The notes under the pieces were generated by a model. That model ran no database searches, was not told the DNA's origin, and saw only the letters and a list, made by a program, of their open reading frames with translations. A stretch of DNA of 64,000 nt from Candidatus Sulfurimonas marisnigri (GTDB taxonomy: Bacteria > Campylobacterota > Campylobacteria > Campylobacterales > Sulfurimonadaceae): contig NZ_CP054493.1 in NCBI RefSeq assembly GCF_015265475.1, positions 1,798,001 through 1,862,000 on the forward strand. Direction: 5' to 3'. The position numbers and the translations under genes were made by a program. Shown one piece after another: positions 1-64,000 of the stretch (position 1 is its first letter; the number at the start of each line of letters is the position of its first letter).

Positions 1-884
1 TTAACAATTCCAGAACCTTTATCTTTTGCGATTTTAGCCATCTCATTAAAAAGATAAACCCCTTTTGGATCCTTAACTGCTGACAACTCTTTTCCATTGA
101 GAGAAGGTTTTATAGGATGCATAATCATTTTTGGATCTGCATTATTTATCCAAAAATATCCACTCTCTCCAAATCTTATTTCAGATACTGTTTTTAGTGC
201 TTCTTCTTGCATCTTTGTGGTAACATCAGAAACATATGCACCTGTTCCTATTACCCAGTTAAATGGCTTAAATAGTTTCACATAAGAGATTTTTGGCTGT
301 GGTGTGTCAAAGCCCGGTTTAGCCCAGCTGTATTCAACAACGCCTGCACCTTTTGATTGTGCTATTTTTGTCATTTCGCTAAATATGTGAACACCATTTG
401 GATCTTTAAAGTTAGAGAGGTCCTGACCATCTAAGCTTGGCTTTATTGGATGCATAACCATATTTTGATTTGTATCGTTAATCCAGAAATAGCCATCTTT
501 ACCATAAGTAGCACAAGATAAAAGATTTTTTATGTGATTTTGAAGCTGAAGTTTAGACAATCTATTGTTGTTACTTTCATACTCATTTTTTATAATTTTA
601 AATATAAAATCAGTTTGTATCTCCAAATCATTAATAAGCTCTTTTTTTACTTTTTCGCTAGATGTTCTTTTATAAAAAGACTCTACTGATTTTATAGCTA
701 CTGAGACATAGTTTTTAAGCTCTATCTCTTTGTTTGTATACGCTTCTTGTGTATACTTTTTTATATTTTCTTCAGTCAATGCATTTATACTATAAATTGA
801 CTGCAACACAATTGATGTTGAAACTATGAAGACAGTTGATATAATAATATACAACATTTTCGTTTTTATTGAAACCCTAACCAT
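1..884 (-). CDS. Methyl-accepting chemotaxis-type receptor, dCache sensor part (C-terminus outside window)
   Basis: Only the first 294 residues are in the window; the frame is open to the left edge. An N-terminal membrane segment (about residues 9-29) is followed by a periplasmic region with two tandem Cache modules. The duplication is plain: residues 130-182 and 240-294 share GYFWIN, then MHPIKPSL(D/N)G and KDP(N/K)GV, which is the sCache_2-type signature for small ligands such as carboxylates. The missing part probably carries the second membrane segment and an MCP signalling domain or another output, so calling it a chemoreceptor is inference. The start is ATG at 884, preceded by AGAGG. 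It is followed upstream by an unrelated two-component pair on the same strand. Confidence 0.85.
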   Translation of the reverse strand, partial: MVRVSIKTKMLYIIISTVFIVSTSIVLQSIYSINALTEENIKKYTQEAYTNKEIELKNYVSVAIKSVESFYKRTSSEKVKKELINDLEIQTDFIFKIIKNEYESNNNRLSKLQLQNHIKNLLSCATYGKDGYFWINDTNQNMVMHPIKPSLDGQDLSNFKDPNGVHIFSEMTKIAQSKGAGVVEYSWAKPGFDTPQPKISYVKLFKPFNWVIGTGAYVSDVTTKMQEEALKTVSEIRFGESGYFWINNADPKMIMHPIKPSLNGKELSAVKDPKGVYLFNEMAKIAKDKGSGIV

Positions 885-918
885 TAGTAAAACCTCTTTA
901 ATAACAAATATAAACAAA

Positions 919-924
919 ATTATA
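919..924 (-). promoter_or_regulatory. Candidate -10 box upstream of the dCache receptor
   Basis: On the minus strand TATAAT lies about 35 bases before the receptor ATG. No clear -35 box is visible, as is usual for Campylobacterota vegetative promoters. The adjoining 11-base palindrome GCTATAATAGC (929-939) also contains TATAAT on the plus strand and could be an operator, but this is speculation. Confidence 0.4.
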
Positions 925-986
925 CTTTGCTATAATAGCACGAAAGTAGCACTTAAGGTTAAATTGTAAAACTTATAAATATTATA

Positions 987-1643
987 TTAAGGCTTCTCTA
1001 TCATATACCCCATGCCGCGAACATTTAATATAACCTCTTCTTTTAAAAACTTCTTCAGCCTGTTTATTTCAGCTCTTATGGTAGCATTATCTACTATTTG
1101 CTCATCCCACACATATATCTGAAACTGTTCAAAATCAACTACCATCCCTCTGTTTCTTGATAAAAGATCAATTATTTGGGATTGCCTTTTACTTAAAGTT
1201 TGATACTCTCCATTAAAAAGAAGTGTGCTGTGCTCTTGGTCATAGCTATAATTTTTTGAGAGTCTTAGGTGAACTCTTGGAATATCATTGGAGAGCTTAA
1301 CCCTGTCTACTCTTAATGACAACTCTTTTAAATGAAACGGCTTTTTCAAGTAATCATAACAACCCAAATCATAAGCGCGGGATATATCCTCAATATCCAC
1401 CAAAGCACTAATGTATATTGTCTGTACATGTATTTTAAGCGCATGAATATTTTCTAAAAAACTAAGTCCATCCATTCCTGGAACATTGATATCTAAAATC
1501 AATAAATCATAAGAGTTCTTTTTTATGTTCTCATATGCTTCCAGCCCATCAAAATATGTCTCTACCAGGTGTCCCTGTGACTCTAGATACTCACATATAG
1601 ATTCATTGAGCATCACCTCATCTTCTAGTAAAAGTATCTTCAT
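987..1643 (-). CDS. OmpR-family response regulator
   Basis: A 218-residue two-component response regulator. The receiver domain (residues 1-115) has the acidic pair in LLLEDE, the phospho-acceptor D51 in LLILDINVPGMDG and the conserved K101 in LKKPF. The C-terminal half (about 125-218) is a winged-helix DNA-binding domain ending in the typical RGMGYMIE hairpin. It overlaps the upstream histidine kinase by one base, so the two are co-translated and very probably cognate. Regulated genes cannot be told from the sequence; the receptor gene just downstream is a possible target. Confidence 0.93.
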   Translation of the reverse strand: MKILLLEDEVMLNESICEYLESQGHLVETYFDGLEAYENIKKNSYDLLILDINVPGMDGLSFLENIHALKIHVQTIYISALVDIEDISRAYDLGCYDYLKKPFHLKELSLRVDRVKLSNDIPRVHLRLSKNYSYDQEHSTLLFNGEYQTLSKRQSQIIDLLSRNRGMVVDFEQFQIYVWDEQIVDNATIRAEINRLKKFLKEEVILNVRGMGYMIEKP

Positions 1644-2887
1644 TACGCACCCATCATTTTAAACTTATAGCTAAAGCTTGTAAAAGAGTCATCTGAGCTA
1701 ACTTCAATCTCAACCCCCTCTTCATCACAAATAGTTCGGACCAATTGCAAGCCTAAACCAAAACCGTCTCTATTCTCCTCTTCTCTATAGTAAGCATCAA
1801 AAACTTTATTTGTATCTTTAATGGCTTTGGAATGACTTCCCATAGAGAACTCTACATGTGAACCATTTTTATTTAAGCTTACATGTACCTTTTTATTTGC
1901 AAGAGTATATTTGATTGCATTTGTTATTGTGTTGTCTATAATTCGTTGAAGTTTTGTTTCATTAAAATATATATGTAACTCATCAATAGGCGGATTATAA
2001 TTAAAACTTATTCGCGATAGTTCCGCAACTTCTGTAAAAAAATCTATTCTGCCAGAGAGGTAATTTTTAATATTTATCACAACTTTTGGGTACTCGACTT
2101 GATCTTTTTTAACCAAATAGCTTAAATCATCATATATACTAAAAATATTTTTCACAGCTGCTTCTATTTTTGAGAGTTGTCTATCTTTTTTATTTTTCAT
2201 GACATAAAGTTCAATACTTGTCAATATAACGCTTAAAGGAGTATTCGTCTCGTGAACTGCATATTTTAAAAACTCTTTTTGTGATTTTAATAACTCCTGC
2301 GAAAAGATTTTTTCTTTTTCGAGATTTTTATTTATTATTTGCAAATCTCTTGTTTTTCTCTTGACCCTCTCTTCTAAGTCAAGGTTCATATCCATAAGGG
2401 CATATTTTTGTTCACTGATTTTTTTCACCATATCATTAGCGTACCCTATCATCACCTTAAAATCTTTAAAAAATATCATTTTTGGGTTTATTACTTGGTC
2501 TCTTTGTGCTGCATTCTCAAAAAAATCTAAAAAAGTTTGAGTATCCCTTTGTAGAAGTCTATTAAATATATTATTTAGTCCCACAAATATAGCAAAGAGC
2601 ATAAAAGAGAGAGTAACAATAACCAAAACAATTTTTATAAAAAATGATTTTAATAACTTTTGCTTTTGATTTAACAGCTCACTGTTATCGTAATCATTAG
2701 TTTTAACTAAAATATTTTGCTCATATATGCTCTCGTAATCCTCATACATCTCTTCTACAAGAAGTCCAACAAAGATCATGGTAAGAAAAAACAGAACTAA
2801 AATTGTAAATATATTGGCTTGTTTTATTGTTATATTTCTAAATAGTGCTTTAATTGTCATAACAAAATTATACACTGATTTTTTCAC
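1643..2887 (-). CDS. Membrane sensor histidine kinase
   Basis: A 414-residue inner-membrane histidine kinase. Two membrane segments (about 26-45 and 82-104) enclose only a short periplasmic loop, so it may sense the membrane or a partner protein rather than a large ligand. A coiled coil (about 165-205) leads to the HisKA box with phospho-acceptor H212 (AVHETNTPLS). The HATPase domain shows the N box around N323 (ITNAIKYT) and the G2 box GFGLGLQLV (375-383). It is co-transcribed with the response regulator and diverges from the cyclophilin gene. Confidence 0.92.
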   Translation of the reverse strand: MKKSVYNFVMTIKALFRNITIKQANIFTILVLFFLTMIFVGLLVEEMYEDYESIYEQNILVKTNDYDNSELLNQKQKLLKSFFIKIVLVIVTLSFMLFAIFVGLNNIFNRLLQRDTQTFLDFFENAAQRDQVINPKMIFFKDFKVMIGYANDMVKKISEQKYALMDMNLDLEERVKRKTRDLQIINKNLEKEKIFSQELLKSQKEFLKYAVHETNTPLSVILTSIELYVMKNKKDRQLSKIEAAVKNIFSIYDDLSYLVKKDQVEYPKVVINIKNYLSGRIDFFTEVAELSRISFNYNPPIDELHIYFNETKLQRIIDNTITNAIKYTLANKKVHVSLNKNGSHVEFSMGSHSKAIKDTNKVFDAYYREEENRDGFGLGLQLVRTICDEEGVEIEVSSDDSFTSFSYKFKMMGA

Positions 2888-2939
2888 TCGGCAAATAAAA
2901 ATAATATCATGACTAATTTATATATTGATAAACTTATAC

Positions 2940-2945
2940 TATAAT
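2940..2945 (+). promoter_or_regulatory. Candidate -10 box of the cyclophilin gene
   Basis: A consensus TATAAT, preceded by an AT-rich tract, lies 30 bases upstream of the cyclophilin ATG, in the intergenic region shared with the divergent histidine kinase. A recognisable -35 box at the right distance is lacking. The start codon itself is preceded by AAAAAGG. Confidence 0.5.
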
Positions 2946-2974
2946 TTCAAAAATATTTCTAAAAAGGCAAAAAA

Positions 2975-3478
2975 ATGTTTGGAAGAACAGAATTAAAAAC
3001 ATATGAGTTAAGTGCTGATGAGTTAAGCAAACTTCAATGGGCTAAAGTATCAACAAGTAAAGGTGACATCTGGATAAAACTATTCCCTGAAGAAGCACCA
3101 AACACTGTTGCAAATTTTGCACATTTAGCAAACACAGGTTTTTATAATGACCTTAATTTTCACCGTGTAATACCTGGTTTTATGGCTCAAGGTGGTTGTC
3201 CTACTGGAACTGGAACTGGCGGACCTGACTGGGCAATTCCATGTGAAACTGCACAAAACGTATCTATTCACACTAGAGGAACACTTTCAATGGCTCATGC
3301 AGGACCAAATACTGGTGGAAGTCAATTTTTCATCACTTTTGTTCCAACTCCTCACTTAGATGGTGTTCACACTGTTTTTGGAGCAATTGAAAAAGATGAT
3401 GCTGATAGCTTTGCAGTTCTTGACAGTGTTGCTGGTCAAGATGCGATTAACTCAATTGAAGTTCTTGAAACTAGATAA
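2975..3478 (+). CDS. ppiB: Peptidyl-prolyl cis-trans isomerase, cyclophilin type
   Basis: A 167-residue cyclophilin catalysing proline cis-trans isomerisation. The active-site Arg and neighbouring residues sit in FHRVIPGFMAQGGCPTGTG, followed by SQFFITFVPTPHLDGVHTVFG; the human cyclophilin tryptophan is His here, as usual in bacteria. There is no signal peptide, so it should be cytoplasmic. Its length fits the single-domain family. It appears to be a single-gene unit with its own promoter and a weak hairpin after the stop. Confidence 0.95.
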   Translation: MFGRTELKTYELSADELSKLQWAKVSTSKGDIWIKLFPEEAPNTVANFAHLANTGFYNDLNFHRVIPGFMAQGGCPTGTGTGGPDWAIPCETAQNVSIHTRGTLSMAHAGPNTGGSQFFITFVPTPHLDGVHTVFGAIEKDDADSFAVLDSVAGQDAINSIEVLETR

Positions 3479-3488
3479 CTCAACAAAA

Positions 3489-3511
3489 TCTCCTTGGTTT
3501 ATCCTAGGAGA
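3489..3511. terminator. Hairpin after the cyclophilin gene
   Basis: An inverted repeat TCTCCTTGG / CCTAGGAGA with a 5-base loop and one mismatch begins about 11 bases after the stop. On the plus strand it is followed by A-rich rather than T-rich sequence, so it is a weak or bidirectional terminator at best. Confidence 0.4.
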
Positions 3512-3553
3512 AACTAAAAAAATATAACACTTTTTAAAACCAATAATCCGCTC

Positions 3554-3561
3554 TACATGTA
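3554..3561. repeat. TACATGTA palindrome, intergenic copy of a dispersed motif
   Basis: One of 14 exact copies counted by eye. The others start at 1425, 1880, 5287, 12971, 17090, 18970, 24181, 53011, 53137, 54448, 60083, 60336 and 60398. This is the only copy outside a gene. Many copies have the longer context CTCTACATGTA. None occurs between 24189 and 53010. The role is unknown; see the findings. Confidence 0.5.
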
Positions 3562-3635
3562 ACAATTAATCTTTGTAATATCAGTGTAATCATAATTATA
3601 TAAAATCTTAAACCTAAATAAACAAAGGATAATAG

Positions 3636-4037
3636 ATGGCTTATTTTGATGATGTAAAAGTTAAAGATAGACTTTATGGTATTATTTTCGGTGCAGGAAA
3701 AGTGTCACAAGTATTTGAAAATAGTCATTACAAAATGATGGTAACTTTTAAAGATGGTTATGAGGTACCTTACACTGAAGATGGTATACCGGGTTGGGGT
3801 AAGTTTAAGGAACAAACTATTTATTATAAAAGTGATATTGACCTTACTGATATAGACTTTACACCTGTTACAAAAGTTTTGTCTCCTAAAAAAATAATCA
3901 AACTTAGAGAAAAGAAAAAACTTGAGATAAAACTTCCATCAGGCATTTGGATAAATTGTAAAAAATGTGTGAAAAATTATATGGAAGAGATGCTCGAAAA
4001 AGAAAACTATCACCTATTTAGAAAAACATTAAAATAA
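3636..4037 (+). CDS. Hypothetical protein, 133 aa
   Basis: I do not recognise a named family. The protein is soluble and basic. The N-terminal half (residues 5-70) looks like a small beta-rich barrel: VKVKDRLYGIIFGAGKV followed by strands and YEVPYTEDG, reminiscent of the short domains with a YG.G.V turn found in phage- and plasmid-borne accessory proteins. The C-terminal third is Lys/Glu-rich and helical, with a CKKC pair at about residues 108-111. An AAGGAT ribosome site precedes the ATG. It is 81 bases upstream of the fapA-like gene in the same direction. Confidence 0.75.
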   Translation: MAYFDDVKVKDRLYGIIFGAGKVSQVFENSHYKMMVTFKDGYEVPYTEDGIPGWGKFKEQTIYYKSDIDLTDIDFTPVTKVLSPKKIIKLREKKKLEIKLPSGIWINCKKCVKNYMEEMLEKENYHLFRKTLK

Positions 4038-4079
4038 TTTCCCTAAACAACAATACAAAAGCATATATTAAGAACCTAC

Positions 4080-4105
4080 AAACTAAAATAGGCATATTCT
4101 AGTTT
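4080..4105 (+). promoter_or_regulatory. Hairpin just upstream of the fapA-like ribosome site
   Basis: AAACTAAAATA and TATTCTAGTTT pair with one mismatch around a GGCA loop. The hairpin ends directly before the AAGG ribosome site of the GTG-started downstream gene. There is no T-run, so a translation-control or mRNA-stability role is more likely than termination. This is inference from position only. Confidence 0.3.
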
Positions 4106-4118
4106 AAGGCTCACATAA

Positions 4119-5915
4119 GTGCTAATCTTCACTCCTATTACCAAAATTTCATTTAATATAATAAGCACAATAAATGAAGTTGCGAAAAATAGAAATATCA
4201 AACAAAGTGATGTAGATTTTGATTTACTTGGGATGCAGACGCTTATTCAATCTGGAGTACATAAAGACTGGACAATTATAGAAAAACCGCTTGAAAAAGT
4301 ATTTGATGAAGATACACTAAGGTCTAATACACTCTTTGTAAAACAAGAGTATAAACTCAAGCTAAGACCTTACATGCAAAATAAATTTTTTGAAAATATA
4401 AAAATAGAAATAGCATTAAACAAAGCAAAAAGCAAAGTCGTAGCCACATTTAAAAAGGGGTCTGTTTTTCCTTGTGACAAGAATTTGGCAAAACTTCTAA
4501 AAAAAGAGATTAACCATAGAAAATTGCGTATAGGGCTGCTCATTGGACACTTTGAAGGTACTCTAAATTCTACATTGATTAAACTCTCAAAAGTAATAAA
4601 ATGCAATACACCGCTTCAAAAAGATTTAAGAATTACAATAGCAAGTTCTCCTGGAGCTGTATTTTCTGTTGATGATTCAATTATTTTACATTATGAAAAA
4701 AATGAAAAGAAATTTATTGAAGGTGTTGATGTTAATGAACTTATTTTTGAGTATATAAAACCAAAAAAAGGTATACATGGCAGAAGCTGTAATGGTAATC
4801 AAATTACAGTAAGTGAGCCAAAGGTTGAATTTTCACAATATAAGCCAGATAAAGAAACTATTGAAACTAAAGAGGATGAAAATTCTGTCAAATATTACTC
4901 AAAAGTAAATGGATATGTAAAAAACGAATCTGGCTTTATATCAATATCTAAAGAGGTATCCATAAAATCTGCTTCTTTTCGTGGTACCGGCTCTATAAGT
5001 ACAGGCGAAGATAGAGATATATCTATAAATATACACAATGAAAATAGTTCGGATGATGCTGTTGGAAGTGGAGTCAGTATAGATGTTAAAGAGCTTCATG
5101 TAGATGGCACAGTAGGCTCACATGCTAATGTAAAAGCAACTGATTTAAGTGTCGGTGAGCAGACACATAGAAATTCACAGCTAGAAGCTGTTGAAAATGC
5201 AAAAATTCATCTTCACCGTGGTAATCTCAAAGCAAAAACTGCACAAATTGAGATTTTAGAAAATGGAATAGTTGTGGCAGATGATGTACATGTAAAGAAA
5301 ATGTTAGGTGGAGAAATAGTAGGAAAAAGAATTATTGTCGAGGAGCTTGCGTCAAATACAACAATTATAGCATCGGAATCGATTGAGATTTATACTATAT
5401 CAGGTCAACACAATAAGCTAATAATAAACCCTGACAAGATAGAATCATATCATGAAAAAGCAGAAGCTCTTAAGGAAGAAATAAAAATAAAAAAAACTCT
5501 ACTTGCAGAAACAAAGAAACAGCATGAAAAAGATTTATCTGAACATAACAAACAACTAGACAGAATAAAAGTATTTCAAAAAAGAGTTATAAACGCAATA
5601 AAAGCAGAAAAAGCACCAAACAGAACAGATGTTATAAGAGTGAAACAATATAAAAATGAAGCTGAAAAATTAAAAAACAAAGCTGCGCTTATCGCTGACG
5701 AAGAAAATGAAATAATCCAAACAAGCACTGAGCTTGAAAAGCTGTATGAAGCAGAACTTCATGCAAAAATAGTGAATAAAAGCAGATATGACGGGCATAC
5801 TCAAGTTATATTTGTAGATGTTAAAACATCACAGGAGTACACCATGCTTCCTGAAGGAGTTTATAAAGAACTGTTTCTGAAAAAAGATGGTGACGACAAA
5901 AAAATAAGCTGGTAA
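4119..5915 (+). CDS. fapA: FapA-like DUF342 protein
   Basis: A 598-residue protein of the DUF342/FapA family, linked in Vibrio and Campylobacterota to flagellar assembly and polarity. The start is GTG with AAGG upstream; no nearby ATG fits. The N-terminal part is an alpha/beta region. The DUF342 core (about residues 180-430) carries the family turn KPKKGIHGRSCNGNQI and then a right-handed beta-helix-like series ending in HVKKMLGGEIVGKRIIVEELAS. Residues about 440-555 form a Lys/Glu-rich coiled coil. No signal peptide or membrane segment is visible, so it is cytoplasmic. No flagellar gene lies nearby, so the flagellar role rests on the family alone. Confidence 0.8.
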   Translation: MLIFTPITKISFNIISTINEVAKNRNIKQSDVDFDLLGMQTLIQSGVHKDWTIIEKPLEKVFDEDTLRSNTLFVKQEYKLKLRPYMQNKFFENIKIEIALNKAKSKVVATFKKGSVFPCDKNLAKLLKKEINHRKLRIGLLIGHFEGTLNSTLIKLSKVIKCNTPLQKDLRITIASSPGAVFSVDDSIILHYEKNEKKFIEGVDVNELIFEYIKPKKGIHGRSCNGNQITVSEPKVEFSQYKPDKETIETKEDENSVKYYSKVNGYVKNESGFISISKEVSIKSASFRGTGSISTGEDRDISINIHNENSSDDAVGSGVSIDVKELHVDGTVGSHANVKATDLSVGEQTHRNSQLEAVENAKIHLHRGNLKAKTAQIEILENGIVVADDVHVKKMLGGEIVGKRIIVEELASNTTIIASESIEIYTISGQHNKLIINPDKIESYHEKAEALKEEIKIKKTLLAETKKQHEKDLSEHNKQLDRIKVFQKRVINAIKAEKAPNRTDVIRVKQYKNEAEKLKNKAALIADEENEIIQTSTELEKLYEAELHAKIVNKSRYDGHTQVIFVDVKTSQEYTMLPEGVYKELFLKKDGDDKKISW

Positions 5916-5937
5916 GAAAAGCTTAAAGGAGAATATT

Positions 5938-7020
5938 ATCTTAGTACACATTTGCTGCAGTGTTGACTCACACTTTTTTTTACAAAAACTACAACGTGAT
6001 TATCCGGATGAGAAACTGACTGGATTTTTTTATGACCCAAATATTCATCCTTATTCAGAGTATCAGCTCCGTTTTTTAGATGTACAGCGTTCTTGCAAAA
6101 TGCTTGGTATTGATTTACTTGAAGGTGAATATGATTTTGAAGCTTGGATGATAGCAGTTCGAGGCTTAGAAAATGAACCTGAAAAAGGTGCTAGATGTGA
6201 AGTCTGTTTTGATAAACGTTTTGATGTAAGTGCTAAAAAAGCCCTTGAACTTGGCGAAACAAAAGTAACCACAACCCTCCTTGTCAGCCCTTTAAAGTCT
6301 CAAGAACAACTTAAACGCAGTGGTGATATTTTTTACGAAAAATATGGAGTTGAATTTATCGCTGTAGACTACCGTGCTGGTGGTGGCACACAAGATCAAA
6401 GCCGTGTTACAAAAGAAGAACAGCTCTACCGCCAAGACTACTGTGGATGCGTCTTCGGACTAACTATGCAAAGAGACCAGCAAGAGCGCCTAATGGATGA
6501 AATGTTTTCTCCGATTTCAAATCAAACTCTCCCTGCTTCTATTGAAGAGAGACTTCAGATGTATAGATTTAGGATGGAGTTAGAAGATAAAAATACAGAG
6601 TATAAAATAATAAAAGAGAAATTTCTAAACTACCGCCAGTTCAGTTTTAAACTTATTTCCGGCAAGAGTGAAATTATTCCAGCATACGCCTTGACTTACT
6701 CAACTTTAACAAGGAAAAAAGCACAAGGTCGAGTAGAGTTTGAGTCTAAAAACATTCACTACTTTAATCGTGAAGAGATAAGATTTGTAACATTAGAATT
6801 TTTCAACTCTACATGTGGATTTGAGTACAAAACAATAAATGAATTGATATTTAATCAGCCAAATTTAAATGATGAACTTAAATTTAGAAATACACTCACA
6901 TACACAAATTATGACTTAAGCCCTATTATTGTTGTTGATGATATTCCACAAACTAAATTAACTATTATACTTGATGCAAAAACTTACGAAGACGTCAGAG
7001 AAAAACTAATCATAATCTAA
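5938..7020 (+). CDS. queH: Epoxyqueuosine reductase QueH with a non-ATG start
   Basis: QueH (DUF208) reduces epoxyqueuosine to queuosine in tRNA. The first ATG in frame (6100) lies far inside the conserved domain. Upstream the frame continues as LVHICCSVDSHFFLQKL and then DPNIHPYSEY, the family N-terminus, until a stop at 5905. No ATG, GTG or TTG exists in that stretch. AAAGGAG (5925-5931) sits 6 bases before ATC at 5938, and ATC aligns with the usual first Met of an MLVHICCS-type start; ATT at 5935 is an alternative. From ATC the protein has 360 residues. Cysteines expected to bind metal or Fe-S are C6-C7, C87/C90 (RCEVC) and C169/C171 (YCGC). The C-terminal third is a lineage-specific extension. 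Confidence 0.85.
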   Translation: MLVHICCSVDSHFFLQKLQRDYPDEKLTGFFYDPNIHPYSEYQLRFLDVQRSCKMLGIDLLEGEYDFEAWMIAVRGLENEPEKGARCEVCFDKRFDVSAKKALELGETKVTTTLLVSPLKSQEQLKRSGDIFYEKYGVEFIAVDYRAGGGTQDQSRVTKEEQLYRQDYCGCVFGLTMQRDQQERLMDEMFSPISNQTLPASIEERLQMYRFRMELEDKNTEYKIIKEKFLNYRQFSFKLISGKSEIIPAYALTYSTLTRKKAQGRVEFESKNIHYFNREEIRFVTLEFFNSTCGFEYKTINELIFNQPNLNDELKFRNTLTYTNYDLSPIIVVDDIPQTKLTIILDAKTYEDVREKLIII

Positions 7021-7067
7021 TATTTTTTTAGATAAAATAGCCAAAATTATTATAAAGGCCTTTTCAT

Positions 7068-7517
7068 ATGACAATGGACGTTACTGAAATTCAGAAAATT
7101 ATACCTCACCGTTACCCTTTTTTACTTTTAGATAGAGTTACTGATATTCAAGAAAAAGAGTCTCTTGTTGGGTTTAAAAACGTAACTATTGGCGATAATG
7201 TATTTCAAGGTCACTTTCCTGGTCACCCTATATACCCAGGAGTTATGATTTTAGAAGGCATGGCTCAAGCTGGTGGTATTCTTGCATTTAAGAGCATGGG
7301 AGATATGACTGAAGAAGAAGCTGCAAATAAAGTTGTATATTTTATGAGTATTGATAAAGCAAAGTTTCGTACTCCCGTTAAGCCAGGTGATAGACTAGAG
7401 TACCGTATAAATGTTATAAAAAATAAAGGTGCTATCTGGATGCTTGATGGTAAAGCTTATGTTGATGATGTTTTAGTTTCACAAGCTGAATTAAAAGCTA
7501 TGATTGTAGATAAATAA
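7068..7517 (+). CDS. fabZ: 3-hydroxyacyl-ACP dehydratase FabZ
   Basis: A 149-residue hot-dog-fold dehydratase of fatty-acid synthesis that removes water from (3R)-hydroxyacyl-ACP. The catalytic His49 and Glu63 are in [20 protein letters not shown], and the N-terminal [11 protein letters not shown] helix is intact. The length is that of the family. It is followed after 11 bases by lpxA, the usual fabZ-lpxA pairing in which both enzymes draw on the hydroxyacyl-ACP pool for membrane lipids and lipid A. Confidence 0.97.
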
Positions 7518-7528
7518 AAGGCAAAAAT

Positions 7529-8314
7529 TTGAGTAAAATTTCTCCTCATGCTATCATCGAAGATGGTGCAGTTATAGGTAAAGATGTTGAAATAGGGCCT
7601 TTTTGCTTTATTTCAGCACAAGCAACAATTGGTGATGGAACCAAAATAGAGCAAAGTACATCAATATGTGGAAAAACAACTATTGGTAAAAACAACCATA
7701 TATTTTCAAATGCTGTAATTGGTTCAATTCCACAAGATTTGAAATTTGATGGTGAAGATGTTGAGCTAATTATCGGTGACAACAACAAAATCAGAGAATT
7801 CACACTTTTTAACCCTGGAACAAAAGGTGGAGGTGCTAAAACTATCATCGGCTCACATAATCTTTTTATGGGGTATGTTCATATTGGACATGATGTAATT
7901 ATAGGGAACCACTGTATTTTAGCAAATGCTGCAACTCTAGCAGGCCATGTAGAAATGGGAGACTATACTGTAATTGGAGGGATGACTCCAGTTCATCAGT
8001 TCGTTCACATTGGGGACTATGCTATGATTGGTGGTGCTTCTGCGCTTGCTCAGGATATACCACCATTTTGTATGGCCGAAGGTAATCGTGCCAATTTAAG
8101 AGGACTTAATTTAACTGGCTTGAGACGCCATCTTAATCGTGAAGATATAAATGAACTAAAATCTGCATATAGAGAGTTGTTTGAGTCAGGAAGACCGCTA
8201 AAAGATGTAGCTAATGAATTACTTGAAAATACAAAAAACCATTATGTTAATGACTTGTGTGATTTTGTAATTAAAACAAAAAGAGGAATCCCATATGAAA
8301 GGAAAAACGTATGA
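7529..8314 (+). CDS. lpxA: UDP-GlcNAc acyltransferase LpxA
   Basis: A 261-residue acyltransferase for the first step of lipid A synthesis. It has about ten hexapeptide turns of a left-handed beta-helix from residue 5 to 185; the catalytic His is expected at H121 in [17 protein letters not shown]. The C-terminal helical domain begins [13 protein letters not shown]. The start is TTG with AAAGGC upstream; using it preserves the canonical N-terminus. Its stop overlaps the clpX start (ATGA), so the two are translationally coupled. Confidence 0.96.
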
Positions 8315-9555
8315 TTCATAGAGCCTGTAGTTTTTGTGATGCAAAAGAGAGTGAAGAGAACCCTCTAATAGCTGGAAATGGTGTGTACATATGTAGAAAT
8401 TGTGTTGTTTCAGCATATAAAATTATGTTTGGAGATGATTTAGAATCTGCTTCTTCAAAAAATTCTGAGCTTGTTGATGCTGTTGTCAAACTTATGACTC
8501 CAAAAGAGCTAAATAACTTTTTAGGTGATTATGTTATTGGTCAAGAACGTGCAAGAAAACTTATTAGTGTTGCTGTCTATAACCATTATAAAAGAATTTT
8601 TAAAATAGACAAAACAAGTGATGATGATACAGAAATTGCAAAATCTAATGTACTTCTTATTGGACCAACAGGAAGTGGAAAAACTCTTATGGCTCAAACT
8701 ATTGCCAGAGTTTTAAATGTTCCTATTGCCATAGCTGATGCGACTAGTCTTACAGAGGCTGGTTATGTTGGAGAAGATGTTGAAAATATTTTAACAAAAC
8801 TTATCCAAGCAGCAGATGGTGACGTTGAAAAAGCACAACAGGGTATTGTATTTATTGATGAAGTAGATAAAATTTCTAGAATGAGTGAAAATCGTTCAAT
8901 AACGAGGGATGTTTCCGGAGAAGGCGTTCAACAAGCACTTCTTAAAATCATAGAGGGTGCCGTTGTAAACATCCCGCCAAAAGGCGGGAGAAAGCATCCA
9001 AATCAAGATTTTATTGCTATTGACACAACAGGTATACTCTTTATATGTGGTGGAGCTTTCGATGGTCTTAGTGAAATCATAAAGAAAAAACAGGGTGAAA
9101 ATGTTTTAGGTTTCAACCAAGAGAAAAAAACTAAAGATGAGAAAAAAATCACTTATGATATGGTTGAGCCTGATGATTTAGTAAACTATGGACTTATACC
9201 AGAGCTAGTTGGCCGTCTTCCAATTATTGCATCGCTTAATGAAATAACAGAAGAAGACATGGTTCGAATTTTAACTGAACCAAAAAATTCTCTAGTAAAA
9301 CAATACAAAAAACTATTCTCTATTGATAATGTAGAGCTAAACTTTGAAGAAGATGCACTCAAAGCAATTGCCACAAAATCTATAAAAAGAAAAACGGGGG
9401 CTCGTGGTTTACGCGCAATTTTAGAGGAAAATATGATTGATATCATGTATGAACTTCCAGAATATAGTGGGTATGAAGTTTTAATAACAAAAGCTGTAAT
9501 TGATGATGGTGAAACACCTATATATATCAAAAAACAGTCTAAACAAATAGCATAA
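8311..9555 (+). CDS. clpX: ATP-dependent Clp protease ATPase subunit ClpX
   Basis: A 414-residue AAA+ unfoldase that feeds substrates to ClpP. The zinc-binding domain uses C6, C9, C28 and C31. Walker A is GPTGSGKT (118-125), Walker B FIDEVDK (181-187), the pore loop GYVG (151-154), and the ClpP-contact loop is the LGF at 266-268. The sensor-2 region is [10 protein letters not shown]. Overlap with lpxA and a 9-base gap to mreB place it in one long operon. No clpP is present in the window. Confidence 0.97.
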
Positions 9556-9564
9556 GGTAGCGTA

Positions 9565-10602
9565 ATGATATTTAACAAATTCATTGGACTTTTTTCAAAT
9601 GATTTATCTATAGACTTAGGAACTGCAAATACAATTGTAATTGCAAAGGGAAGAGGTATCATTATAAATGAACCATCTGTTGTTGCTGTTAAAACAGAGA
9701 AAAATGGTCACCAAAGAGTGTTAGCTGTAGGACAAGAAGCAAAAAATATGGTTGGTAAGACACCAGGAAATATCAAAGCTATTCGTCCAATGCGTGATGG
9801 CGTTATTGCTGATTTTGATATGACTGAAAAAATGATTAGAAAATTCATAGAAAAAGCTCATGGAAGAACTAGTCTTATTAGTCCTAGAATCATAATATGT
9901 GTACCTTATGGACTAACTCAAGTTGAACGAAAAGCTGTTCGTGAATCTGCTCTAAGTGCAGGAGCACGAGAAGTGTTTCTTATTGAAGAACCTATGGCAG
10001 CAGCAATTGGTGCTGGAATAGAAATCAGAGAGCCAAAAGGTAACCTAGTAGTAGATATTGGTGGTGGTACAACAGAGATAGGTGTTGTTTCACTTGGTGG
10101 TCTAGTGTTATCAAAGTCAATACGTACTGCTGGAGATAAAATAGATCAAGCTATTGTCAACTACGTTAGAAAGAAATATAATCTTTTAATCGGTGAGAGA
10201 TCTGCTGAAGAGATTAAGATTGAAGTAGGAACAGCTGTAGCTTTAGATGTAGATTTAAAGATGACAATTACTGGTCGTGATCAAGTAGAGGGTCTCTTAA
10301 GTTCGGTTGAGTTAACAAGCGAAGATGCAAGAGAAGCGATGAGAGAGCCTCTTAAAGAGATTGGAGAGGCTCTTCGTGATGTACTTGAGCAAATGCCTCC
10401 TGATTTAGCGGGCGATATTGTAAATAATGGAATCATTTTAACTGGTGGAGGGGCTCTTATTCGCCAGCTTGATAAATTTTTATCAGATATTATAAGAATA
10501 CCTGTATATGTTGCAGATGAGCCACTTTTAGCCGTTGCGAGAGGAACTGGGCGAGCACTTGAAGAGATAGATTTACTGCAAGAACTTTTCGAAAATGAAT
10601 AA
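9565..10602 (+). CDS. mreB: Rod-shape-determining protein MreB
   Basis: A 345-residue bacterial actin that positions the elongation cell-wall machinery under the inner membrane. The phosphate-1 loop is SIDLGTANTIV (from about residue 16), the phosphate-2 loop VVDIGGGTTEIGVVS, and the adenosine motif TGGGALI near residue 290. The N-terminus MIFNKFIGLFSND is a likely amphipathic membrane anchor. It overlaps mreC by 8 bases. Its presence implies a cell elongated at least in part by lateral wall synthesis. Confidence 0.97.
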   Translation: MIFNKFIGLFSNDLSIDLGTANTIVIAKGRGIIINEPSVVAVKTEKNGHQRVLAVGQEAKNMVGKTPGNIKAIRPMRDGVIADFDMTEKMIRKFIEKAHGRTSLISPRIIICVPYGLTQVERKAVRESALSAGAREVFLIEEPMAAAIGAGIEIREPKGNLVVDIGGGTTEIGVVSLGGLVLSKSIRTAGDKIDQAIVNYVRKKYNLLIGERSAEEIKIEVGTAVALDVDLKMTITGRDQVEGLLSSVELTSEDAREAMREPLKEIGEALRDVLEQMPPDLAGDIVNNGIILTGGGALIRQLDKFLSDIIRIPVYVADEPLLAVARGTGRALEEIDLLQELFENE

Positions 10603-11356
10603 GGGGCTGTTTAGCTTTTTTTTAATCTTTATTGCACTCTTAATGGGTGCACTGTATTATACAAACATTATTCAAGCACCATTTATTTCAGCGTTAAATA
10701 CTATTAAATCTAACTATCACACCATTGTAGAATCTGTAGAAGAACAGATAGATAAACATTTTTTTCAAGCTGATAAAATAGCTTTACTAGAAGAACAACT
10801 ACACAAATATGAAAATAATCATCTTATTATGCAACAACTTGCCTCTGAGGTCAATGATCTTTTTGCCCAAAATCGCTCAAAGCTAAAAACAGATCCAAAA
10901 GTACAGCTTGTAAGAACTATTTCATATCAAAAATTTGCAGATCTTAATAGAATCTGGCTAGAAGTAGATGATTATAACGCCTCTAAGGTATATGGACTTA
11001 CATATAAAGAACTTGTGGCCGGAATAGTTGTCTCCAAAGATGGAAGAGCACTTGGTCTGCTAAATCGAGATATAAAAAGTTCCTATGCAGTTTATGTTGG
11101 GGATGAAAAAGCTCCTGGTATTGCACATGGAAATAGTGGAGAAAACTTACTAGTAAAGTTTATTCCAGCCTGGTTTTCTTTAAAAAAGGGAGATGAAGTT
11201 ATAACTTCTGGACTAGATAAAATTTTTTTCAAGGGCTTAAAAGTCGGAATAGTATTGTCTATTACAAAATCCCAAGGCTATCAAAATGCAGTTATTGAGC
11301 CATACTATAAAGCTAATGACCCAAACTATTTCCACATGATAAAAGAAGTCAAATAA
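10595..11356 (+). CDS. mreC: Rod-shape-determining protein MreC
   Basis: A 253-residue partner of MreB. A single N-terminal membrane segment (about residues 4-24) is followed by a coiled coil (about 40-85) and the two beta-barrel domains of MreC, with GLTYKELVAGIVVSKDGR and KKGDEVITSGLDKIFFKGLKVG marking the barrels. The bulk should be periplasmic. No mreD follows; the operon appears to end here, and carB begins after 71 bases with its own promoter-like sequence. Confidence 0.9.
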   Translation: MNKGLFSFFLIFIALLMGALYYTNIIQAPFISALNTIKSNYHTIVESVEEQIDKHFFQADKIALLEEQLHKYENNHLIMQQLASEVNDLFAQNRSKLKTDPKVQLVRTISYQKFADLNRIWLEVDDYNASKVYGLTYKELVAGIVVSKDGRALGLLNRDIKSSYAVYVGDEKAPGIAHGNSGENLLVKFIPAWFSLKKGDEVITSGLDKIFFKGLKVGIVLSITKSQGYQNAVIEPYYKANDPNYFHMIKEVK

Positions 11357-11383
11357 CTCATCAAATCTTAAGTGCTTTTTACC

Positions 11384-11389
11384 TATAAT
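11384..11389 (+). promoter_or_regulatory. Candidate -10 box for carB
   Basis: TATAAT 38 bases before the carB ATG, preceded by a T-rich tract, in the gap between mreC and carB. A clear -35 is lacking. AAGGG precedes the start codon. Confidence 0.45.
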
Positions 11390-11427
11390 ATGCAAATTTT
11401 TTCATGCACACATATTAAGGGTAAAAA

Positions 11428-14400
11428 ATGCCAAAACGCACAGATATAAAAACTATTTTACTTATTGGCTCTGGTCCAATTATCATTGGTCAAGCTTGTG
11501 AATTTGACTATTCAGGAACTCAGGCTGTTAAAACTCTAAAAGAGTTGGGTTACCGTGTAGTTCTTATAAATTCAAACCCTGCTACCATTATGACAGACCC
11601 AGAGTTTGCTGATAGAACTTACATTGAGCCTATCAAAGAAGATGTCATTGCTAAAATCATTAGGGATGAAAATGTAGATGCTGTACTTCCAACAATGGGT
11701 GGACAGACTGCACTAAACGTAGCTACTAGCATGTATGAAAAAGGAATGCTAGAGGGAATAGAATTTTTAGGTGCGACTCCAGAAGCTATCCATAAAGGTG
11801 AAGACCGATTAGCCTTCAAAGATGCGATGATTAAAATTGGAATGGATTTACCATTCTCTATGTACGCATACAATATGGATGATGCACTTAAAGCTGCAGA
11901 AACAATTGGTTTTCCTATAATTATCCGTGCTTCATTTACACTCGCCGGTGGAGGAAGTGGTGTTGCTTACAATATGGATGAGTTCAAAAAACTTGCAGCT
12001 CGTGGTCTTGATGAATCACCAGTTACAGAAATCCTGATTGAAGAGTCGCTTCTTGGCTGGAAAGAGTACGAAATGGAAGTTATCCGTGATAAAGCGGACA
12101 ACTGTATTATTGTATGTGCTATAGAGAACTTTGACCCAATGGGTGTACATACTGGTGATAGTATCACAGTTGCTCCGGCACTTACTTTAACAGATAAAGA
12201 GTACCAGAGAATGCGTAATGCCTCTTTTGATATTTTAAGAGAGGTTGGTGTTGATACTGGTGGAAGTAATGTTCAATTCTCAATTGACCCTAAAACTGGA
12301 AGAATGATTGTAATTGAGATGAACCCTCGTGTTTCTCGCTCATCAGCTCTTGCGTCTAAGGCAACCGGTTACCCTATTGCAAAAGTGGCTACTCTTTTGG
12401 CAGTCGGCTTTACTCTTGATGAAATCACAAATGACATTACGGGAACTCCTGCATCATTTGAGCCAGTAATAGATTATGTTGTTACAAAAATTCCACGTTT
12501 TACATTTGAAAAATTTCCAGAGGCTGAAAATACACTTAGTACAAGTATGAAGTCTGTTGGCGAGGTTATGGCAATTGGACGCACTTTTAAGGAGTCAATT
12601 CAAAAAGCTCTCTGTTCACTTGAGACAGATTTATGTGGCTTCAATGAGATTGATGCTGATTTTGATTTTGTTAAACATGAAATTCGTCGCCCAAATGCAG
12701 ATAGAATCCTATATGTTGCCGAGGGTTTTCGTCGCGGGATGAGCGTTGAGGAGCTATTTGACACATGTCAGATAGATCCATGGTTCTTATACCAACTAGA
12801 AGAGATGATAAAAGCTGAGAGCACCATCACAGATAAAATTTTATTCGATGCGGAATTTATGAGAAGCATGAAGGTCGACGGTTTTTCAGATAAAAGAATA
12901 TCGCAGCTTATAGCTAAAAACTCAAACCAAAAAGTTAGCGAATATGATGTTTACAATGCAAGAAAAACTCTACATGTAAACTTTGAATATAACGAAGTTG
13001 ATACATGTTCTGCTGAGTTTGAAGCTCTAACTCCATATCTTTATTCAACAACAAATATCACAAAACTACCTAACGTAAAAAACAGGGTAAGCGACAAGAA
13101 AAAAGTTCTTATTCTTGGCGGTGGGCCAAACAGAATCGGTCAAGGTATCGAGTTTGACTACTGTTGTGTTCATGCAGCATTCGCACTTAAAGAGATGGAT
13201 ATTGAGTGTATTATGTACAACTGTAATCCTGAAACTGTCTCAACTGATTATGATACTTCAGATGTATTATACTTTGAGCCAATAGACTTTGAGCATGTAA
13301 GAGCGGTTGTTGAAAATGAAAAACCAGACGGAATTATAGTTCATTTTGGTGGGCAGACGCCACTTAAACTTGCAGATGCTCTGACTAAAATAGGTGCAAA
13401 TATTGCAGGGACTCCTTCTGCTGTAATTGACTTAGCAGAAGATAGAGAGCAATTTTCAAACTTTGTAATCAAACATGGGCTTAAGCAACCTGAAAATGGA
13501 TTAGCTAGAACAAAAGAAGAATCTTATGTTATAGCTGAAAAGTTAGGATTTCCGGTATTAGTTCGTCCATCTTTTGTTCTTGGTGGTCGCGGTATGAGAA
13601 TCGTTTATAGCCAAGATGAGCTTAAACAGTATATGGATTTAGCAGTATCAGTTTCAAACAATGCTCCAGTTCTTGTAGATAAATTCCTAGACCAAGCTAT
13701 AGAACTTGATGTTGATGCTATCTGTGATGGCACTGATGTTTATATAGGTTCAGTTATGCAACATATCGAAGAGGCTGGAATTCACTCTGGGGACAGCGCC
13801 TGTTCACTTCCTCCAGTAAATCTTTCCCCTGAGATGATTGAAAAAGTTGAACAACAGACAAAGGTTATTGCTCTTGGTCTTGGTGTTGTAGGGCTTATGA
13901 ATGTTCAATATGCAATCTATAAAGATGATATTTATCTTATAGAGGTAAATCCTAGAGCTTCTAGAACTGTTCCTTTTGTTTCTAAAGCGACTGGAATGCC
14001 ATTAGCAAAAGTTGCGACTCGTGTAATGGTTGGTGAAACGCTTAGAAGTTCACTAGAGTATTACGATAAATATGATGTAGTTCAAGAGGTAAATGGACTT
14101 TTAAAACCTCGCCTTAAAGACCACATCTCTGTTAAAGAGGCAGTTTTCCCTTTCCATAAACTTTATGGTGCAGACCTAGTTCTTTCTCCTGAGATGAAAT
14201 CAACTGGTGAAGTTATGGGCATAAGTTCTAACTTTGGTATTAGCTTTGCCAAGGCTCAACTGTCAGCTGGAAATAAAATTCCTACTGAAGGCACATGTTT
14301 CTTATCTTTTGTTGACACAGACAAAGAGCATGCTCCTGAGATTGCAAGCGGTCTTCACAAACATGGTTTTAAACTTGTTGCAACAAAAGGTACTCAAGCT

Positions 14401-14685
14401 ATTTTAGAAGAGGCTGGTATACCATGTGAAGTTGTTCTTAAAATATCTGAAGGTCGTCCAAACATTGAAGATAGTATGAAAAATGATTCCATCCATATGG
14501 CTATCAATACTTCAGACAACAACACTTCTAAAAAAGATGCAGTGGTTATCCGTCAAGAGGTACTTAAAAGAAATATCCCGTATTTCACAACCTTAAGTGC
14601 TGCAAGAGCATTAATTCTAGCACTAGATGAGATGAAAGACGACTCATGGTCAAATGCGAAAGCACTGCAAGATTTTCTAGCTTAG
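11428..14685 (+). CDS. carB: Carbamoyl-phosphate synthase large subunit
   Basis: A 1085-residue enzyme making carbamoyl phosphate from ammonia (delivered by CarA), bicarbonate and two ATP, for pyrimidine and arginine synthesis. The internal duplication is visible: [20 protein letters not shown] near the N-terminus and [20 protein letters not shown] from about residue 564. Each half has an ATP-grasp domain with [19 protein letters not shown] and [19 protein letters not shown]. The C-terminal 145 residues form the allosteric MGS-like domain. The small subunit gene is not in the window. The stop lies just before a terminator-like hairpin. Confidence 0.98.
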
Positions 14686-14687
14686 CA

Positions 14688-15119
14688 GTGTCTGTTATTC
14701 TAACTCAAACCGACACTACTGTCGGTTTTTTATCTCAGGATTCAGACAAACTGTATGAGATAAAATCTCGTCCAACTACAAAGCCTTTTATAATAGTTTA
14801 CAAAGATTTTAAAAACTTTTTACTAAATGCGAACAGAGTACCTCAGAATAAAAAACTTCTAGTTCGACGTTCAAAAAAAACAACCTTTATAATTAAAAAT
14901 AGAGCCTTTAGAGTTGTTGACACTAAATTAAACTCGCAAATATTAAGAGATTTATCTTGGAACTATTCCACATCTGCAAATGAGACTCAAAAAAAATTTG
15001 ATAGAGTTTTTTGTGAATCAAAAGCTGATATAATAATAGAGGATAAGAGTGGTCTAAATGAGAACAGTTCATCATCTCTTGTTAAAATAAATAGATTAAA
15101 AAGGAGAAGATTGAGATGA
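14688..15119 (+). CDS. YrdC/Sua5-family protein, short form
   Basis: A protein of about 143 residues resembling the core of TsaC/YrdC, which makes threonylcarbamoyl-AMP for the t6A tRNA modification. The N-terminal strand VILTQTDTTVGFLSQ matches the family nucleotide-binding strand, and KSRPTTKPF is the K-x-R...KP motif. STSAN near residue 95 is the family SxSAN signature. GTG at 14688, three bases after the carB stop, gives the natural N-terminus; an ATG at 14646 would add 14 residues overlapping carB. The first codons overlap a strong terminator hairpin. It is shorter than typical TsaC, so activity is uncertain. Confidence 0.75.
   Translation: MSVILTQTDTTVGFLSQDSDKLYEIKSRPTTKPFIIVYKDFKNFLLNANRVPQNKKLLVRRSKKTTFIIKNRAFRVVDTKLNSQILRDLSWNYSTSANETQKKFDRVFCESKADIIIEDKSGLNENSSSSLVKINRLKRRRLR
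14708..14731 (+). terminator. Strong intrinsic terminator hairpin after carB, inside the YrdC-like start
   Basis: AACCGAC (14708-14714) and GTCGGTT (14721-14727) form a perfect 7-bp stem with a 6-base loop followed by a T-run, 22 bases after the carB stop. The same bases encode TQTDTTVGF of the downstream protein. It could end carB transcripts or act as an attenuator for the downstream genes. Confidence 0.65.
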
Positions 15120-15559
15120 GCAAAATAGTACAAGCACTATTAACTGGTATTTTTTTTACATTCATTTTAGACTTTTTTATATTTTTAGGTATCAAACTTA
15201 ATTATATAGATTTTTATGAGATTGATTTATATTATAACATTCTGTTTGCCGACAATCAAAATATATATATCTTCTCTTTTTTCAGTATTTTAATTGGTTT
15301 TATAATTACCTATATAAATAAAAATAAAATAACTTTTTCAACTTTAGGACTGTTTTTCTTTTTCGCAATGTTAACACTGATTGAACCAATCGGTTATAGC
15401 CTTGGGGAGAGTATGTTTATGAAAAAGAACTCAACTCTTAAAGATAAAAAATTCACATTTTACGGTGATATTTACTACGAGGGAAGAACTAAAATAACAT
15501 TTTATGACCATGAACTTAAAAAAACAATACTATTAAATAAAAAGGATTTAATTAAATGA
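15116..15559 (+). CDS. Small integral membrane protein of unknown function
   Basis: A 147-residue protein not assigned to a family. Three hydrophobic segments are visible (about residues 5-26, 49-68 and 74-95), followed by a hydrophilic, Lys-rich C-terminal tail (about 100-147) with short strands such as KKFTFYGDIYYEGRTKITFYDH, which may be a small soluble domain. It overlaps the YrdC-like gene by 4 bases (ATGA) and is followed by the UPF0323 lipoprotein, so a membrane or envelope role is likely. Confidence 0.75.
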   Translation: MSKIVQALLTGIFFTFILDFFIFLGIKLNYIDFYEIDLYYNILFADNQNIYIFSFFSILIGFIITYINKNKITFSTLGLFFFFAMLTLIEPIGYSLGESMFMKKNSTLKDKKFTFYGDIYYEGRTKITFYDHELKKTILLNKKDLIK

Positions 15560-15592
15560 GAACAAGCAAAGCTCAATACACAGAGACACAAA

Positions 15593-16171
15593 ATGTCTAG
15601 CAATAAACATATCTCCACTATTTCAAGAGGTGTTGCACTCGGTAGTGCCGGCATAATTATGATGAGTGTTCTAAGTGGCTGTGAAGCTCCTCAGCAGAAG
15701 CAGCAAAACCGCTATTTGGTTATTGAACAACAAACTAGTGGAAAATATATTGTAGTTGAAGAGATGCCTACAGAGGGTCCAAACCGTGCTATTATTCGTG
15801 AGAAAGATGAAAACGGAAATACAGTTGAGCGTTTCATGAATGAAACGGAGATGAAAGCCTTAGCCGAACAAGAGTACAAAAAAGTTCAAGATGGGACATC
15901 AGAAACAGTTTCAAGCAACAGTAGCGGTGCTGGAATGGGCTTGGCAGGAACTATTTTAGCCGTTGCTGCAGGCTCACTCATGGGCAATATGATTGGAAAT
16001 GCTCTTATGAATAACAAGAACTTTTCTAATCGCTCAAGCTCAGTAAATAAAAGTGCTTACAGCCGTTCAGCTGCAGGCAAAGCATCAAGAGCTGGTACAT
16101 CATCTAAAAGAAGTTTTTTTGGCGGTTCTAGCAGAACTTCATCTTATAGCCGTACAAGTTATGGTGGTTAA
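15593..16171 (+). CDS. UPF0323 family lipoprotein with Gly-Gly C-terminus
   Basis: A 192-residue lipoprotein. The signal sequence ends in a lipobox LSGC with the lipidated Cys at about C30. The middle (38-90) is a small alpha/beta segment (RYLVIEQQTSGKYIVVEEMP). A Gly/Ala-rich hydrophobic stretch (about 108-130) could insert in or pack against the membrane. The last 50 residues are almost entirely Ser, Arg, Lys, Ala, Tyr and Gly and end in SYGG. Known family members are Campylobacter proteins of unknown function. The ATP-grasp gene begins 2 bases after the stop, so the two are coupled. Confidence 0.85.
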   Translation: MSSNKHISTISRGVALGSAGIIMMSVLSGCEAPQQKQQNRYLVIEQQTSGKYIVVEEMPTEGPNRAIIREKDENGNTVERFMNETEMKALAEQEYKKVQDGTSETVSSNSSGAGMGLAGTILAVAAGSLMGNMIGNALMNNKNFSNRSSSVNKSAYSRSAAGKASRAGTSSKRSFFGGSSRTSSYSRTSYGG

Positions 16172-16173
16172 TA

Positions 16174-17355
16174 TTGATTAAAATACAAAAGATAAACCCG
16201 CTTGAAGATAAAATATTAGAAGAATTGGGCTTTAGCTGGCACACTGACAAAGATGGTAGCAAATATGTAAATAATGAGCTGGTTAAAATATCTCAAGAGG
16301 AGGCAGAGGCTTATTATGAAGCTGCAAATGAGTTATATGACATGTACGTTGAAGCGGCAGAGCATGTCATAGAGAATAACCTTTTTTTTGAGCTTGGAAT
16401 CCCTTTTAATCTAATAGATGCAATAAAAAAGAGTTGGGAAAATGATGTTCACTGGCATATTTACGGTCGCTTTGATTTAGCCGGTGGCTTGGTGGATGGT
16501 AAACCAATTAAACTCATAGAGTTTAACGCAGATACTCCAACATCACTTTTTGAAACTGCCCTGCTACAATGGGCACTGCTTAAACAAAACAATATGGATG
16601 AAAACAAGCAATTTAACAATGTTTATGATGCAATCAAAGAGAACTTTAAAAGATTAGTTACCCTTTTTGATGATACCAAAAATTTTGATGAGAGATATGA
16701 TGGCTGGAAAATTCTTTTCTCATCAGTAGAAGGTAATGATGAGGAGGAAGCTACAACAAGGCTACTTCAGCAAATTGCAACTGATGCGGGATTCAACACT
16801 GGCTTTGAGTATCTTCATAATGTTAGATTTGATAAAGACGGGATATTCGATGCAGATGACAATCAATACGAGTATTGGTTTAAACTCTACCCTTGGGAAG
16901 ATATAGCGCATGATGAACCGGAGCTTGCAACTATCTTAACAGATATAATGCAAAATCAAAAGGCAATCATATTAAACCCTGCATACACCCTGCTCTTTCA
17001 ATCGAAAGGTATGTTGAAAATATTGTATGACCTATTCCCTGACTCTCCATATCTGTTAAAAACCTCTTTCGAACCGCTAAAAAACACTCTACATGTAGAA
17101 AAAACTGTTTTTGGCAGAGAGGGGGCAAATGTAAAAATAGTCTCTTCTAATGGCAGTGTCATCGAACAAAAAGACGGTCCCTACGACAACTATAAAAAAG
17201 TTTATCAAGAGTATGTTGAGTTTAACAAAGATGAGAATGGAGCAAAATACCAGGCAGGAGTTTTCTTCGCCTATGAGGCTTGTGGATTAAGCTTTAGAAA
17301 AGGCGGTGAGATTATGGATAATATGAGTAAATTTGTGGGGCATATTATAGTTTAA
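16174..17355 (+). CDS. ATP-grasp ligase of the glutathionylspermidine-synthase family
   Basis: A 393-residue protein like the YgiC/YjfC group: the synthetase half of glutathionylspermidine synthase without the amidase. ATP-grasp family patterns include IEFNADTPTSLFETALLQW (about 119-137) and a C-terminal EGANVKIV...YDNYKKVYQEYVEF segment. The true substrate of these stand-alone enzymes is not established; the family fold joins an acyl-phosphate to an amine. The start is TTG, 2 bases after the lipoprotein stop. In other bacteria such ligases also neighbour a lipoprotein gene, which makes the lipoprotein a candidate substrate. The stop abuts the convergent wzz stop. Confidence 0.85.
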   Translation: MIKIQKINPLEDKILEELGFSWHTDKDGSKYVNNELVKISQEEAEAYYEAANELYDMYVEAAEHVIENNLFFELGIPFNLIDAIKKSWENDVHWHIYGRFDLAGGLVDGKPIKLIEFNADTPTSLFETALLQWALLKQNNMDENKQFNNVYDAIKENFKRLVTLFDDTKNFDERYDGWKILFSSVEGNDEEEATTRLLQQIATDAGFNTGFEYLHNVRFDKDGIFDADDNQYEYWFKLYPWEDIAHDEPELATILTDIMQNQKAIILNPAYTLLFQSKGMLKILYDLFPDSPYLLKTSFEPLKNTLHVEKTVFGREGANVKIVSSNGSVIEQKDGPYDNYKKVYQEYVEFNKDENGAKYQAGVFFAYEACGLSFRKGGEIMDNMSKFVGHIIV

Positions 17356-17359
17356 CTAT
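17347..17359. repeat. Palindrome at two abutting convergent stop codons
   Basis: ATAGTT-T-AACTAT is a perfect 13-base palindrome containing the plus-strand TAA (17353-17355) and the minus-strand TAG (17356-17358). It may help to stop transcription from both sides, but no T-run accompanies it. Confidence 0.35.
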
Positions 17360-18336
17360 GCCTCCTTTTCTTCTTCCTTAAAACCTTTAATAAACTCCAT
17401 AAAAAACACTATGAAGATAGATAATATAAGCCCGGTTACAAAAGCAACTACAACAATCAACTTTTTCTTAGGAGCTATTGGATAATCATTTGTCATAATA
17501 TTACCAATAACTTCTGAGTTTTTATAGTTATATGGTTTCATTAAAACTTTTAAAGCGTTTAACTCCTCTTCGTACTTCTCTATCTGAACTACTTCAATGT
17601 TATTTTTTTCATTCTCAAATCCTTCCAAAGAGTCTTTTAGTTTTATCAACATATCTGCTAAATATCTTTGTTCATTAATTTGTATTGTTGCTAATGTAGG
17701 GTTTATTTCCTTAATTTTTTTAAGATTGCTTTGCACATCAAGAAAATTTGTTTCATAGATTGTGATGTCTTTTTTATATCTATTTATTTTATCTAAAAGT
17801 GCTGGAAGTGTTTTGTTTTTTAAAAGAGTTAACTTTCCTTCAATCTGTTGTGCTTGAGCCTCACGGAGATTTTTCACATCATCAAGAATTTTCTTATGGT
17901 TACCTTGAACATAATCAATAACTTTTTTTAATTCTGATGAAGCTACTTTATTTGAACTGCCAACAGCTGAAATTTCCAAGAAATTTTTCTGTTTTTTCAA
18001 TAAATCAATTTTAGCTTCTCTATCTTTATCATTTTTCAGAATATCTATAAATAAGATTTCTAACTCTTTTGAAAGCTCTGAGGCATTTGCGATTACTACT
18101 TTAGCATTAGCATTATCATTAGCATTAGCATTAGCAAGCTTATACTCACCAATCTTGATAATCGCTTTTACTTGATAAGTCTTTGGTGTCATATAGGCAT
18201 AAATAACTGCACCGATTGTAATAAGAGAGGTAATAAGCACAATTTTAACTCTGTTTTTCATAAGAGTTCTTAACAACTCTCTTAAGTCTATCTCATACTC
18301 TTCATATCTTTGTATGTTTTGCTGACTCTCTTGCAT
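17356..18336 (-). CDS. wzz: Polysaccharide chain-length regulator (Wzz family)
   Basis: A 326-residue polysaccharide co-polymerase that sets chain length for Wzy-made polymers. The classic arrangement is present: a membrane segment at about 33-51 (KIVLITSLITIGAVIYAYM), a large helical periplasmic domain with coiled coils, and a second membrane segment at about 291-315 preceded by a Pro-containing APKKK motif. There is no cytoplasmic kinase domain, so this is the O-antigen rather than the capsule-kinase type. A run of Ala-Asn dipeptides near residues 68-79 comes from a hexanucleotide tandem repeat. The first residues are cytoplasmic and acidic. Confidence 0.88.
   Translation of the reverse strand: MQESQQNIQRYEEYEIDLRELLRTLMKNRVKIVLITSLITIGAVIYAYMTPKTYQVKAIIKIGEYKLANANANDNANAKVVIANASELSKELEILFIDILKNDKDREAKIDLLKKQKNFLEISAVGSSNKVASSELKKVIDYVQGNHKKILDDVKNLREAQAQQIEGKLTLLKNKTLPALLDKINRYKKDITIYETNFLDVQSNLKKIKEINPTLATIQINEQRYLADMLIKLKDSLEGFENEKNNIEVVQIEKYEEELNALKVLMKPYNYKNSEVIGNIMTNDYPIAPKKKLIVVVAFVTGLILSIFIVFFMEFIKGFKEEEKEA
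18101..18136 (-). repeat. Hexanucleotide tandem repeat inside wzz
   Basis: Six consecutive TTAGCA units on the plus strand (the third is TTATCA), read on the minus strand as GCTAAT, encode alternating Ala and Asn in the periplasmic part of Wzz. Six is a multiple of three, so copy-number changes would lengthen or shorten the protein without a frameshift. Confidence 0.85.
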
Positions 18337-18348
18337 ATAAACCCTAAA

Positions 18349-18354
18349 ATTATA
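18349..18354 (-). promoter_or_regulatory. Candidate -10 box of wzz
   Basis: TATAAT on the minus strand, 12 bases before the wzz ATG, in AT-rich DNA. It is close to the start codon, so the leader would be very short; a weak call. Confidence 0.3.
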
Positions 18355-18486
18355 ATTTGTTATTTAATTGCAATTGTGGTTAAATTTGCATATAAAACCA
18401 CTTAAGTTAGTCCAGAGTTGGCAGTCAAAAATCATACTAGTGGCTATCATAAAACTTTAGGAATACCTTACTATAATTCATAAACC

Positions 18487-18547
18487 AGATTCCAAGTCAA
18501 GCTTGAAATGACTATATTTCCGTCATTATGGATTAAATTCAGAATCT
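18487..18547. repeat. Dispersed repeat, imperfect inverted pair, in the wzz-comEA gap
   Basis: The 240-base gap 18337-18576 holds no gene. Within it, a left arm AGATTCCAAGTCAAG + CTTGAAATGAC (18487-18512) is followed by a degenerate inverted right arm starting GTCATT and ending AGAATCT (to 18547). The left arm matches, at 23 of 26 positions, a sequence inside the 4-reductase gene at 23699-23724 (minus strand). The layout resembles small mobile palindromic repeats known from other bacteria. Confidence 0.6.
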
Positions 18548-18576
18548 AGTTGCTAATTATTCAGAGAGTTCTATTA

Positions 18577-18822
18577 TTATTTGCAGCCATTGGCTGTTAA
18601 GTTTGCCCTATTCTTCTCAACCGTCTTTGCTCCAATGCCTTTTACATTTGCAAGCTCGTCTATGCTTTTAAAGCAATTAGTGCTTCTATACTTAATAATC
18701 GCATCAGCTTTTTTGGCACCGATTCCATTTATACTACTGAGCTCTGTTTGATCTGCATTGTTTATATCAACAGTTCCAAACAATAAACTTACTCCAAGAA
18801 AAATCATTGTTAAAATTTTCAT
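18577..18822 (-). CDS. ComEA-like helix-hairpin-helix protein
   Basis: An 81-residue secreted or periplasmic DNA-binding protein. Start ATG at 18822 gives a signal peptide (MKILTMIFLGVSLLFG) and has a strong AAAGGGG ribosome site; a longer frame upstream would precede this signal with implausible residues. The mature part is a double helix-hairpin-helix: VDINNADQTELSSINGIG and ANVKGIGAKTVEKNRANL, with the two GIGAK hairpins. ComEA binds incoming DNA in natural transformation; the short single-domain form here fits Gram-negative ComEA. It is not in a competence operon. Confidence 0.88.
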   Translation of the reverse strand: MKILTMIFLGVSLLFGTVDINNADQTELSSINGIGAKKADAIIKYRSTNCFKSIDELANVKGIGAKTVEKNRANLTANGCK

Positions 18823-18907
18823 TTTAACCCCTTTGTTTTTATTTTTAGAGCAGTATATAATAAAATTAAATATTTTGCAACTATATTGCAAATTGTTATA
18901 TTTATTT

Positions 18908-20659
18908 TTAAATATTTGCCTGATGATGAAACTCGGGAACAATCGCCTTTAATTTTGCCAACTTGTCTTTACATGTAAGCAACTCTTCAATATCTCTATT
19001 TAACTTATCTATATCGTAAAGTGTCGGTTTTGCAACAGTGATAGACTCATAATCCGTTTTACAGTCAGTATCATCTATCAACAACTCTTCATAGAGCTTT
19101 TCCCCTGGACGAAGCCCTGAAAACTCAATCTCAATCCCTTCTCTTCCACTTAGCTCAATCATTTTTTTAGCTAAATCAACTATCTTTATAGGCTCTCCCA
19201 TATCAAGTATAAATATCTCTCCACCCGTTCCAATAGCACCGGCTTGAAGAACCAACTCACATGCCTCTGGAATAAGCATGAAATATCTTGTTATATCAGG
19301 GTGTGTTACCGTTATCTTTTGTCCATTTTCTATTTGAGATTTAAACTTTGGTATAACACTGCCGCTGCTTCCAAGTACGTTTCCAAACCTTACCGCTACT
19401 ATATCCGTGCCCTTACCGTTCGAATTTTCTAAAGAAACTACGTTTTGGGCATAAAGCTCACATATACGCTTGGTTGTCCCCATTACATTAGTTGGACGTA
19501 CTGCCTTGTCTGTAGAAATCATCACAAATTTTTGAACACCATATTTTATAGAAATATCTATAACGTTTTTAGTTCCAACAACATTATTTAAAATCCCTTC
19601 ATATATATTTGCCTCAACCAAAGGGACATGCTTATAGGCAGCTGCATGTATAACAATTTCTGGTTTATAAGTCTTAAATGTTTCATCTAAAAATTCTTTT
19701 TTCACAACACTTTGCATTACAGGTATAGTCTCAATTTTTTGCAACTCCTGCTCTATAGCATAAAGATTATATTCACTATGATCTAGCAGTATTAACTTTT
19801 TGGCTCCAAACCTTTCACACTGTCTGCAAATCTCACTCCCAATACTTCCACCGGCACCAGTCACTAGAATAGTTTTACCTTTTATAAAAGCCGATATTTT
19901 ACTTTTGTCCAAATCCTGAGGGTGGCGTGCGAGTAAATCTTCTACCGATACATTTTTTAGCTGCATAGCAAAATCTTTACTCTCTAAAATCTCATCCATT
20001 GAGGGCAGTATCTGTATAGCTTTAAAGTATTTAGATAAATTATCGTAAATCTCTTTTATCCTATTTTGTGATGCCGATGGTATTGCAATAACTAATAAGT
20101 CAAATTTATCATCGCCTATCTTCTCTTTTAGTTTTTGCTTTGATATCACTCTAATCGCATCTATTGAGCGGTTTTGAATTATTTTGTCATCATCAACAAA
20201 ATATTTAACTTTATACACACTATTTGTAAATTCTGACTCTAGCTTTATACCAGCTCTTCCAGCACCATAAATAACAACTGATTTTGTTTTAGTAATTTGA
20301 CTCCTGTTAATTAGGTAGTAGTAAAAATACATAGTAAAGTTTATCGCAAAGAGATATAAAAAAAGTTCAGAAGCTAAAAATGAAAATCTTACCTCACCAT
20401 AAAAAATAGGAAAATAGACAAAAAATGCGGAGATATACACAAAACTTTTTATAATAAATGTTTTTTGAGAAGCCTTTGACCACGAGAGGGAGTAGTCATT
20501 AAAGATAAATGCCGATGCAAGCATACGAACAGACACAACACTAATCACAAGATTAAAATCAAATGGCATATGAAATATAAAAAATGTCCACCAGAATGTG
20601 CCAAAGGTAAAAATAATAATTACCAAAAAGTTTAATATTCTTTTATCTATATTTATCAA
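18908..20659 (-). CDS. pglF: Membrane-bound UDP-N-acetylhexosamine 4,6-dehydratase, PglF/WbpM type
   Basis: A 583-residue inner-membrane enzyme that turns UDP-GlcNAc into the 4-keto-6-deoxy sugar. Four hydrophobic segments lie in residues 9-115, then a first nucleotide-binding fold (YGAGRAG, 131-137) and the catalytic Rossmann domain (TGAGGSIG, 267-274). The active-site set is D384, K385, M393 and K397 in STDKAVRPTNVMGTTK, with Met replacing the usual SDR Tyr, as in PglF and WbpM. The start is TTG overlapping the stop of a 41-codon ORF. Its product probably feeds the 4-reductase at 23374-24303. Confidence 0.92.
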   Translation of the reverse strand: MINIDKRILNFLVIIIFTFGTFWWTFFIFHMPFDFNLVISVVSVRMLASAFIFNDYSLSWSKASQKTFIIKSFVYISAFFVYFPIFYGEVRFSFLASELFLYLFAINFTMYFYYYLINRSQITKTKSVVIYGAGRAGIKLESEFTNSVYKVKYFVDDDKIIQNRSIDAIRVISKQKLKEKIGDDKFDLLVIAIPSASQNRIKEIYDNLSKYFKAIQILPSMDEILESKDFAMQLKNVSVEDLLARHPQDLDKSKISAFIKGKTILVTGAGGSIGSEICRQCERFGAKKLILLDHSEYNLYAIEQELQKIETIPVMQSVVKKEFLDETFKTYKPEIVIHAAAYKHVPLVEANIYEGILNNVVGTKNVIDISIKYGVQKFVMISTDKAVRPTNVMGTTKRICELYAQNVVSLENSNGKGTDIVAVRFGNVLGSSGSVIPKFKSQIENGQKITVTHPDITRYFMLIPEACELVLQAGAIGTGGEIFILDMGEPIKIVDLAKKMIELSGREGIEIEFSGLRPGEKLYEELLIDDTDCKTDYESITVAKPTLYDIDKLNRDIEELLTCKDKLAKLKAIVPEFHHQANI

Positions 20660-20781
20660 TTGTATTTCCCTATTCTCACATTTTTTCCATATACTTCAGT
20701 GTAGTATTTATACAATATCTCAATCCATGCAAGTTGTTTTTTTAGTAACAATTTATCTAGTGTTAACTTATCTTTCATCAT
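20656..20781 (-). CDS. Small ORF (41 aa) between the MNT gene and pglF
   Basis: ATG at 20781 overlaps the stop of the nucleotidyltransferase gene (ATGA), and its own TGA overlaps the TTG of pglF. The product MMKDKLTLDKLLLKKQLAWI, continuing to KYN, is basic and helical. Minimal nucleotidyltransferases are normally followed by a HEPN-domain partner of 100-140 residues; this position suggests a shortened or degenerate partner, but no HEPN motif (R-x4-6-H) is visible. It could also be a coupling leader. Confidence 0.4.
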   Translation of the reverse strand: MMKDKLTLDKLLLKKQLAWIEILYKYYTEVYGKNVRIGKYN

Positions 20782-21062
20782 AACAATACCGCCTTTTGAA
20801 ATATAAGCTTAGTAAATGGGTTTGTAAGTGTCCCATCGTCAATAACTATGTCCATCTTCTGCTCACCAAACTTTTCAAAAAATGAAAGTCTCAATTTTCG
20901 TAAATCTTTTTTTCTTAACTTATCAGATAAAATTAGTAAATCTATATCTCCGCCCCGCCTTGTGTCATCCACCCTGCTCCCAAACAGATATAACCTTGCA
21001 TCGCTAGATAATTCATAAAGTTTATTTTTCAATAACGTTATCTCTTCTTTTGACAATCTCAT
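20778..21062 (-). CDS. Minimal nucleotidyltransferase (MNT, MntA-like)
   Basis: A 94-residue protein of the DNA polymerase-beta-like superfamily. The active-site pattern is LFGSR (27-30) followed by GGDIDLLI with D39 and D41, and a third Asp at D71 (MDIVID). Such proteins act as antitoxins that AMPylate HEPN ribonuclease toxins. Here the following ORF is only 41 codons, so the toxin seems lost, truncated or replaced. AT-rich dyad DNA and a TATAAT (21108-21113, minus) lie upstream. Confidence 0.82.
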   Translation of the reverse strand: MRLSKEEITLLKNKLYELSSDARLYLFGSRVDDTRRGGDIDLLILSDKLRKKDLRKLRLSFFEKFGEQKMDIVIDDGTLTNPFTKLIFQKAVLL

Positions 21063-21140
21063 AACTATTTACCTACTTTTCACATTTGTTTTAATTTGTT
21101 GAAGTATATTATAAAAATTAAAATTTAACAAATTTAATTT

Positions 21141-21566
21141 TTAAATGTATTTTGCGCAAAACTCCTCAGTATTTAGTAACTCTACTTCAGATGAGTAAAA
21201 ATTTTTATCATTTGATATTATAAGCTCACATTCTGATTTTTTAGCCAGTATATACTGAAGAGTATCCTCTAAATCCTTATAGTTTTTATCCTTATTCATC
21301 AATTGACATGCCAGTGATATCTCTTTATTTGAGAACTCTATAACTTTACAAATTTTATTTATTCTTTCAATCCCACTCAAGGCATTTGCTTTATCTTCCT
21401 TTGCCAAGATATAGTAAATAGTTGTTATTAAATCACAGCTAGTGTATATCCCTATTCCATTTTGTGTCAAATACTTCAATATATCCAAGCTTTCCTGATA
21501 TCTTTTTCTATTCCTGTCATTAATATCAATAAAGATATTAGCATCTATAAAAACCTTTTTATACAT
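21141..21566 (-). CDS. PIN-domain toxin, VapC-like
   Basis: A 141-residue PIN-domain ribonuclease. The acidic metal-binding residues are D8 in VFIDANIFID, the cluster D98/E100/D101 in YKDLEDTLQY, and D120 in IISNDKNF. PIN toxins cleave RNA, often tRNA or rRNA, and are held in check by the adjacent antitoxin. It overlaps the antitoxin gene by 8 bases. It lies downstream of the WecA-like gene, within the glycan locus. Confidence 0.88.
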   Translation of the reverse strand: MYKKVFIDANIFIDINDRNRKRYQESLDILKYLTQNGIGIYTSCDLITTIYYILAKEDKANALSGIERINKICKVIEFSNKEISLACQLMNKDKNYKDLEDTLQYILAKKSECELIISNDKNFYSSEVELLNTEEFCAKYI

Positions 21567-21792
21567 TCATATTCGCTTTGATTTCTTGGATTGTCAAATC
21601 TCCATAAAGGCCTGTACCACTTCCAGCAAAAGCATTTAGTGCTTCCAATTTTTCATCAATAGAAATCTCTTGATATCTCTCCTCTATCAAATCTTTAACA
21701 ACCTGTGTCTGAGTAATATTTTCTCTGCTCGCTATTTCTTTTAAATGTTCTACTATTTCATCATCAAGTAAAAAATTTTTTCTTATTGTCAT
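21559..21792 (-). CDS. Ribbon-helix-helix antitoxin partner of the PIN protein
   Basis: A protein of about 77 residues. The N-terminal TIRKNFLLDDEIVEHLKEIA and TQTQVVKDLIEERY form a ribbon-helix-helix DNA-binding unit; the C-terminal tail (SGTGLYGDLTIQEIKANMN) would wrap the toxin. ATG at 21792 is chosen because a GGGG-containing ribosome site lies at a good distance; GTG at 21801 would add three residues. It very probably represses its own operon. Confidence 0.82.
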   Translation of the reverse strand: MTIRKNFLLDDEIVEHLKEIASRENITQTQVVKDLIEERYQEISIDEKLEALNAFAGSGTGLYGDLTIQEIKANMNV

Positions 21793-21847
21793 AATATCCA
21801 CCCCACAATCTAATTATATGTATTATAACATACATATAACTACATAC

Positions 21848-22810
21848 TTATTCAAAAGCTTTTTTAGTATCGATAAACCTTATGACAATGTAAAGAATAA
21901 TCAACGAGAAGACAAAAGCGACAAATATGTTCGAGACAAAATAAACTAAACCAAACAACACAATATTTACCAAAACTGAAAAAATAGTAACTCTATCGTG
22001 AGCCCATCCACTTTGTGTTAATCTTTGGTATGCATGTTTTCTATGAGCTTGGCTTAACTGCTCACCATTTTTATATCTTCTAAGTAGTGTTAATGTTGCA
22101 TCGAACCAAAACAGACCAAAAAGTACTATCCAAACCCACAAATTAGAACTTTCCTGATTTGCATAATAGATGGTAAATATAGCAACATTGTAACCTAGTA
22201 GTGTACTTCCAACATCCCCCATAAAAATCTTGGCCTTATGCCAGTTCCAAACTAAAAAGCCTAAAACTGCTACTATTAACACCAAAAAATGACTTCCGCC
22301 AAAAAGTAAAAATCCTGCAATTCCAAGAAACACAGCTTCACTACCGGCATACCCATCTATGCCATCTAAAAAGTTATAAAGATTTATAAACCAGATTATC
22401 ATAAAAAATGCAAAAATATTTGTAAATAACTGATTCTCAATGGAAAATAAACCTAGTTCAAAACTTCCTAGTCCGCCTAAAAAGTATAGCCCTAAAAGAG
22501 CAACTAAAGTTTGTGCAACTAATCTAACCTTTGCACTAAGTTCATATAAATCATCAAGGTAACTAACAACTGATATAACAATACCAACCATTAAAGCAAA
22601 ATACAAAGAGCTATTTATATCGTTTATATAATAGAGATACGATATTCCAATAAACCAAGTAACTGCTATAGCTATGCCACCGCCATGAGGAGTTGGTACA
22701 GTGTGAGAACTTCTATCGTTCACCTCTGCAACAAATGATTTTTTTATGGCATAGTTTTTTATAAAATAAGTAAGATAAAAAGATAAAAAAGATAAAAAGA
22801 TATAAATCAT
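21848..22810 (-). CDS. Polyprenyl-phosphate sugar-1-phosphate transferase, WecA/WbpL type
   Basis: A 320-residue integral membrane enzyme with about ten hydrophobic segments. It would link a HexNAc-1-phosphate to undecaprenyl phosphate and so start O-antigen or capsule synthesis. Family motifs: HTVPTPHGGGIAI (36-48), the acidic pair D86-D87, NLYNFLDGIDGYAG (143-156) and FMGDVGSTLLGY (196-207). The absence of an MraY-type peptide-binding signature and the setting beside a WbpM-like dehydratase and a 4-reductase favour WbpL/WecA over MraY. Its ATG directly abuts the stop of the RelE-like gene. Confidence 0.9.
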   Translation of the reverse strand: MIYIFLSFLSFYLTYFIKNYAIKKSFVAEVNDRSSHTVPTPHGGGIAIAVTWFIGISYLYYINDINSSLYFALMVGIVISVVSYLDDLYELSAKVRLVAQTLVALLGLYFLGGLGSFELGLFSIENQLFTNIFAFFMIIWFINLYNFLDGIDGYAGSEAVFLGIAGFLLFGGSHFLVLIVAVLGFLVWNWHKAKIFMGDVGSTLLGYNVAIFTIYYANQESSNLWVWIVLFGLFWFDATLTLLRRYKNGEQLSQAHRKHAYQRLTQSGWAHDRVTIFSVLVNIVLFGLVYFVSNIFVAFVFSLIILYIVIRFIDTKKAFE

Positions 22811-23086
22811 TTAATATACCTCCTCATGAGTTCCTATATCGATTGGTATTATCTCATCATCTTCTATAATAAAGTCTATTACTACTCGATATTTCATATT
22901 TATAGACACACTGTGATACTCTTGTAGTCCACCTTTTAATTTATGTAACCTCAAAGATGGATGCCACGGGTCTAGCTCTAGTAATTTTATTGTTTTTGCA
23001 TATCTATCTAGAACTTCAGGATGCTTTTTTATAAACTTTTTTAATTTTTTAAAATACTCATCAGTTCTTACAATCTTATAATTCAT
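22811..23086 (-). CDS. RelE/ParE-superfamily toxin
   Basis: A 91-residue protein with the small alpha/beta RelE fold: two N-terminal helices (EYFKKLKKFIKKHPEVLDRY), the HPSLRLHKLKGGLQEYHSVSI turn, and strands MKYRVVIDFII and IIPIDIGTHEEVY. It resembles YafQ/YoeB-type mRNA interferases. It overlaps the antitoxin gene by 11 bases and its stop is adjacent to the ATG of the WecA-like gene, a direct coupling of a toxin gene to a glycan gene. Confidence 0.87.
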   Translation of the reverse strand: MNYKIVRTDEYFKKLKKFIKKHPEVLDRYAKTIKLLELDPWHPSLRLHKLKGGLQEYHSVSINMKYRVVIDFIIEDDEIIPIDIGTHEEVY

Positions 23087-23330
23087 CCATCAGCTCTTTT
23101 ATATGTTCTGATGCACTCTGAGTTTTATAATTTCCATTTTTGATATCCTGCATAGTTTTCATATATGCTATATCTAGTTCATTTTTTCTAAATTCTTTGT
23201 ATCTCTCTATATCAATTACAACATATCTGTCTTTACCGCGAACATTGATTATCAACTCATCAAACTTATCTAACAAGCTTCCAAATATAGAAACGCCCTT
23301 CGTTTTCACTTCATTTGCACTTATTACCAT
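23076..23330 (-). CDS. Phd/YefM-like antitoxin
   Basis: An 84-residue protein with the Phd/YefM layout: a strand-rich N-terminus (MVISANEVKTKGVSIFGSLL), RGKDRYVVIDIERYKEF, and a charged, probably disordered C-terminal toxin-binding tail. It precedes the RelE-like gene with an 11-base overlap. Upstream lies a short AT-rich gap (23331-23373) that may hold the operator. Confidence 0.83.
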   Translation of the reverse strand: MVISANEVKTKGVSIFGSLLDKFDELIINVRGKDRYVVIDIERYKEFRKNELDIAYMKTMQDIKNGNYKTQSASEHIKELMDEL

Positions 23331-23373
23331 AATAGTATCCTTAATAGTACTTTTAAAAGTATTATAACATAAG

Positions 23374-24303
23374 TTAAGTCACTTCTCCATTTGTCATAAA
23401 CCTAATCCCATCTTCCACCGTATATAAGTTTTTAAATTCTAATATATCTTTTGTAAGTCTGTTATCTACTACTAAGCTCCCATAAAGTCTTTTATGAAAA
23501 GATGGCTTAACAAGTTTCAGCAATGTTTCAAAAAATGGAATTTTTATCAAATACACTTTTTTATCTAACTCTTTAGCAATTAACTCAATCAATTTTGTAG
23601 TACTAATGGCCTCATCATCAGAAGCTAAAAATACACCAGAACCAGTCATTCCATCCACACTCGCCATTCCATTCATACTCGCCATTCCACTCACATCCGT
23701 CATTCCAAACTTGATTTGGAATCTAACAACTGCATCTATCAAATGACAAAGATTTCCAATATAAACCATACTTCGCTTATTATCTATCCCACCAAATGGC
23801 AAAACAGAAACTTTTTGCACTAAACTAACAAGATTTTTAATATTTGCTTTAACACCATAACCATAAACTATAGGTGTTCGTATGATACTTACTTTAAAAC
23901 CATCATCTTCAAGCTTTTGTAGTTCTTGCTCAGCTTTTAGCTTACTCTTTCCATACTCATCTTCAGGAGAACAAATACTGTTTTCGGTATAAGCTATATC
24001 TGTCTCTTCCCCATACACCTTAACTGTACTCATAAATATAAAATGCTTAACTCCACCCTCTTTAGCTTTTTTAGCTAACTCCAAAGTCTGAGTAACATTT
24101 ACTTTTTCATACTCTTCTTTAGTTGCTCCACCCATCTGATGAACCAGAGCAGCAAGATGAATCACAACATCTACATCTTCTACATGTATAGATTTAAAAT
24201 CATCATTTAAAAATGAAAATCTTGCTATTTTATAATTTGCAGCGTATTTATTTACAAAGTAGTTTCCTATAAAACCATTTGAACCTGTTAGCAATAATTT
24301 CAT
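23374..24303 (-). CDS. NDP-sugar 4-reductase/epimerase, WbpV-like, with in-frame repeat insertion
   Basis: A 309-residue extended SDR. The nucleotide-binding loop is TGSNGFIG (6-13) and the active site S92 with Y117-x-x-x-K121 (STVKVYGEE and YGKSK). It is close to enzymes that reduce UDP-4-keto-6-deoxy-GlcNAc to UDP-QuiNAc or FucNAc, matching the nearby dehydratase and WbpL-like transferase. Residues about 195-222 (FQIKFGMTDVSGMASMNGMA and following) interrupt the usual junction between the NAD domain and the substrate domain, and are encoded by a repeat (23645-23724). The frame is intact, so the insertion may be tolerated as a surface loop. Confidence 0.87.
   Translation of the reverse strand: MKLLLTGSNGFIGNYFVNKYAANYKIARFSFLNDDFKSIHVEDVDVVIHLAALVHQMGGATKEEYEKVNVTQTLELAKKAKEGGVKHFIFMSTVKVYGEETDIAYTENSICSPEDEYGKSKLKAEQELQKLEDDGFKVSIIRTPIVYGYGVKANIKNLVSLVQKVSVLPFGGIDNKRSMVYIGNLCHLIDAVVRFQIKFGMTDVSGMASMNGMASVDGMTGSGVFLASDDEAISTTKLIELIAKELDKKVYLIKIPFFETLLKLVKPSFHKRLYGSLVVDNRLTKDILEFKNLYTVEDGIRFMTNGEVT
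23645..23724 (-). repeat. In-frame inserted repeat: three 18-bp units plus a 26-bp dispersed arm
   Basis: On the plus strand, three 18-base units (23645, 23663 and 23681) start GTCATTCC or GCCATTCC and are followed by GTCATTCCAAACTTG and ATTTGGAATCT (23699-23724). The protein shows six-residue periods GMTDVS, GMASMN, GMASVD. The last part is the same sequence as the left arm of the intergenic repeat at 18487-18512, with three differences. Confidence 0.75.
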
Positions 24304-25511
24304 TTCTCTTTCCCAATTAATAAATCCAATAATGAAGAAATTATCTTTTCCTTATTGAAAACTGTATTTGTCAGTTTTCGACCATTTCTAGTAAATTCCT
24401 CTATTTCTTTAGGGTTTGCATATATGGCTTTTTCAAAAACATTTTTAATATCTTCTATATTATCAGGTTCTGTACAAAACCCCAAATTGTTATCTTTTAT
24501 AATATCTGATGCTTCACCTTTTATCACTCCAAATAATGGTTTATTTGCAGCTATATATGTTTGAGTTTTAGCGGGAACCGTTAGTGAAAAAATCGGTTTG
24601 TCGATTAATGAAACAATTAAAAAATCACTCGCTTTAAAATATTTATACATCTCTTCTCTTGGTTTTCTTCCCCAGAAGAGAATATTTTTTAAACTATTAT
24701 CTTTAACCAGTTTCTTTAAACTTTCTAAATGCGAGCCATCCCCTATTATGTTTATCTGAGATTTATCTATCAAATCATCTGCTAAATTGCCATAAGCTAG
24801 TAATATATTGTCAAGATTTTGCACTTTTCCTACATTTCCAGCAAAGGTAAAGTGAACTTTTTTTTCATCACTAAATACAAAAGGCTCCAACTCCTCGTTA
24901 AATTCATCAGCCCAATTTGGCAAATATCGAATTTCTTTACTATCATCCAGATATAGCTTAATCTTATTCTCAAAACCTTTAGCAGAAATTGCAAAATTTG
25001 AACTATTTCTATAAACAAATTTCACAAATCCATTCAACATAAACTCCAATAGTTTTGTTTTTTTAAACCCATAAGCATATACACTATCAGGCCAAACATC
25101 TTGTACCCATAATGTCACATTTTTTTTATAAGTTTTTTTAAGAATCACAGCTGGAACCATACAAGTTAAAGCAGCAATATCGAAGCCAAAAACGTAGTCA
25201 TATTTTTTGCCGATTTTAAGACTGACAATGCTCCCTAAAATCATAAAAGTGAAATATTTCAAAAGCTTTTTATATAAGCTACTTTTGTATCCAGTCACTG
25301 CTTTTACTCTAAAAATATTTATGCCATTATATGTATCTTTAGCGTACCACTTATTTTCATACTCTTTATATATTTCACCAAAAGGATATGTTGGGTTTTG
25401 GGTAAGCACATCTACGTCATAACCTTTTTCTTTCCAGGCTATTGCTATCTCATTTATCTTAAACTCTTCTGGGTAAAAGTATTCTGTAACTATTAATATT
25501 CTTTTTTTCAA
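24300..25511 (-). CDS. wbuB: Glycosyltransferase family 4, WbuB-like
   Basis: A 403-residue GT-B glycosyltransferase. The N-terminal domain begins RILIVTEYFYPEEFKINEIA and holds WVQDVWPDSVYAYGF, both typical of WbuB, which acts beside FnlABC in other O-antigen loci and is believed to transfer L-FucNAc. The C-terminal domain has FAGNVGKVQNLDNILLAY and the donor-binding region around FLIVSLIDKPIFSLTVPAK. It overlaps the 4-reductase gene by 4 bases and follows the fnl genes, so an L-FucNAc transferase role is a good inference. Confidence 0.88.
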   Translation of the reverse strand: MKKRILIVTEYFYPEEFKINEIAIAWKEKGYDVDVLTQNPTYPFGEIYKEYENKWYAKDTYNGINIFRVKAVTGYKSSLYKKLLKYFTFMILGSIVSLKIGKKYDYVFGFDIAALTCMVPAVILKKTYKKNVTLWVQDVWPDSVYAYGFKKTKLLEFMLNGFVKFVYRNSSNFAISAKGFENKIKLYLDDSKEIRYLPNWADEFNEELEPFVFSDEKKVHFTFAGNVGKVQNLDNILLAYGNLADDLIDKSQINIIGDGSHLESLKKLVKDNSLKNILFWGRKPREEMYKYFKASDFLIVSLIDKPIFSLTVPAKTQTYIAANKPLFGVIKGEASDIIKDNNLGFCTEPDNIEDIKNVFEKAIYANPKEIEEFTRNGRKLTNTVFNKEKIISSLLDLLIGKEK

Positions 25512-25517
25512 TCTATC

Positions 25518-26402
25518 TTAACCTATTTTATATTGAGAATATAATTTATTATTTCTTATTAAATTGACCATGTCTTTTACCATCTCGTCATAGCTTGGGA
25601 TAACATAGTCAATCTCTTTTCTTGTATCTATAAAGCTTTTATCAACTTCCTTGCCCTCAACTGCAATTATCTCAATATCTTTTTTTGTATATTTTTTAAA
25701 TAAATTAAGCAACTCGTTTTTGTTTATCGACTTATTGTTCGTCACATGATATAGACCTGTTATATCATTTTCTATTGCCCACTTTACGGCTTTTGCAAGT
25801 TCTAGCGTAGTCACCCCTGACCAAATAGCTTTAGTAAAACCATTGATAGTTTCAGATTGATTCATAAACCAGTGAAAAAGTTCTTCTCCATCTGTTTTCA
25901 ACTCTGGACCTACTACAGAAGTACGAAGCGTAAGATGCTTGTTATTTATAATCTCACCGAGCCCTTTTGTTTTTGCATAAGTATCTTTGCCATCTTTTTC
26001 ATCACTCTCGATATATGGTTCTTTTTTATTTCCTGAAAAAACACAGTCAGTTGAAATATGTATTAGTTTTGCACCTATTTCATCTGCTAATCTTGTTAAT
26101 CTATGAGGCATATATGAATTTATAAAAATTGCATTTTCTGGATTTTCATTTGCCCCATTAATCAGTACGCCGATACAGTTAACAATATAATTTGGTTTTA
26201 TATTCTTAATGATATCAACAAAGTAATCTTCATCTCTAACATCTGCTATTATGGTGTCATATTGTAATTTTTTTCTGTATGAAATATTTAAAAGTTTATA
26301 GTCACTGTTTGATTTTAAATAATTATACACCTGATGACCAATTAGTCCGGTAGAGCCTAGTATTAGAATTTTAGTTCTCAAATTTATATCTCTTTGTGCC
26401 AA
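25518..26402 (-). CDS. fnlB: UDP-L-FucNAc pathway reductase FnlB (RmlD-like SDR)
   Basis: A 294-residue NAD(P)-dependent reductase with the nucleotide loop LGSTGLIGHQ (near residue 16), STDCVFSG and YAKTKGLGE (Y-x-x-x-K). By sequence alone it is an RmlD-type protein. The place between fnlC and wbuB identifies it as the second enzyme of UDP-2-acetamido-2,6-dideoxy-L-hexose synthesis. It could instead act as RmlD for the rml genes 13 kb away; the context argues against that. It overlaps fnlC by 19 bases. Confidence 0.85.
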   Translation of the reverse strand: MAQRDINLRTKILILGSTGLIGHQVYNYLKSNSDYKLLNISYRKKLQYDTIIADVRDEDYFVDIIKNIKPNYIVNCIGVLINGANENPENAIFINSYMPHRLTRLADEIGAKLIHISTDCVFSGNKKEPYIESDEKDGKDTYAKTKGLGEIINNKHLTLRTSVVGPELKTDGEELFHWFMNQSETINGFTKAIWSGVTTLELAKAVKWAIENDITGLYHVTNNKSINKNELLNLFKKYTKKDIEIIAVEGKEVDKSFIDTRKEIDYVIPSYDEMVKDMVNLIRNNKLYSQYKIG

Positions 26403-27511
26403 ACTGTTCTGTTTACGTAATCAGTATATGATAATATTATTCTTAATATCTTTTTCGATACATTATCTGCTTCATAATCTCTTACAGGTTTTATTGTTCT
26501 TTGACTTTCACTATTATGTTTAGTAGCAACTTCAACTGCCTCTAAAACTCTAGCTTTGTTAAGCCCAGACATAATAACTGTAGTCTCATCCATGCCTTCT
26601 GGTCTTTCATGAGCTTGTCTGATAGTCACAGCAGGAAGATTCAATATTGACCCCTCTTCCGCAATTGTTCCACTATCCGAAATCACACAAAAAGCATTAA
26701 GCTGAAGATTGTTATATTCATGAAAACCATAAGGCTTAGAAAATCTAATCAGATGATTTTTCTCTTCATATCCTATCTCTTCAAGTTTTTTTCGAGTTCT
26801 TGGGTGTGTAGAAATAATAATTGGAATTTTATATTTTTTTGTCAACTCTTCAATTGAATCTAAAAGATCACTGAAATTTTTAGGAGAATCAACATTTTCT
26901 TCCCTATGGATACTCATAACTATATATTCTTTAGGATTTAAATTTTCTTTTTTTAAAATATCACTAGATAAAATTTTATCCATGTTGGCATTCAAAACCT
27001 CCATCATTGGTGAACCTGTTTTTATTACTGTTTCAGGCTTGATACCTTCTGCTATTAAATAGTCTCTTGCCTGTTCTGAAAGTGGTAAATTAATATCACT
27101 TAAATGATCTACAATCTTTCTGTTTATCTCTTCTGGCACTCTCTGGTCAAAACATCTATTGCCGGCTTCCATATGAAAGATAGGTATCTTTCTTTTTTTT
27201 GCAGGAATAACGCTTAAGCAACTATTTGTATCTCCGTATATTAAAAGAGCATCAGGCTTTACATCATCGAAAATTTTATCAGCCTTAGCAATGATATCCC
27301 CAATAGTTTCAGATGGTGTACCTTTAACTGCTTCTAAAAAATAATCTGGCTTTCTTATATCTAATTGTTCAAAGAATAGTTCATTTAACTCATAATCATA
27401 ATTTTGACCAGTATGAACTATAATATGTTCTGTAAATTTATCTAGCTCTTTCATAACCTGACTTAGTTTTATGATTTCTGGTCTTGTACCTACAATTGTC
27501 ATAACTTTCAT
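26384..27511 (-). CDS. fnlC: UDP-L-FucNAc pathway 2-epimerase FnlC/WbjD
   Basis: A 375-residue non-hydrolysing UDP-HexNAc 2-epimerase of the WecB/WbjD group. Motifs: GTRPEIIKLSQVMKEL, LLIYGDTNSCL, HMEAGNRCFDQRVPEEINR and SDSGTIAEEGS. WbjD/FnlC inverts C2 of the L-talo intermediate to give UDP-L-FucNAc. It is three bases from fnlA, so the three steps are encoded together. Confidence 0.92.
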   Translation of the reverse strand: MKVMTIVGTRPEIIKLSQVMKELDKFTEHIIVHTGQNYDYELNELFFEQLDIRKPDYFLEAVKGTPSETIGDIIAKADKIFDDVKPDALLIYGDTNSCLSVIPAKKRKIPIFHMEAGNRCFDQRVPEEINRKIVDHLSDINLPLSEQARDYLIAEGIKPETVIKTGSPMMEVLNANMDKILSSDILKKENLNPKEYIVMSIHREENVDSPKNFSDLLDSIEELTKKYKIPIIISTHPRTRKKLEEIGYEEKNHLIRFSKPYGFHEYNNLQLNAFCVISDSGTIAEEGSILNLPAVTIRQAHERPEGMDETTVIMSGLNKARVLEAVEVATKHNSESQRTIKPVRDYEADNVSKKILRIILSYTDYVNRTVWHKEI

Positions 27512-27514
27512 TGT

Positions 27515-28543
27515 TTATATCTCCTCATTTATATTAAATTCTTTTAAATCTTTTTGAATTTCTCGTAAGTTCAAAAGCATTCTTCTCAATTCATTTTCAT
27601 TTAATCTATTCGTATTGTGTGAATGGTAATCTACTACTTCTGTAATAATTTCACCATCTTCAAAATACTTGTTATAGTTTAAATCCCTATTATCTGCAGG
27701 TATTCTGTAATATTCACCCATGTCAACGGCATGAACCATCTCTTCTCTTGTCAAAAGTGTTTCATACAATTTTTCGCCATGTCTTGTGCCTATAATCTTT
27801 ACAATATGCTCTTTCTTATTTAACATATTTTTAAGTGTATTTGCCAAAAGTTCTATAGTTGCTGCAGGTGATTTTTGTACAAATACATCTCCATTTTTTC
27901 CATTTTTAAAAGCAAACATAACCAAGTCAACCGCATCATCCAAACTCATCATAAATCTTGTCATATTTGGATCAGTGATGGTTATTTCTTCATTTTTTCT
28001 AATCTGCTCTATAAAAAGAGGTATAACGGAACCGCGACTAGCCATAACATTGCCATACCTTGTACAGCATATTGTAGTTTCAGCACCTAAATTTCTAGAC
28101 TTAGCAACTGCTACTTTTTCCATCATGGCTTTACTGATTCCCATAGCATTAATTGGATAAACTGCTTTATCTGTACTGAGTACAATTACTTTGCTGACAC
28201 CAGATTTAATAGAAACATTCAAAACATTCTCTGTTCCGATAACATTTGTCTGAACTGCTTGCATAGGGTAAAATTCACAAGAAGGCACTTGCTTTAAAGC
28301 AGCTGCATGAAAAATAAAGTCAACACCTTTCAATGCATCTTCCAAAGAATTAACATCTCTAACATCACCAATATAAAACTTAAGTTTATCATTGTTGTAT
28401 CTCTTACGCATATCATCCTGTTTTAATTCATCACGAGAAAAAATTCTTATCTCTTTTATATCAGTATCTAAAAAATTACGAAGGACGGCATTACCAAATG
28501 AACCAGTTCCTCCTGTTATTAGTAGTATTTTATTTTTAAACAT
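27515..28543 (-). CDS. fnlA: UDP-GlcNAc 4,6-dehydratase/5-epimerase FnlA (WbjB/CapE type)
   Basis: A 342-residue soluble SDR that begins the L-FucNAc pathway by dehydration and C5 epimerisation of UDP-GlcNAc. The nucleotide loop is TGGTGSFG (10-17); the active site is D125, K126, M134 and K138 in STDKAVYPINAMGISK, with Met for Tyr as in CapE/WbjB. HAAALKQVPSCEFYP is a family signature. A FlaA1/PseB-type inverting dehydratase is the alternative, but fnlB and fnlC alongside settle the call. Confidence 0.92.
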   Translation of the reverse strand: MFKNKILLITGGTGSFGNAVLRNFLDTDIKEIRIFSRDELKQDDMRKRYNNDKLKFYIGDVRDVNSLEDALKGVDFIFHAAALKQVPSCEFYPMQAVQTNVIGTENVLNVSIKSGVSKVIVLSTDKAVYPINAMGISKAMMEKVAVAKSRNLGAETTICCTRYGNVMASRGSVIPLFIEQIRKNEEITITDPNMTRFMMSLDDAVDLVMFAFKNGKNGDVFVQKSPAATIELLANTLKNMLNKKEHIVKIIGTRHGEKLYETLLTREEMVHAVDMGEYYRIPADNRDLNYNKYFEDGEIITEVVDYHSHNTNRLNENELRRMLLNLREIQKDLKEFNINEEI

Positions 28544-29657
28544 CTTGTATAACCTCTTTACATAATTTTAAATATTCTTCGGCCCTTTCTTTTGATGATG
28601 GTAATTCTTCAATAATTAACAATGCTTTTGACACCATCGCTTGATACAACTCTTTATCATAATAAATTTTTGTTATCTGATTTATAATATCATTAACGTC
28701 ATATGGATTAAAATAAAGTGCACCATCTTTACATACTGAAGTTGCAAAAGAGTAATGCGATGTTAAAATTGGCTTTTTCATTACCATAGCTTCTGGATAT
28801 GAAGCGGTAAAACTTTCAACTAGAGTCGGTAAGAATAACGCATCCGACATAGAATATATATATGGGCACTCTTCAAGTTTTACAGGGCCTAAGTTTATAA
28901 TATATTCTTTTGATTTTTGAAACTTGCTTTCTAAAACATTTTCTGGCAATGTCAATATAAACTTAACATTAAGATTCTTTTCTTTAATGATTTTAACTAA
29001 GTCATTTATTATATCTAACTTTTTATGTGGATAATAAGCTGATATGGTAACAAACCAAAATTCATCTGCTTCTTTTTTTGGTAATAGATTTAAATCATTA
29101 ATTTCTTGTTCAAATATAGAATGATACTTACTAGAGACTACTCTTATTTTTTCTTTAGGTTTATTTATAAATTTAGAAAATCTATCTTTCATATCTTCTG
29201 TTTGTACAACATACAAATCTGCATTATTTTTTAAAAGAAACTGATGGTAAGTTTTTTTTAAATTAAATTTTAACTTTTCTAAAGCACCCATATTTTGCAT
29301 ATATGGCAAATCACCGTACAGATACAACCCATTGGCAAACCCCATTATATGTTTTGATTTTGGCTTCCAATATGTTGGGCCAAATACAGAAAAGACACAG
29401 TCTGGTTTGATTTTCTCTTCCATTTTATTTAAAAGCTTAATTGTTTTATCAAAAACAATAAATCTGCTTGGATTATCAAAACTATAAAATTTAAAATTTT
29501 CAGGAAATTTGTTTTGTTCTATCTCTTTTCTCATCGATGGAGACAAAAAAATATGATATTCATTTTCAGTAAAACTTGTACACTCATAAATAAAAGAAAT
29601 TGCAACTTGCAAAGCTCCACCGATTTTCAAGTTAGTTGTATTTATAATTATTTTCAT
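28536..29657 (-). CDS. Glycosyltransferase family 4 (GT-B)
   Basis: A 373-residue putative glycosyltransferase. The C-terminal domain shows FWFVTISAYYPHKKLDIIN and LFLPTLVESFTASYPEAMVM, the donor-binding E-x7-E region of family 4. No signal peptide is seen; it would act at the inner face of the membrane. It overlaps fnlA by 8 bases. The sugar and the linkage cannot be told from the sequence. Confidence 0.85.
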   Translation of the reverse strand: MKIIINTTNLKIGGALQVAISFIYECTSFTENEYHIFLSPSMRKEIEQNKFPENFKFYSFDNPSRFIVFDKTIKLLNKMEEKIKPDCVFSVFGPTYWKPKSKHIMGFANGLYLYGDLPYMQNMGALEKLKFNLKKTYHQFLLKNNADLYVVQTEDMKDRFSKFINKPKEKIRVVSSKYHSIFEQEINDLNLLPKKEADEFWFVTISAYYPHKKLDIINDLVKIIKEKNLNVKFILTLPENVLESKFQKSKEYIINLGPVKLEECPYIYSMSDALFLPTLVESFTASYPEAMVMKKPILTSHYSFATSVCKDGALYFNPYDVNDIINQITKIYYDKELYQAMVSKALLIIEELPSSKERAEEYLKLCKEVIQDV

Positions 29658-29658
29658 T

Positions 29659-30486
29659 TTATCTTTTCAATTCTTTGAGCAGATAATCTATGACGTTTGT
29701 AAAATCATCTGTATTAACCACCTGATTTAGAAGACTAACATCAGATATTGAGGCATTAATCTCTTCTCTTTCTATATTATTTATATCTATATGTATTTGA
29801 TTTTTACTTAAAACATTTAAAATATCAAAAATTCTTTTTCCACTTCCACTTGCAATATTCAAAACTTTAGGTATATTATCTCTTTTATTCAATAAATTTT
29901 TATATACTTTTACTACGTCATCTATATGAACATAATCCCTTATAGCGTTGCCATTGTTTATAATATTTAGCACTTCATTATTTAAATATGAACTTTTTAT
30001 TTTACTTATTACAGAAAAGTTATCATCTCCACCATACATATTAAATATTCTAGTAATTGTATAATTGATTTTATATTCATTGCAAAACCTTTTAATCAAC
30101 TCTTCATTTGCAACCTTTAATGCTCCCTGTAAGTTCATAGGCTTTACTTGATCATCTTCAGAACAAAATTTATTATTACCATAAACTGAACTGCTGCTAG
30201 TATAGATCAGGCTACTTATTATGATATTGTTATTAATTAAAAATGACAATATCCTAGATGTATTTAATATAGATTTTGTAAGGTAATCATCAAAATTTAT
30301 ATTTTCATTTAACGATATTGATATCTGGAAATTGTTTAGTACAATATTTACTCTACCACTTTTGCAATATTTTAAAATATAATCTAAATTATTTTCAATC
30401 TCAAATGAAGAGATCAATACACAATCATCACACTTTTCAAGTATTTTTTTTGAAAGATTACTTCTTTTTCCAACAACTAATGTCAA
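29659..30486 (-). CDS. NAD-dependent epimerase/dehydratase family protein
   Basis: A 275-residue extended SDR, rather short. The N-terminal loop is VVGKRSNLSKK, a poor match to the GxxGxxG consensus, so cofactor binding may be altered. The catalytic region is better kept: YTSSSSVYGNNKF with a Lys-containing NLQGALKVANEE in place of the usual Y-x-x-x-K. That missing Tyr makes a classical epimerase activity doubtful. The start is TTG directly after the stop of a small ORF in the same frame. Confidence 0.75.
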   Translation of the reverse strand: MTLVVGKRSNLSKKILEKCDDCVLISSFEIENNLDYILKYCKSGRVNIVLNNFQISISLNENINFDDYLTKSILNTSRILSFLINNNIIISSLIYTSSSSVYGNNKFCSEDDQVKPMNLQGALKVANEELIKRFCNEYKINYTITRIFNMYGGDDNFSVISKIKSSYLNNEVLNIINNGNAIRDYVHIDDVVKVYKNLLNKRDNIPKVLNIASGSGKRIFDILNVLSKNQIHIDINNIEREEINASISDVSLLNQVVNTDDFTNVIDYLLKELKR

Positions 30487-30636
30487 TTACATACCTTTAA
30501 ATATTTTGAATCTTCTAGAAGTATAATCCTTCGACACTGTATGGCCACTTACTCCAATTGCAATCTTACCAAAAGAAGCTACATCCAATAAAGGTAATCC
30601 AAAAGTTCCTAAATTGATTAGGAATACTACCAACAT
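30487..30636 (-). pseudogene. Orphan 49-codon frame, possible remnant of a lost gene
   Basis: The gap 30487-30671 contains a frame from ATG 30636 ending TAA 30487, immediately before the TTG of the next gene. Its product has a hydrophobic first half and a protein-like second half (LDVASFGKIAIGVSGHTVSK). I do not recognise a family. A second frame (from 30661) overlaps it, as if an older gene had been frameshifted. Inverted repeats CTACGA (30645-30650) and TCGTAG (30666-30671) flank its start, right behind the wzy stop. Confidence 0.35.
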
Positions 30637-30671
30637 TACAACTACTACGATATTTTAACATATTTTCGTAG

Positions 30672-32105
30672 CTAATTCTTCGAATAAAATTTAAATCTAT
30701 ACCGAAAAAACAATGAATTTATATAAAGAGATACTAATAGTAATAAATTATATAATATAATCCAATCTAATCCAAAATCTTTAATCATAGAAATAAATAA
30801 AAAAAGAATGAAAAATTTATATAAATAAATATTAAATAAATTATTACTTGGTATACGATTATATACATATTTTAAAAAATAAGCCATTAAAAAAAACAAC
30901 CAAACCGAATTATAACCAAATAAAACATACAACTCCCCATGAATACCCAATTGATCAGATTGATACATACTAGCAACATTTGATTTAAGTGGGTTTCCAT
31001 AATCATTATACACAAACACCAAAGAGTTCGCAATTTTTGGCTGATCAAATAAATCAAAACCTGGTGTCAAAATATTATCAATGATACTTTTTCCATATGT
31101 TGATAAGTTAAATATATCAATATATTTTTCTCTATGAGCAATTATTTCAGATGAAAAATCAAAAAAACCAATTCTTCCACAAATATGAGCAATAAAATAC
31201 TCAATTTTACTACCATCCATACCTAAATCCATAGAACTTGCATAAGTCAATTTATCATTAAAATTAGCAGTTGAAGATCCTGTAGCTCTATTTGTAGTAG
31301 CAAGAGAATATGAAAAGAAAAGCATTACCACAATAATTGGTGAAAATAGAAATACCATATAAACTTTTTTCTTTAAAAATTTAATATTATTATTTACCGC
31401 TAAAAGTACTGCCATTAATATTTCTATAAAAGTGACAATTCCAGATCTACTACCTGATAATATAAGAAAAAGAATTAAACTTAATATAAACAAAAAAATA
31501 CATATACGCAAAAAACTAGAAATCTTTTCCTTATATGTCATAAAATATATCAAAACAAAAATAAATCCTATTTGTGGATTAAATAAGAAAAACAGAACCC
31601 CTAAAGATCCAGAAAATTTTTCTGAAAAAATATTTATAATTAAAATTAAAAACATAAAAACATAAATATATAAAGAAGGAGACTTTGTATTTATTTCTTT
31701 CCTTTTATCTAAAAAGTGTTTTTTAACTTTTATTAAAAAAAATCCAAAATAAAGAAACATATTAGAAATAATTATAAATATCATAGTAAAATTAGAATCA
31801 CTTGCATCATATTCATATCTATCAAATACATGCGATTCTGGATAAAGAGAAAGTGTAAAAACACGTAAAGAGTAATAAAAAATTATAAAAAAAGTAAAAA
31901 TTATCACAAAAGGATCTTTACTACCTTTTTCAATTAATAGTACAATATGTGTCTGAATTGATAATATAATTCCTAATACTAATGTCCAATGATTTATATA
32001 TGGATTATTATCAACAAATGAAAAAGCATAACAAATACAAATAGAAATCAAAAAATTTATAAATGTTAAAATAGAATTTAAATCATACGTGTTTTTTATT
32101 CGCAT
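30672..32105 (-). CDS. wzy: O-antigen polymerase, Wzy-like
   Basis: A 477-residue integral membrane protein with about eleven hydrophobic segments and one large periplasmic loop (roughly 270-400), the layout of Wzy polymerases. A conserved-type LSGSRSGIVTFIEILMA segment at about 217-233 is typical of O-antigen ligase/polymerase families. Sequence similarity between Wzy proteins is very low, so the call rests on topology and on Wzx, Wzz and the glycosyltransferases in the same cluster. The gene is strikingly AT-rich with many rare AUA codons. Confidence 0.82.
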   Translation of the reverse strand: MRIKNTYDLNSILTFINFLISICICYAFSFVDNNPYINHWTLVLGIILSIQTHIVLLIEKGSKDPFVIIFTFFIIFYYSLRVFTLSLYPESHVFDRYEYDASDSNFTMIFIIISNMFLYFGFFLIKVKKHFLDKRKEINTKSPSLYIYVFMFLILIINIFSEKFSGSLGVLFFLFNPQIGFIFVLIYFMTYKEKISSFLRICIFLFILSLILFLILSGSRSGIVTFIEILMAVLLAVNNNIKFLKKKVYMVFLFSPIIVVMLFFSYSLATTNRATGSSTANFNDKLTYASSMDLGMDGSKIEYFIAHICGRIGFFDFSSEIIAHREKYIDIFNLSTYGKSIIDNILTPGFDLFDQPKIANSLVFVYNDYGNPLKSNVASMYQSDQLGIHGELYVLFGYNSVWLFFLMAYFLKYVYNRIPSNNLFNIYLYKFFILFLFISMIKDFGLDWIILYNLLLLVSLYINSLFFRYRFKFYSKN

Positions 32106-32109
32106 ACTA

Positions 32110-32238
32110 TTACTTATATTTAGCTTGAATTAAAAAACCTGATTTACTTCTCTTTAAAAAAAGGAGCATTATAATCATAGGTATATTAAGATAAAGAATT
32201 AAAGAGTATATTTTTGTATATTCAGCTAGATCTATCAT
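32110..32238 (-). CDS. Possible small membrane protein, 42 aa
   Basis: ATG at 32238 begins 3 bases after the stop of the upstream glycosyltransferase and the frame ends 4 bases before the wzy ATG. The product has a single hydrophobic segment (about residues 10-27, LILYLNIPMIIMLLF) followed by a basic tail KRSKSG. Its tight fit between two genes supports translation; no homologue is recognised and it could be a chance frame in AT-rich DNA. Confidence 0.4.
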   Translation of the reverse strand: MIDLAEYTKIYSLILYLNIPMIIMLLFLKRSKSGFLIQAKYK

Positions 32239-32241
32239 TCA

Positions 32242-33069
32242 TTATCCACAGAAAAGCTTATTTATACAAAAGTTTTGTATTTTTTTCATAAATATATGTT
32301 CATTAGTATTTATATATTTGAGTAAATCAAACCTATTAGCTTCTAAAATAAATTTTAAACAATAATACATTGCCTTTGCTTCCTGTTTACCTTTAATTGA
32401 TCTATCAGATATGGAATTACTTACTATTCTATATTTTAAAAAGTCATTTGGATAATAACTATAATTAATAGATTTATTATTAAACATATGAAGCCATAAA
32501 TAATAGTCTTCAACTGAGATACAATTTTTTTCTTCACTAAAATTTAAAAAAATATCTTTTTTTAACATAACTGATGATAAATAAATAAAATTACCTTTCA
32601 CCAATTGTTTTATATCATAATTTATATTTTTTTTTAAATATTTTTTAAAAAAAATAATTTCATTTAATATCTCGGAATTTTCATTAATAGTTATTGCACT
32701 ATGACTTGAAAAATTTTTATTTTTACTTTTCATATACTCTAGTTGTTTTTCTAATTTCTGAGATGTCCATAAATCATCAGCATCCAAAAAAGCAATATAT
32801 TCACCTTTTGAACTTTCAACTCCTATATTCCTAGGTCTTGATGGTCCACCAAAATTAGTTTCTAATGATATAAGTTTAATTCTTTTATCGCTTTTTTCAA
32901 AACCACTGACTATATATTTACTTTTATCAGTAGAACAATCATCAACTATAATCATCTCCCAATTTTCATATGTCTGATTTATCACACTTTGTATAGTTTC
33001 AGATATGTATTTTTCTGCATTATAAAGAGGTAATATTATAGATATTAAAATATTTTTGTTTGTTTGCAC
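32242..33069 (-). CDS. Glycosyltransferase family 2
   Basis: A 275-residue GT-A glycosyltransferase. The nucleotide-binding N-terminus is ISIILPLYNAEKYISETIQSVI, followed by IIVDDCSTD and the DxD-containing YIAFLDADDLW; VEDYYLWLHM holds the likely catalytic acidic residues. No membrane segments. The sugar cannot be assigned. It is the gene upstream of the small ORF and wzy in the same operon. Confidence 0.9.
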   Translation of the reverse strand: MQTNKNILISIILPLYNAEKYISETIQSVINQTYENWEMIIVDDCSTDKSKYIVSGFEKSDKRIKLISLETNFGGPSRPRNIGVESSKGEYIAFLDADDLWTSQKLEKQLEYMKSKNKNFSSHSAITINENSEILNEIIFFKKYLKKNINYDIKQLVKGNFIYLSSVMLKKDIFLNFSEEKNCISVEDYYLWLHMFNNKSINYSYYPNDFLKYRIVSNSISDRSIKGKQEAKAMYYCLKFILEANRFDLLKYINTNEHIFMKKIQNFCINKLFCG

Positions 33070-33082
33070 TAAATAATTCCTT

Positions 33083-34063
33083 TTAAGTATTCAAAATTTT
33101 TTTTATCCAATTGTTTATATGCAGATTTTTATACTTACCTCTATCATACAATTCCATTTTTAAAAATTCAGTATCTATATGTAAATCATCTCTATCTAAA
33201 ACATATACATAACTCTTGTCATATAATTCACTATTAACTATTTCTTTATTGGTTGTTAATAATTTTTTATTTGCACCTAATGCCTCTACCGTTCTAATTG
33301 TTAAGCCAGTTTGATTTGTCATTTCAATATCTAAAACAGATCTTGATTTACTATAAACATCAACCATTTCTTTTAAAGAAACTGTGTGTGTTTTTAAAAA
33401 AAATAAATCTCTTTTAGAAAGCTCTCCTTTAATCCATAATTTAAATTTATATATTTTACCCGTATAAAGATGATGCTTAAATTTTAAGTTGTTTTTTTCA
33501 CATATTTGATTTATTTTTTTGATAATTTTCAATCTATCACTGTGATAAGTTCCATAAAACACAATATCATATTTTTTTTCACTTGATATATTAGCTAACT
33601 TTTCATACTCGTCAGTATAAAAAAGTGGCAAATATTCTATACCTATGTTTTTTGCATCTTTCTTATCAAAAGTTAAAACTTTATCAAAATATTTAATTTT
33701 AGACAGATAATCATTATGAATTAAAGAGTCCCATTGATACATAATAAAAGTAGTTGATTTTAATTTCTTTCGTAAAGCTTTCAAAAAAACTTCATTTATC
33801 AGTTCACCCCTAACTAAAAAAAAAATATCATACTCGTTTTCCTTTACTTCACTTAAAATATATTTAAAGTACAAGGTATCTAAACTTTTATTTAAAGGGC
33901 TGAATGTTTTATGTCTTATATTTGTAAACAGTTTATTGTTTATAACTTCTGGAAAGTATTTAACATCTGCTCCTAATTCTTTGATAGAATTTATAATTTT
34001 CCCATGGTAATGTCTAAAATATGGAGCGATTAATAATACTTTCTTATTTTCAAATATTTGCAT
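33083..34063 (-). CDS. CgeB-like glycosyltransferase (GT-B)
   Basis: A 326-residue protein with a CgeB/spore-maturation-like glycosyltransferase fold. Visible signs are KKVLLIAPYFRHYHGKII at the N-terminus, IVFYGTYHSDRL, and the donor-site region RSVLDIEMTNQTGLTIRTVE, which is characteristic of the group. Cytoplasmic. It overlaps the upstream acetyltransferase gene by 14 bases. Confidence 0.8.
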   Translation of the reverse strand: MQIFENKKVLLIAPYFRHYHGKIINSIKELGADVKYFPEVINNKLFTNIRHKTFSPLNKSLDTLYFKYILSEVKENEYDIFFLVRGELINEVFLKALRKKLKSTTFIMYQWDSLIHNDYLSKIKYFDKVLTFDKKDAKNIGIEYLPLFYTDEYEKLANISSEKKYDIVFYGTYHSDRLKIIKKINQICEKNNLKFKHHLYTGKIYKFKLWIKGELSKRDLFFLKTHTVSLKEMVDVYSKSRSVLDIEMTNQTGLTIRTVEALGANKKLLTTNKEIVNSELYDKSYVYVLDRDDLHIDTEFLKMELYDRGKYKNLHINNWIKKILNT

Positions 34064-34640
34064 AAGCTGAATCCCACTTTTGTGTATGAATATTGTATTT
34101 TTTAATTACAACAGCTGGATTCCCAACAGCTATCGAATAATCTGGAATATTTTTAGTAACAACTGAATTAGCACCAATAATACAATGTTTACCAATTTTT
34201 ACACCAATTACTGAAACATTTTCCCCTATCCAGCTGTTCTCACCTATTTCTACATCTGCTTTATATAAAATAGGTTGTTTCATAATTGGTAAGTTTATAT
34301 CTTTATATTCATGTATATTATCAGATATATACACTTTATCTGCTATCAAAACATTACTTCTAATTACAACTTTTCTAAGTGATACTATGTGAGAAAATCT
34401 TCCAATAACTGTTCCATCTTCAATGATTAAAGATGGCTCAATACCATCTTGCTTAAAAGCAAGAATCCATGCCATACTTTGAAAAACCACATTGTTGCCG
34501 ATACTAATATATTTATACCCTTGTATAATATCTGGCTTTATAAAAACTGCACTTTTAGAAAATTTTTTAAATTTTTTAAAATTTAAAAAATAAAACAATC
34601 TTTTTCTAAATGCTTGTATAAGAGTCATAACATAATTCAC
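34050..34640 (-). CDS. Hexapeptide-repeat O-acetyltransferase
   Basis: A 196-residue left-handed beta-helix acyltransferase (WbbJ/NodL-like). Hexapeptide turns run from about residue 45 to 180, with VEIGENSWIGENVSVIGVKIGKHCIIGANSVV being the core; a catalytic His is expected near ISDNIHEYKD (about 109). It would acetylate a sugar of the repeat unit. The N-terminal 35 residues are basic and helical. Confidence 0.87.
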   Translation of the reverse strand: MNYVMTLIQAFRKRLFYFLNFKKFKKFSKSAVFIKPDIIQGYKYISIGNNVVFQSMAWILAFKQDGIEPSLIIEDGTVIGRFSHIVSLRKVVIRSNVLIADKVYISDNIHEYKDINLPIMKQPILYKADVEIGENSWIGENVSVIGVKIGKHCIIGANSVVTKNIPDYSIAVGNPAVVIKKYNIHTQKWDSAYANI

Positions 34641-34653
34641 AATAAATCTGAAT

Positions 34654-35487
34654 CTACTTTCTATATGCGTATATAATTATATCTTGAAAATGTTCAACTT
34701 CAATATCATTATAAAAATTCCCTTGAATATGATATCCAAATTTATTACTTTCTAGAAGTTTCAACATCTTAGAAAAATCATCAACACCTTTTATTATATG
34801 ATGATGATATTCTATTACCATTTTTTTTATGTATTTTATTTTTCCAGAATTACAAAGTTCAGTGATTACACTCATTTCAGCACCTTCTATATCCATCTTT
34901 AAAAAATCCACTTCTTTATCTATATAACTAGACAATAATTCAGATTTTACACTTCTTTTTTGTTTTGGTAACCTTTCTTGCACTGAACTCATCAGTAATG
35001 AACCAACATCATCTTCATCATAAAAAAAATCAATAAAGCCTTCTTTATCAGAAAGAGCCACTTCGTATGCTGCTACATTATCTAAGTTGTTATTTTCAAT
35101 ATTTTTTAAGAGACAAGCATATGTTTCCTTACCTGGTTCAAAAGCAATTATCTTTGATTCAGGATATATTGTTTTAAAATACAATATAGACATTCCTATA
35201 TTACTACCACAATCAATTATATATGGCTGTTTATTATCAGCAGTAAAATAATACTCGTTACTTAAAAATATTTCTTTATAAAGATATTTAAATAAATCAA
35301 AATCTAAAAAAGACACTTTATAATCCATGATGATTGCTGTGCTACTCTCTTTGTTATAATAATTAAAGAAAAAAACTTTTATCCATGTAGAAAAAAAACT
35401 ATTTTTAAGTTTTTTTTCTACATTAATCCTTCTAAGTTCTACTATTATCCTTAGTAAATTATAAAACTTACCTACTATATTTTTCAT
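34654..35487 (-). CDS. FkbM-family methyltransferase
   Basis: A 277-residue SAM-dependent methyltransferase. The SAM-binding loop is IIDCGSNIGMSILYFK (about 90-105) with the acidic IIAFEPGKETYACL; the FkbM region includes DFLKMDIEGAEMSVI. In polysaccharide loci such enzymes O-methylate sugars, often at the growing or capping end. No clear signal peptide. A TATAAT and a perfect 10-bp dyad lie just upstream. Confidence 0.9.
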   Translation of the reverse strand: MKNIVGKFYNLLRIIVELRRINVEKKLKNSFFSTWIKVFFFNYYNKESSTAIIMDYKVSFLDFDLFKYLYKEIFLSNEYYFTADNKQPYIIDCGSNIGMSILYFKTIYPESKIIAFEPGKETYACLLKNIENNNLDNVAAYEVALSDKEGFIDFFYDEDDVGSLLMSSVQERLPKQKRSVKSELLSSYIDKEVDFLKMDIEGAEMSVITELCNSGKIKYIKKMVIEYHHHIIKGVDDFSKMLKLLESNKFGYHIQGNFYNDIEVEHFQDIIIYAYRK

Positions 35488-35508
35488 ACTATACCCTCTA
35501 AACTTTTT

Positions 35509-35536
35509 AAAGTAATATTATACTATATATTACTTT
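35509..35536. promoter_or_regulatory. Perfect dyad with TATAAT upstream of the FkbM gene
   Basis: AAAGTAATAT and ATATTACTTT form 10-bp arms around an 8-base loop; TATAAT on the minus strand (35517-35522) spans arm and loop. The position between two operon genes suggests an internal promoter with an overlapping operator, or a weak hairpin. No T-run follows on the minus strand. Confidence 0.35.
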
Positions 35537-36189
35537 CATTTTATTTCGTTAAGCATCAAATTTGGATTACTGAAGTATTCAGATAAGCCTATGATTTTTT
35601 CATCACTTAACTCCCACCATTTTGACAAATAAAGCTCATTCCTAAGTTTCTCATCAAATCTATACTTTAAATGTTTTGCTGGTACTCCACCAACTATACT
35701 GTATGGCTCTACATCTTTAACAACAACTGCTCCTGCAGCGATAACAGCGCCCACACCAATTGTTACACCAGATTTTATCATAGCTCCTTGCCCTATCCAG
35801 ACATCTGATTCAATATTTGTAATGTTATGCTTACTATCATATAATATTTCTTTTGTAAAAAAACAAGGTAAAGGCTGAGTATAATCATAAAAGATAGGAC
35901 TTGTACTTATCATACTCATAGGATGATTTGCCAACCCTATACTTACATTACTTGCAATACTGCAAAATTTTCCGATATTTGAAAATAAAATATTGGAATT
36001 AGATTGAATGTAAGTATAATCTGATACTGTACTGTGTAATAAATTTACACCAGAAAACAAAACAGTATTTTTACCAATAAAACTTTTTTTATCAACTGTT
36101 ACATCAAAATATATTTTACTTGTAGAAAATTTTTTTACTAATTTATAATAGTTAAACCTTTCTTTTAAAAATTTAAGCATTAAGACCAT
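35536..36189 (-). CDS. CatB-type O-acetyltransferase
   Basis: A 217-residue hexapeptide acyltransferase of the CatB/Vat group. Motifs include IGKFCSIASNVSIGLANHPM with the likely catalytic His, VWIGQGAMIKSGVTIGVGAVIAAGAVV, and the VEPYSIVGGVPAKHLKYRF end signature. In this setting it should acetylate a glycan sugar rather than an antibiotic. Start 36189 overlaps the upstream gene by 17 bases; ATG at 36180 is an equally good choice. Confidence 0.88.
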   Translation of the reverse strand: MVLMLKFLKERFNYYKLVKKFSTSKIYFDVTVDKKSFIGKNTVLFSGVNLLHSTVSDYTYIQSNSNILFSNIGKFCSIASNVSIGLANHPMSMISTSPIFYDYTQPLPCFFTKEILYDSKHNITNIESDVWIGQGAMIKSGVTIGVGAVIAAGAVVVKDVEPYSIVGGVPAKHLKYRFDEKLRNELYLSKWWELSDEKIIGLSEYFSNPNLMLNEIK

Positions 36190-38011
36190 CTATATTTAAT
36201 AATTTATATATAAATTGTAAATTTCTATCTAAATTTTTTCCATCCAAAGGTCCTATATACTTCTCCATATTAGTTCTATCTAAAAATGCGTCATATCTTT
36301 TATTTTTATTTTGAAAATCATCAAAAGCTTCTATAAAATCTTCAACTGTTGAAACTGTTACAAGTTCAGAATTATTATCAAATGGAGGCATCATAATTTC
36401 ATTATCCTTTTTATAATATATAACGGGTATTCCTAAACAAGAAGCTTCAAAAAGTGTTTGAGAGTATATGGATACATAAAAATCTGTTTTTTTCAATACA
36501 GTTTTCATTGGAGTATTTTCTATAACAGTAATATTTAACTCTGAAAAATACTTTTTGACAAAACTATCATACTGCTTTTTATATCCATTTGAACGAACTT
36601 TTATATTTATTTTAAACAAAACATTTTTATTCATACTCTTTTTCAATGCAAAAAGAACATCATATAAAAAATCAAATTCAACCGCTACATAAGAATTTAA
36701 ATCAACAGGATTATATCCTGATGTACCAATAGTTATAACAGGCATCACTCTATTTATCTTATTTTGATTTTCACATGCATAATCATCCATTCTTGGATCA
36801 CCTAAAGTAACAATATTTTCCATGTTTTTAAAATAATTTTCTTTTATACTTACTGAGTATGAGTTTATAATGGTTGCATATTTAGCTTCATCTGAGTACT
36901 CAGGACCTAATAATCCATTAATTATTAAATAACTAGGAATATTCTTAGATTTGCAGACTAAATCAAATAAAGTTGCAGTATGACCTATATTTGCAATAAG
37001 AACAACTAAGTCGACTTTATTTTTATCTGTATATCTTATACAGTTATTTAAGGTTCTTAAGAAATGTGATAATCTTGGAGCAATTCGATTAATTATAATT
37101 TTATAAACTAACTCACTTATATCTGAGCCATCTTCCAAAATTAATTTATGGTATTTTTCTTCATAAAATTTACCAATAAGACTATTGGCAAAATTATCAT
37201 ATTCCTCAATCTTTCCAAATATCGGAATCGTACGTTCTTTAAACTTAGAAGAAAGATTTGTTTTTTGTGAGAAATTTTCTAAAAGTACTCTTTTATCACT
37301 ACTATTTCTTATTTTTTTTATTATTTTTTTTGTTGGATGATGTTCTTGTATAAATATATTTTTTTTCTTTGTTAATAATTTATCGATATTTATAATTACA
37401 GAACTATATATTGAGGAACACAAACTTTTATATTTTCTTAAAAATCCTCTTAAGCCTTCGGCTCGAACCTTTTCATTCATCCACTGTTCAATAGGAAAAT
37501 AAAAACTAATATCTTCATTTTCCTTACAAATATATTTTGAAAATTTTAGTTTATGGACAACTAATATTTCCTCAATAGATTTGTTGTTTGAAAATAAATA
37601 AAGATTTTTATGATTAATTTTAGAAATAGATTGTAAATTTATATATAAACGTATATAAAAAGTAAAATCATTCCAAAACTCTTGTCTAAAAGAGAAACCA
37701 AAAGGGATTCCCTTATATGTAAAAATATCTTCATTGTTTTTATTATAATGCCAGTTGGTAAAGAATTTATAAATTAAAAAATTATTATTTTGCATTATTG
37801 TATTATCAATTAGATGATCAATATAAAAAGATTCACCACCCAAAGAGTTTATATAGTCTTTTAATTCAAAATCAAAAGTAAGCACTAAATCTTTTTTTAA
37901 ATCATAGTCAATTGCATTTTTATTCCATAATGAAAAAGAGTCTACAATAAAAATATTTATATATTCTTTATTTAAATTTTTAGATACAAATAATTTTTCT
38001 GAATTTTTCAT
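36173..38011 (-). CDS. Large putative polysaccharide biosynthesis protein, unknown family
   Basis: About 612 residues; not assigned with confidence. ATG at 38011 overlaps the rmlB stop (ATGA) and is preferred over one at 38035. There are no membrane segments. The C-terminal third (about 430-590) looks like the second half of a GT-B enzyme: ITIGTSGYNPVD, then LKKTDFYVSIYSQTLFEASCLGIPVIYY, similar to CDP-glycerol glycerophosphotransferase or capsule transferase folds. The N-terminal half has no recognisable motif. It is probably a glycosyl- or glycerophospho-transferase of the cluster. Confidence 0.7.
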   Translation of the reverse strand: MKNSEKLFVSKNLNKEYINIFIVDSFSLWNKNAIDYDLKKDLVLTFDFELKDYINSLGGESFYIDHLIDNTIMQNNNFLIYKFFTNWHYNKNNEDIFTYKGIPFGFSFRQEFWNDFTFYIRLYINLQSISKINHKNLYLFSNNKSIEEILVVHKLKFSKYICKENEDISFYFPIEQWMNEKVRAEGLRGFLRKYKSLCSSIYSSVIINIDKLLTKKKNIFIQEHHPTKKIIKKIRNSSDKRVLLENFSQKTNLSSKFKERTIPIFGKIEEYDNFANSLIGKFYEEKYHKLILEDGSDISELVYKIIINRIAPRLSHFLRTLNNCIRYTDKNKVDLVVLIANIGHTATLFDLVCKSKNIPSYLIINGLLGPEYSDEAKYATIINSYSVSIKENYFKNMENIVTLGDPRMDDYACENQNKINRVMPVITIGTSGYNPVDLNSYVAVEFDFLYDVLFALKKSMNKNVLFKINIKVRSNGYKKQYDSFVKKYFSELNITVIENTPMKTVLKKTDFYVSIYSQTLFEASCLGIPVIYYKKDNEIMMPPFDNNSELVTVSTVEDFIEAFDDFQNKNKRYDAFLDRTNMEKYIGPLDGKNLDRNLQFIYKLLNIDGLNA

Positions 38012-39027
38012 ATATAATATTTTCCTAAATACCATTCAGTAGTCTTAACAATTCCACTATCAAAATTTTCATCTGCTTTCCAACCAAGTTCAGTTTCTAA
38101 CTTTGTTGCATCTATTGCATATCTTCTATCATGTCCTGCTCTATCTTCTACAAATGTAATTAAATCTTTATAAGATTTTTCTTGTGGTACTTTTTTATCC
38201 AGTATAGAACAAATAGCATCTACTATTTGCAAGTTTGTTCTTTCATTTCTTCCACCAATATTATATGTCTCACCAGAGTTTCCAGAATGATACACTAAGT
38301 CAACACCTTTACAATGATCAAGTACATATAACCAATCTCTAATATTCTCACCATCACCATAGATTGGAATTGATTCATTATTTAGAGCTTTTCTTATAAT
38401 TGTAGGTATAAGTTTTTCATCATGTTGTTTTGGGCCATAATTATTTGAACAGTTTGTAATTACAGTATTTAAGCCAAATGTTTCATTATATGCTCTTATA
38501 ATCATATCACTACTAGCTTTACTAGCTGAATATGGTGAGTTTGGTGCATAAGGTGTAGTTTCAGTAAACAGATCTGTTTCATTTAATGTTCCATATACTT
38601 CATCAGTTGAGATATGATGGAATCTACAATCTTGATAATCAGATTTATATTCAAATGGTTTATTCATCCAGTAGTTTTTTGCTACATCAACTAATATATA
38701 TGTTCCATTTACATTAGTTTCTATAAATAGACCTGGATTTTTGATAGAGTTATCTACATGTGATTCTGCTGCAAAATGTATAACACCCTTAATATCATAT
38801 TCATTAAATATAAATTCTACTAACTCTCTATTACAAATATCACCTTTGATAAATTTATATCTAGGGTTATTTTCACATTCTTTTAGATTTTCTAAATCAC
38901 CTGCATAAGTTAGTAAGTCTAAATTTATTAAATTATAATCATGGTATTTATCTAAGAAGTATGGTACAAAGGTTGATCCTATAAATCCTGCTGTTCCTGT
39001 TAGTAGTATATTTTTATTATTTTTCAT
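38008..39027 (-). CDS. rmlB: dTDP-glucose 4,6-dehydratase RmlB
   Basis: A 339-residue extended SDR that converts dTDP-glucose to the 4-keto-6-deoxy sugar. Nucleotide loop TGTAGFIGS (10-18); catalytic T141-D142-E143 in HISTDEVYG and Y166-x-x-x-K170 in YSASK. HFAAESHVDNSI and NNYGPKQHDEKLIP are RmlB signatures. It overlaps the CapF-like reductase gene by 11 bases in an rmlA-rmlC-reductase-rmlB order. Confidence 0.95.
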   Translation of the reverse strand: MKNNKNILLTGTAGFIGSTFVPYFLDKYHDYNLINLDLLTYAGDLENLKECENNPRYKFIKGDICNRELVEFIFNEYDIKGVIHFAAESHVDNSIKNPGLFIETNVNGTYILVDVAKNYWMNKPFEYKSDYQDCRFHHISTDEVYGTLNETDLFTETTPYAPNSPYSASKASSDMIIRAYNETFGLNTVITNCSNNYGPKQHDEKLIPTIIRKALNNESIPIYGDGENIRDWLYVLDHCKGVDLVYHSGNSGETYNIGGRNERTNLQIVDAICSILDKKVPQEKSYKDLITFVEDRAGHDRRYAIDATKLETELGWKADENFDSGIVKTTEWYLGKYYI

Positions 39028-39781
39028 CTAAACTCCTATAATAATCTTTATAAGTTTGGAATAATTTTTGTTTAAAACTGTTGTTTTCAACTTCATAATT
39101 ATTCATTAATACGTTTTGTTTGAATTCACTAATAAAATCAACAACTTCACCTAATGTTGTTTCAAACATTTGTTTTGGCTCTAAATATAGTTTTAGTTTT
39201 TTTTGATTATTTAAACTATATAAAAAATCTTCTATTATATCTTGTACATATGCATAACATATCTTAATATTTCTATCGTAGACAACTATTTCTTTATCAG
39301 TAATACTATTATAAATCCATGTACTTATTACTGAATTATAATTTATTTTACATCCTTCTCCAAACACGTGAGGAAGTCTATAAATAAAAGAATTTATATT
39401 ATACTTAATAGAATATTCTTCTACTAATAATTCTGAATCTCTTTTTGTTTTCCCATATTCATTTTTTAATAAAACAGCATGAATTGTTGATGCCAATAAA
39501 ATAGGTACTCTTATTTTATTTTTTTTCAATATTTCGATCATTTCTTTTGTTAAAGAAACGTTAGATTTTTTAAAATTTTTATCACTACTATCAGGTCTTA
39601 CTTCTCCTGCGAGATGAAATATAAAGTCACTTTTAATTAATAATTTTTCTAATACCTCAGAACTATCTCCTCTATTATATTCTAATATATGAATTCCACT
39701 AATTTTATTTAATTTCTTTAATTTCTTTAATAAGTTTTTACCGATAAAACCTTTTGAACCCGTTACTAAAATATTAAACAT
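39017..39781 (-). CDS. CapF/WbjC-like NDP-sugar reductase in the rml operon
   Basis: A 254-residue SDR starting at ATG 39781 (GGAG upstream; a start at 39811 would overlap rmlC by 38 bases). The nucleotide loop is VTGSKGFIGKN; the active site is STIHAVLLKNEYGKTK (Y-x-x-x-K). FIFHLAGEVRPD and RLPHVFGEGCKINYNSVIST are typical of CapF/WbjC and of dTDP-6-deoxy-L-talose reductases. No RmlD lies in this operon, so it is the likely last step after RmlC, giving 6-deoxy-L-talose or L-rhamnose. The C-terminal cupin of CapF is absent. Confidence 0.75.
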   Translation of the reverse strand: MFNILVTGSKGFIGKNLLKKLKKLNKISGIHILEYNRGDSSEVLEKLLIKSDFIFHLAGEVRPDSSDKNFKKSNVSLTKEMIEILKKNKIRVPILLASTIHAVLLKNEYGKTKRDSELLVEEYSIKYNINSFIYRLPHVFGEGCKINYNSVISTWIYNSITDKEIVVYDRNIKICYAYVQDIIEDFLYSLNNQKKLKLYLEPKQMFETTLGEVVDFISEFKQNVLMNNYEVENNSFKQKLFQTYKDYYRSLDEK

Positions 39782-40349
39782 AATAATTTTCTCCAAATTC
39801 AAATAAGTCATTTATTTGTGATAATTTTGGTTGTTTTGTATCTTTAGGAGATAAGTTTAATTCACTATATTCAATTTGCCAATTAATATTTAAATCTTTA
39901 TCATCAAATGCTATTCCTCTATCACATTGGGGAGAATAGTAGTTGTCTACTTTGTATGCAAATGTAGTATTATCTTCAAGTACTACAAAGCCATGTGCAA
40001 AACCTCGTGGAACTAATAATTGTCTTTTATTTTCACCACTTAATTCAACAGCTACATGTTGTCCAAATGTAGGTGAGTTTTTTCGTATATCTACTGCAAC
40101 ATCTAAAACTTTTCCAGCAATAACACGAACTAATTTTGTTTGAGCATATGGAGCTAATTGGTAGTGTAAACCTCTTAAAACTCCTTTTGAGCTTTTTGAT
40201 TCATTATCCTGACAAAATTTTATTTTATAACCCAAAAAAAAATCTAATTTATCTTGGCGAAAAGTTTCTACAAAATAACCTCTTTCATCACCATGAATAG
40301 TTGGTTCCAAAATTATTACATCGGTGATAGATGTTCTTTTAAATATCAT
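39774..40349 (-). CDS. rmlC: dTDP-4-dehydrorhamnose 3,5-epimerase RmlC
   Basis: A 191-residue cupin epimerase. ATG at 40349 has AAGG upstream and gives the family N-terminus ([16 protein letters not shown]); an earlier ATG at 40376 would overlap rmlA more. Motifs: [10 protein letters not shown], the catalytic-His-containing [19 protein letters not shown] and [28 protein letters not shown]. Its product is the 4-keto-L-sugar that needs a final reductase. Confidence 0.95.
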
Positions 40350-41232
40350 AAATCTTACCTTGATTTGCTCTAGCAATTAGATATTGTCCATACTGATTCT
40401 TTTTTAGTGGTTCAGCAAGCATTAGCAACTGTTCTTTAGAGATATAATTCATTTCGTAGGCTATCTCTTCTAAGCATGCAACTTTTAAACTTTGTCTATT
40501 TTCAATTGTCTGAATAAAACTACTAGCTTCAAGTAAACTCTCATGAGTTCCAGTATCAAGCCAAGCATACCCTCTACCCATTAATTCAACTTTTAATCTA
40601 TTTTCATTAAGATAGTCTTGATTTAATGTAGTAATCTCAAGTTCACCTCTTTTACTTGGTTTTACTTTTTTTGCTTTTTTTATTACATCATTTGGATAAA
40701 AGTACAACCCTACTACTGCATAATTTGATTTAGCTTTATTTGGTTTTTCTTCCAAAGAAGTAACAGTGCCATCTTTATCAAACTCAGCTACACCATATCT
40801 TTCAGGATCTTTAACATAATATCCAAAGACAGTTGCTTTATTTTGTTCTTTTACATTTTCAACACTTTGCTTTAAAAGTTTAGTAAGTCCATGACCATAA
40901 AATATGTTGTCACCTAATACCAAGCACACATCATCGTTTCCAATAAATTTTTCACCCAAAATAAATGCTTGAGCTAATCCATCTGGGCTTGGTTGAACTA
41001 TATATTCAAATTTCATACCTAAATCACTTCCATCACCTAAAAGCTCTTCAAATCTTGGTAAATCAGTTGGAGTTGAAATAATAAGTACTTCTGTGATTCC
41101 TGCTAACATAAGTACTGATAATGGATAATATACCATTGGTTTATCATAGATAGGAATTAATTGTTTACTTACACCTTTTGTTATAGGATAAAGTCTTGTT
41201 CCACTTCCTCCGGCTAGTATTATTCCTTTCAT
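40339..41232 (-). CDS. rmlA: Glucose-1-phosphate thymidylyltransferase RmlA
   Basis: A 297-residue nucleotidyltransferase that makes dTDP-glucose. The signature loop is [29 protein letters not shown] (read from residue 5), with [12 protein letters not shown] and [12 protein letters not shown]. It starts the rml operon with AAAAAGGAAAG upstream. The 7-bp dyad AATCACT-A-AGTGATT (41270-41284) lies between it and wzx. Confidence 0.96.
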
Positions 41233-41269
41233 TTTCTTTCCTTTTTAAAATTATATTATTGTACTAAAT

Positions 41270-41284
41270 AATCACTAAGTGATT
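41270..41284. repeat. Dyad between wzx and rmlA
   Basis: AATCACT-A-AGTGATT is a perfect inverted repeat with a single central base in the 54-base gap between the wzx stop and the rmlA start. There is no T-run on the minus strand, so it is more likely an operator or mRNA hairpin than a terminator. Confidence 0.35.
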
Positions 41285-41286
41285 TA

Positions 41287-42792
41287 TTATTTCGATTTCT
41301 TTAGCTTCTGTTTTATACTATAGACAAATGTCATTATTTCTTTTTTATTACTAGAAAAGATAAAAGGAAAGAAAAGCACTGTAATAAAAACAAACATAGT
41401 ATATAAAGTTCCCTGAAATAAAAAGTTACCTAATATACTTTCTTCAAATAAAACTATCTGTGCACTAAAATAAGCAAGTACAATAAAAAATAATATTGAT
41501 ATTATTTGATGAAAAATAAATGGCGACAATTTTATTTTTAAAAATTTTACATTAAAATATAATTGTATATTTACTGAAATAATTTGAATTATAACCATTT
41601 TACAAGCAAAACCAACTGCACCCAATTCTAATAAATAGATAAAAATATATGTTAGAATTAATCCTAATAAGGAGGATATAAGCCCAATATTTCTATATAT
41701 CTTTGTCTCTTCTAGTGCAAAAAACAATGACCCACTAAGTTGACCATATGTTTGGTGTATAGGATAAAAAGCCATTATCATCAATACAAATAAAGCATCT
41801 TTAAATTTTTCATCAGTAAAGATATGCAAAAGGTTTTCAGCTTGAAATGCAATAAATATACTAAAATAAGCAGAAATTGCATAAAGCATAGGTATATATT
41901 TTTGAAATAACTCTTTTACATGTTCCATGTCATTTTGTGCATACGATTTAGAAAATTCTCTGCTTATAATGGGTGTCATTGCACTAGTGAATAAAAAACA
42001 CATAGCAGCTATGGAATATGCTAATCCATAAAACCCCGTTTGAATTGAACCACTTACCTTCTGCAATAACCATATATCAAACAAACTAATAGCAATAGCT
42101 ATAACATTAAACATAAATAATGGTGAACTAAAAGCAAAGAATTCTTTAACTAATATAAAATATTTTATTTTAAAATCAAGTATTTGTTTTGAAAATATTG
42201 ATTTTTTAATAAATAAAATAGTTATAATCATCAAAAATGACACTAACGCAATAAAATGAAAATAAAAGTATATATTTAGATCAAATGGTAAAAAGTTCAC
42301 CATATATAGAAGTAAAACTAGTGTTATTATTTTATGCATAATTTTTATTAGTTCTACAGACACAGTAAGAGCATAAGCATCTGAAATTTTTATATATACT
42401 TGAGTAACCCAAGTGAAAAAACCAAATAAAGCACCATAAAATACATATTCATTAGGTATCTCAGGTAATAAAAATGCAATATAATCAAAATATCTCAACA
42501 AATAAACTATCAAAAATAAAGTAAATAATAGAACTAAAGTGAAAATAAAGTAAAAAGTTATCAGTTCTTTACGACTAGATTTTGCCGATAACTTAGTAAA
42601 AAAAGCTGTTGATGTTCCAGCATCTAAAAATGCTATAAATTGCGAAAAAAATTGCTGTAGATAACTAAACTGCCCAAAGGCTATAGGACCTAATGCTTTT
42701 GGGACAATCGCTACCAACACTATATTTATTATTCCATTTACAATATTAGATAACAATTTAATAAGATATCTTTTTTTTAGGCTGTCTTGCAT
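41287..42792 (-). CDS. wzx: O-antigen flippase, Wzx-like
   Basis: A 501-residue membrane protein of the MOP/polysaccharide-transporter superfamily, with twelve or more hydrophobic segments. The N-terminal LSNIVNGIINIVLVAIVPKALGP and FGQFSYLQQFFSQF segments are typical of Wzx. It would move the lipid-linked repeat unit to the periplasm for Wzy. It sits 7 bases after the carbamoyltransferase gene. Confidence 0.9.
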   Translation of the reverse strand: MQDSLKKRYLIKLLSNIVNGIINIVLVAIVPKALGPIAFGQFSYLQQFFSQFIAFLDAGTSTAFFTKLSAKSSRKELITFYFIFTLVLLFTLFLIVYLLRYFDYIAFLLPEIPNEYVFYGALFGFFTWVTQVYIKISDAYALTVSVELIKIMHKIITLVLLLYMVNFLPFDLNIYFYFHFIALVSFLMIITILFIKKSIFSKQILDFKIKYFILVKEFFAFSSPLFMFNVIAIAISLFDIWLLQKVSGSIQTGFYGLAYSIAAMCFLFTSAMTPIISREFSKSYAQNDMEHVKELFQKYIPMLYAISAYFSIFIAFQAENLLHIFTDEKFKDALFVLMIMAFYPIHQTYGQLSGSLFFALEETKIYRNIGLISSLLGLILTYIFIYLLELGAVGFACKMVIIQIISVNIQLYFNVKFLKIKLSPFIFHQIISILFFIVLAYFSAQIVLFEESILGNFLFQGTLYTMFVFITVLFFPFIFSSNKKEIMTFVYSIKQKLKKSK

Positions 42793-42799
42793 ACAAATA

Positions 42800-44578
42800 T
42801 TAAACTTTAGAAATCAAAATTTTATCAAGAATTAAATATTTTAATCCTGAATTTTCAAATACATGAATAGCATCTGACACATCGTTTACAACAGGCAGTC
42901 CATGTAAGTTGTAACTAGTATTTAATAATGATCCAATACCTGTAATTTCTGAAAACTTTTCTATTAGATCATAATAGTCACTATTTTGCTTTTTAGTTAA
43001 TATCTGAGGTCTTATAGTTTCATCATATGGATGAGTTCCCGCTTTAATATCTTTTAAAAATTCTTTTTTAGTATCCATTGCTATCGCCATATATATCGAA
43101 TCAAATTTTTTTGGATTAACTAAATATTTTTCAGCATATGTATCCAATACTGTTGCTGCGAATGGCATCCAAAAGTCTCTTCCTTTTATTAACTCATTTA
43201 TGTGTTGAATAATAGATGGATTAGATGGATTGGCTAAAATACTTCTGTTTCCTAATGCTCTTGAACCAAATTCCATCTTTCCTGAAACTCTAGCAACAAC
43301 TTCACCTTTAGCTAAAAGTTCAGCAATCTCTGTGTTTATTACTTGCGAAATTTTATATTTTTTATCTAGATTATTTTCTTTAATATATGCTTGAACTTCT
43401 TCTTTTGAATTTTCTGTTCCTAAGTATAAATTGTTTAATGGCTTGTTTTTAACATCATGTTCATAATTTGCAAAATAACATGCCCCTATACTTTCGGATT
43501 CATCAGAAGATGACCCTGCTACAAATAAATCACTAACACATTCTAAGTCTCCAATAGCTTTATTTGCTTTTACATTCATAGCCACACCACCACTAAATAC
43601 AAAATTAGAAAATCCAATCTCTTTTTGTGCTTTAGAAAATAGTTCTAGTAACATATTCTCAGTATATTTTTGTATTCCACCAGCAATATTATCAAATCTA
43701 AAATATTTTAACTTTTCATTTAAAAACTCATATAAATTCGCAGGTCTAGTTTTGTGTACTATCTTTAATCCATCAAACTCTAATAATTCTTCAAATACTT
43801 TTACCACTTCATCAGAGTACTTATCTTTTGCATATGGGGCCAAGCCCATTACTTTAAATTCATGCTCCAATGGTTTCATTCTTAAATACAAAGTAACCAT
43901 TCTATAAAGTCTTCCTATTTCACATTGACTACTATCGGTAATTAGTTCAAACTTATCATTTTCAATTTTCCAAACAGTCTGGTTTCTACCATCACCATAG
44001 GCATCAACTGTAATAGCGATTGTTTTATCTTTTTTATTTGGATTTGCAAAGTAACCATACATAGCATGACAAGTATGATGATCATAAAATTTTATTTTTG
44101 CTTTGTCAAGATTCATAAAATTAGCAACACTAGTTACAACAACTTCTTGAACTTTAACTAGTAATTCATCATGATGCAAATTATAAAAATCTAATGGAAT
44201 TTCATAAAAATTCTTTTCATTACTAAACTTAGCTTCAAATATTTGTTTTGCATAATCTTTTGAATATTCTTGTCCAGATAATTTTGGCTTCCAATAATCA
44301 TTCATCATATCTATATAATCATCTATTCCAAAAACAGCATCTATCGGATACTGAATATTATTAATATCAGTTCTATCAGTTGTCGCCATTGCAACAACAT
44401 CGATCTTTGAATTATCTAAATGATACTTTTCCATTATATAAGTAATTGCTTTTGATGGAAAACCAGTCTCATTTTTTCTTTTTGTAAAACGTTCTTCTTG
44501 CACTGCACAAACTATTTCTCCATCAATCGATAAAGATGCTGATGAATTGTGTCCATCATAAATACCTATAATTGTCAT
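42800..44578 (-). CDS. NodU/CmcH-family carbamoyltransferase
   Basis: A 592-residue O-carbamoyltransferase using carbamoyl phosphate and ATP. The N-terminal Kae1-like domain opens with GIYDGHNSSASL and has the metal-binding-type DHHTCHAMYGYF; the C-terminal YrdC-like/NodU domain shows RVSGKMEFGSRALGNRSILANP and DFWMPFAATVL. Full family length. Lying between the Leg operon and wzx, it probably carbamoylates a sugar of either the O-polymer or the nonulosonate. carB at 11428 provides its substrate. Confidence 0.92.
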   Translation of the reverse strand: MTIIGIYDGHNSSASLSIDGEIVCAVQEERFTKRKNETGFPSKAITYIMEKYHLDNSKIDVVAMATTDRTDINNIQYPIDAVFGIDDYIDMMNDYWKPKLSGQEYSKDYAKQIFEAKFSNEKNFYEIPLDFYNLHHDELLVKVQEVVVTSVANFMNLDKAKIKFYDHHTCHAMYGYFANPNKKDKTIAITVDAYGDGRNQTVWKIENDKFELITDSSQCEIGRLYRMVTLYLRMKPLEHEFKVMGLAPYAKDKYSDEVVKVFEELLEFDGLKIVHKTRPANLYEFLNEKLKYFRFDNIAGGIQKYTENMLLELFSKAQKEIGFSNFVFSGGVAMNVKANKAIGDLECVSDLFVAGSSSDESESIGACYFANYEHDVKNKPLNNLYLGTENSKEEVQAYIKENNLDKKYKISQVINTEIAELLAKGEVVARVSGKMEFGSRALGNRSILANPSNPSIIQHINELIKGRDFWMPFAATVLDTYAEKYLVNPKKFDSIYMAIAMDTKKEFLKDIKAGTHPYDETIRPQILTKKQNSDYYDLIEKFSEITGIGSLLNTSYNLHGLPVVNDVSDAIHVFENSGLKYLILDKILISKV

Positions 44579-44610
44579 TCTATTTTCCTTGTCTTTTATT
44601 TTAACCTATT

Positions 44611-45384
44611 TTATAAACTAAACCCATCATCCACAACAATATTTTGTCCATTGACATACTTACTCATATCACTCAGTAAATAAATCAATGTTCCTTTTAA
44701 ATCAGATTTATCAAGCATTCCCTTGCTTAAGCACTTATCTTTGTACTTTTCTAAAAAAGATTCTGGTTGAGTATCAAATATACCTCCTGGGGTTAGAGTA
44801 TTTACCCTAATATCCATTCCTTTAAAATATTTCGCCATATATTTTGTAAGATGTATCAAGCCTGATTTTATAGCCGCATATTCAACAGGTACTGTCATAG
44901 TTGTTCCTGTATATATTTCAAATTTAGGAGCTACAACTCCATATATAGAACTTATATTTACTATATTTCCATACCCTTGTTTTTGAAAATATTTTGCAAA
45001 TACTTGCGATGTTGTAAAATACCCACCAAGATTTAAACCTAAATTCTCTACAAAATCATTATACTCAACATCAAAAAAATGTTGTCCATAATTTTTATTT
45101 CTAGGGTATGCGTTATTTACTAAAGCATCTATTTTTCCATATTTGCTATCTAAATAATTTATACACTCCATTAAAGACTCCTTTGACGTGATGTCAAGTT
45201 TAATAAAGTCTATATTTATAGTATTTAATTCTTTTGATAAATCATTCTTTGCTATTAAACCAATCTCTTCATTTATATCAGCAATTATTGCTATACCATT
45301 ATTTTCAAGAACAGCTTTTATAAATTCTTTTCCTATTAATCCAGCACCGCCAGTTATAACAACCACTTTATCTTTTAACATCAT
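44611..45384 (-). CDS. ptmA: Short-chain dehydrogenase PtmA (legionaminate pathway)
   Basis: A 257-residue SDR. Nucleotide loop ITGGAGLIGKEF, catalytic NISSIYG and Y-x-x-x-K in VEYAAIKSG, and the C-terminal GGIFDTQPESFLEKY. PtmA acts with PtmF in the Campylobacter CMP-legionaminate pathway, in steps that supply the glucosamine precursor. Last gene of the Leg operon, overlapping ptmB by 17 bases. Confidence 0.85.
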   Translation of the reverse strand: MMLKDKVVVITGGAGLIGKEFIKAVLENNGIAIIADINEEIGLIAKNDLSKELNTINIDFIKLDITSKESLMECINYLDSKYGKIDALVNNAYPRNKNYGQHFFDVEYNDFVENLGLNLGGYFTTSQVFAKYFQKQGYGNIVNISSIYGVVAPKFEIYTGTTMTVPVEYAAIKSGLIHLTKYMAKYFKGMDIRVNTLTPGGIFDTQPESFLEKYKDKCLSKGMLDKSDLKGTLIYLLSDMSKYVNGQNIVVDDGFSL

Positions 45385-46075
45385 TTTCCCTCATTAAAAA
45401 TTCTACAAACTTATAGTCTAATTCAGTATCAATATCTATTGACCTCTCTTCTGGCATAACATAAAGTCCTGTATTTTCTAAAAACAATGACTTATCATTT
45501 AAAATACTATCTCGCTTCCAAATATAAATAGAAGCATTCATATCATAACTTTTAGGAGCATCTTGTCTTCTTACAATTGAATTATCTAACTGCTTTGATA
45601 AACTTACTTTTCCAACACTATCAACTTCTACGAGATTAAAATAGGGACTTCTTCTACTTGGCATAGCTGTTATTAGATTATCATTATTATTTTCTAAAAA
45701 TTGATTAAAGGACTTGATGATATCATCAACATTTCTCAGTGGTGCAGTTGCATCTAAATCTATAAGGTAATCAAATTGTTTATTATAATATTTCTCACTT
45801 CTCACAAATGCATCTCTGATTACATCCAATTTTCCGGCAATATCACTTGCAATTTCTGCGCTTCTTTTAAAAAACACTTCTGCGCCATATTGTTTAGCTA
45901 TATTTGCAATGTCATCTGAATCTGTACTAATGACGATATGTTCAAAAAGTCCTGAGTCTTTAGCTTGCCCTATTGTGTAGGCTATAAGTGGCTTACCATT
46001 AATCTCTTTAATATTTTTGTTTTTAACGCCTTTGCTTCCACCTCTTGCACAAATTGTACATAAAACCTTACTCAT
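45368..46075 (-). CDS. legF: CMP-legionaminate synthetase (PtmB/LegF)
   Basis: A 235-residue cytidylyltransferase activating a nonulosonic acid with CTP. Motifs: CTICARGGSKGVKNKNIKEI, IVISTDSDDIANIAKQYGA, DYLIDLDATAPLRN and the D-x-D near IDIDTELDYKF. Its partners in the operon make legionaminic rather than neuraminic or pseudaminic acid the expected substrate. Overlaps ptmF by 4 bases. Confidence 0.92.
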   Translation of the reverse strand: MSKVLCTICARGGSKGVKNKNIKEINGKPLIAYTIGQAKDSGLFEHIVISTDSDDIANIAKQYGAEVFFKRSAEIASDIAGKLDVIRDAFVRSEKYYNKQFDYLIDLDATAPLRNVDDIIKSFNQFLENNNDNLITAMPSRRSPYFNLVEVDSVGKVSLSKQLDNSIVRRQDAPKSYDMNASIYIWKRDSILNDKSLFLENTGLYVMPEERSIDIDTELDYKFVEFLMRENDVKR

Positions 46076-46980
46076 TTGTTTTGTTCCTGAATTATTGATA
46101 TTGTATTCATAACTTTAAGTCCTTCATTGTAACTACATACACTTTTTTTATGACTTAAAATTGATCTATGCATTTGTTCAAACATATAATTTCTTTCTAG
46201 ATTTGAAAAGGTATAAACTTGTTCTAATCCAATTTTATCTTTTTGTATCAAAGTGTTTTTAATAAAGTCTAACTCATAAGTATCATTTAAAGTATGAATT
46301 AACATTTTTCTATATGTAATTTTACTTATATAATCTATTGATAAATTAACAATAACTTCTCTATCTGTTTTTCCTATTAAAGTAGTTAAATCATCGGTCT
46401 CTATTTCTAAGTCAGAAATTTTCAACTGGTAGCTTTTCATTTCTTTCATTGTCCCGAACAACCATTGAATATAGTCTATTTCATGACTTAAATCTAAAAG
46501 AACACCACCACCTTCATCTTTTTTTGCACTATAAGAATTTCGATAATCTATATTTTGTCTCCAAGTTGGTAAATATTGTCCACAATTAACATTTACGCTT
46601 AAAACTTTTTCGTTTTGTAAAAAACTTTTTAACTTTTGAAGCATTGGATGAAATCTAAGAACATAACCTACAAAAACTTGATTTCTTTCTATTTTTAAAT
46701 CTTTAGTAATTTCAAAAAGAGGTTTTTCGCAAAATATAATTTTGTCTGTTACATTTGTTTCTAAATATTTCAATTGCTCATAATGCTTATGAGTCTCTGA
46801 AGCTATTACAAAATAATCATATAATTTTAGGTCATTTACTTGATTGACATCATTAAAAGTTTTTTTATTGTCAATACTTTGCTTTGTAACAATATCTATG
46901 GACTCTGTCTCATGAAAAGACGACAAAACTTCTTCATGTCTTCGTCCAATAGAGCCATAGCCGATGATTAATACTTTCAA
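46072..46980 (-). CDS. ptmF: Gfo/Idh/MocA oxidoreductase PtmF-like
   Basis: A 302-residue NAD(P)-dependent oxidoreductase. The Rossmann loop is VLIIGYGSIGRRHEEVL, followed by IIFCEKPLFE (the E-K-P motif with catalytic Lys) and EGGGVLLDLSHEIDYIQWLFG (the His of the family). In Campylobacter PtmF works with PtmA upstream of GDP-GlcNAc formation. Directly abuts ptmE. Confidence 0.87.
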   Translation of the reverse strand: MKVLIIGYGSIGRRHEEVLSSFHETESIDIVTKQSIDNKKTFNDVNQVNDLKLYDYFVIASETHKHYEQLKYLETNVTDKIIFCEKPLFEITKDLKIERNQVFVGYVLRFHPMLQKLKSFLQNEKVLSVNVNCGQYLPTWRQNIDYRNSYSAKKDEGGGVLLDLSHEIDYIQWLFGTMKEMKSYQLKISDLEIETDDLTTLIGKTDREVIVNLSIDYISKITYRKMLIHTLNDTYELDFIKNTLIQKDKIGLEQVYTFSNLERNYMFEQMHRSILSHKKSVCSYNEGLKVMNTISIIQEQNK

Positions 46981-48027
46981 TCAAAACACCTCATGATATT
47001 CATTATTAGCTTTTTCAAATTCTTCCATTCTCCCAATATCTAGCCAATATTCTCGTATAGGAAATGATATACTTTTCATTTTACTTTCTATAACTTTTTC
47101 AAATAGTGTTGGCATATCAAAAAACTCATTTTCCGGTATATAATCTAAAACTTTACTATCCAGTACATACACTCCAGCACTTACATAAAAGTTATGCACC
47201 GGTTTCTCTTCTATACTTTTAATATTTATCCCATCTACATTAACAACACCATAGGGAACTTGAAAGTCATATTCTCTTACGCCCATAGTTGCTGTTGAGC
47301 TGTTTGACACATGATAATCCATCATATGCTCAAAGTTAATATTTGTTAATAAATCTCCATTCATCACAAAAAATGGCTCACTTAATTTTTCCCTTATAAG
47401 ACTCAATGCACCAGCTGTTCCCATTCTCTTTTCTTCATGAACATATTCTATATTAACACCAAATTTCGAACCATCACCGAAATAATTTTCTATAATTTCT
47501 GACTTATAGCTAACACTAAGAATTATCTTTGAAAATCCATATTTTTTAAAGTTTAGTATTATAGTTTCAAGTATTGGCTTATCTCCAACTTTTAACATAG
47601 GTTTTGGAGTTTTATCAGTAAGAGGTCTAAGTCTTGTGCCAAGTCCACCAACCATTAGTACAACTTTATTATTTTTGTGTTTAGGTTTTAAAAGCTCATC
47701 AACTTCTTCAATGCCTACCAGCTTTCCATCGTTATCTACAATCGGTATTTGATAAAGTTTTTTCTCTACAGCTATTTCAAGTATTTTTTCTTTTGTATCC
47801 TCAATTTTACAAACTGTTGGTGTTCTAAAAATAATACTTTCAATAATATCGTCTAAAGAAAGATTATTCAAAAGACCTCTTCTTATATCCCCATCTGTAA
47901 GCGTACCGATAAGTTTTTCATTTTCATCTACTACAATACCTATCTTCATGGCTCCACTATCTATGATTTTTAATGCTTCTCTTATGCTAGAACTTGAATT
48001 TAGTAAAATATTTTTGTAGTTTTTCAT
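46981..48027 (-). CDS. ptmE: CBS-domain nucleotidyltransferase PtmE
   Basis: A 348-residue protein: two CBS domains (about 1-115) and a sugar-phosphate nucleotidyltransferase (about 120-348, VVLMVGGLGTRLRPLTDKTPKPMLKVGDKPI). PtmE is the GTP-dependent enzyme that makes the GDP-linked hexosamine used in the Campylobacter legionaminate route; the CBS pair is probably regulatory. Its ATG overlaps the stop of the second part of the deacetylase frame (ATGA), so translation of ptmE may depend on that frame. Confidence 0.88.
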   Translation of the reverse strand: MKNYKNILLNSSSSIREALKIIDSGAMKIGIVVDENEKLIGTLTDGDIRRGLLNNLSLDDIIESIIFRTPTVCKIEDTKEKILEIAVEKKLYQIPIVDNDGKLVGIEEVDELLKPKHKNNKVVLMVGGLGTRLRPLTDKTPKPMLKVGDKPILETIILNFKKYGFSKIILSVSYKSEIIENYFGDGSKFGVNIEYVHEEKRMGTAGALSLIREKLSEPFFVMNGDLLTNINFEHMMDYHVSNSSTATMGVREYDFQVPYGVVNVDGINIKSIEEKPVHNFYVSAGVYVLDSKVLDYIPENEFFDMPTLFEKVIESKMKSISFPIREYWLDIGRMEEFEKANNEYHEVF

Positions 48028-48690
48028 CTGATTTCCTTCAAAAGAACAAAACTCTCAGCGTACTCATATCCACATGTTGCACCTCTTAAAGTTGCCAATG
48101 CTCTAAGATTTCTCTCGCTTCGAGGAAACGGATGTTCAGCTATTTCACTTTCAAACACTTTCATAATTTCTATCTTTTTATTCATAAACTCACTTATATC
48201 TACAAATACATTAGGGATAAAACTATCTTCTTTTGTGGATGGCGCAAATTCTGTTTCACTTAAAGTTTCTATCATATATTTTTTTGATAAATGGATATCT
48301 AAAAGATTTTGTACAACTATAACTTGCTTCAAAAATTTTTCTATGGTCGCTATGAACATCACCTTTAAAAGGTAGATATATTACACTTGGTTTTACTTCA
48401 TTTATAATTTTTGAAATTCTACTAATCAAGTCACTCATATTATACTCATCAACACGCATAGTTGATAACTCTAGGTTATGAAGTGAATTGAAATCATAAA
48501 GAGATTTAACTTTATCAATCTCTTGCTTTCTTTTAATAACTACTTCTTTTTTAAAGCCTTCTGATTCTTTAATATCTGTTGCTATAACCCAATGTATTTC
48601 ATCTCCATTAGCTTTATGCTTAAGAAGTGTCCCGCCACAACCTAGAGTTTCATCATCTGGATGAACAGCGATTATTAATACTTTATTCAT
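48024..48690 (-). pseudogene. PIG-L family deacetylase split by a frameshift in an A7 tract
   Basis: The N-terminal part (from ATG 48690) has the metal-binding AVHPDDETLGCGGT and DVHSDH of LmbE/PIG-L N-deacetylases. Read straight, it ends after an A7 run (plus-strand T7, 48279-48285) as IYDRNFK. One base earlier in the run, the frame continues as KKYMIETLSETEFAP and on to HPFPRSERNLRALATLRGA, the normal family C-terminus, ending 48024 with an ATGA overlap to ptmE. A single-A deletion would give an intact 221-residue protein. It may be phase-variable, rescued by slippage, dead, or a sequencing error. Confidence 0.88.
48279..48285 (-). repeat. A7 homopolymer at the deacetylase frameshift
   Basis: Seven A on the coding strand (T7 as given) exactly where the deacetylase changes frame. 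Six A would restore one frame. Seven is short for a phase-variable tract but within the range where polymerase or ribosome slippage is seen. Confidence 0.85.
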
Positions 48691-49568
48691 AAATATTCTC
48701 CAACTTTTGGCAAAATCTCAAATTCATGTTCTAGAATTTTTATTGCTGAATCATAAGTTTTTATTACGATTGTATTATCGTCAGATTCAAGTACTTTTCC
48801 ATTTTCAATATTTTGTTTATCATATTTAATTTCTTCAACTTTCCAAATAGAGACATCTTTACCTTTATACTCTATGTGTGCGCCAATATATGGTTTAGTT
48901 AATGCTCTAACTAAATTATAAATAGCATCACTGTTCATTCTAAAATCAATAATACCATCTTTTTTGCCTCTTTTTTTCCATATATTAGCTAAACTATGAT
49001 CTTGTTTTTTTCTTATAAATGTTTTATTTTTGAGTTCTGGTAAGAATTCTTCAATTTGTCTAAGTGATATGTTTATAACTTTATTATAAATACTTTGAGC
49101 ATCATCTTCATATAGTATTTCAAACTTTTTTTGAGACAATATATCTCCATCATCTGCACCTTCTTCCATAAAAAAGAATGTTGATGCACTTTCTTTTAGA
49201 CCAAGAGCCAATGCCCAAATTAATGGATGACGACCTCTGTTTAGAGGCAAAGCTGTAGGATGATATCCAACAACACCCATCGGAGCTAAATTTAATAACT
49301 CTTTTTTGATTAGAGATGACCAACCAAAACAAAAAATAATATCTGGCTCTAAAGATTTAATCCAAATGATAGTCTCTTTTGCATTTATATCATCTATATA
49401 CATATACGGGATATTATTTACTACACATGTAGGAGCCAAATTTGCATAATCACTGTTAAATGCTGAAGTTCTTTTTGTACAAACTCCAACAATTTCAGAA
49501 TTTAAAAAAAGTAATTTTTCTAAAGTTCTTAACGAAAATTCAACTGTACCGATAAATAAAATTTTCAT
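48687..49568 (-). CDS. Methionyl-tRNA-formyltransferase-like sugar N-formyltransferase
   Basis: A 293-residue Fmt-family protein; ATG at 49568 gives a 4-base overlap with legG. The N-terminal formyltransferase domain has MKILFIGTVEFSLRTLEKLL, GYHPTALPLNRGRHPLIWAL (family HPSxLPxxRG-type motif with catalytic His) and EEGADDGDIL with the catalytic Asp; a small C-terminal OB-like domain follows. Its position in the Leg operon, next to a deacetylase gene, points to N-formylation of an amino sugar with formyl-tetrahydrofolate rather than to tRNA. Confidence 0.85.
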   Translation of the reverse strand: MKILFIGTVEFSLRTLEKLLFLNSEIVGVCTKRTSAFNSDYANLAPTCVVNNIPYMYIDDINAKETIIWIKSLEPDIIFCFGWSSLIKKELLNLAPMGVVGYHPTALPLNRGRHPLIWALALGLKESASTFFFMEEGADDGDILSQKKFEILYEDDAQSIYNKVINISLRQIEEFLPELKNKTFIRKKQDHSLANIWKKRGKKDGIIDFRMNSDAIYNLVRALTKPYIGAHIEYKGKDVSIWKVEEIKYDKQNIENGKVLESDDNTIVIKTYDSAIKILEHEFEILPKVGEYL

Positions 49569-50734
49569 TTTATACATTCCATATCATAAAAAGATTTTTT
49601 TATTATGCCATTAAGATTTATAGTTTTAATAATATCCTTAATTTGAATACTAGCACCCCCATCTCCATAAGGATTTTCTACTTTGTGCAAAAGTGATTTA
49701 AACTCAGTTGAATATAATTTATCAAATGCTTTAAGGATATCCTCTTTTTTTGGATTGCAATCCAAAACGCTGTCTGCTTTCATTCTGCCTTTTTGTCTAT
49801 CTCCAATGTTTACAGTTCCTATTTTAAAAGTTGGCGTTTCTGCCAACCCACTAGAACTATTTCCTACCATTGCATCAACAAATTGTAAAGCACTTAAGTA
49901 TCTAAGTTGTCCCAAAGAGGTAAAGGCAACAGATTTATGGGAATTTTTAGCTACATATTCATCTATCATTTGGTTTATAATTCTTCCATCTGTATCACTA
50001 TTAGCTTTTGTAAATATAATATTAGTATCTTTTAATTCATCTATTGCATCGAGCAACTCTTGAAATTGCCCTTTTGCAGTACTGTTTTCTAGCGTTACAG
50101 GATGAAAAGTAACTAAAATATTTCTTTTATTTAATTTGAAATCAATTGACTTTTCAAAGTCTTCTTTATTTAAAAGTTTCAACTTTTTTATATTATCAAT
50201 ACCTAAGCCACCAACATTAAAAACTGTTTTGGGATGTTCTCCAAGTTGTATCACTCTATTTTCATACTCTTGAGTAGCTGTAAAATGGATATGGCTCATT
50301 TTTGTAATACTATGTCTAATAGGTTCATCAATTAAACCTTCTGTCGCTTCTCCACCATGCAGATGAGCTATAGGAATTCTTGCTATCATGGCAGAACTTA
50401 CTGCAGAAAAAATCTCATATCTATCTCCAAGCACAAATACAACATCAGGTTTTAGTTCATCATAAGCTTCCGCAAAACTTATTTGTGCTAAGCCCATAGA
50501 TTTGGAAATACCAATAGATGTATCAGAGGACAATAACATCTCTATTTTTTTATCAATTTTAAAATCTTTTTCTATCTCTTTGTAAGTTAATCCAAACTCA
50601 GGACTTAAATGCATACCAGTAGCTATGATTTGAAGTTCTAACTCATCATCTGCTTCTATCTCTTTCATCAGCCAATAAAGTAACCCATACTCTGCACGAG
50701 TACCTGTAACTATGCATATTTTTCTTTTATTCAT
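49565..50734 (-). CDS. legG: Hydrolysing NDP-HexNAc 2-epimerase LegG (NeuC-like)
   Basis: A 389-residue enzyme that releases NDP and inverts C2, giving the free 2,4-diacetamido-tetradeoxy mannose-type sugar. Motifs: TGTRAEYGLLYWLMKEI, FVLGDRYEIFSAV, HLHGGEATEGLIDEPIRH, MVGNSSSGLAETPTFK. The hydrolysing NeuC/LegG group is separated from WecB by HGGEATEG. Overlaps legI by 4 bases. Confidence 0.92.
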   Translation of the reverse strand: MNKRKICIVTGTRAEYGLLYWLMKEIEADDELELQIIATGMHLSPEFGLTYKEIEKDFKIDKKIEMLLSSDTSIGISKSMGLAQISFAEAYDELKPDVVFVLGDRYEIFSAVSSAMIARIPIAHLHGGEATEGLIDEPIRHSITKMSHIHFTATQEYENRVIQLGEHPKTVFNVGGLGIDNIKKLKLLNKEDFEKSIDFKLNKRNILVTFHPVTLENSTAKGQFQELLDAIDELKDTNIIFTKANSDTDGRIINQMIDEYVAKNSHKSVAFTSLGQLRYLSALQFVDAMVGNSSSGLAETPTFKIGTVNIGDRQKGRMKADSVLDCNPKKEDILKAFDKLYSTEFKSLLHKVENPYGDGGASIQIKDIIKTINLNGIIKKSFYDMECIK

Positions 50735-51726
50735 ATCAATTCATCTTCTTGATAATTTTTAGTAGAAACAAGTCCAACTACTTCATTCCATCTCATGGGA
50801 CAAATCCCATTCCCAGGTCTTTTTACAGCTAGGTTATTTTCTGTAAATATTTCACCTTTATTAACAACTGTTTTAGCAACGATTGATTTTCTAACTACTT
50901 GTATATTTGGTTTTTCACTATTACTTGGTTTCTTTACGCTACTGCCAAGAGCTAATTCAATATTTCGTATCGTTTTTACCATAGAGTTTAATTCATCTGG
51001 CTCTAAAGAAGCTTTATGGTCAGGACCCTCCATATTATTGTCTAAAGTGAAGTGTTTCTCAATTACAGTAGCTCCCAAAGCAACAGCCGCAATATCTACC
51101 TCTATTCCTAAGGTATGGTCACTATAGCCATAAGATACATCAAACGTACTACCAATAGTTTGCATAGCCTTTAGATTTACGTCCTCCATTGGAGTCGGAT
51201 ACATTGTATTAGCATGTAGAACTGTTATGTTCTCTTTTACAGTCCCTGCATCTATCAAAATATCTAAAGCATCTTCTATCTCTCCGATATCTGCCATACC
51301 AGTTGAGAGAATAACCTGTTTTTTTAAACTGCCTATTTTTCTTAAATATGGAAGATTTGTAATCTCTCCACTAGGTATTTTAAATATCTCTAAACCTAAA
51401 TCATTTAAAAGATCTATACTATCATGATCAAATGGAGTTGATAAAAACATAATATTTTTACTGTTACAATAAGAGATTAATTCTTTATGGGTTTCAACAT
51501 CCAACTCTAACTTTTTTATCATATCAAATTGTGACTCTTGGCTATCTGTAGTTTGTTTTTGATATTCTGCTTTTTGTGCGTTTTTACTTACTAAGTTTTC
51601 TGCTTTAAATGTTTGAAACTTTACAGCATCAACACCAGCTTCAACTGCAACATCTATTAGTTTTTTAGCAAGTTCTATTGAGCCATTATGATTAACACCG
51701 GCTTCAGCAATTATAAATGCACTCAT
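50731..51726 (-). CDS. legI: Legionaminic acid synthase LegI (NeuB family)
   Basis: A 331-residue condensing enzyme joining the six-carbon sugar with phosphoenolpyruvate. The barrel domain starts IIAEAGVNHNGSIELAKKLI and has VDAVKFQTFKAENLVS and VIEKHFTLDNNMEGPDHKASL; a C-terminal antifreeze-like SAF domain (about 275-331, RKSIVAKTVVNKGEIF) completes it. The operon with legB, legC, legH and legG supports legionaminic acid. Confidence 0.93.
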   Translation of the reverse strand: MSAFIIAEAGVNHNGSIELAKKLIDVAVEAGVDAVKFQTFKAENLVSKNAQKAEYQKQTTDSQESQFDMIKKLELDVETHKELISYCNSKNIMFLSTPFDHDSIDLLNDLGLEIFKIPSGEITNLPYLRKIGSLKKQVILSTGMADIGEIEDALDILIDAGTVKENITVLHANTMYPTPMEDVNLKAMQTIGSTFDVSYGYSDHTLGIEVDIAAVALGATVIEKHFTLDNNMEGPDHKASLEPDELNSMVKTIRNIELALGSSVKKPSNSEKPNIQVVRKSIVAKTVVNKGEIFTENNLAVKRPGNGICPMRWNEVVGLVSTKNYQEDELI

Positions 51727-52304
51727 TTTATTATACTCCCAGCTTTTATAAAACTATTCTCTTGTATTTCTATTGCTTCTTTCGAAGTAGCATTACTACC
51801 AAAAAAAGTTCCATCTTTTACTCTCACTCCACCGTTAATAACTGATGATGTTGAGATATGGCAATTATTTTCCACAATACAATCATGTTCTACTAATGCC
51901 TTAGTATTAATTATACAATTTTTTCCTATTTTTGCATTTGCATTTATCAGGGCTTGATGCATTATGACCGTTCCCTCTTCAATGTTTGAATGCTTTGACA
52001 CATAGGCTAATGGAGAAATTAATGTCGGCAAGTTATACCCTATATTTTTTAGTTTATTAAATAGTTTTACTCTTATGTCACTTGAGCGTAACTGACCAAT
52101 AGTTATCACTGCATTTTTACACTCTTTAAACAATTCTTGTAAATTATCATCACTACCTATTATTTCATATCCAATAACATCTTGTCCAATAAGCTCTTTT
52201 TTATCAATAATTCCAGCAATTGTATACTTACCTTCTAATTCAATAACATCAATCACGGACCTACAATGTCCGCCACCACCAATTAAAAGTATCTGCTCTT
52301 TCAT
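51723..52304 (-). CDS. legH: Sugar N-acetyltransferase LegH (PglD/NeuD-like)
   Basis: A 193-residue acyltransferase with an N-terminal Rossmann-like domain (QILLIGGGGHCRSVIDVIE) and a left-handed beta-helix (about 100-193, IGKNCIINTKALVEHDCIVENNCHIS) with catalytic His in VEHDC. It should acetylate the 4-amino group made by LegC. Four-base overlaps on both sides. Confidence 0.9.
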   Translation of the reverse strand: MKEQILLIGGGGHCRSVIDVIELEGKYTIAGIIDKKELIGQDVIGYEIIGSDDNLQELFKECKNAVITIGQLRSSDIRVKLFNKLKNIGYNLPTLISPLAYVSKHSNIEEGTVIMHQALINANAKIGKNCIINTKALVEHDCIVENNCHISTSSVINGGVRVKDGTFFGSNATSKEAIEIQENSFIKAGSIIK

Positions 52305-53443
52305 ATTACTACACTACTTGAAATATTTACAACTCTTTGCTCTAAATATTTAGAATTTTTTAAACCACCACACTGACAATCTTTAAACATCTCCAGCTCA
52401 TTCATAAGCTTCCAGATTGGTCTTGTCATAACACCATTTTTATTTGTAAAGTCTAAAAACTCATCTCTATTTTTTACATCTTTAACAATTACTGCTTGTA
52501 ACCAATAGTTTGATTTTGAGTTACTTGGTTCTTTTACAAAATCAATATCAACAACTGAACTAAATAGTTCTTCATACTTTAAAGCTAAATCTCTCTTACT
52601 TTTTATAAATGTATCTAGCTGTTCAAGCTGTGCTACTAAAAGAGCTGCATTAAGATTAGGCATTCTATAATTAAAACCTATCTCATCATGCACATACTCC
52701 CATTTATGTGGTATTTTTGCTGTAGTTGTAAGATGTTTTGCTTTTTTTGCAAGCTTCTCATCATCTGTAACAATAACTCCACCACCACCAGAAGTAATAA
52801 TTTTGTTTCCATTAAAACTAAATGCACCTAATTTTCCAAATGTACCAGTTTGCTTGTTGTTATAATATGAACCCAAGCTTTCTGCTGCATCTTCAACTAA
52901 AGCAATGTGCCACTCGTCACATATCTCTTGTATCTCTTGTATTTTGCAGGCATGGCCAAAAGTGTGCATTGGAACACAGGCCTTTATAGTTTTTCCAGTT
53001 GTTTTATTTTTACATGTAGAATCTATTATTTCACAATTTGCTTTTAAAAACTCTTCCAAAGATTTTGGTGATAATCCTATCGTATCTAAATCAACATCCA
53101 CAAAAATCGGTTTTGCTCCTATGTAGCTTATTGCATTACATGTAGCTATGAAAGTTAGAGGCTGTGTAATAACTTCATCATCTCTTTTCACATCTGCCAG
53201 TATAAGTGATATATGAAGAGCTGCTGTTCCGTTTACTGTAGCTACTGCATATTTAGCGCCAACTTTTTTAGCAAACTCCAATTCAAATGTATCAACATAT
53301 TTTCCAACGCTTGAAACAAATGTAGATTCTATGCAGTCGTTTAAATATTTTTTTTCATTTCCAATAAATCTAGGTTCATGCAGTGGAATAAACTCTTTTG
53401 TATTGTAAACATTTTGAATAAATTCTATGATATCTTTATACAC
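52301..53443 (-). CDS. legC: PLP-dependent aminotransferase LegC
   Basis: A 380-residue DegT/DnrJ/EryC1-family aminotransferase. The PLP-binding Lys is in AFSFNGNKIITSGGGG; VEDAAESLGS holds the Asp pairing with the pyridine nitrogen. It would transfer an amino group to C4 of the keto sugar made by LegB, with glutamate as donor. Two TACATGTA motifs lie in this gene. Overlaps legB by one base. Confidence 0.92.
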   Translation of the reverse strand: MYKDIIEFIQNVYNTKEFIPLHEPRFIGNEKKYLNDCIESTFVSSVGKYVDTFELEFAKKVGAKYAVATVNGTAALHISLILADVKRDDEVITQPLTFIATCNAISYIGAKPIFVDVDLDTIGLSPKSLEEFLKANCEIIDSTCKNKTTGKTIKACVPMHTFGHACKIQEIQEICDEWHIALVEDAAESLGSYYNNKQTGTFGKLGAFSFNGNKIITSGGGGVIVTDDEKLAKKAKHLTTTAKIPHKWEYVHDEIGFNYRMPNLNAALLVAQLEQLDTFIKSKRDLALKYEELFSSVVDIDFVKEPSNSKSNYWLQAVIVKDVKNRDEFLDFTNKNGVMTRPIWKLMNELEMFKDCQCGGLKNSKYLEQRVVNISSSVVI

Positions 53444-54633
53444 TACATTTTCCCATCTAAATATTTTCCTGTTTCTTTATGTCCAAAATCAGGTATCATT
53501 TTAAAAAACTCTTTTACAATATCTTCTTTACTCCAAGATAGATTCTGTTTAAAATCCTTAATTGTTTTTTCAAAAGAGTTTAATAAATCTTCATCAAAAG
53601 TAGCTTCATTCTTTATAACTCCAAGATTTGAGAATCTTTGCATATCTAAGATTTCATTTTCGGTGAAGAACTCTTCAAAATCTTTTTCACCAGTTGTATC
53701 GCTAGATGTAAACAAACAAGGCCATTTACCTTCTGCTGGCAAAGTTTTAGCCAACTCCCTAGCTTCATCTTCGTCCTTACACAAATACGGTTTATACCCA
53801 ATATTTTCAAGGTATTTTACCGCAATATCTGCAAAAGATATAAGATGCAAGTCTTCACTTAATTTTGGAAAGAATATATCTCTATTTTCTCCAAATATAC
53901 AAGACATCAAACACAACTCTCCACTCTCTTGTGGTGTTACAAAGTATCTCTTTATATCATTAGGAGCAACTATTGGTTGTTGTTTTTGAATTCGTTGATT
54001 AAAGCCATGGAGCAGTGAGCCATCAGAAAAAGCAACATTAGCAAATCTGGCAGTAGAAATTTTTATATCTAATGATTTTCTCATCAAAAACATTTCCATA
54101 ATTCTCTTACTAGCACCCATCATATTTACTGGATTTGCAGCTTTATCAGTTGAGACACAAAAGTATTTTTTTGTTCCATTTTCAATTGATTGCTGAAGTG
54201 TTTTATCTGTATTGAAAACATTTACATCAATCATTCTCATAAGGGTAAATGGATCTTTCTCACTTCTTACATGTTTTAGTGCGGAGAGGTTTAGAACATA
54301 ATCATATTGCCCATCATTTTTTATAAAAGCATCATATTCAACACTTCCAATATCAAGGGCAAATGTTTGAAAATCTCCATCTATATATCCGTATGAGCTT
54401 CTTATATCTCTTACAAGCTCAACCATATTATTTTCACTAATATCTACTACATGTAACTTTTTAGGATTACGTTTAAATATCTCTTTCGTTACTGCTTGAC
54501 CGATTGAACCGGCACCGCCTATTACTAAGAATGATGAGTTTGAAACTACCTCTAGCAACTCTTTATTATTATTTTTAAGATCTTTTTCAAACAGTTCTTT
54601 TTCTCGACCGATTAATTTTAACATTTGATTCAT
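53443..54633 (-). CDS. legB: NDP-GlcNAc 4,6-dehydratase LegB
   Basis: A 396-residue SDR starting legionaminate synthesis, in Campylobacter acting on the GDP-linked sugar. Nucleotide loop VIGGAGSIGQAV; active site STDKAANPVNMMGASKR with D-K and M-x-x-x-K. The N-terminal LIGREKELFEKDLKNNN and the 60-residue C-terminal extension are typical of LegB and separate it from PseB. First gene of the operon. Confidence 0.92.
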   Translation of the reverse strand: MNQMLKLIGREKELFEKDLKNNNKELLEVVSNSSFLVIGGAGSIGQAVTKEIFKRNPKKLHVVDISENNMVELVRDIRSSYGYIDGDFQTFALDIGSVEYDAFIKNDGQYDYVLNLSALKHVRSEKDPFTLMRMIDVNVFNTDKTLQQSIENGTKKYFCVSTDKAANPVNMMGASKRIMEMFLMRKSLDIKISTARFANVAFSDGSLLHGFNQRIQKQQPIVAPNDIKRYFVTPQESGELCLMSCIFGENRDIFFPKLSEDLHLISFADIAVKYLENIGYKPYLCKDEDEARELAKTLPAEGKWPCLFTSSDTTGEKDFEEFFTENEILDMQRFSNLGVIKNEATFDEDLLNSFEKTIKDFKQNLSWSKEDIVKEFFKMIPDFGHKETGKYLDGKM

Positions 54634-54800
54634 TATTTATTATTCTCAAAATAGTGCTCACACATGCTTTTAATACCACCTTATTATTTCACTAGCTTTT
54701 CAGTAGATTCTAGTATATCTTTTAAATATTGCATTTAATATACTTGGTTCTATATCATTACTATCTTTATAATCGTTTGCTATTTCATTTCTAGGATTCA
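54634..54800 (-). other. Gap with decayed coding-like fragments
   Basis: Between legB and pgi. On the minus strand a 33-codon frame starts at an ATG shared with the 54801 side (MNPRNEIANDYKDSNDIEP), and a second frame gives QYLKDILESTEKLVK before two stops; nothing longer is open. It looks like the leftover of a frameshifted gene or a leader; the promoter of the Leg operon may lie here but no clear box is seen. Confidence 0.35.
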
Positions 54801-56006
54801 TTATCTATTTTTCAGTTTATCTTTTAAAATAATCTTTCCTGATTCAACACCTGGTTGATCATAAGCATTTATGTACATAAACTTAGCACACACCGATGTT
54901 AACAGTTCATACTCGTACATCAAACTGGCTATACTTCTCTCATTTACGGTGTCAATTGTTATTACATCACACGGAATATCATTTAAATTGTTAATTGATG
55001 CAATTGTAGCATCTGCTTGCTTATTAATAAGTGAAGAGAACTCTATATTGTCCAGATAATCCAACTCTCCTAGACCTTCCAGCTCTACTTGTGGTATTTT
55101 CAAATCACTATGAAAATCATCCACTTTTATCACTGTAACAGTTTTATCTCGTCTTCCCTCTATTATAAGCTGCAAAAAAGAGTGCTGGTCTATCGGCCCG
55201 ATAATCCCCACCGGAGTCAACCCTTGCCTTGTACTGTTTATATCTACTTTGCCCAAGCTCTCACCCCAAATCTGAATATACCACTTGTTAAAACCCTCGA
55301 GTCTAGAGGAGTATGAGAAGACTACATTTATGTTAAAACTGTTCTTATACTCTACAAATAACCTTGCTTTTTTCATCACTCCGTCATAATCTACACTCTT
55401 TGAGAAAAATGAATCATATACCTCTTTTGCACCGCCCAAAAGTTCATCTATATCTATACCTACAATTGCCAATGGCAATAACCCTACTGCGCTAAAAACA
55501 GAGAATCTTCCACCAACATTTTTTGGAATTTCAAAAGTTTTCATGTCGTTTGCTTTTGCATACTCATTTAACTTTGAATCAAACTCGGTAATAACTAAAG
55601 TGTTATTTTTGTCAATCTTTACAAGTGAATGTATATACTTAAATATTGAAACTGTCTCAACAGTTGTTCCTGATTTTGAAATAACAACAAAAAGAGTGTC
55701 ATTTAGGTTTATCGCCTCTAGTTTTGACTTGATATCTATAGGGTCTGTCGTTTCTAAAAAGTACAGATTTTTAGTAAGTTTTTTTGAATATTTTAAAAAC
55801 TTATATATCGCATATGTTCCTAGCGTACTTCCACCTATCCCTATCACAACTACATTTGATTGCTTAACACCAGAAGCATAATCTTTAAAAGCAGTTGTCT
55901 CTTGATGAACCAAATTGTAATAACCAATATACTCTTTCTCTTTTACAATCTCGGAAAAAACATCTTCGTCCGATATAGTTGGGTTAAAATTGTTTTGATA
56001 TTTCAT
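54801..56006 (-). CDS. pgi: Glucose-6-phosphate isomerase
   Basis: A 401-residue isomerase interconverting glucose-6-phosphate and fructose-6-phosphate, of the shorter Campylobacterota type. Motifs: NVVVIGIGGSTLGTYAIYKFL, VISKSGTTVETVSIF, GGRFSVFSAVGLLPLAIVG, and the active-site ESLGK and GRRDKTVTVIKVD segments. It links central metabolism to the sugar-nucleotide pathways here. Confidence 0.94.
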   Translation of the reverse strand: MKYQNNFNPTISDEDVFSEIVKEKEYIGYYNLVHQETTAFKDYASGVKQSNVVVIGIGGSTLGTYAIYKFLKYSKKLTKNLYFLETTDPIDIKSKLEAINLNDTLFVVISKSGTTVETVSIFKYIHSLVKIDKNNTLVITEFDSKLNEYAKANDMKTFEIPKNVGGRFSVFSAVGLLPLAIVGIDIDELLGGAKEVYDSFFSKSVDYDGVMKKARLFVEYKNSFNINVVFSYSSRLEGFNKWYIQIWGESLGKVDINSTRQGLTPVGIIGPIDQHSFLQLIIEGRRDKTVTVIKVDDFHSDLKIPQVELEGLGELDYLDNIEFSSLINKQADATIASINNLNDIPCDVITIDTVNERSIASLMYEYELLTSVCAKFMYINAYDQPGVESGKIILKDKLKNR

Positions 56007-56015
56007 AATCTTCCT

Positions 56016-56810
56016 TTACTCTCTAATGTGTAAAAAAACAGGAAACCTGGGCCTGCCATTAGATGTTAAGCCATAATACTTAAATGTTATCATAGCACCT
56101 ATTTTTGGAGGGTTTGCTCTTTGATAATCATCTAAACCGCTCCCAATGTTTATAACCTGCGTGTTTTTCATTTCACAAGAGAGTGAGCCTGTCTGGTTCT
56201 CATATTTTCCTTGCCCTTTATTATATCCGATAACCTCACACTCTTCATCTATATAACTTTTCACCTTTAAAGCGTTGTTATCTCTTCCTGTATAGTACGA
56301 AAGCTCTCCATTACGGACTACTGCACCCTCTCCACCTTTTTCTTCAACAGATTTTAAAAACTCCTCTAAATGCTTTTTATCTTTTACTCTAATTTGTTCT
56401 ATAGTTTTTAAGTATTTTGTTTTACTTTTAACTCTCTCCAACCTCTGTAAAAAGTCTCCTTGCATCTCAGGGATTTCAAAAACATTGTAAGTTAAATTTT
56501 TCCAACCGCTATGAGGCTTTTGCTGATTTACGATGGACGAGATATTTGAAAAATCGCCTCTTTTGCTCCAAAGCTCTCCGTCTAGTTTGTGTTTTGGAAA
56601 CTCTTTTGTAAAAAATGCCGGAGCCGAAAAAATTTTGCCTGATCGGGATATTAATCTATTTCCGTCCCAGTAGGCTCTTACACCGTCAAGTTTCTCGCTC
56701 ATATACCACGATGTCACATTTATATCTTCACTATATTTATTTAAAAGAAATATCTCTGGCTTTGATGCGAACAGAGTTGAAAATAAAAAAATAAGTAAAA
56801 TAAGTTTCAT
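56016..56810 (-). CDS. Secreted ATP-dependent DNA ligase (LigE type)
   Basis: A 264-residue minimal ATP-dependent DNA ligase. ATG at 56810 yields a signal peptide (MKLILLIFLFSTLFAS), as in the periplasmic Lig E proteins of Neisseria, Haemophilus and Campylobacter; a start at 56858 would overlap galU. The adenylation motif is K40-L-D-G-V-R (SEKLDGVRAYWDG), then LDGELW, EGAVVR and LKVK; an OB-fold closes the protein (MITFKYYGLTSNGRPRFP). A role in competence or extracellular DNA is suspected for this family. Confidence 0.9.
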   Translation of the reverse strand: MKLILLIFLFSTLFASKPEIFLLNKYSEDINVTSWYMSEKLDGVRAYWDGNRLISRSGKIFSAPAFFTKEFPKHKLDGELWSKRGDFSNISSIVNQQKPHSGWKNLTYNVFEIPEMQGDFLQRLERVKSKTKYLKTIEQIRVKDKKHLEEFLKSVEEKGGEGAVVRNGELSYYTGRDNNALKVKSYIDEECEVIGYNKGQGKYENQTGSLSCEMKNTQVINIGSGLDDYQRANPPKIGAMITFKYYGLTSNGRPRFPVFLHIRE

Positions 56811-56814
56811 ATTT

Positions 56815-57654
56815 TTATGATTTGCTTTTGCCGTAAAAATAGTTTGTTGCTTCAACAAAACCGTCTACAGAGCCACAATCAAATCTTGTCCCTTCGAACT
56901 TGTAAGCTATTACCCTTCCCTCATTTGCCTGTGTTAAAAGTGCATCGGTTATCTGAATCTCTCCACCTTTTCCTGGTTTTGTATCTCTAATGATGTCAAA
57001 AATATCAGGTGTTAAAATATATCTGCCAATAATTGCCAAGTTAGATGGTGCATCTTTTGGGTCCGGCTTCTCAACCATATTTGTAACTCTCAAAACAGAC
57101 TCTTCTAGTGGGTCTCCGGCTATAACGCCATATTTATTTGTCTCATCCATAGGAATCTCTTCTACTGCGACTATAGAGCACTTATACTTTTCATATAGTT
57201 TTGTCATTTGCAAAAGGACCGACTCCCCCTCATTGTCACATAAATCATCAGCGAGTATTACTGCAAAAGGCTCATCTCCGATAAGAGTCTCTCCGCTAAG
57301 GATTGCATGACCTAGACCCTTCATTTCAATCTGTCTTGTATATGAAAAAGTACAATTTGTTATCACTTTTCTTATCTCTGTTAGATAGTGTTCTTTAGAT
57401 GTACCCTTTATCTGATGTTCAAGCTCGTAAGATATATCAAAATGATCCTCAATTGCACGTTTTCCACGCCCTGTTACAATAGCCATAGTCTCTATATCTG
57501 CTGTAATCGCCTCTTCTACTCCATACTGCAAAAGTGGCTTTGTAAGCACTGGAAGCATCTCTTTAGGGATTGCTTTAGTAGCAGGAAGAAACCTTGTTCC
57601 ATAACCGGCAGCCGGAAAAAGGCATTTTCTAATTTTTGTATTACTTTTTGACAT
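56815..57654 (-). CDS. galU: UTP-glucose-1-phosphate uridylyltransferase
   Basis: A 279-residue enzyme making UDP-glucose. Motifs: CLFPAAGYGTRFLPATKAIPKEMLPV, VEEAITADIETMAIVTGRGKRAIEDHFD, ILADDLCDN and GRYILTPDIFD. UDP-glucose would feed LPS core or the glycans of this locus. It ends 4 bases before the ligase ATG. Confidence 0.95.
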   Translation of the reverse strand: MSKSNTKIRKCLFPAAGYGTRFLPATKAIPKEMLPVLTKPLLQYGVEEAITADIETMAIVTGRGKRAIEDHFDISYELEHQIKGTSKEHYLTEIRKVITNCTFSYTRQIEMKGLGHAILSGETLIGDEPFAVILADDLCDNEGESVLLQMTKLYEKYKCSIVAVEEIPMDETNKYGVIAGDPLEESVLRVTNMVEKPDPKDAPSNLAIIGRYILTPDIFDIIRDTKPGKGGEIQITDALLTQANEGRVIAYKFEGTRFDCGSVDGFVEATNYFYGKSKS

Positions 57655-57688
57655 TAACTAACCTTAACAAATTATAATTTTTTTATTA

Positions 57689-59818
57689 TTATATCTTAAG
57701 TTTATATACCTTTGCATGAGGAGTTGCTAAAACTTGCTCAAAAATAGTTTTATCAAACTCCTCCAGCACCATCAGCTGGATATAGAGTGAGTTGTATGTC
57801 TGCTCATCTAGAACTAAAAAAGTATTGTAGTTCGACATGTAGACAACACTGATATTCGCCATAAAATTTGAAACACTTACATCTTTTTGCAATTTCATAT
57901 CTTTGTCATAAGCTGTTTTTACAAATCTTTTTATTGGAATTTTTTTATTCCCAATATTTAAACTTTGCCCTTGTAAGTCAAATAAAACGCCCCTGCCTAA
58001 GTCAATTATATTTTGATTTTGTTTAAAATTTTTACTTACAAAAAATTGTGGTGCTTGTTTCATCTCTCCGTTCATTAAATTCATATTAGAGAATATAGTA
58101 ACAGTTGGGTAAATCTCTAACATTCTAAACGGTAAATAAAGATATATATCTCTTGTTTTATTTGGAAGCTTCATATCTGATTGCATTGAGAGCAAAAAGT
58201 CATTTGTATCTTTAAAACCATAATCGGTTGTCATCTGTTCTATATTTGAGAAAACATTAACTTCTTTATTTTTTATACGCTCTTCATTCTCTTCTATAAA
58301 CTTAAAGGTTTTCTCTGTGTATTCAACGTCAAGTCTCGCCATTTTTGCTGAAATTTCCTGAGGATTAGTAAGTATAAAACTAACCGGGAAATTTACACTT
58401 CCGCTGTGTTTTCCGCCATCAACTAGTGTCTTAACATCACTGTAATACCTTAGCGGATATCCATAGTCCCACCAAGAGACTACGTAGTCTTCTCTACTGG
58501 CAACTGTTTTTAATTTGTCTAATATTTTAACTTCTTCTGCATTAAATACAGTAGGAACTTTATAAGCTTCTATATGTTTATAATTAGGATACAAAACCAT
58601 CAAAGTAAAAGCTACTGTGCTTAAGACTTTTAGCTTCTTAGTTGGCATTAAGCGTGCTATCTCAGTGATTAAAAAAGCTATACCAAAGGCTAAAACAGGA
58701 ACTGCATAGATGGTAAACCTAAGCCCCCCGACACTGGCTAAAAAACCAAGTCCTAGCATAGGAATTGTAAGCAGCATAATCTTGTGCCTGTATGCTAAAT
58801 ATATATAGCCAACAACAGAGAGAATAAATATAATTCTATGTCCGCTTATTCGGTTTGCAAATGTCTCAAACGGAATTTGTCCCGCCTCTCTTACAGTCTG
58901 CATAACAGAATAAAAATGAAGTTTAAGACCCTCTTCACCAACGACTACTGCATCTTTAAATATATACGCTTTTAACTTGTCCCAGATAGGTTCAAACCCT
59001 CCAGTTGCAAAAAATACGACCACCGAGAGAGCTAAAATATAGTAAATATATTTTTGATATCTCTCTTGTTTAAACAAGTAGTGTGCAACTAAAACTAAAG
59101 GAAATCTTATAAAGCCATCTATATTAAGCATAGCAAACATCATAATTGCCAAGAGTTTATAGTTATATAGATTTTTTCTGTCCCACACTAGAGTATAAAA
59201 TAAAATCAGACCAAAAAATGAAAATTCTAAAGCATAACTTTGAGGATACCACCATCTGTATACTAAGATATCCAAGGCCGTTATAATAAGATAGATATCT
59301 TTGTTTGTTTTTACTGCCCAAATAATAGACCATAGCAAAAACATAGGAAGGACAATGTTTAGCATATCTGTATCGTAGTACCCTATCAAGGTTCGGTTAT
59401 AGTAACTCCAGGCAATAGATGCTAAAAGTGCAGCTACTAAACCCATCTCTAAATTGTCTAAACCTCTAGCAATCAGCACTATTGGAACAACTACAAGAGA
59501 GCTTAAAAAAACCGGCATAAAAAGAATAACTGTCTCAAAAGAAAAAGGTAAAACATAAGCAAAAAATGCTGTAAGTTGCGAGCCTGCATTAGCAATTGGT
59601 GAGCGGTCATTCTCCTGACTTATTCCGCTAAGTATATCTCTTGCACCCTCAGCCCAAAAGTAACCATCATTTGTGTTTATCATAAACTGCCCATTGAACA
59701 TAAAGGGTTCATAGCCGTCAAACTGATACATCCAAATCATCCGCATTGCTACTGAAAAAGCGAATGCTATCAATATATAAACTAGTGTTAGTTTTGTCTC
59801 TTGTGTTAAGTTATTCAA
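57689..59818 (-). CDS. pglB: Oligosaccharyltransferase PglB (STT3 family)
   Basis: A 709-residue membrane enzyme that moves a lipid-linked oligosaccharide to Asn in D/E-x-N-x-S/T sequons in the periplasm. Thirteen or so membrane segments occupy residues 12-410, with catalytic acidic residues expected at D51, at D149/D151 (YYDTDM) and at E311 (TVRE, the TIxE motif). The C-terminal periplasmic domain holds W449-W-D-Y-G. The other pgl genes are not beside it; only a GT2 gene overlaps it by 8 bases. Confidence 0.94.
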   Translation of the reverse strand: MNNLTQETKLTLVYILIAFAFSVAMRMIWMYQFDGYEPFMFNGQFMINTNDGYFWAEGARDILSGISQENDRSPIANAGSQLTAFFAYVLPFSFETVILFMPVFLSSLVVVPIVLIARGLDNLEMGLVAALLASIAWSYYNRTLIGYYDTDMLNIVLPMFLLWSIIWAVKTNKDIYLIITALDILVYRWWYPQSYALEFSFFGLILFYTLVWDRKNLYNYKLLAIMMFAMLNIDGFIRFPLVLVAHYLFKQERYQKYIYYILALSVVVFFATGGFEPIWDKLKAYIFKDAVVVGEEGLKLHFYSVMQTVREAGQIPFETFANRISGHRIIFILSVVGYIYLAYRHKIMLLTIPMLGLGFLASVGGLRFTIYAVPVLAFGIAFLITEIARLMPTKKLKVLSTVAFTLMVLYPNYKHIEAYKVPTVFNAEEVKILDKLKTVASREDYVVSWWDYGYPLRYYSDVKTLVDGGKHSGSVNFPVSFILTNPQEISAKMARLDVEYTEKTFKFIEENEERIKNKEVNVFSNIEQMTTDYGFKDTNDFLLSMQSDMKLPNKTRDIYLYLPFRMLEIYPTVTIFSNMNLMNGEMKQAPQFFVSKNFKQNQNIIDLGRGVLFDLQGQSLNIGNKKIPIKRFVKTAYDKDMKLQKDVSVSNFMANISVVYMSNYNTFLVLDEQTYNSLYIQLMVLEEFDKTIFEQVLATPHAKVYKLKI

Positions 59819-60641
59819 ATCTGTATCTCTCTATTTTAATTTTATACTCTTCAATCTCCAACATTTTATCATATTTTATAGCCCCTTTTAGAAGTACGCT
59901 ATATTTTTTTACTAAAGTTTCTCTGAGCAATTTTTTTTGCTCTAAATGTAACTCCAAATTCATAAGCTTTTCTAAAGCATGAACCCTAAATCTGTCCATT
60001 CCCCAAAACTTCACACTTAACTGGTCATCATTGCCGCCATATTTGGTAATAAGTTTTTCATTTATCAAGCCAACTTTATCTCTACATGTAACTCTCAGCC
60101 ACATCTCATAATCTTCACAAACCTCTAAACTCTCATCGAAGAGTCCAACTCTGTTTATCAAGTCAATATGCATCATGGCAGCTGATGGGGCTATTATGCA
60201 GTGAGACAAACACTTTTCAAATATATCTCCGCCAAACTTATGAAACTTTTTAGGTATTTTTACTTCAATTCCGTCTCTAATCCACTTCTCGTCCGTATAG
60301 CTCATTAAAATATCTCTATTATTTTTATGAAACTCTACATGTAAAGCCAATTTATCTCTATGCCACTCATCATCGGAATCTAAAAATGCAATCCAGCTAC
60401 ATGTAGAGTTTTTTATCCCTAAGTTTCTTGCACTTGAAACACCGCAGTTTTTTTGATAAATATATTTGACTTGTGGAAACAATTTTTTGATTAGTGAGGT
60501 TTCATCATTAGAACCATCATCTATAACAATGACCTCTTTTGGCTGATGAGTTTGGGAGTAGACGGAAGCTAAAGCTCTTTTAAGAACTTCATACCGGTTA
60601 TATGTTGGTATTACAACCGATATATTGTAATTTTTACTCAT
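59811..60641 (-). CDS. Glycosyltransferase family 2 coupled to pglB
   Basis: A 276-residue GT-A enzyme: ISVVIPTYNRYEVLKRALASVYSQ, VIDDGSNDET, AFLDSDDEWHRDKL (DxD) and VCEDYEMWLRV. Cytoplasmic. The 8-base overlap with pglB suggests it adds a sugar to the lipid-linked oligosaccharide used by PglB. It carries three TACATGTA motifs within 325 bases. Confidence 0.9.
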   Translation of the reverse strand: MSKNYNISVVIPTYNRYEVLKRALASVYSQTHQPKEVIVIDDGSNDETSLIKKLFPQVKYIYQKNCGVSSARNLGIKNSTCSWIAFLDSDDEWHRDKLALHVEFHKNNRDILMSYTDEKWIRDGIEVKIPKKFHKFGGDIFEKCLSHCIIAPSAAMMHIDLINRVGLFDESLEVCEDYEMWLRVTCRDKVGLINEKLITKYGGNDDQLSVKFWGMDRFRVHALEKLMNLELHLEQKKLLRETLVKKYSVLLKGAIKYDKMLEIEEYKIKIERYRFE

Positions 60642-60704
60642 ATTATTTCAGCAAAGCCAAAATAATATTCAAACACTAAAGCTTTGACTATTGTCAAAAA
60701 ATTG

Positions 60705-61766
60705 TTACCAAGCCCGTACTTCATTATAGACACTGTCTCTCTCGACTGGTATAAAACCGCTGTTTTTTATAAGTGCCGTAAAATCTTCCAACTTTACACC
60801 ATTCGCACTTGCAGCTCCAGCAGCTGAGTTTATAGACTCTTTTTCTATTGTTCCGTCCAAATCATTTGCCCCAAATTCTTGAGCAACCAAGGCTAAGTTT
60901 ACAGTTGATGTAACCCAGTATGCTTTAAGATGTGGTACATTGTCTAAAACTATGCGGCTAATAGCCATTGTCTTTAAAATCTCGTTTGCAGTTATAAATT
61001 TATCAACTTTCAAGTAGTTGTTTTCTGTCTGGTACACAAGTGGAATAAAGCAGTTAAAACCGCCTGTCTTATCCTGAAGCTCTCTTATTCTCATCATATG
61101 GTCTATACGGTCTTTACGCTCTTCTACATGTCCAAAAAGCATAGTTACATTACTCTTTTTTCCGCGTCCATGCCATTTCTCATGTATATCTAACCACTGC
61201 TGTGAAGTAACCTTGCCTTTGCAAATATAATCACGAACCTTCTCATCAAAAATCTCAGCACCACCACCTGGCATAGAGTCTACACCATTCTCAATCATCA
61301 AGTCAATTATCTCATCATAACTTTTACCATATTCACGTGATAGAAAATCAACCTCAGCAGCAGTTAATGCTTTTATATGTAGATGTGGGTAAGCAGTTTT
61401 GATTTTTTTAAAAATCTCCAAGTACCACTCTAAACCTGTGTTTGGGTTGTGGGCTGAGACTATATGAACCTCTTTGGCCCCGCGTGAGTCAATATCTTTT
61501 ACAACATCCATTATCTGCTCATGGCTCATTGTGTACTGATTTGGATTTTTTCTTGTCGCACTATAAGCACAAAACTTGCAAACATCCGCACAAACATTTG
61601 TAGGGTTTATATGACGATTTATATTAAAATATGTCTTTTTACCATGCTTTTCTTTTCTGATTTTATCTGCGAGTTCACCAATTTCAAAGAGATCCATCTC
61701 ATAAAGTGCTAAAGCTTCATCAAAATCAATCCGCTTACCTGCTAAAATTTTTTCTTTAGTATCCAA
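60705..61766 (-). CDS. mqnE: Aminodeoxyfutalosine synthase MqnE
   Basis: A 353-residue radical SAM enzyme of the futalosine route to menaquinone. The Fe-S cysteines are C59, C63 and C66 in NPTNVCADVCKFCAYS. It condenses the MqnA product with SAM-derived adenosyl radical. PGGGAEIFDEKVR and LGANDLDGTI-type sequence (FGANDLDGTIEKE) are characteristic of MqnE/MqnC. Use of this route is general in Campylobacterota. Confidence 0.93.
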   Translation of the reverse strand: MDTKEKILAGKRIDFDEALALYEMDLFEIGELADKIRKEKHGKKTYFNINRHINPTNVCADVCKFCAYSATRKNPNQYTMSHEQIMDVVKDIDSRGAKEVHIVSAHNPNTGLEWYLEIFKKIKTAYPHLHIKALTAAEVDFLSREYGKSYDEIIDLMIENGVDSMPGGGAEIFDEKVRDYICKGKVTSQQWLDIHEKWHGRGKKSNVTMLFGHVEERKDRIDHMMRIRELQDKTGGFNCFIPLVYQTENNYLKVDKFITANEILKTMAISRIVLDNVPHLKAYWVTSTVNLALVAQEFGANDLDGTIEKESINSAAGAASANGVKLEDFTALIKNSGFIPVERDSVYNEVRAW

Positions 61767-61781
61767 TTTATTACCTTTTTT

Positions 61782-62399
61782 TCATATTAGTTTAGGGAGT
61801 TTCCACTTAAATTTTATTGCCATCAGTCTCATAATTATTCCAAAAATTAAAAGTATTATCGTAGAGGCTGAATTTAGGAGGTTCATGGTTGAAAGTAACC
61901 AAACTAAAAAGCCCAAGATAAAAGCGACTGTTCCATAAAAATCGTTTGTTAAAACAAAAGGAACTTTATTCATCATCATATCTCTAATTATACCGCCGCC
62001 AACAGCAGTTAAAAAAGATAAAAACATTATACCTGCTAAATTAAAACCAGACTCTAATGCAACGATAGCACCGGTAAAAGCAAATATACTAAGTCCTATA
62101 CTGTCACTAATTATAAAAACTAAATTATCTGTCAGTGTAGTGTTTTTATGTAGTTTGAATATATATGCAGTAATAATTGTAATAATTACAATAGTAATAG
62201 GATACGTCTTGAGAAATATATATGGCATTCTGTCAACCAGCAAATCTCTAACAACTCCACCGCCAAAAGCGGTAATGAATGCTATTACTAGAATTCCTAA
62301 AATATCATACTTGGCTTTTGCTGCTAAGATATAGCCAGATAGAGCAAAAGCTATTGTGCCAATAATATCCAAAAACACTGTGTACTGCAAAATTGACAC
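61782..62399 (-). CDS. UPF0126/TRIC-type membrane protein (YicG-like)
   Basis: A 205-residue protein with about seven hydrophobic segments and an internal duplication: ITAFGGGVVRDLLV and LTAVGGGIIRDMMM, the Gly-rich signature of the family, which shares the fold of eukaryotic TRIC cation channels. Function in bacteria is unsettled; glycine uptake has been proposed for a relative. The start is GTG at 62399, but TTG at 62390 has AAGG at a better distance. Confidence 0.85.
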   Translation of the reverse strand: MSILQYTVFLDIIGTIAFALSGYILAAKAKYDILGILVIAFITAFGGGVVRDLLVDRMPYIFLKTYPITIVIITIITAYIFKLHKNTTLTDNLVFIISDSIGLSIFAFTGAIVALESGFNLAGIMFLSFLTAVGGGIIRDMMMNKVPFVLTNDFYGTVAFILGFLVWLLSTMNLLNSASTIILLIFGIIMRLMAIKFKWKLPKLI

Positions 62400-62416
62400 C
62401 TTGAGCTATGTTTAAT

Positions 62417-63616
62417 TTATTTTAGAGCCTCGAATTTTTCCAGCTCATCAAGTTTTTCCCATGGGTAATCACTTTGACCAACTTGTCCGCGAGCCGCCAC
62501 GTCTGCATAAAGAAAAGTCTCTTCGCTAGGTTTATCCAGAGCAAATTTCTTTGTAATCCAATTTGGTGTCAAAGAGAAGTTATCTTGTATAAAAGTAGAT
62601 AACTTATCATCGTCAAGTCCATCTATAACAGTTCCACATGTATCAACTGCTACAGAAGTTGGTTTTGCAACACCAATAGCATATGAAAGTTGAACTATAG
62701 CTTTTTTAGCCAAACCTGCTGCTACAATATGTTTAGCAATATAACGCCCTGCATAAAGTCCACTTCTGTCAACTTTTGTATAATCTTTTGAGCTTTGAGC
62801 ACCTCCGCCGATTGGTGCATATCCGCCAAAACTATCAACTATCAGCTTTCTACCAGTTAAGCCGCTATCGTGAAGCGGAGAGTGAGAAACATACTTCCCT
62901 GTTGGGTTAATGTGAATAATACAGTCATGAGGATTAAAAAGATTTTTAGGCAAACCTGTGTCAATAATAAGATCTAAGATAAGCTCACGCACAGTCTCAA
63001 TATTCATAGTAGATACACATGGAGCTGAAACTACGATTGTATGAATCTTTTTTGGTTCACACTCTTCAAAGTTTGCTTTTATACCGTAATCCATAGTCAC
63101 CTGAGTTTTAATATCAACACCTAGTTTGTGCGGATGAGCAAGGGCGTAGTGATAAACTTTTTCCATCAGCATTCTTGCATAAGTGATTGCACTTGGCATA
63201 AAGTTATTTGTCTCTACATCAGCATAACCGAACATAATACCTTGATCTCCAGCACCAGTCTCACCATCATCTTGGTCAACACCTTGATTGATATCCGGGC
63301 TTTGACGATTTAAAAGCACTTGCACATCTACATCTTCAGGGTATAGACACTCTTGATGTGTAAAGTTTTTATTACCGTCATAACCAATTTTTATAAGAGC
63401 ATTAATTGCGATTTTTTTATAATCTTCAGTAGAGACTTTAGTCTTTGATGTAACCTCACCACCGATTATAACGTGTTTACCTGCAACAAATACTTCAGAT
63501 GCAACTCTAGATTTTGGATCACCGATAATAAGTTTATCAACTATACTATCTGCAATAATATCTGCAACTTTATCCGGGTGTCCAGGACTGACTACTTCAC
63601 TTGTGAATAAATACAT
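62417..63616 (-). CDS. metK: S-adenosylmethionine synthetase
   Basis: A 399-residue enzyme making SAM from methionine and ATP. Motifs: SEVVSPGHPDKVADIIADSIVD, GEVTSKTKVS, DDGETGAGDQGIMFGYA and GRKLIVDSFGGYAPIGGGAQSSKD. The SAM is needed by MqnE and the FkbM enzyme in this window among many others. A 26-base near-palindrome lies in the upstream gap. Confidence 0.96.
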   Translation of the reverse strand: MYLFTSEVVSPGHPDKVADIIADSIVDKLIIGDPKSRVASEVFVAGKHVIIGGEVTSKTKVSTEDYKKIAINALIKIGYDGNKNFTHQECLYPEDVDVQVLLNRQSPDINQGVDQDDGETGAGDQGIMFGYADVETNNFMPSAITYARMLMEKVYHYALAHPHKLGVDIKTQVTMDYGIKANFEECEPKKIHTIVVSAPCVSTMNIETVRELILDLIIDTGLPKNLFNPHDCIIHINPTGKYVSHSPLHDSGLTGRKLIVDSFGGYAPIGGGAQSSKDYTKVDRSGLYAGRYIAKHIVAAGLAKKAIVQLSYAIGVAKPTSVAVDTCGTVIDGLDDDKLSTFIQDNFSLTPNWITKKFALDKPSEETFLYADVAARGQVGQSDYPWEKLDELEKFEALK

Positions 63617-63637
63617 TCTTTTCCTTGAATTATTATC

Positions 63638-63663
63638 AGTCTATTTAAAATTTTAAACAGACT
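63638..63663. repeat. Inverted repeat upstream of metK
   Basis: AGTCT...AGACT arms with an inner TTAAAATTTTAA form a 26-base near-palindrome between the kinase stop and the metK start. There is no T-run on the minus strand. It could be an operator of metK or a weak terminator of the kinase gene. Confidence 0.35.
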
Positions 63664-63690
63664 AGTTCAGAAAACACCTTCTAATTTTGG

Positions 63691-64000
63691 CTACAAACCA
63701 GGTGCTTTCCACATTGAAGACGTGATATTATCATCAACCAACTTTAATTGTGCTTCATAAGCTCTTTGCCATTTTAATTTTATATTATCATACACTTTTT
63801 TATTTTCTAAGTTTGGCTCGTAAACTTTTTCCCAAACAACTAACTCTTTGGCGATACTTTTTATGCTTTCATATATACCAGCACCGACTCCAGCAGCCAT
63901 TGAAGCACCTAAGGCAGTAGCCTCAGTAACGCGAGGAATCTTCACTCTGCATCCAGTCACATCTGCAACTATTTGAGACCAAAGTTCCCCTTTGCTAGCA
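63691..64000 (-). CDS. FGGY-family carbohydrate kinase, LsrK-like (N-terminus outside window)
   Basis: The frame is open to the right edge; 102 C-terminal residues are visible. It reads SKGELWSQIVADVTGCRVKI and RVTEATALGASMAAGVGAGIY, the second-domain ATP-binding region of FGGY kinases, and ends LVDDNITSSMWKAPGL, which resembles autoinducer-2 kinase LsrK more than xylulokinase. The substrate therefore stays open between AI-2 and a pentose or pentulose. Confidence 0.8.
   Translation of the reverse strand, partial: ASKGELWSQIVADVTGCRVKIPRVTEATALGASMAAGVGAGIYESIKSIAKELVVWEKVYEPNLENKKVYDNIKLKWQRAYEAQLKLVDDNITSSMWKAPGL

Follow-up and report, generated by a model that had tools for sequence, protein, structure and literature searches.

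A conserved C-terminal tail marks lipoproteins paired with YgiC-type ATP-grasp ligases as candidate polyamination substrates

The ATP-grasp ligases YgiC and YjfC of Escherichia coli are named peptide–spermidine ligases in RefSeq, and a peptide–spermidine ligase activity in vitro is attributed to both (Pederick et al. 2023, Biochemistry 62:899, as cited in PMC12568646, PMC10948618, and PMC12270671). One citing paper speaks of ‘recently characterized bacterial peptidylpolyamine synthetases’ (PMC12568646), and YgiC is given as lacking GspS activity in PMC12506659, which cites Sui et al. 2012. Because of this published activity, ligases of the type cannot be called functionless. The original prediction for the locus described here, which spoke of an orphan ligase in a class of pairs with no known substrate, must therefore be restricted: the enzymes have a published activity, and what stands is that the accessible literature yielded no natural protein substrate. 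Among the matches listed, which leave most subscription papers outside, we recognized no paper naming YgiB or the lipoprotein tail as a substrate; a 2009 amidoligase survey may have predicted the tail as one.

Pairs of a tailed protein and such a ligase are exemplified in E. coli by YgiB–YgiC and YjfM–YjfC, and PMC11237479 describes operons that combine a YgiC-type ligase with a PspA dyad, DUF350, and DUF1190. In eukaryotes, spermidine is joined in an ATP-driven reaction to the C-terminal Gly-Gly carboxylate of SUMO or ubiquitin (PMC12270671). That chemistry resembles the reaction considered below but employs E1 and E2 enzymes and a ubiquitin-like protein, and the likeness implies no shared ancestry.

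We analyzed a 64,000-nucleotide stretch of DNA (the window) from a single-contig genome of 2.49 Mb whose nearest named relatives are Sulfurimonas. As originally predicted, a lipoprotein gene encoding a Gly-Gly end and a ligase gene lie 2 bases apart, which the two ORFs confirm (Table 1): the lipoprotein’s TAA stop (16169–16171) is followed by 2 bases and then by the TTG-start ligase ORF. Each gene was found once in the genome. The lipoprotein tail reads ...SSKRSFFGGSSRTSSYSRTSYGG and ends SYGG; searched against its own genome at E ≤ 1, it matched itself alone.

Table 1. Features of the lipoprotein–ligase pair (positions are those of the window).
Feature	Positions	Strand	Basis or remark
Tail-bearing lipoprotein, putative substrate, 192 aa	15593..16171	+	ORF
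Lipobox LSGC with Cys30	15671..15682	+	Cys30 is the sole invariant column among 26 aligned relatives
Acidic part	15683..15925	+	10 K/R and 15 D/E, counted from Cys30
Gly-zipper hydrophobic segment, uncharged, possible membrane span	15926..16015	+	Residues 112–141, no charged residue
Basic low-complexity tail	16016..16168	+	51 residues, 10 K/R, 0 D/E
Internal motif KRSFFG, a form of [KR]SGFF / RGGFG	16106..16123	+	F175 and F176 nearly invariant
C-terminal Tyr-Gly-Gly, proposed ligation site	16160..16168	+	Conserved tail ends in the order
YgiC/YjfC-type ATP-grasp acid–amine ligase, 393 aa, TTG start	16174..17355	+	PF03738

A Sua5/YrdC-like ORF and a 147-aa ORF lie upstream of the pair (window 14646–15559). 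Since relatives of these ORFs occur in only 18 and 11 of 80 related loci, respectively, we regard them as local synteny outside the module. Elsewhere, the window holds polysaccharide-type genes. Two exopolysaccharide-type ORFs among them carry in-frame tandem repeats – a Wzz-like ORF with six copies of a 6-bp unit encoding NANANDNANA (18101–18136) and an epimerase ORF with 3.4 copies of an 18-bp unit encoding GMASMNGMASVDGM (23647–23707). A nucleotidyltransferase gene (20778–21062) and a PIN domain gene with a small partner (21141–21801) also stand among the polysaccharide-type genes, and YafQ/HigB-like and Phd/YefM-like genes were matched below cut-offs at 22811–23330.

The window ligase belongs to PF03738 (GSP_synth; E = 9.2e-126, 420.4 bits against a gathering cut-off of 29.3). 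Its AF2 model (pLDDT 91.9) has the YgiC/YjfC fold, with YjfC (7uk6, TMq 0.85) and YgiC (7uk8, TMq 0.83) as best PDB matches, and it is 30 and 28% identical to E. coli YgiC and YjfC, respectively. The columns of Gss residues R316, D318, E330, N332, E391, K498, K533, and R598, which we take to be the metal, ATP, and substrate residues of GspS, are invariant in seven aligned sequences that include the window ligase. It shares the synthetase fold (TMq 0.83 to 2io8) and these active-site columns with GspSA but lacks the amidase domain: PF03738 is its sole Pfam match at E ≤ 0.1 over 393 aa, and E. coli Gss has about 220 extra N-terminal residues by comparison. Thr121 and Thr123 stand at two serines of GspSA that are presumably glutathione contacts. 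Second, mostly partial PF03738 matches occur in five genomes (G049, G060, G119, G140, and G167), next to the main copy in the case of G060 and G140, and are possible duplications or decaying copies.

The upstream protein is a predicted bacterial lipoprotein by its lipobox, the Cys after the signal peptide being invariant in 26 of 26 relatives, some of which have atypical lipoboxes such as MQGC. The NF003146 profile (PRK04081 hypothetical protein) matches it over its full length (E = 1.9e-47), with a score of 161.4 bits that falls below the NCBIfam cut-off of 194. A beta-rich domain is predicted at about residues 36–105, with an AF2 block of pLDDT 86–94 over residues 41–100. Foldseek returned no PDB match to the model at E ≤ 0.001 and a VIA structure comparison gave Z of at most 2.5, which does not show a new fold. 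In the hydrophobic segment, the Gly-zipper residues G127 and G131 are nearly invariant among the 26 aligned relatives.

Charge distribution suggests how the protein may be placed in the membrane. The 130 proteins that could be parsed among 141 from the order have median charges of +3 in the N-region, −6 in the acidic part, and +8 in the tail; the window lipoprotein, which is outside the 130, has the same pattern. Judged from sequence, this is the pattern expected of an inside–outside–inside protein. The Campylobacterota form would then have a lipid-anchored Cys, a periplasmic acidic part, a Gly-zipper span, and a basic tail inside, so that the tail probably faces the cytoplasm from the inner membrane, where the enzyme and ATP are also located. 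Partners that lack a second hydrophobic span, such as the short L255, remain a difficulty for this topology; modification of their tails would have to precede export. A few Pseudomonadota partners (L255 and L258) also have no lipobox-type Cys.

CheV, which enters the argument through Campylobacter, is a cytoplasmic protein. Cj0372 of Campylobacter jejuni is given as pfam03738 in PMC2846917, and a C. jejuni 414 locus (L066) has the gene order of the window pair. Cj0371–Cj0372 is likely orthologous to the window pair, Cj0371 being assigned by gene order and numbering only. Cj0371 is predicted to have one signal peptide and one transmembrane segment (PMC4944492) and is described as a membrane protein to which the CheV receiver domain binds in pull-down experiments (PMC6104132, in which Cj0372 has 0 occurrences). 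The Helicobacter mustelae homologue of the ligase is listed among the 50 most abundant proteins (PMC2846917).

To establish how tightly the two genes are coupled, we sampled 199 genomes of the order, detecting the ligase by PF03738 and the lipoprotein by a 26-sequence profile. The ligase is present in 143 genomes and the lipoprotein in 141, with both in 141, the lipoprotein alone in 0, and neither in 56; the two ligase-only genomes (G001 and G178) hold fragments at contig starts. Most sequences behind the lipoprotein profile were neighbours of a ligase, and their tails were part of it, so these counts could miss diverged unpaired relatives. In 129 genomes the pair is on one strand and less than 400 bp apart. 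In the other 12 it is not adjacent: the spacing is 458 bp in G098, about 7 kb in G059, and about 16 kb on opposite strands in G165, four genomes (G039, G045, G072, and G085) have both genes on one contig at distances from roughly 190 kb to over 1 Mb, and the two genes lie on different contigs in five (G053, G066, G079, G092, and G155). The coupling that the original prediction put forward is therefore near perfect in the order, non-adjacent pairs included (141 of 141 lipoproteins with a ligase).

Across 80 related loci, the ligase cluster is found in 76 and the lipoprotein cluster in 64, and among the 14 largest neighbour clusters, which were not named by family search, no third gene occurs in more than 20. 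The next clusters by size, with 20 (presumably CarB-like), 18 (Sua5-like), and 11 loci (the 147-aa ORF), look like local synteny. E. coli yjfMC, in contrast, is located behind yjfIJKL. The polyamine gene nspC, which belongs to a triamine (spermidine) pathway, is present in the source genome and in 190 of the 199 genomes of the order, and is thus too common to serve as a test of the amine.

The tail of the lipoprotein is conserved across the order, usually ending in [F/Y]-G-[G/S/A]. The C-termini of the 141 proteins are GG (106), GS (25), IS (3), GA (2), NS (2), NA (1), SG (1), and FF (1), so that 8 differ from G[GSA]; the IS, NS, and NA ends come from one genus of family f14, and the FF-ending protein (G070) looks frameshifted downstream of the motif. 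In a set of 137 tails, which omits G070 and, by filter, the GG-enders G079, G092, and G196, 115 have Phe or Tyr at −3, 130 have Gly at −2, and all 137 have Gly, Ser, or Ala at −1. GG was observed in 103 of these tails against 2.4 expected from each tail’s own dipeptides. Tallied by genus, related genomes not being independent, GG-enders occur in 40 of 47.

With the last eight residues excluded, the internal motif is present in its broad form in 138 of 139 proteins (the 141 minus G070 and G196) and in its strict form, [KR][SGT][GF][FY][FYGM], in 105. No Asp or Glu occurs within the last 30 residues in 135 of the 139. The last internal motif starts anywhere from 9 to 42 residues before the tail end; the end is thus conserved although its spacing to the motif is not. 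All 12 non-adjacent lipoproteins end in GG or GS.

These features are commoner than chance would give. Among the 56 ORFs of at least 150 aa on both strands of the window, the lipoprotein alone ends in GG. In the 80 related loci, 535 other neighbour ORFs include 2 that end in GG, 7 that end in G[GSA], 1 with the strict motif, and 0 with both motif and G[GSA] end, compared with 49, 57, 48, and 43, respectively, of the 64 lipoproteins in the BLAST cluster. The tail is therefore kept among paired lipoproteins, where a lack of conservation would have counted against the original prediction. Its more specific proposal, that the terminal Gly-Gly is an attractive acceptor, is partly supported: GG is found in 106 of 141 proteins but is not universal, and the internal GF motif with a small last residue is more widespread. 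Across all sets, paired proteins also end in GS, GA, IS, NS, SS, AS, RS, GE, and HA.

Helicobacter-type lipoproteins (L092, L094, G086, G099, G144, G166, G177, and G188) end in IS, NS, NA, or VS rather than GG, and some have longer tails with more than one SGFF unit. The L092 ligase retains the active-site columns.

Comparable tails also occur outside the order. In E. coli, the C-terminus is SRSMGG in YgiB and GHWGG in YjfM, with internal RGGFG and RGGYG, respectively; the two E. coli pairs resemble the window pair in ligase fold, active-site residues, and gene adjacency, and their tailed proteins resemble the window lipoprotein in an R-x-G-x-G-motif tail and a terminal GG. Unlike YgiB and YjfM, the window lipoprotein is not recognized as DUF1190: PF06693 gave no match to it at E ≤ 0.1 and matched 2 of its 26 relatives (best E 0.015), and it has Cys30 only, lacking the four cysteines after the lipobox that are invariant in 10 DUF1190 proteins. 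What it has in common with DUF1190 proteins is a basic tail, a [RK][GS]GF-type motif, a small C-terminal residue, and an adjoining ligase. Profile comparison gave no support for a common origin, only 24 columns in the hydrophobic segment being aligned.

Among 150 Pseudomonadota genomes, PF03738 is present in 29, of which 24 have the stand-alone form (L240–L263) and 5 only the long GspSA-like form. We found a GF-motif partner for 23 of the 24 stand-alone ligases; in one case the partner (L287) and the ligase (L248) are about 3 kb apart. These partners end in GG (17), GS (2), SS (2), AS (1), and GE (1). A PF06693 match is present in the genomes of thirteen of them. The remaining ten comprise L263, which is of Campylobacterota type, and nine others, several of which (L242, L250, L255, and L260) consist of little beyond a membrane anchor and a tail. 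In 10 DUF1190 partners the domain is different, R-x-G-x-G and the Gly at −2 are kept, and 9 end in GG. Bacteroidota contributed 20 loci with a full-length stand-alone ligase and 18 readable partners, all ending in Gly or Ser (GG 8, SS 7, GS 1, HS 1, RS 1); L101 and L103 had no readable partner. Among the Pseudomonadota, no partner was recognized in the flanks of L243. Pairing and tail conservation both hold across three phyla. Since the globular domains of the partners are not recognizably shared, it is the tail, more than the globular part, that is common to them.

A DUF1190 protein without a ligase provided a natural control. PF06693 occurs in 14 of the 150 Pseudomonadota genomes, 13 of them with a ligase; the exception is G297. 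In 246 genomes of its order, PF06693 is found in 8, PF03738 in 16 (14 stand-alone), and both in 7. The orphan protein (L296), whose genome has no PF03738 match, carries a degenerate motif, KKGGVGG, and a diverged end (APDAVVAAPSEGS, APSEGS). Its paired relatives L301, L302, and L303 have RGGFG, RGGFG, and SAGFG, respectively, and end in GG. The stretch between motif and end is still alignable between L296 and these relatives, which too hold Asp or Glu there. This control is a single case, and L296 still ends in Gly-Ser. Five of the 12 partners from this order end in RS (3), GE (1), or HA (1), which shows that some pairs do without a terminal Gly. For L314 and L317, also of this order, the flanks held no recognizable partner. 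Six DUF1190 partners that lie on the opposite strand from the ligase, up to several kb off, end in GG.

We propose, at a probability of roughly one half, that the two genes form a protein-modification module in which the YgiC-type ligase amidates the C-terminal carboxylate of the tail with a polyamine. The [KR][SG]GF-type motif would let the ligase bind the basic tail. Using ATP, the enzyme would then activate the C-terminal carboxylate as an acyl phosphate and couple it through an amide bond with a polyamine, for which spermidine or a related triamine is the likeliest candidate. Capping would turn a negative C-terminus into a polycationic tip on an already basic tail and might thereby affect a membrane or signalling function. 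In the window protein the C-terminus is the tail’s only carboxylate; given this, a carboxylate-activating enzyme class, and the naming of the E. coli ligases, C-terminal polyamination is the simplest interpretation. Outside the order the case is weaker: 4 of the 10 DUF1190 tails, YgiB included, hold Asp or Glu in their last 30 residues, so the sole-carboxylate argument fails there. Graspetides, a class of ATP-grasp RiPPs, use Asp or Glu side chains of the core for macrocyclization, and we rejected a graspetide-like cyclization of the window protein because its tail has 0 D/E.

The tail could instead dock or regulate the enzyme, the ligase making a free peptidyl- or acyl-polyamine that the lipoprotein anchors or senses at the membrane. 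That YgiC and YjfC are cited as peptide–spermidine ligases would suit such a role, as would an internal motif more widespread than the terminal Gly, but docking alone explains neither the [FY]G[GSA] end conserved in the order 9–42 residues from the last motif nor the small last residue in other partner sets, and we consider it rather unlikely. A tail kept for a function of its own – attachment to anionic lipids, to nucleic acid, or to a protein such as CheV – with the ligase coupled through another step appears less probable still. The tail’s basic, Ser/Gly/Arg-rich, and in the order mostly acid-free composition fits this explanation, and in pull-down assays the CheV receiver domain was bound by Cj0371, the likely C. 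jejuni orthologue of the lipoprotein (PMC6104132); the almost absolute co-occurrence with the ligase in the order argues against it, as does the single orphan DUF1190 protein, in which motif and end have decayed while the middle stretch remains alignable.

Two further explanations carry little weight. Many Campylobacterota tails contain several lysines, which might supply the amine to which the ligase attaches an acid; Lys is absent from the distal tails of L242, L260, and L307, leading us to reject this model for the most part, and it leaves the conserved C-terminal end unexplained, making it very improbable. Least credible is that GGN-GGN codons are kept as the ribosome-binding site of the ligase gene and not for the protein. 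In its favour, the genes abut, an SD-like word occurs within the final two codons and the stop in 52 of the 128 adjacent pairs, and at position −2 the GG-enders use GGA more than any other codon (55 of 105). Yet all 12 non-adjacent lipoproteins end in GG or GS with varied codons, and the six opposite-strand DUF1190 partners in the order of G297 still end in GG. Translation signals were thus rejected as the sole cause, though they may add to codon choice.

These results support C-terminal polyamination of the tail as a prediction. The activity class of the enzyme was already known; the co-occurrence counts, the tail code, its recurrence across phyla, and the single orphan DUF1190 case are new. 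More tentatively, and with odds somewhat below even, the pairs may represent a multi-phylum C-terminal polyamination system, in which the carrier is anchored in the membrane, its globular part is exchangeable, and a tail code ([RK][SG]GF ... small C-terminal residue) is read by the YgiC-type ligase – a bacterial counterpart of SUMO–spermidine conjugation tied to envelope or chemotaxis control. The tailed lipoproteins provide a candidate substrate for a widespread ligase family with two paralogues in E. coli K-12. If the assignment is true, bacteria would modify a protein by capping its C-terminus with a polyamine, and polyamines would be tied to PspA-linked envelope systems and, in Campylobacter, to chemotaxis.
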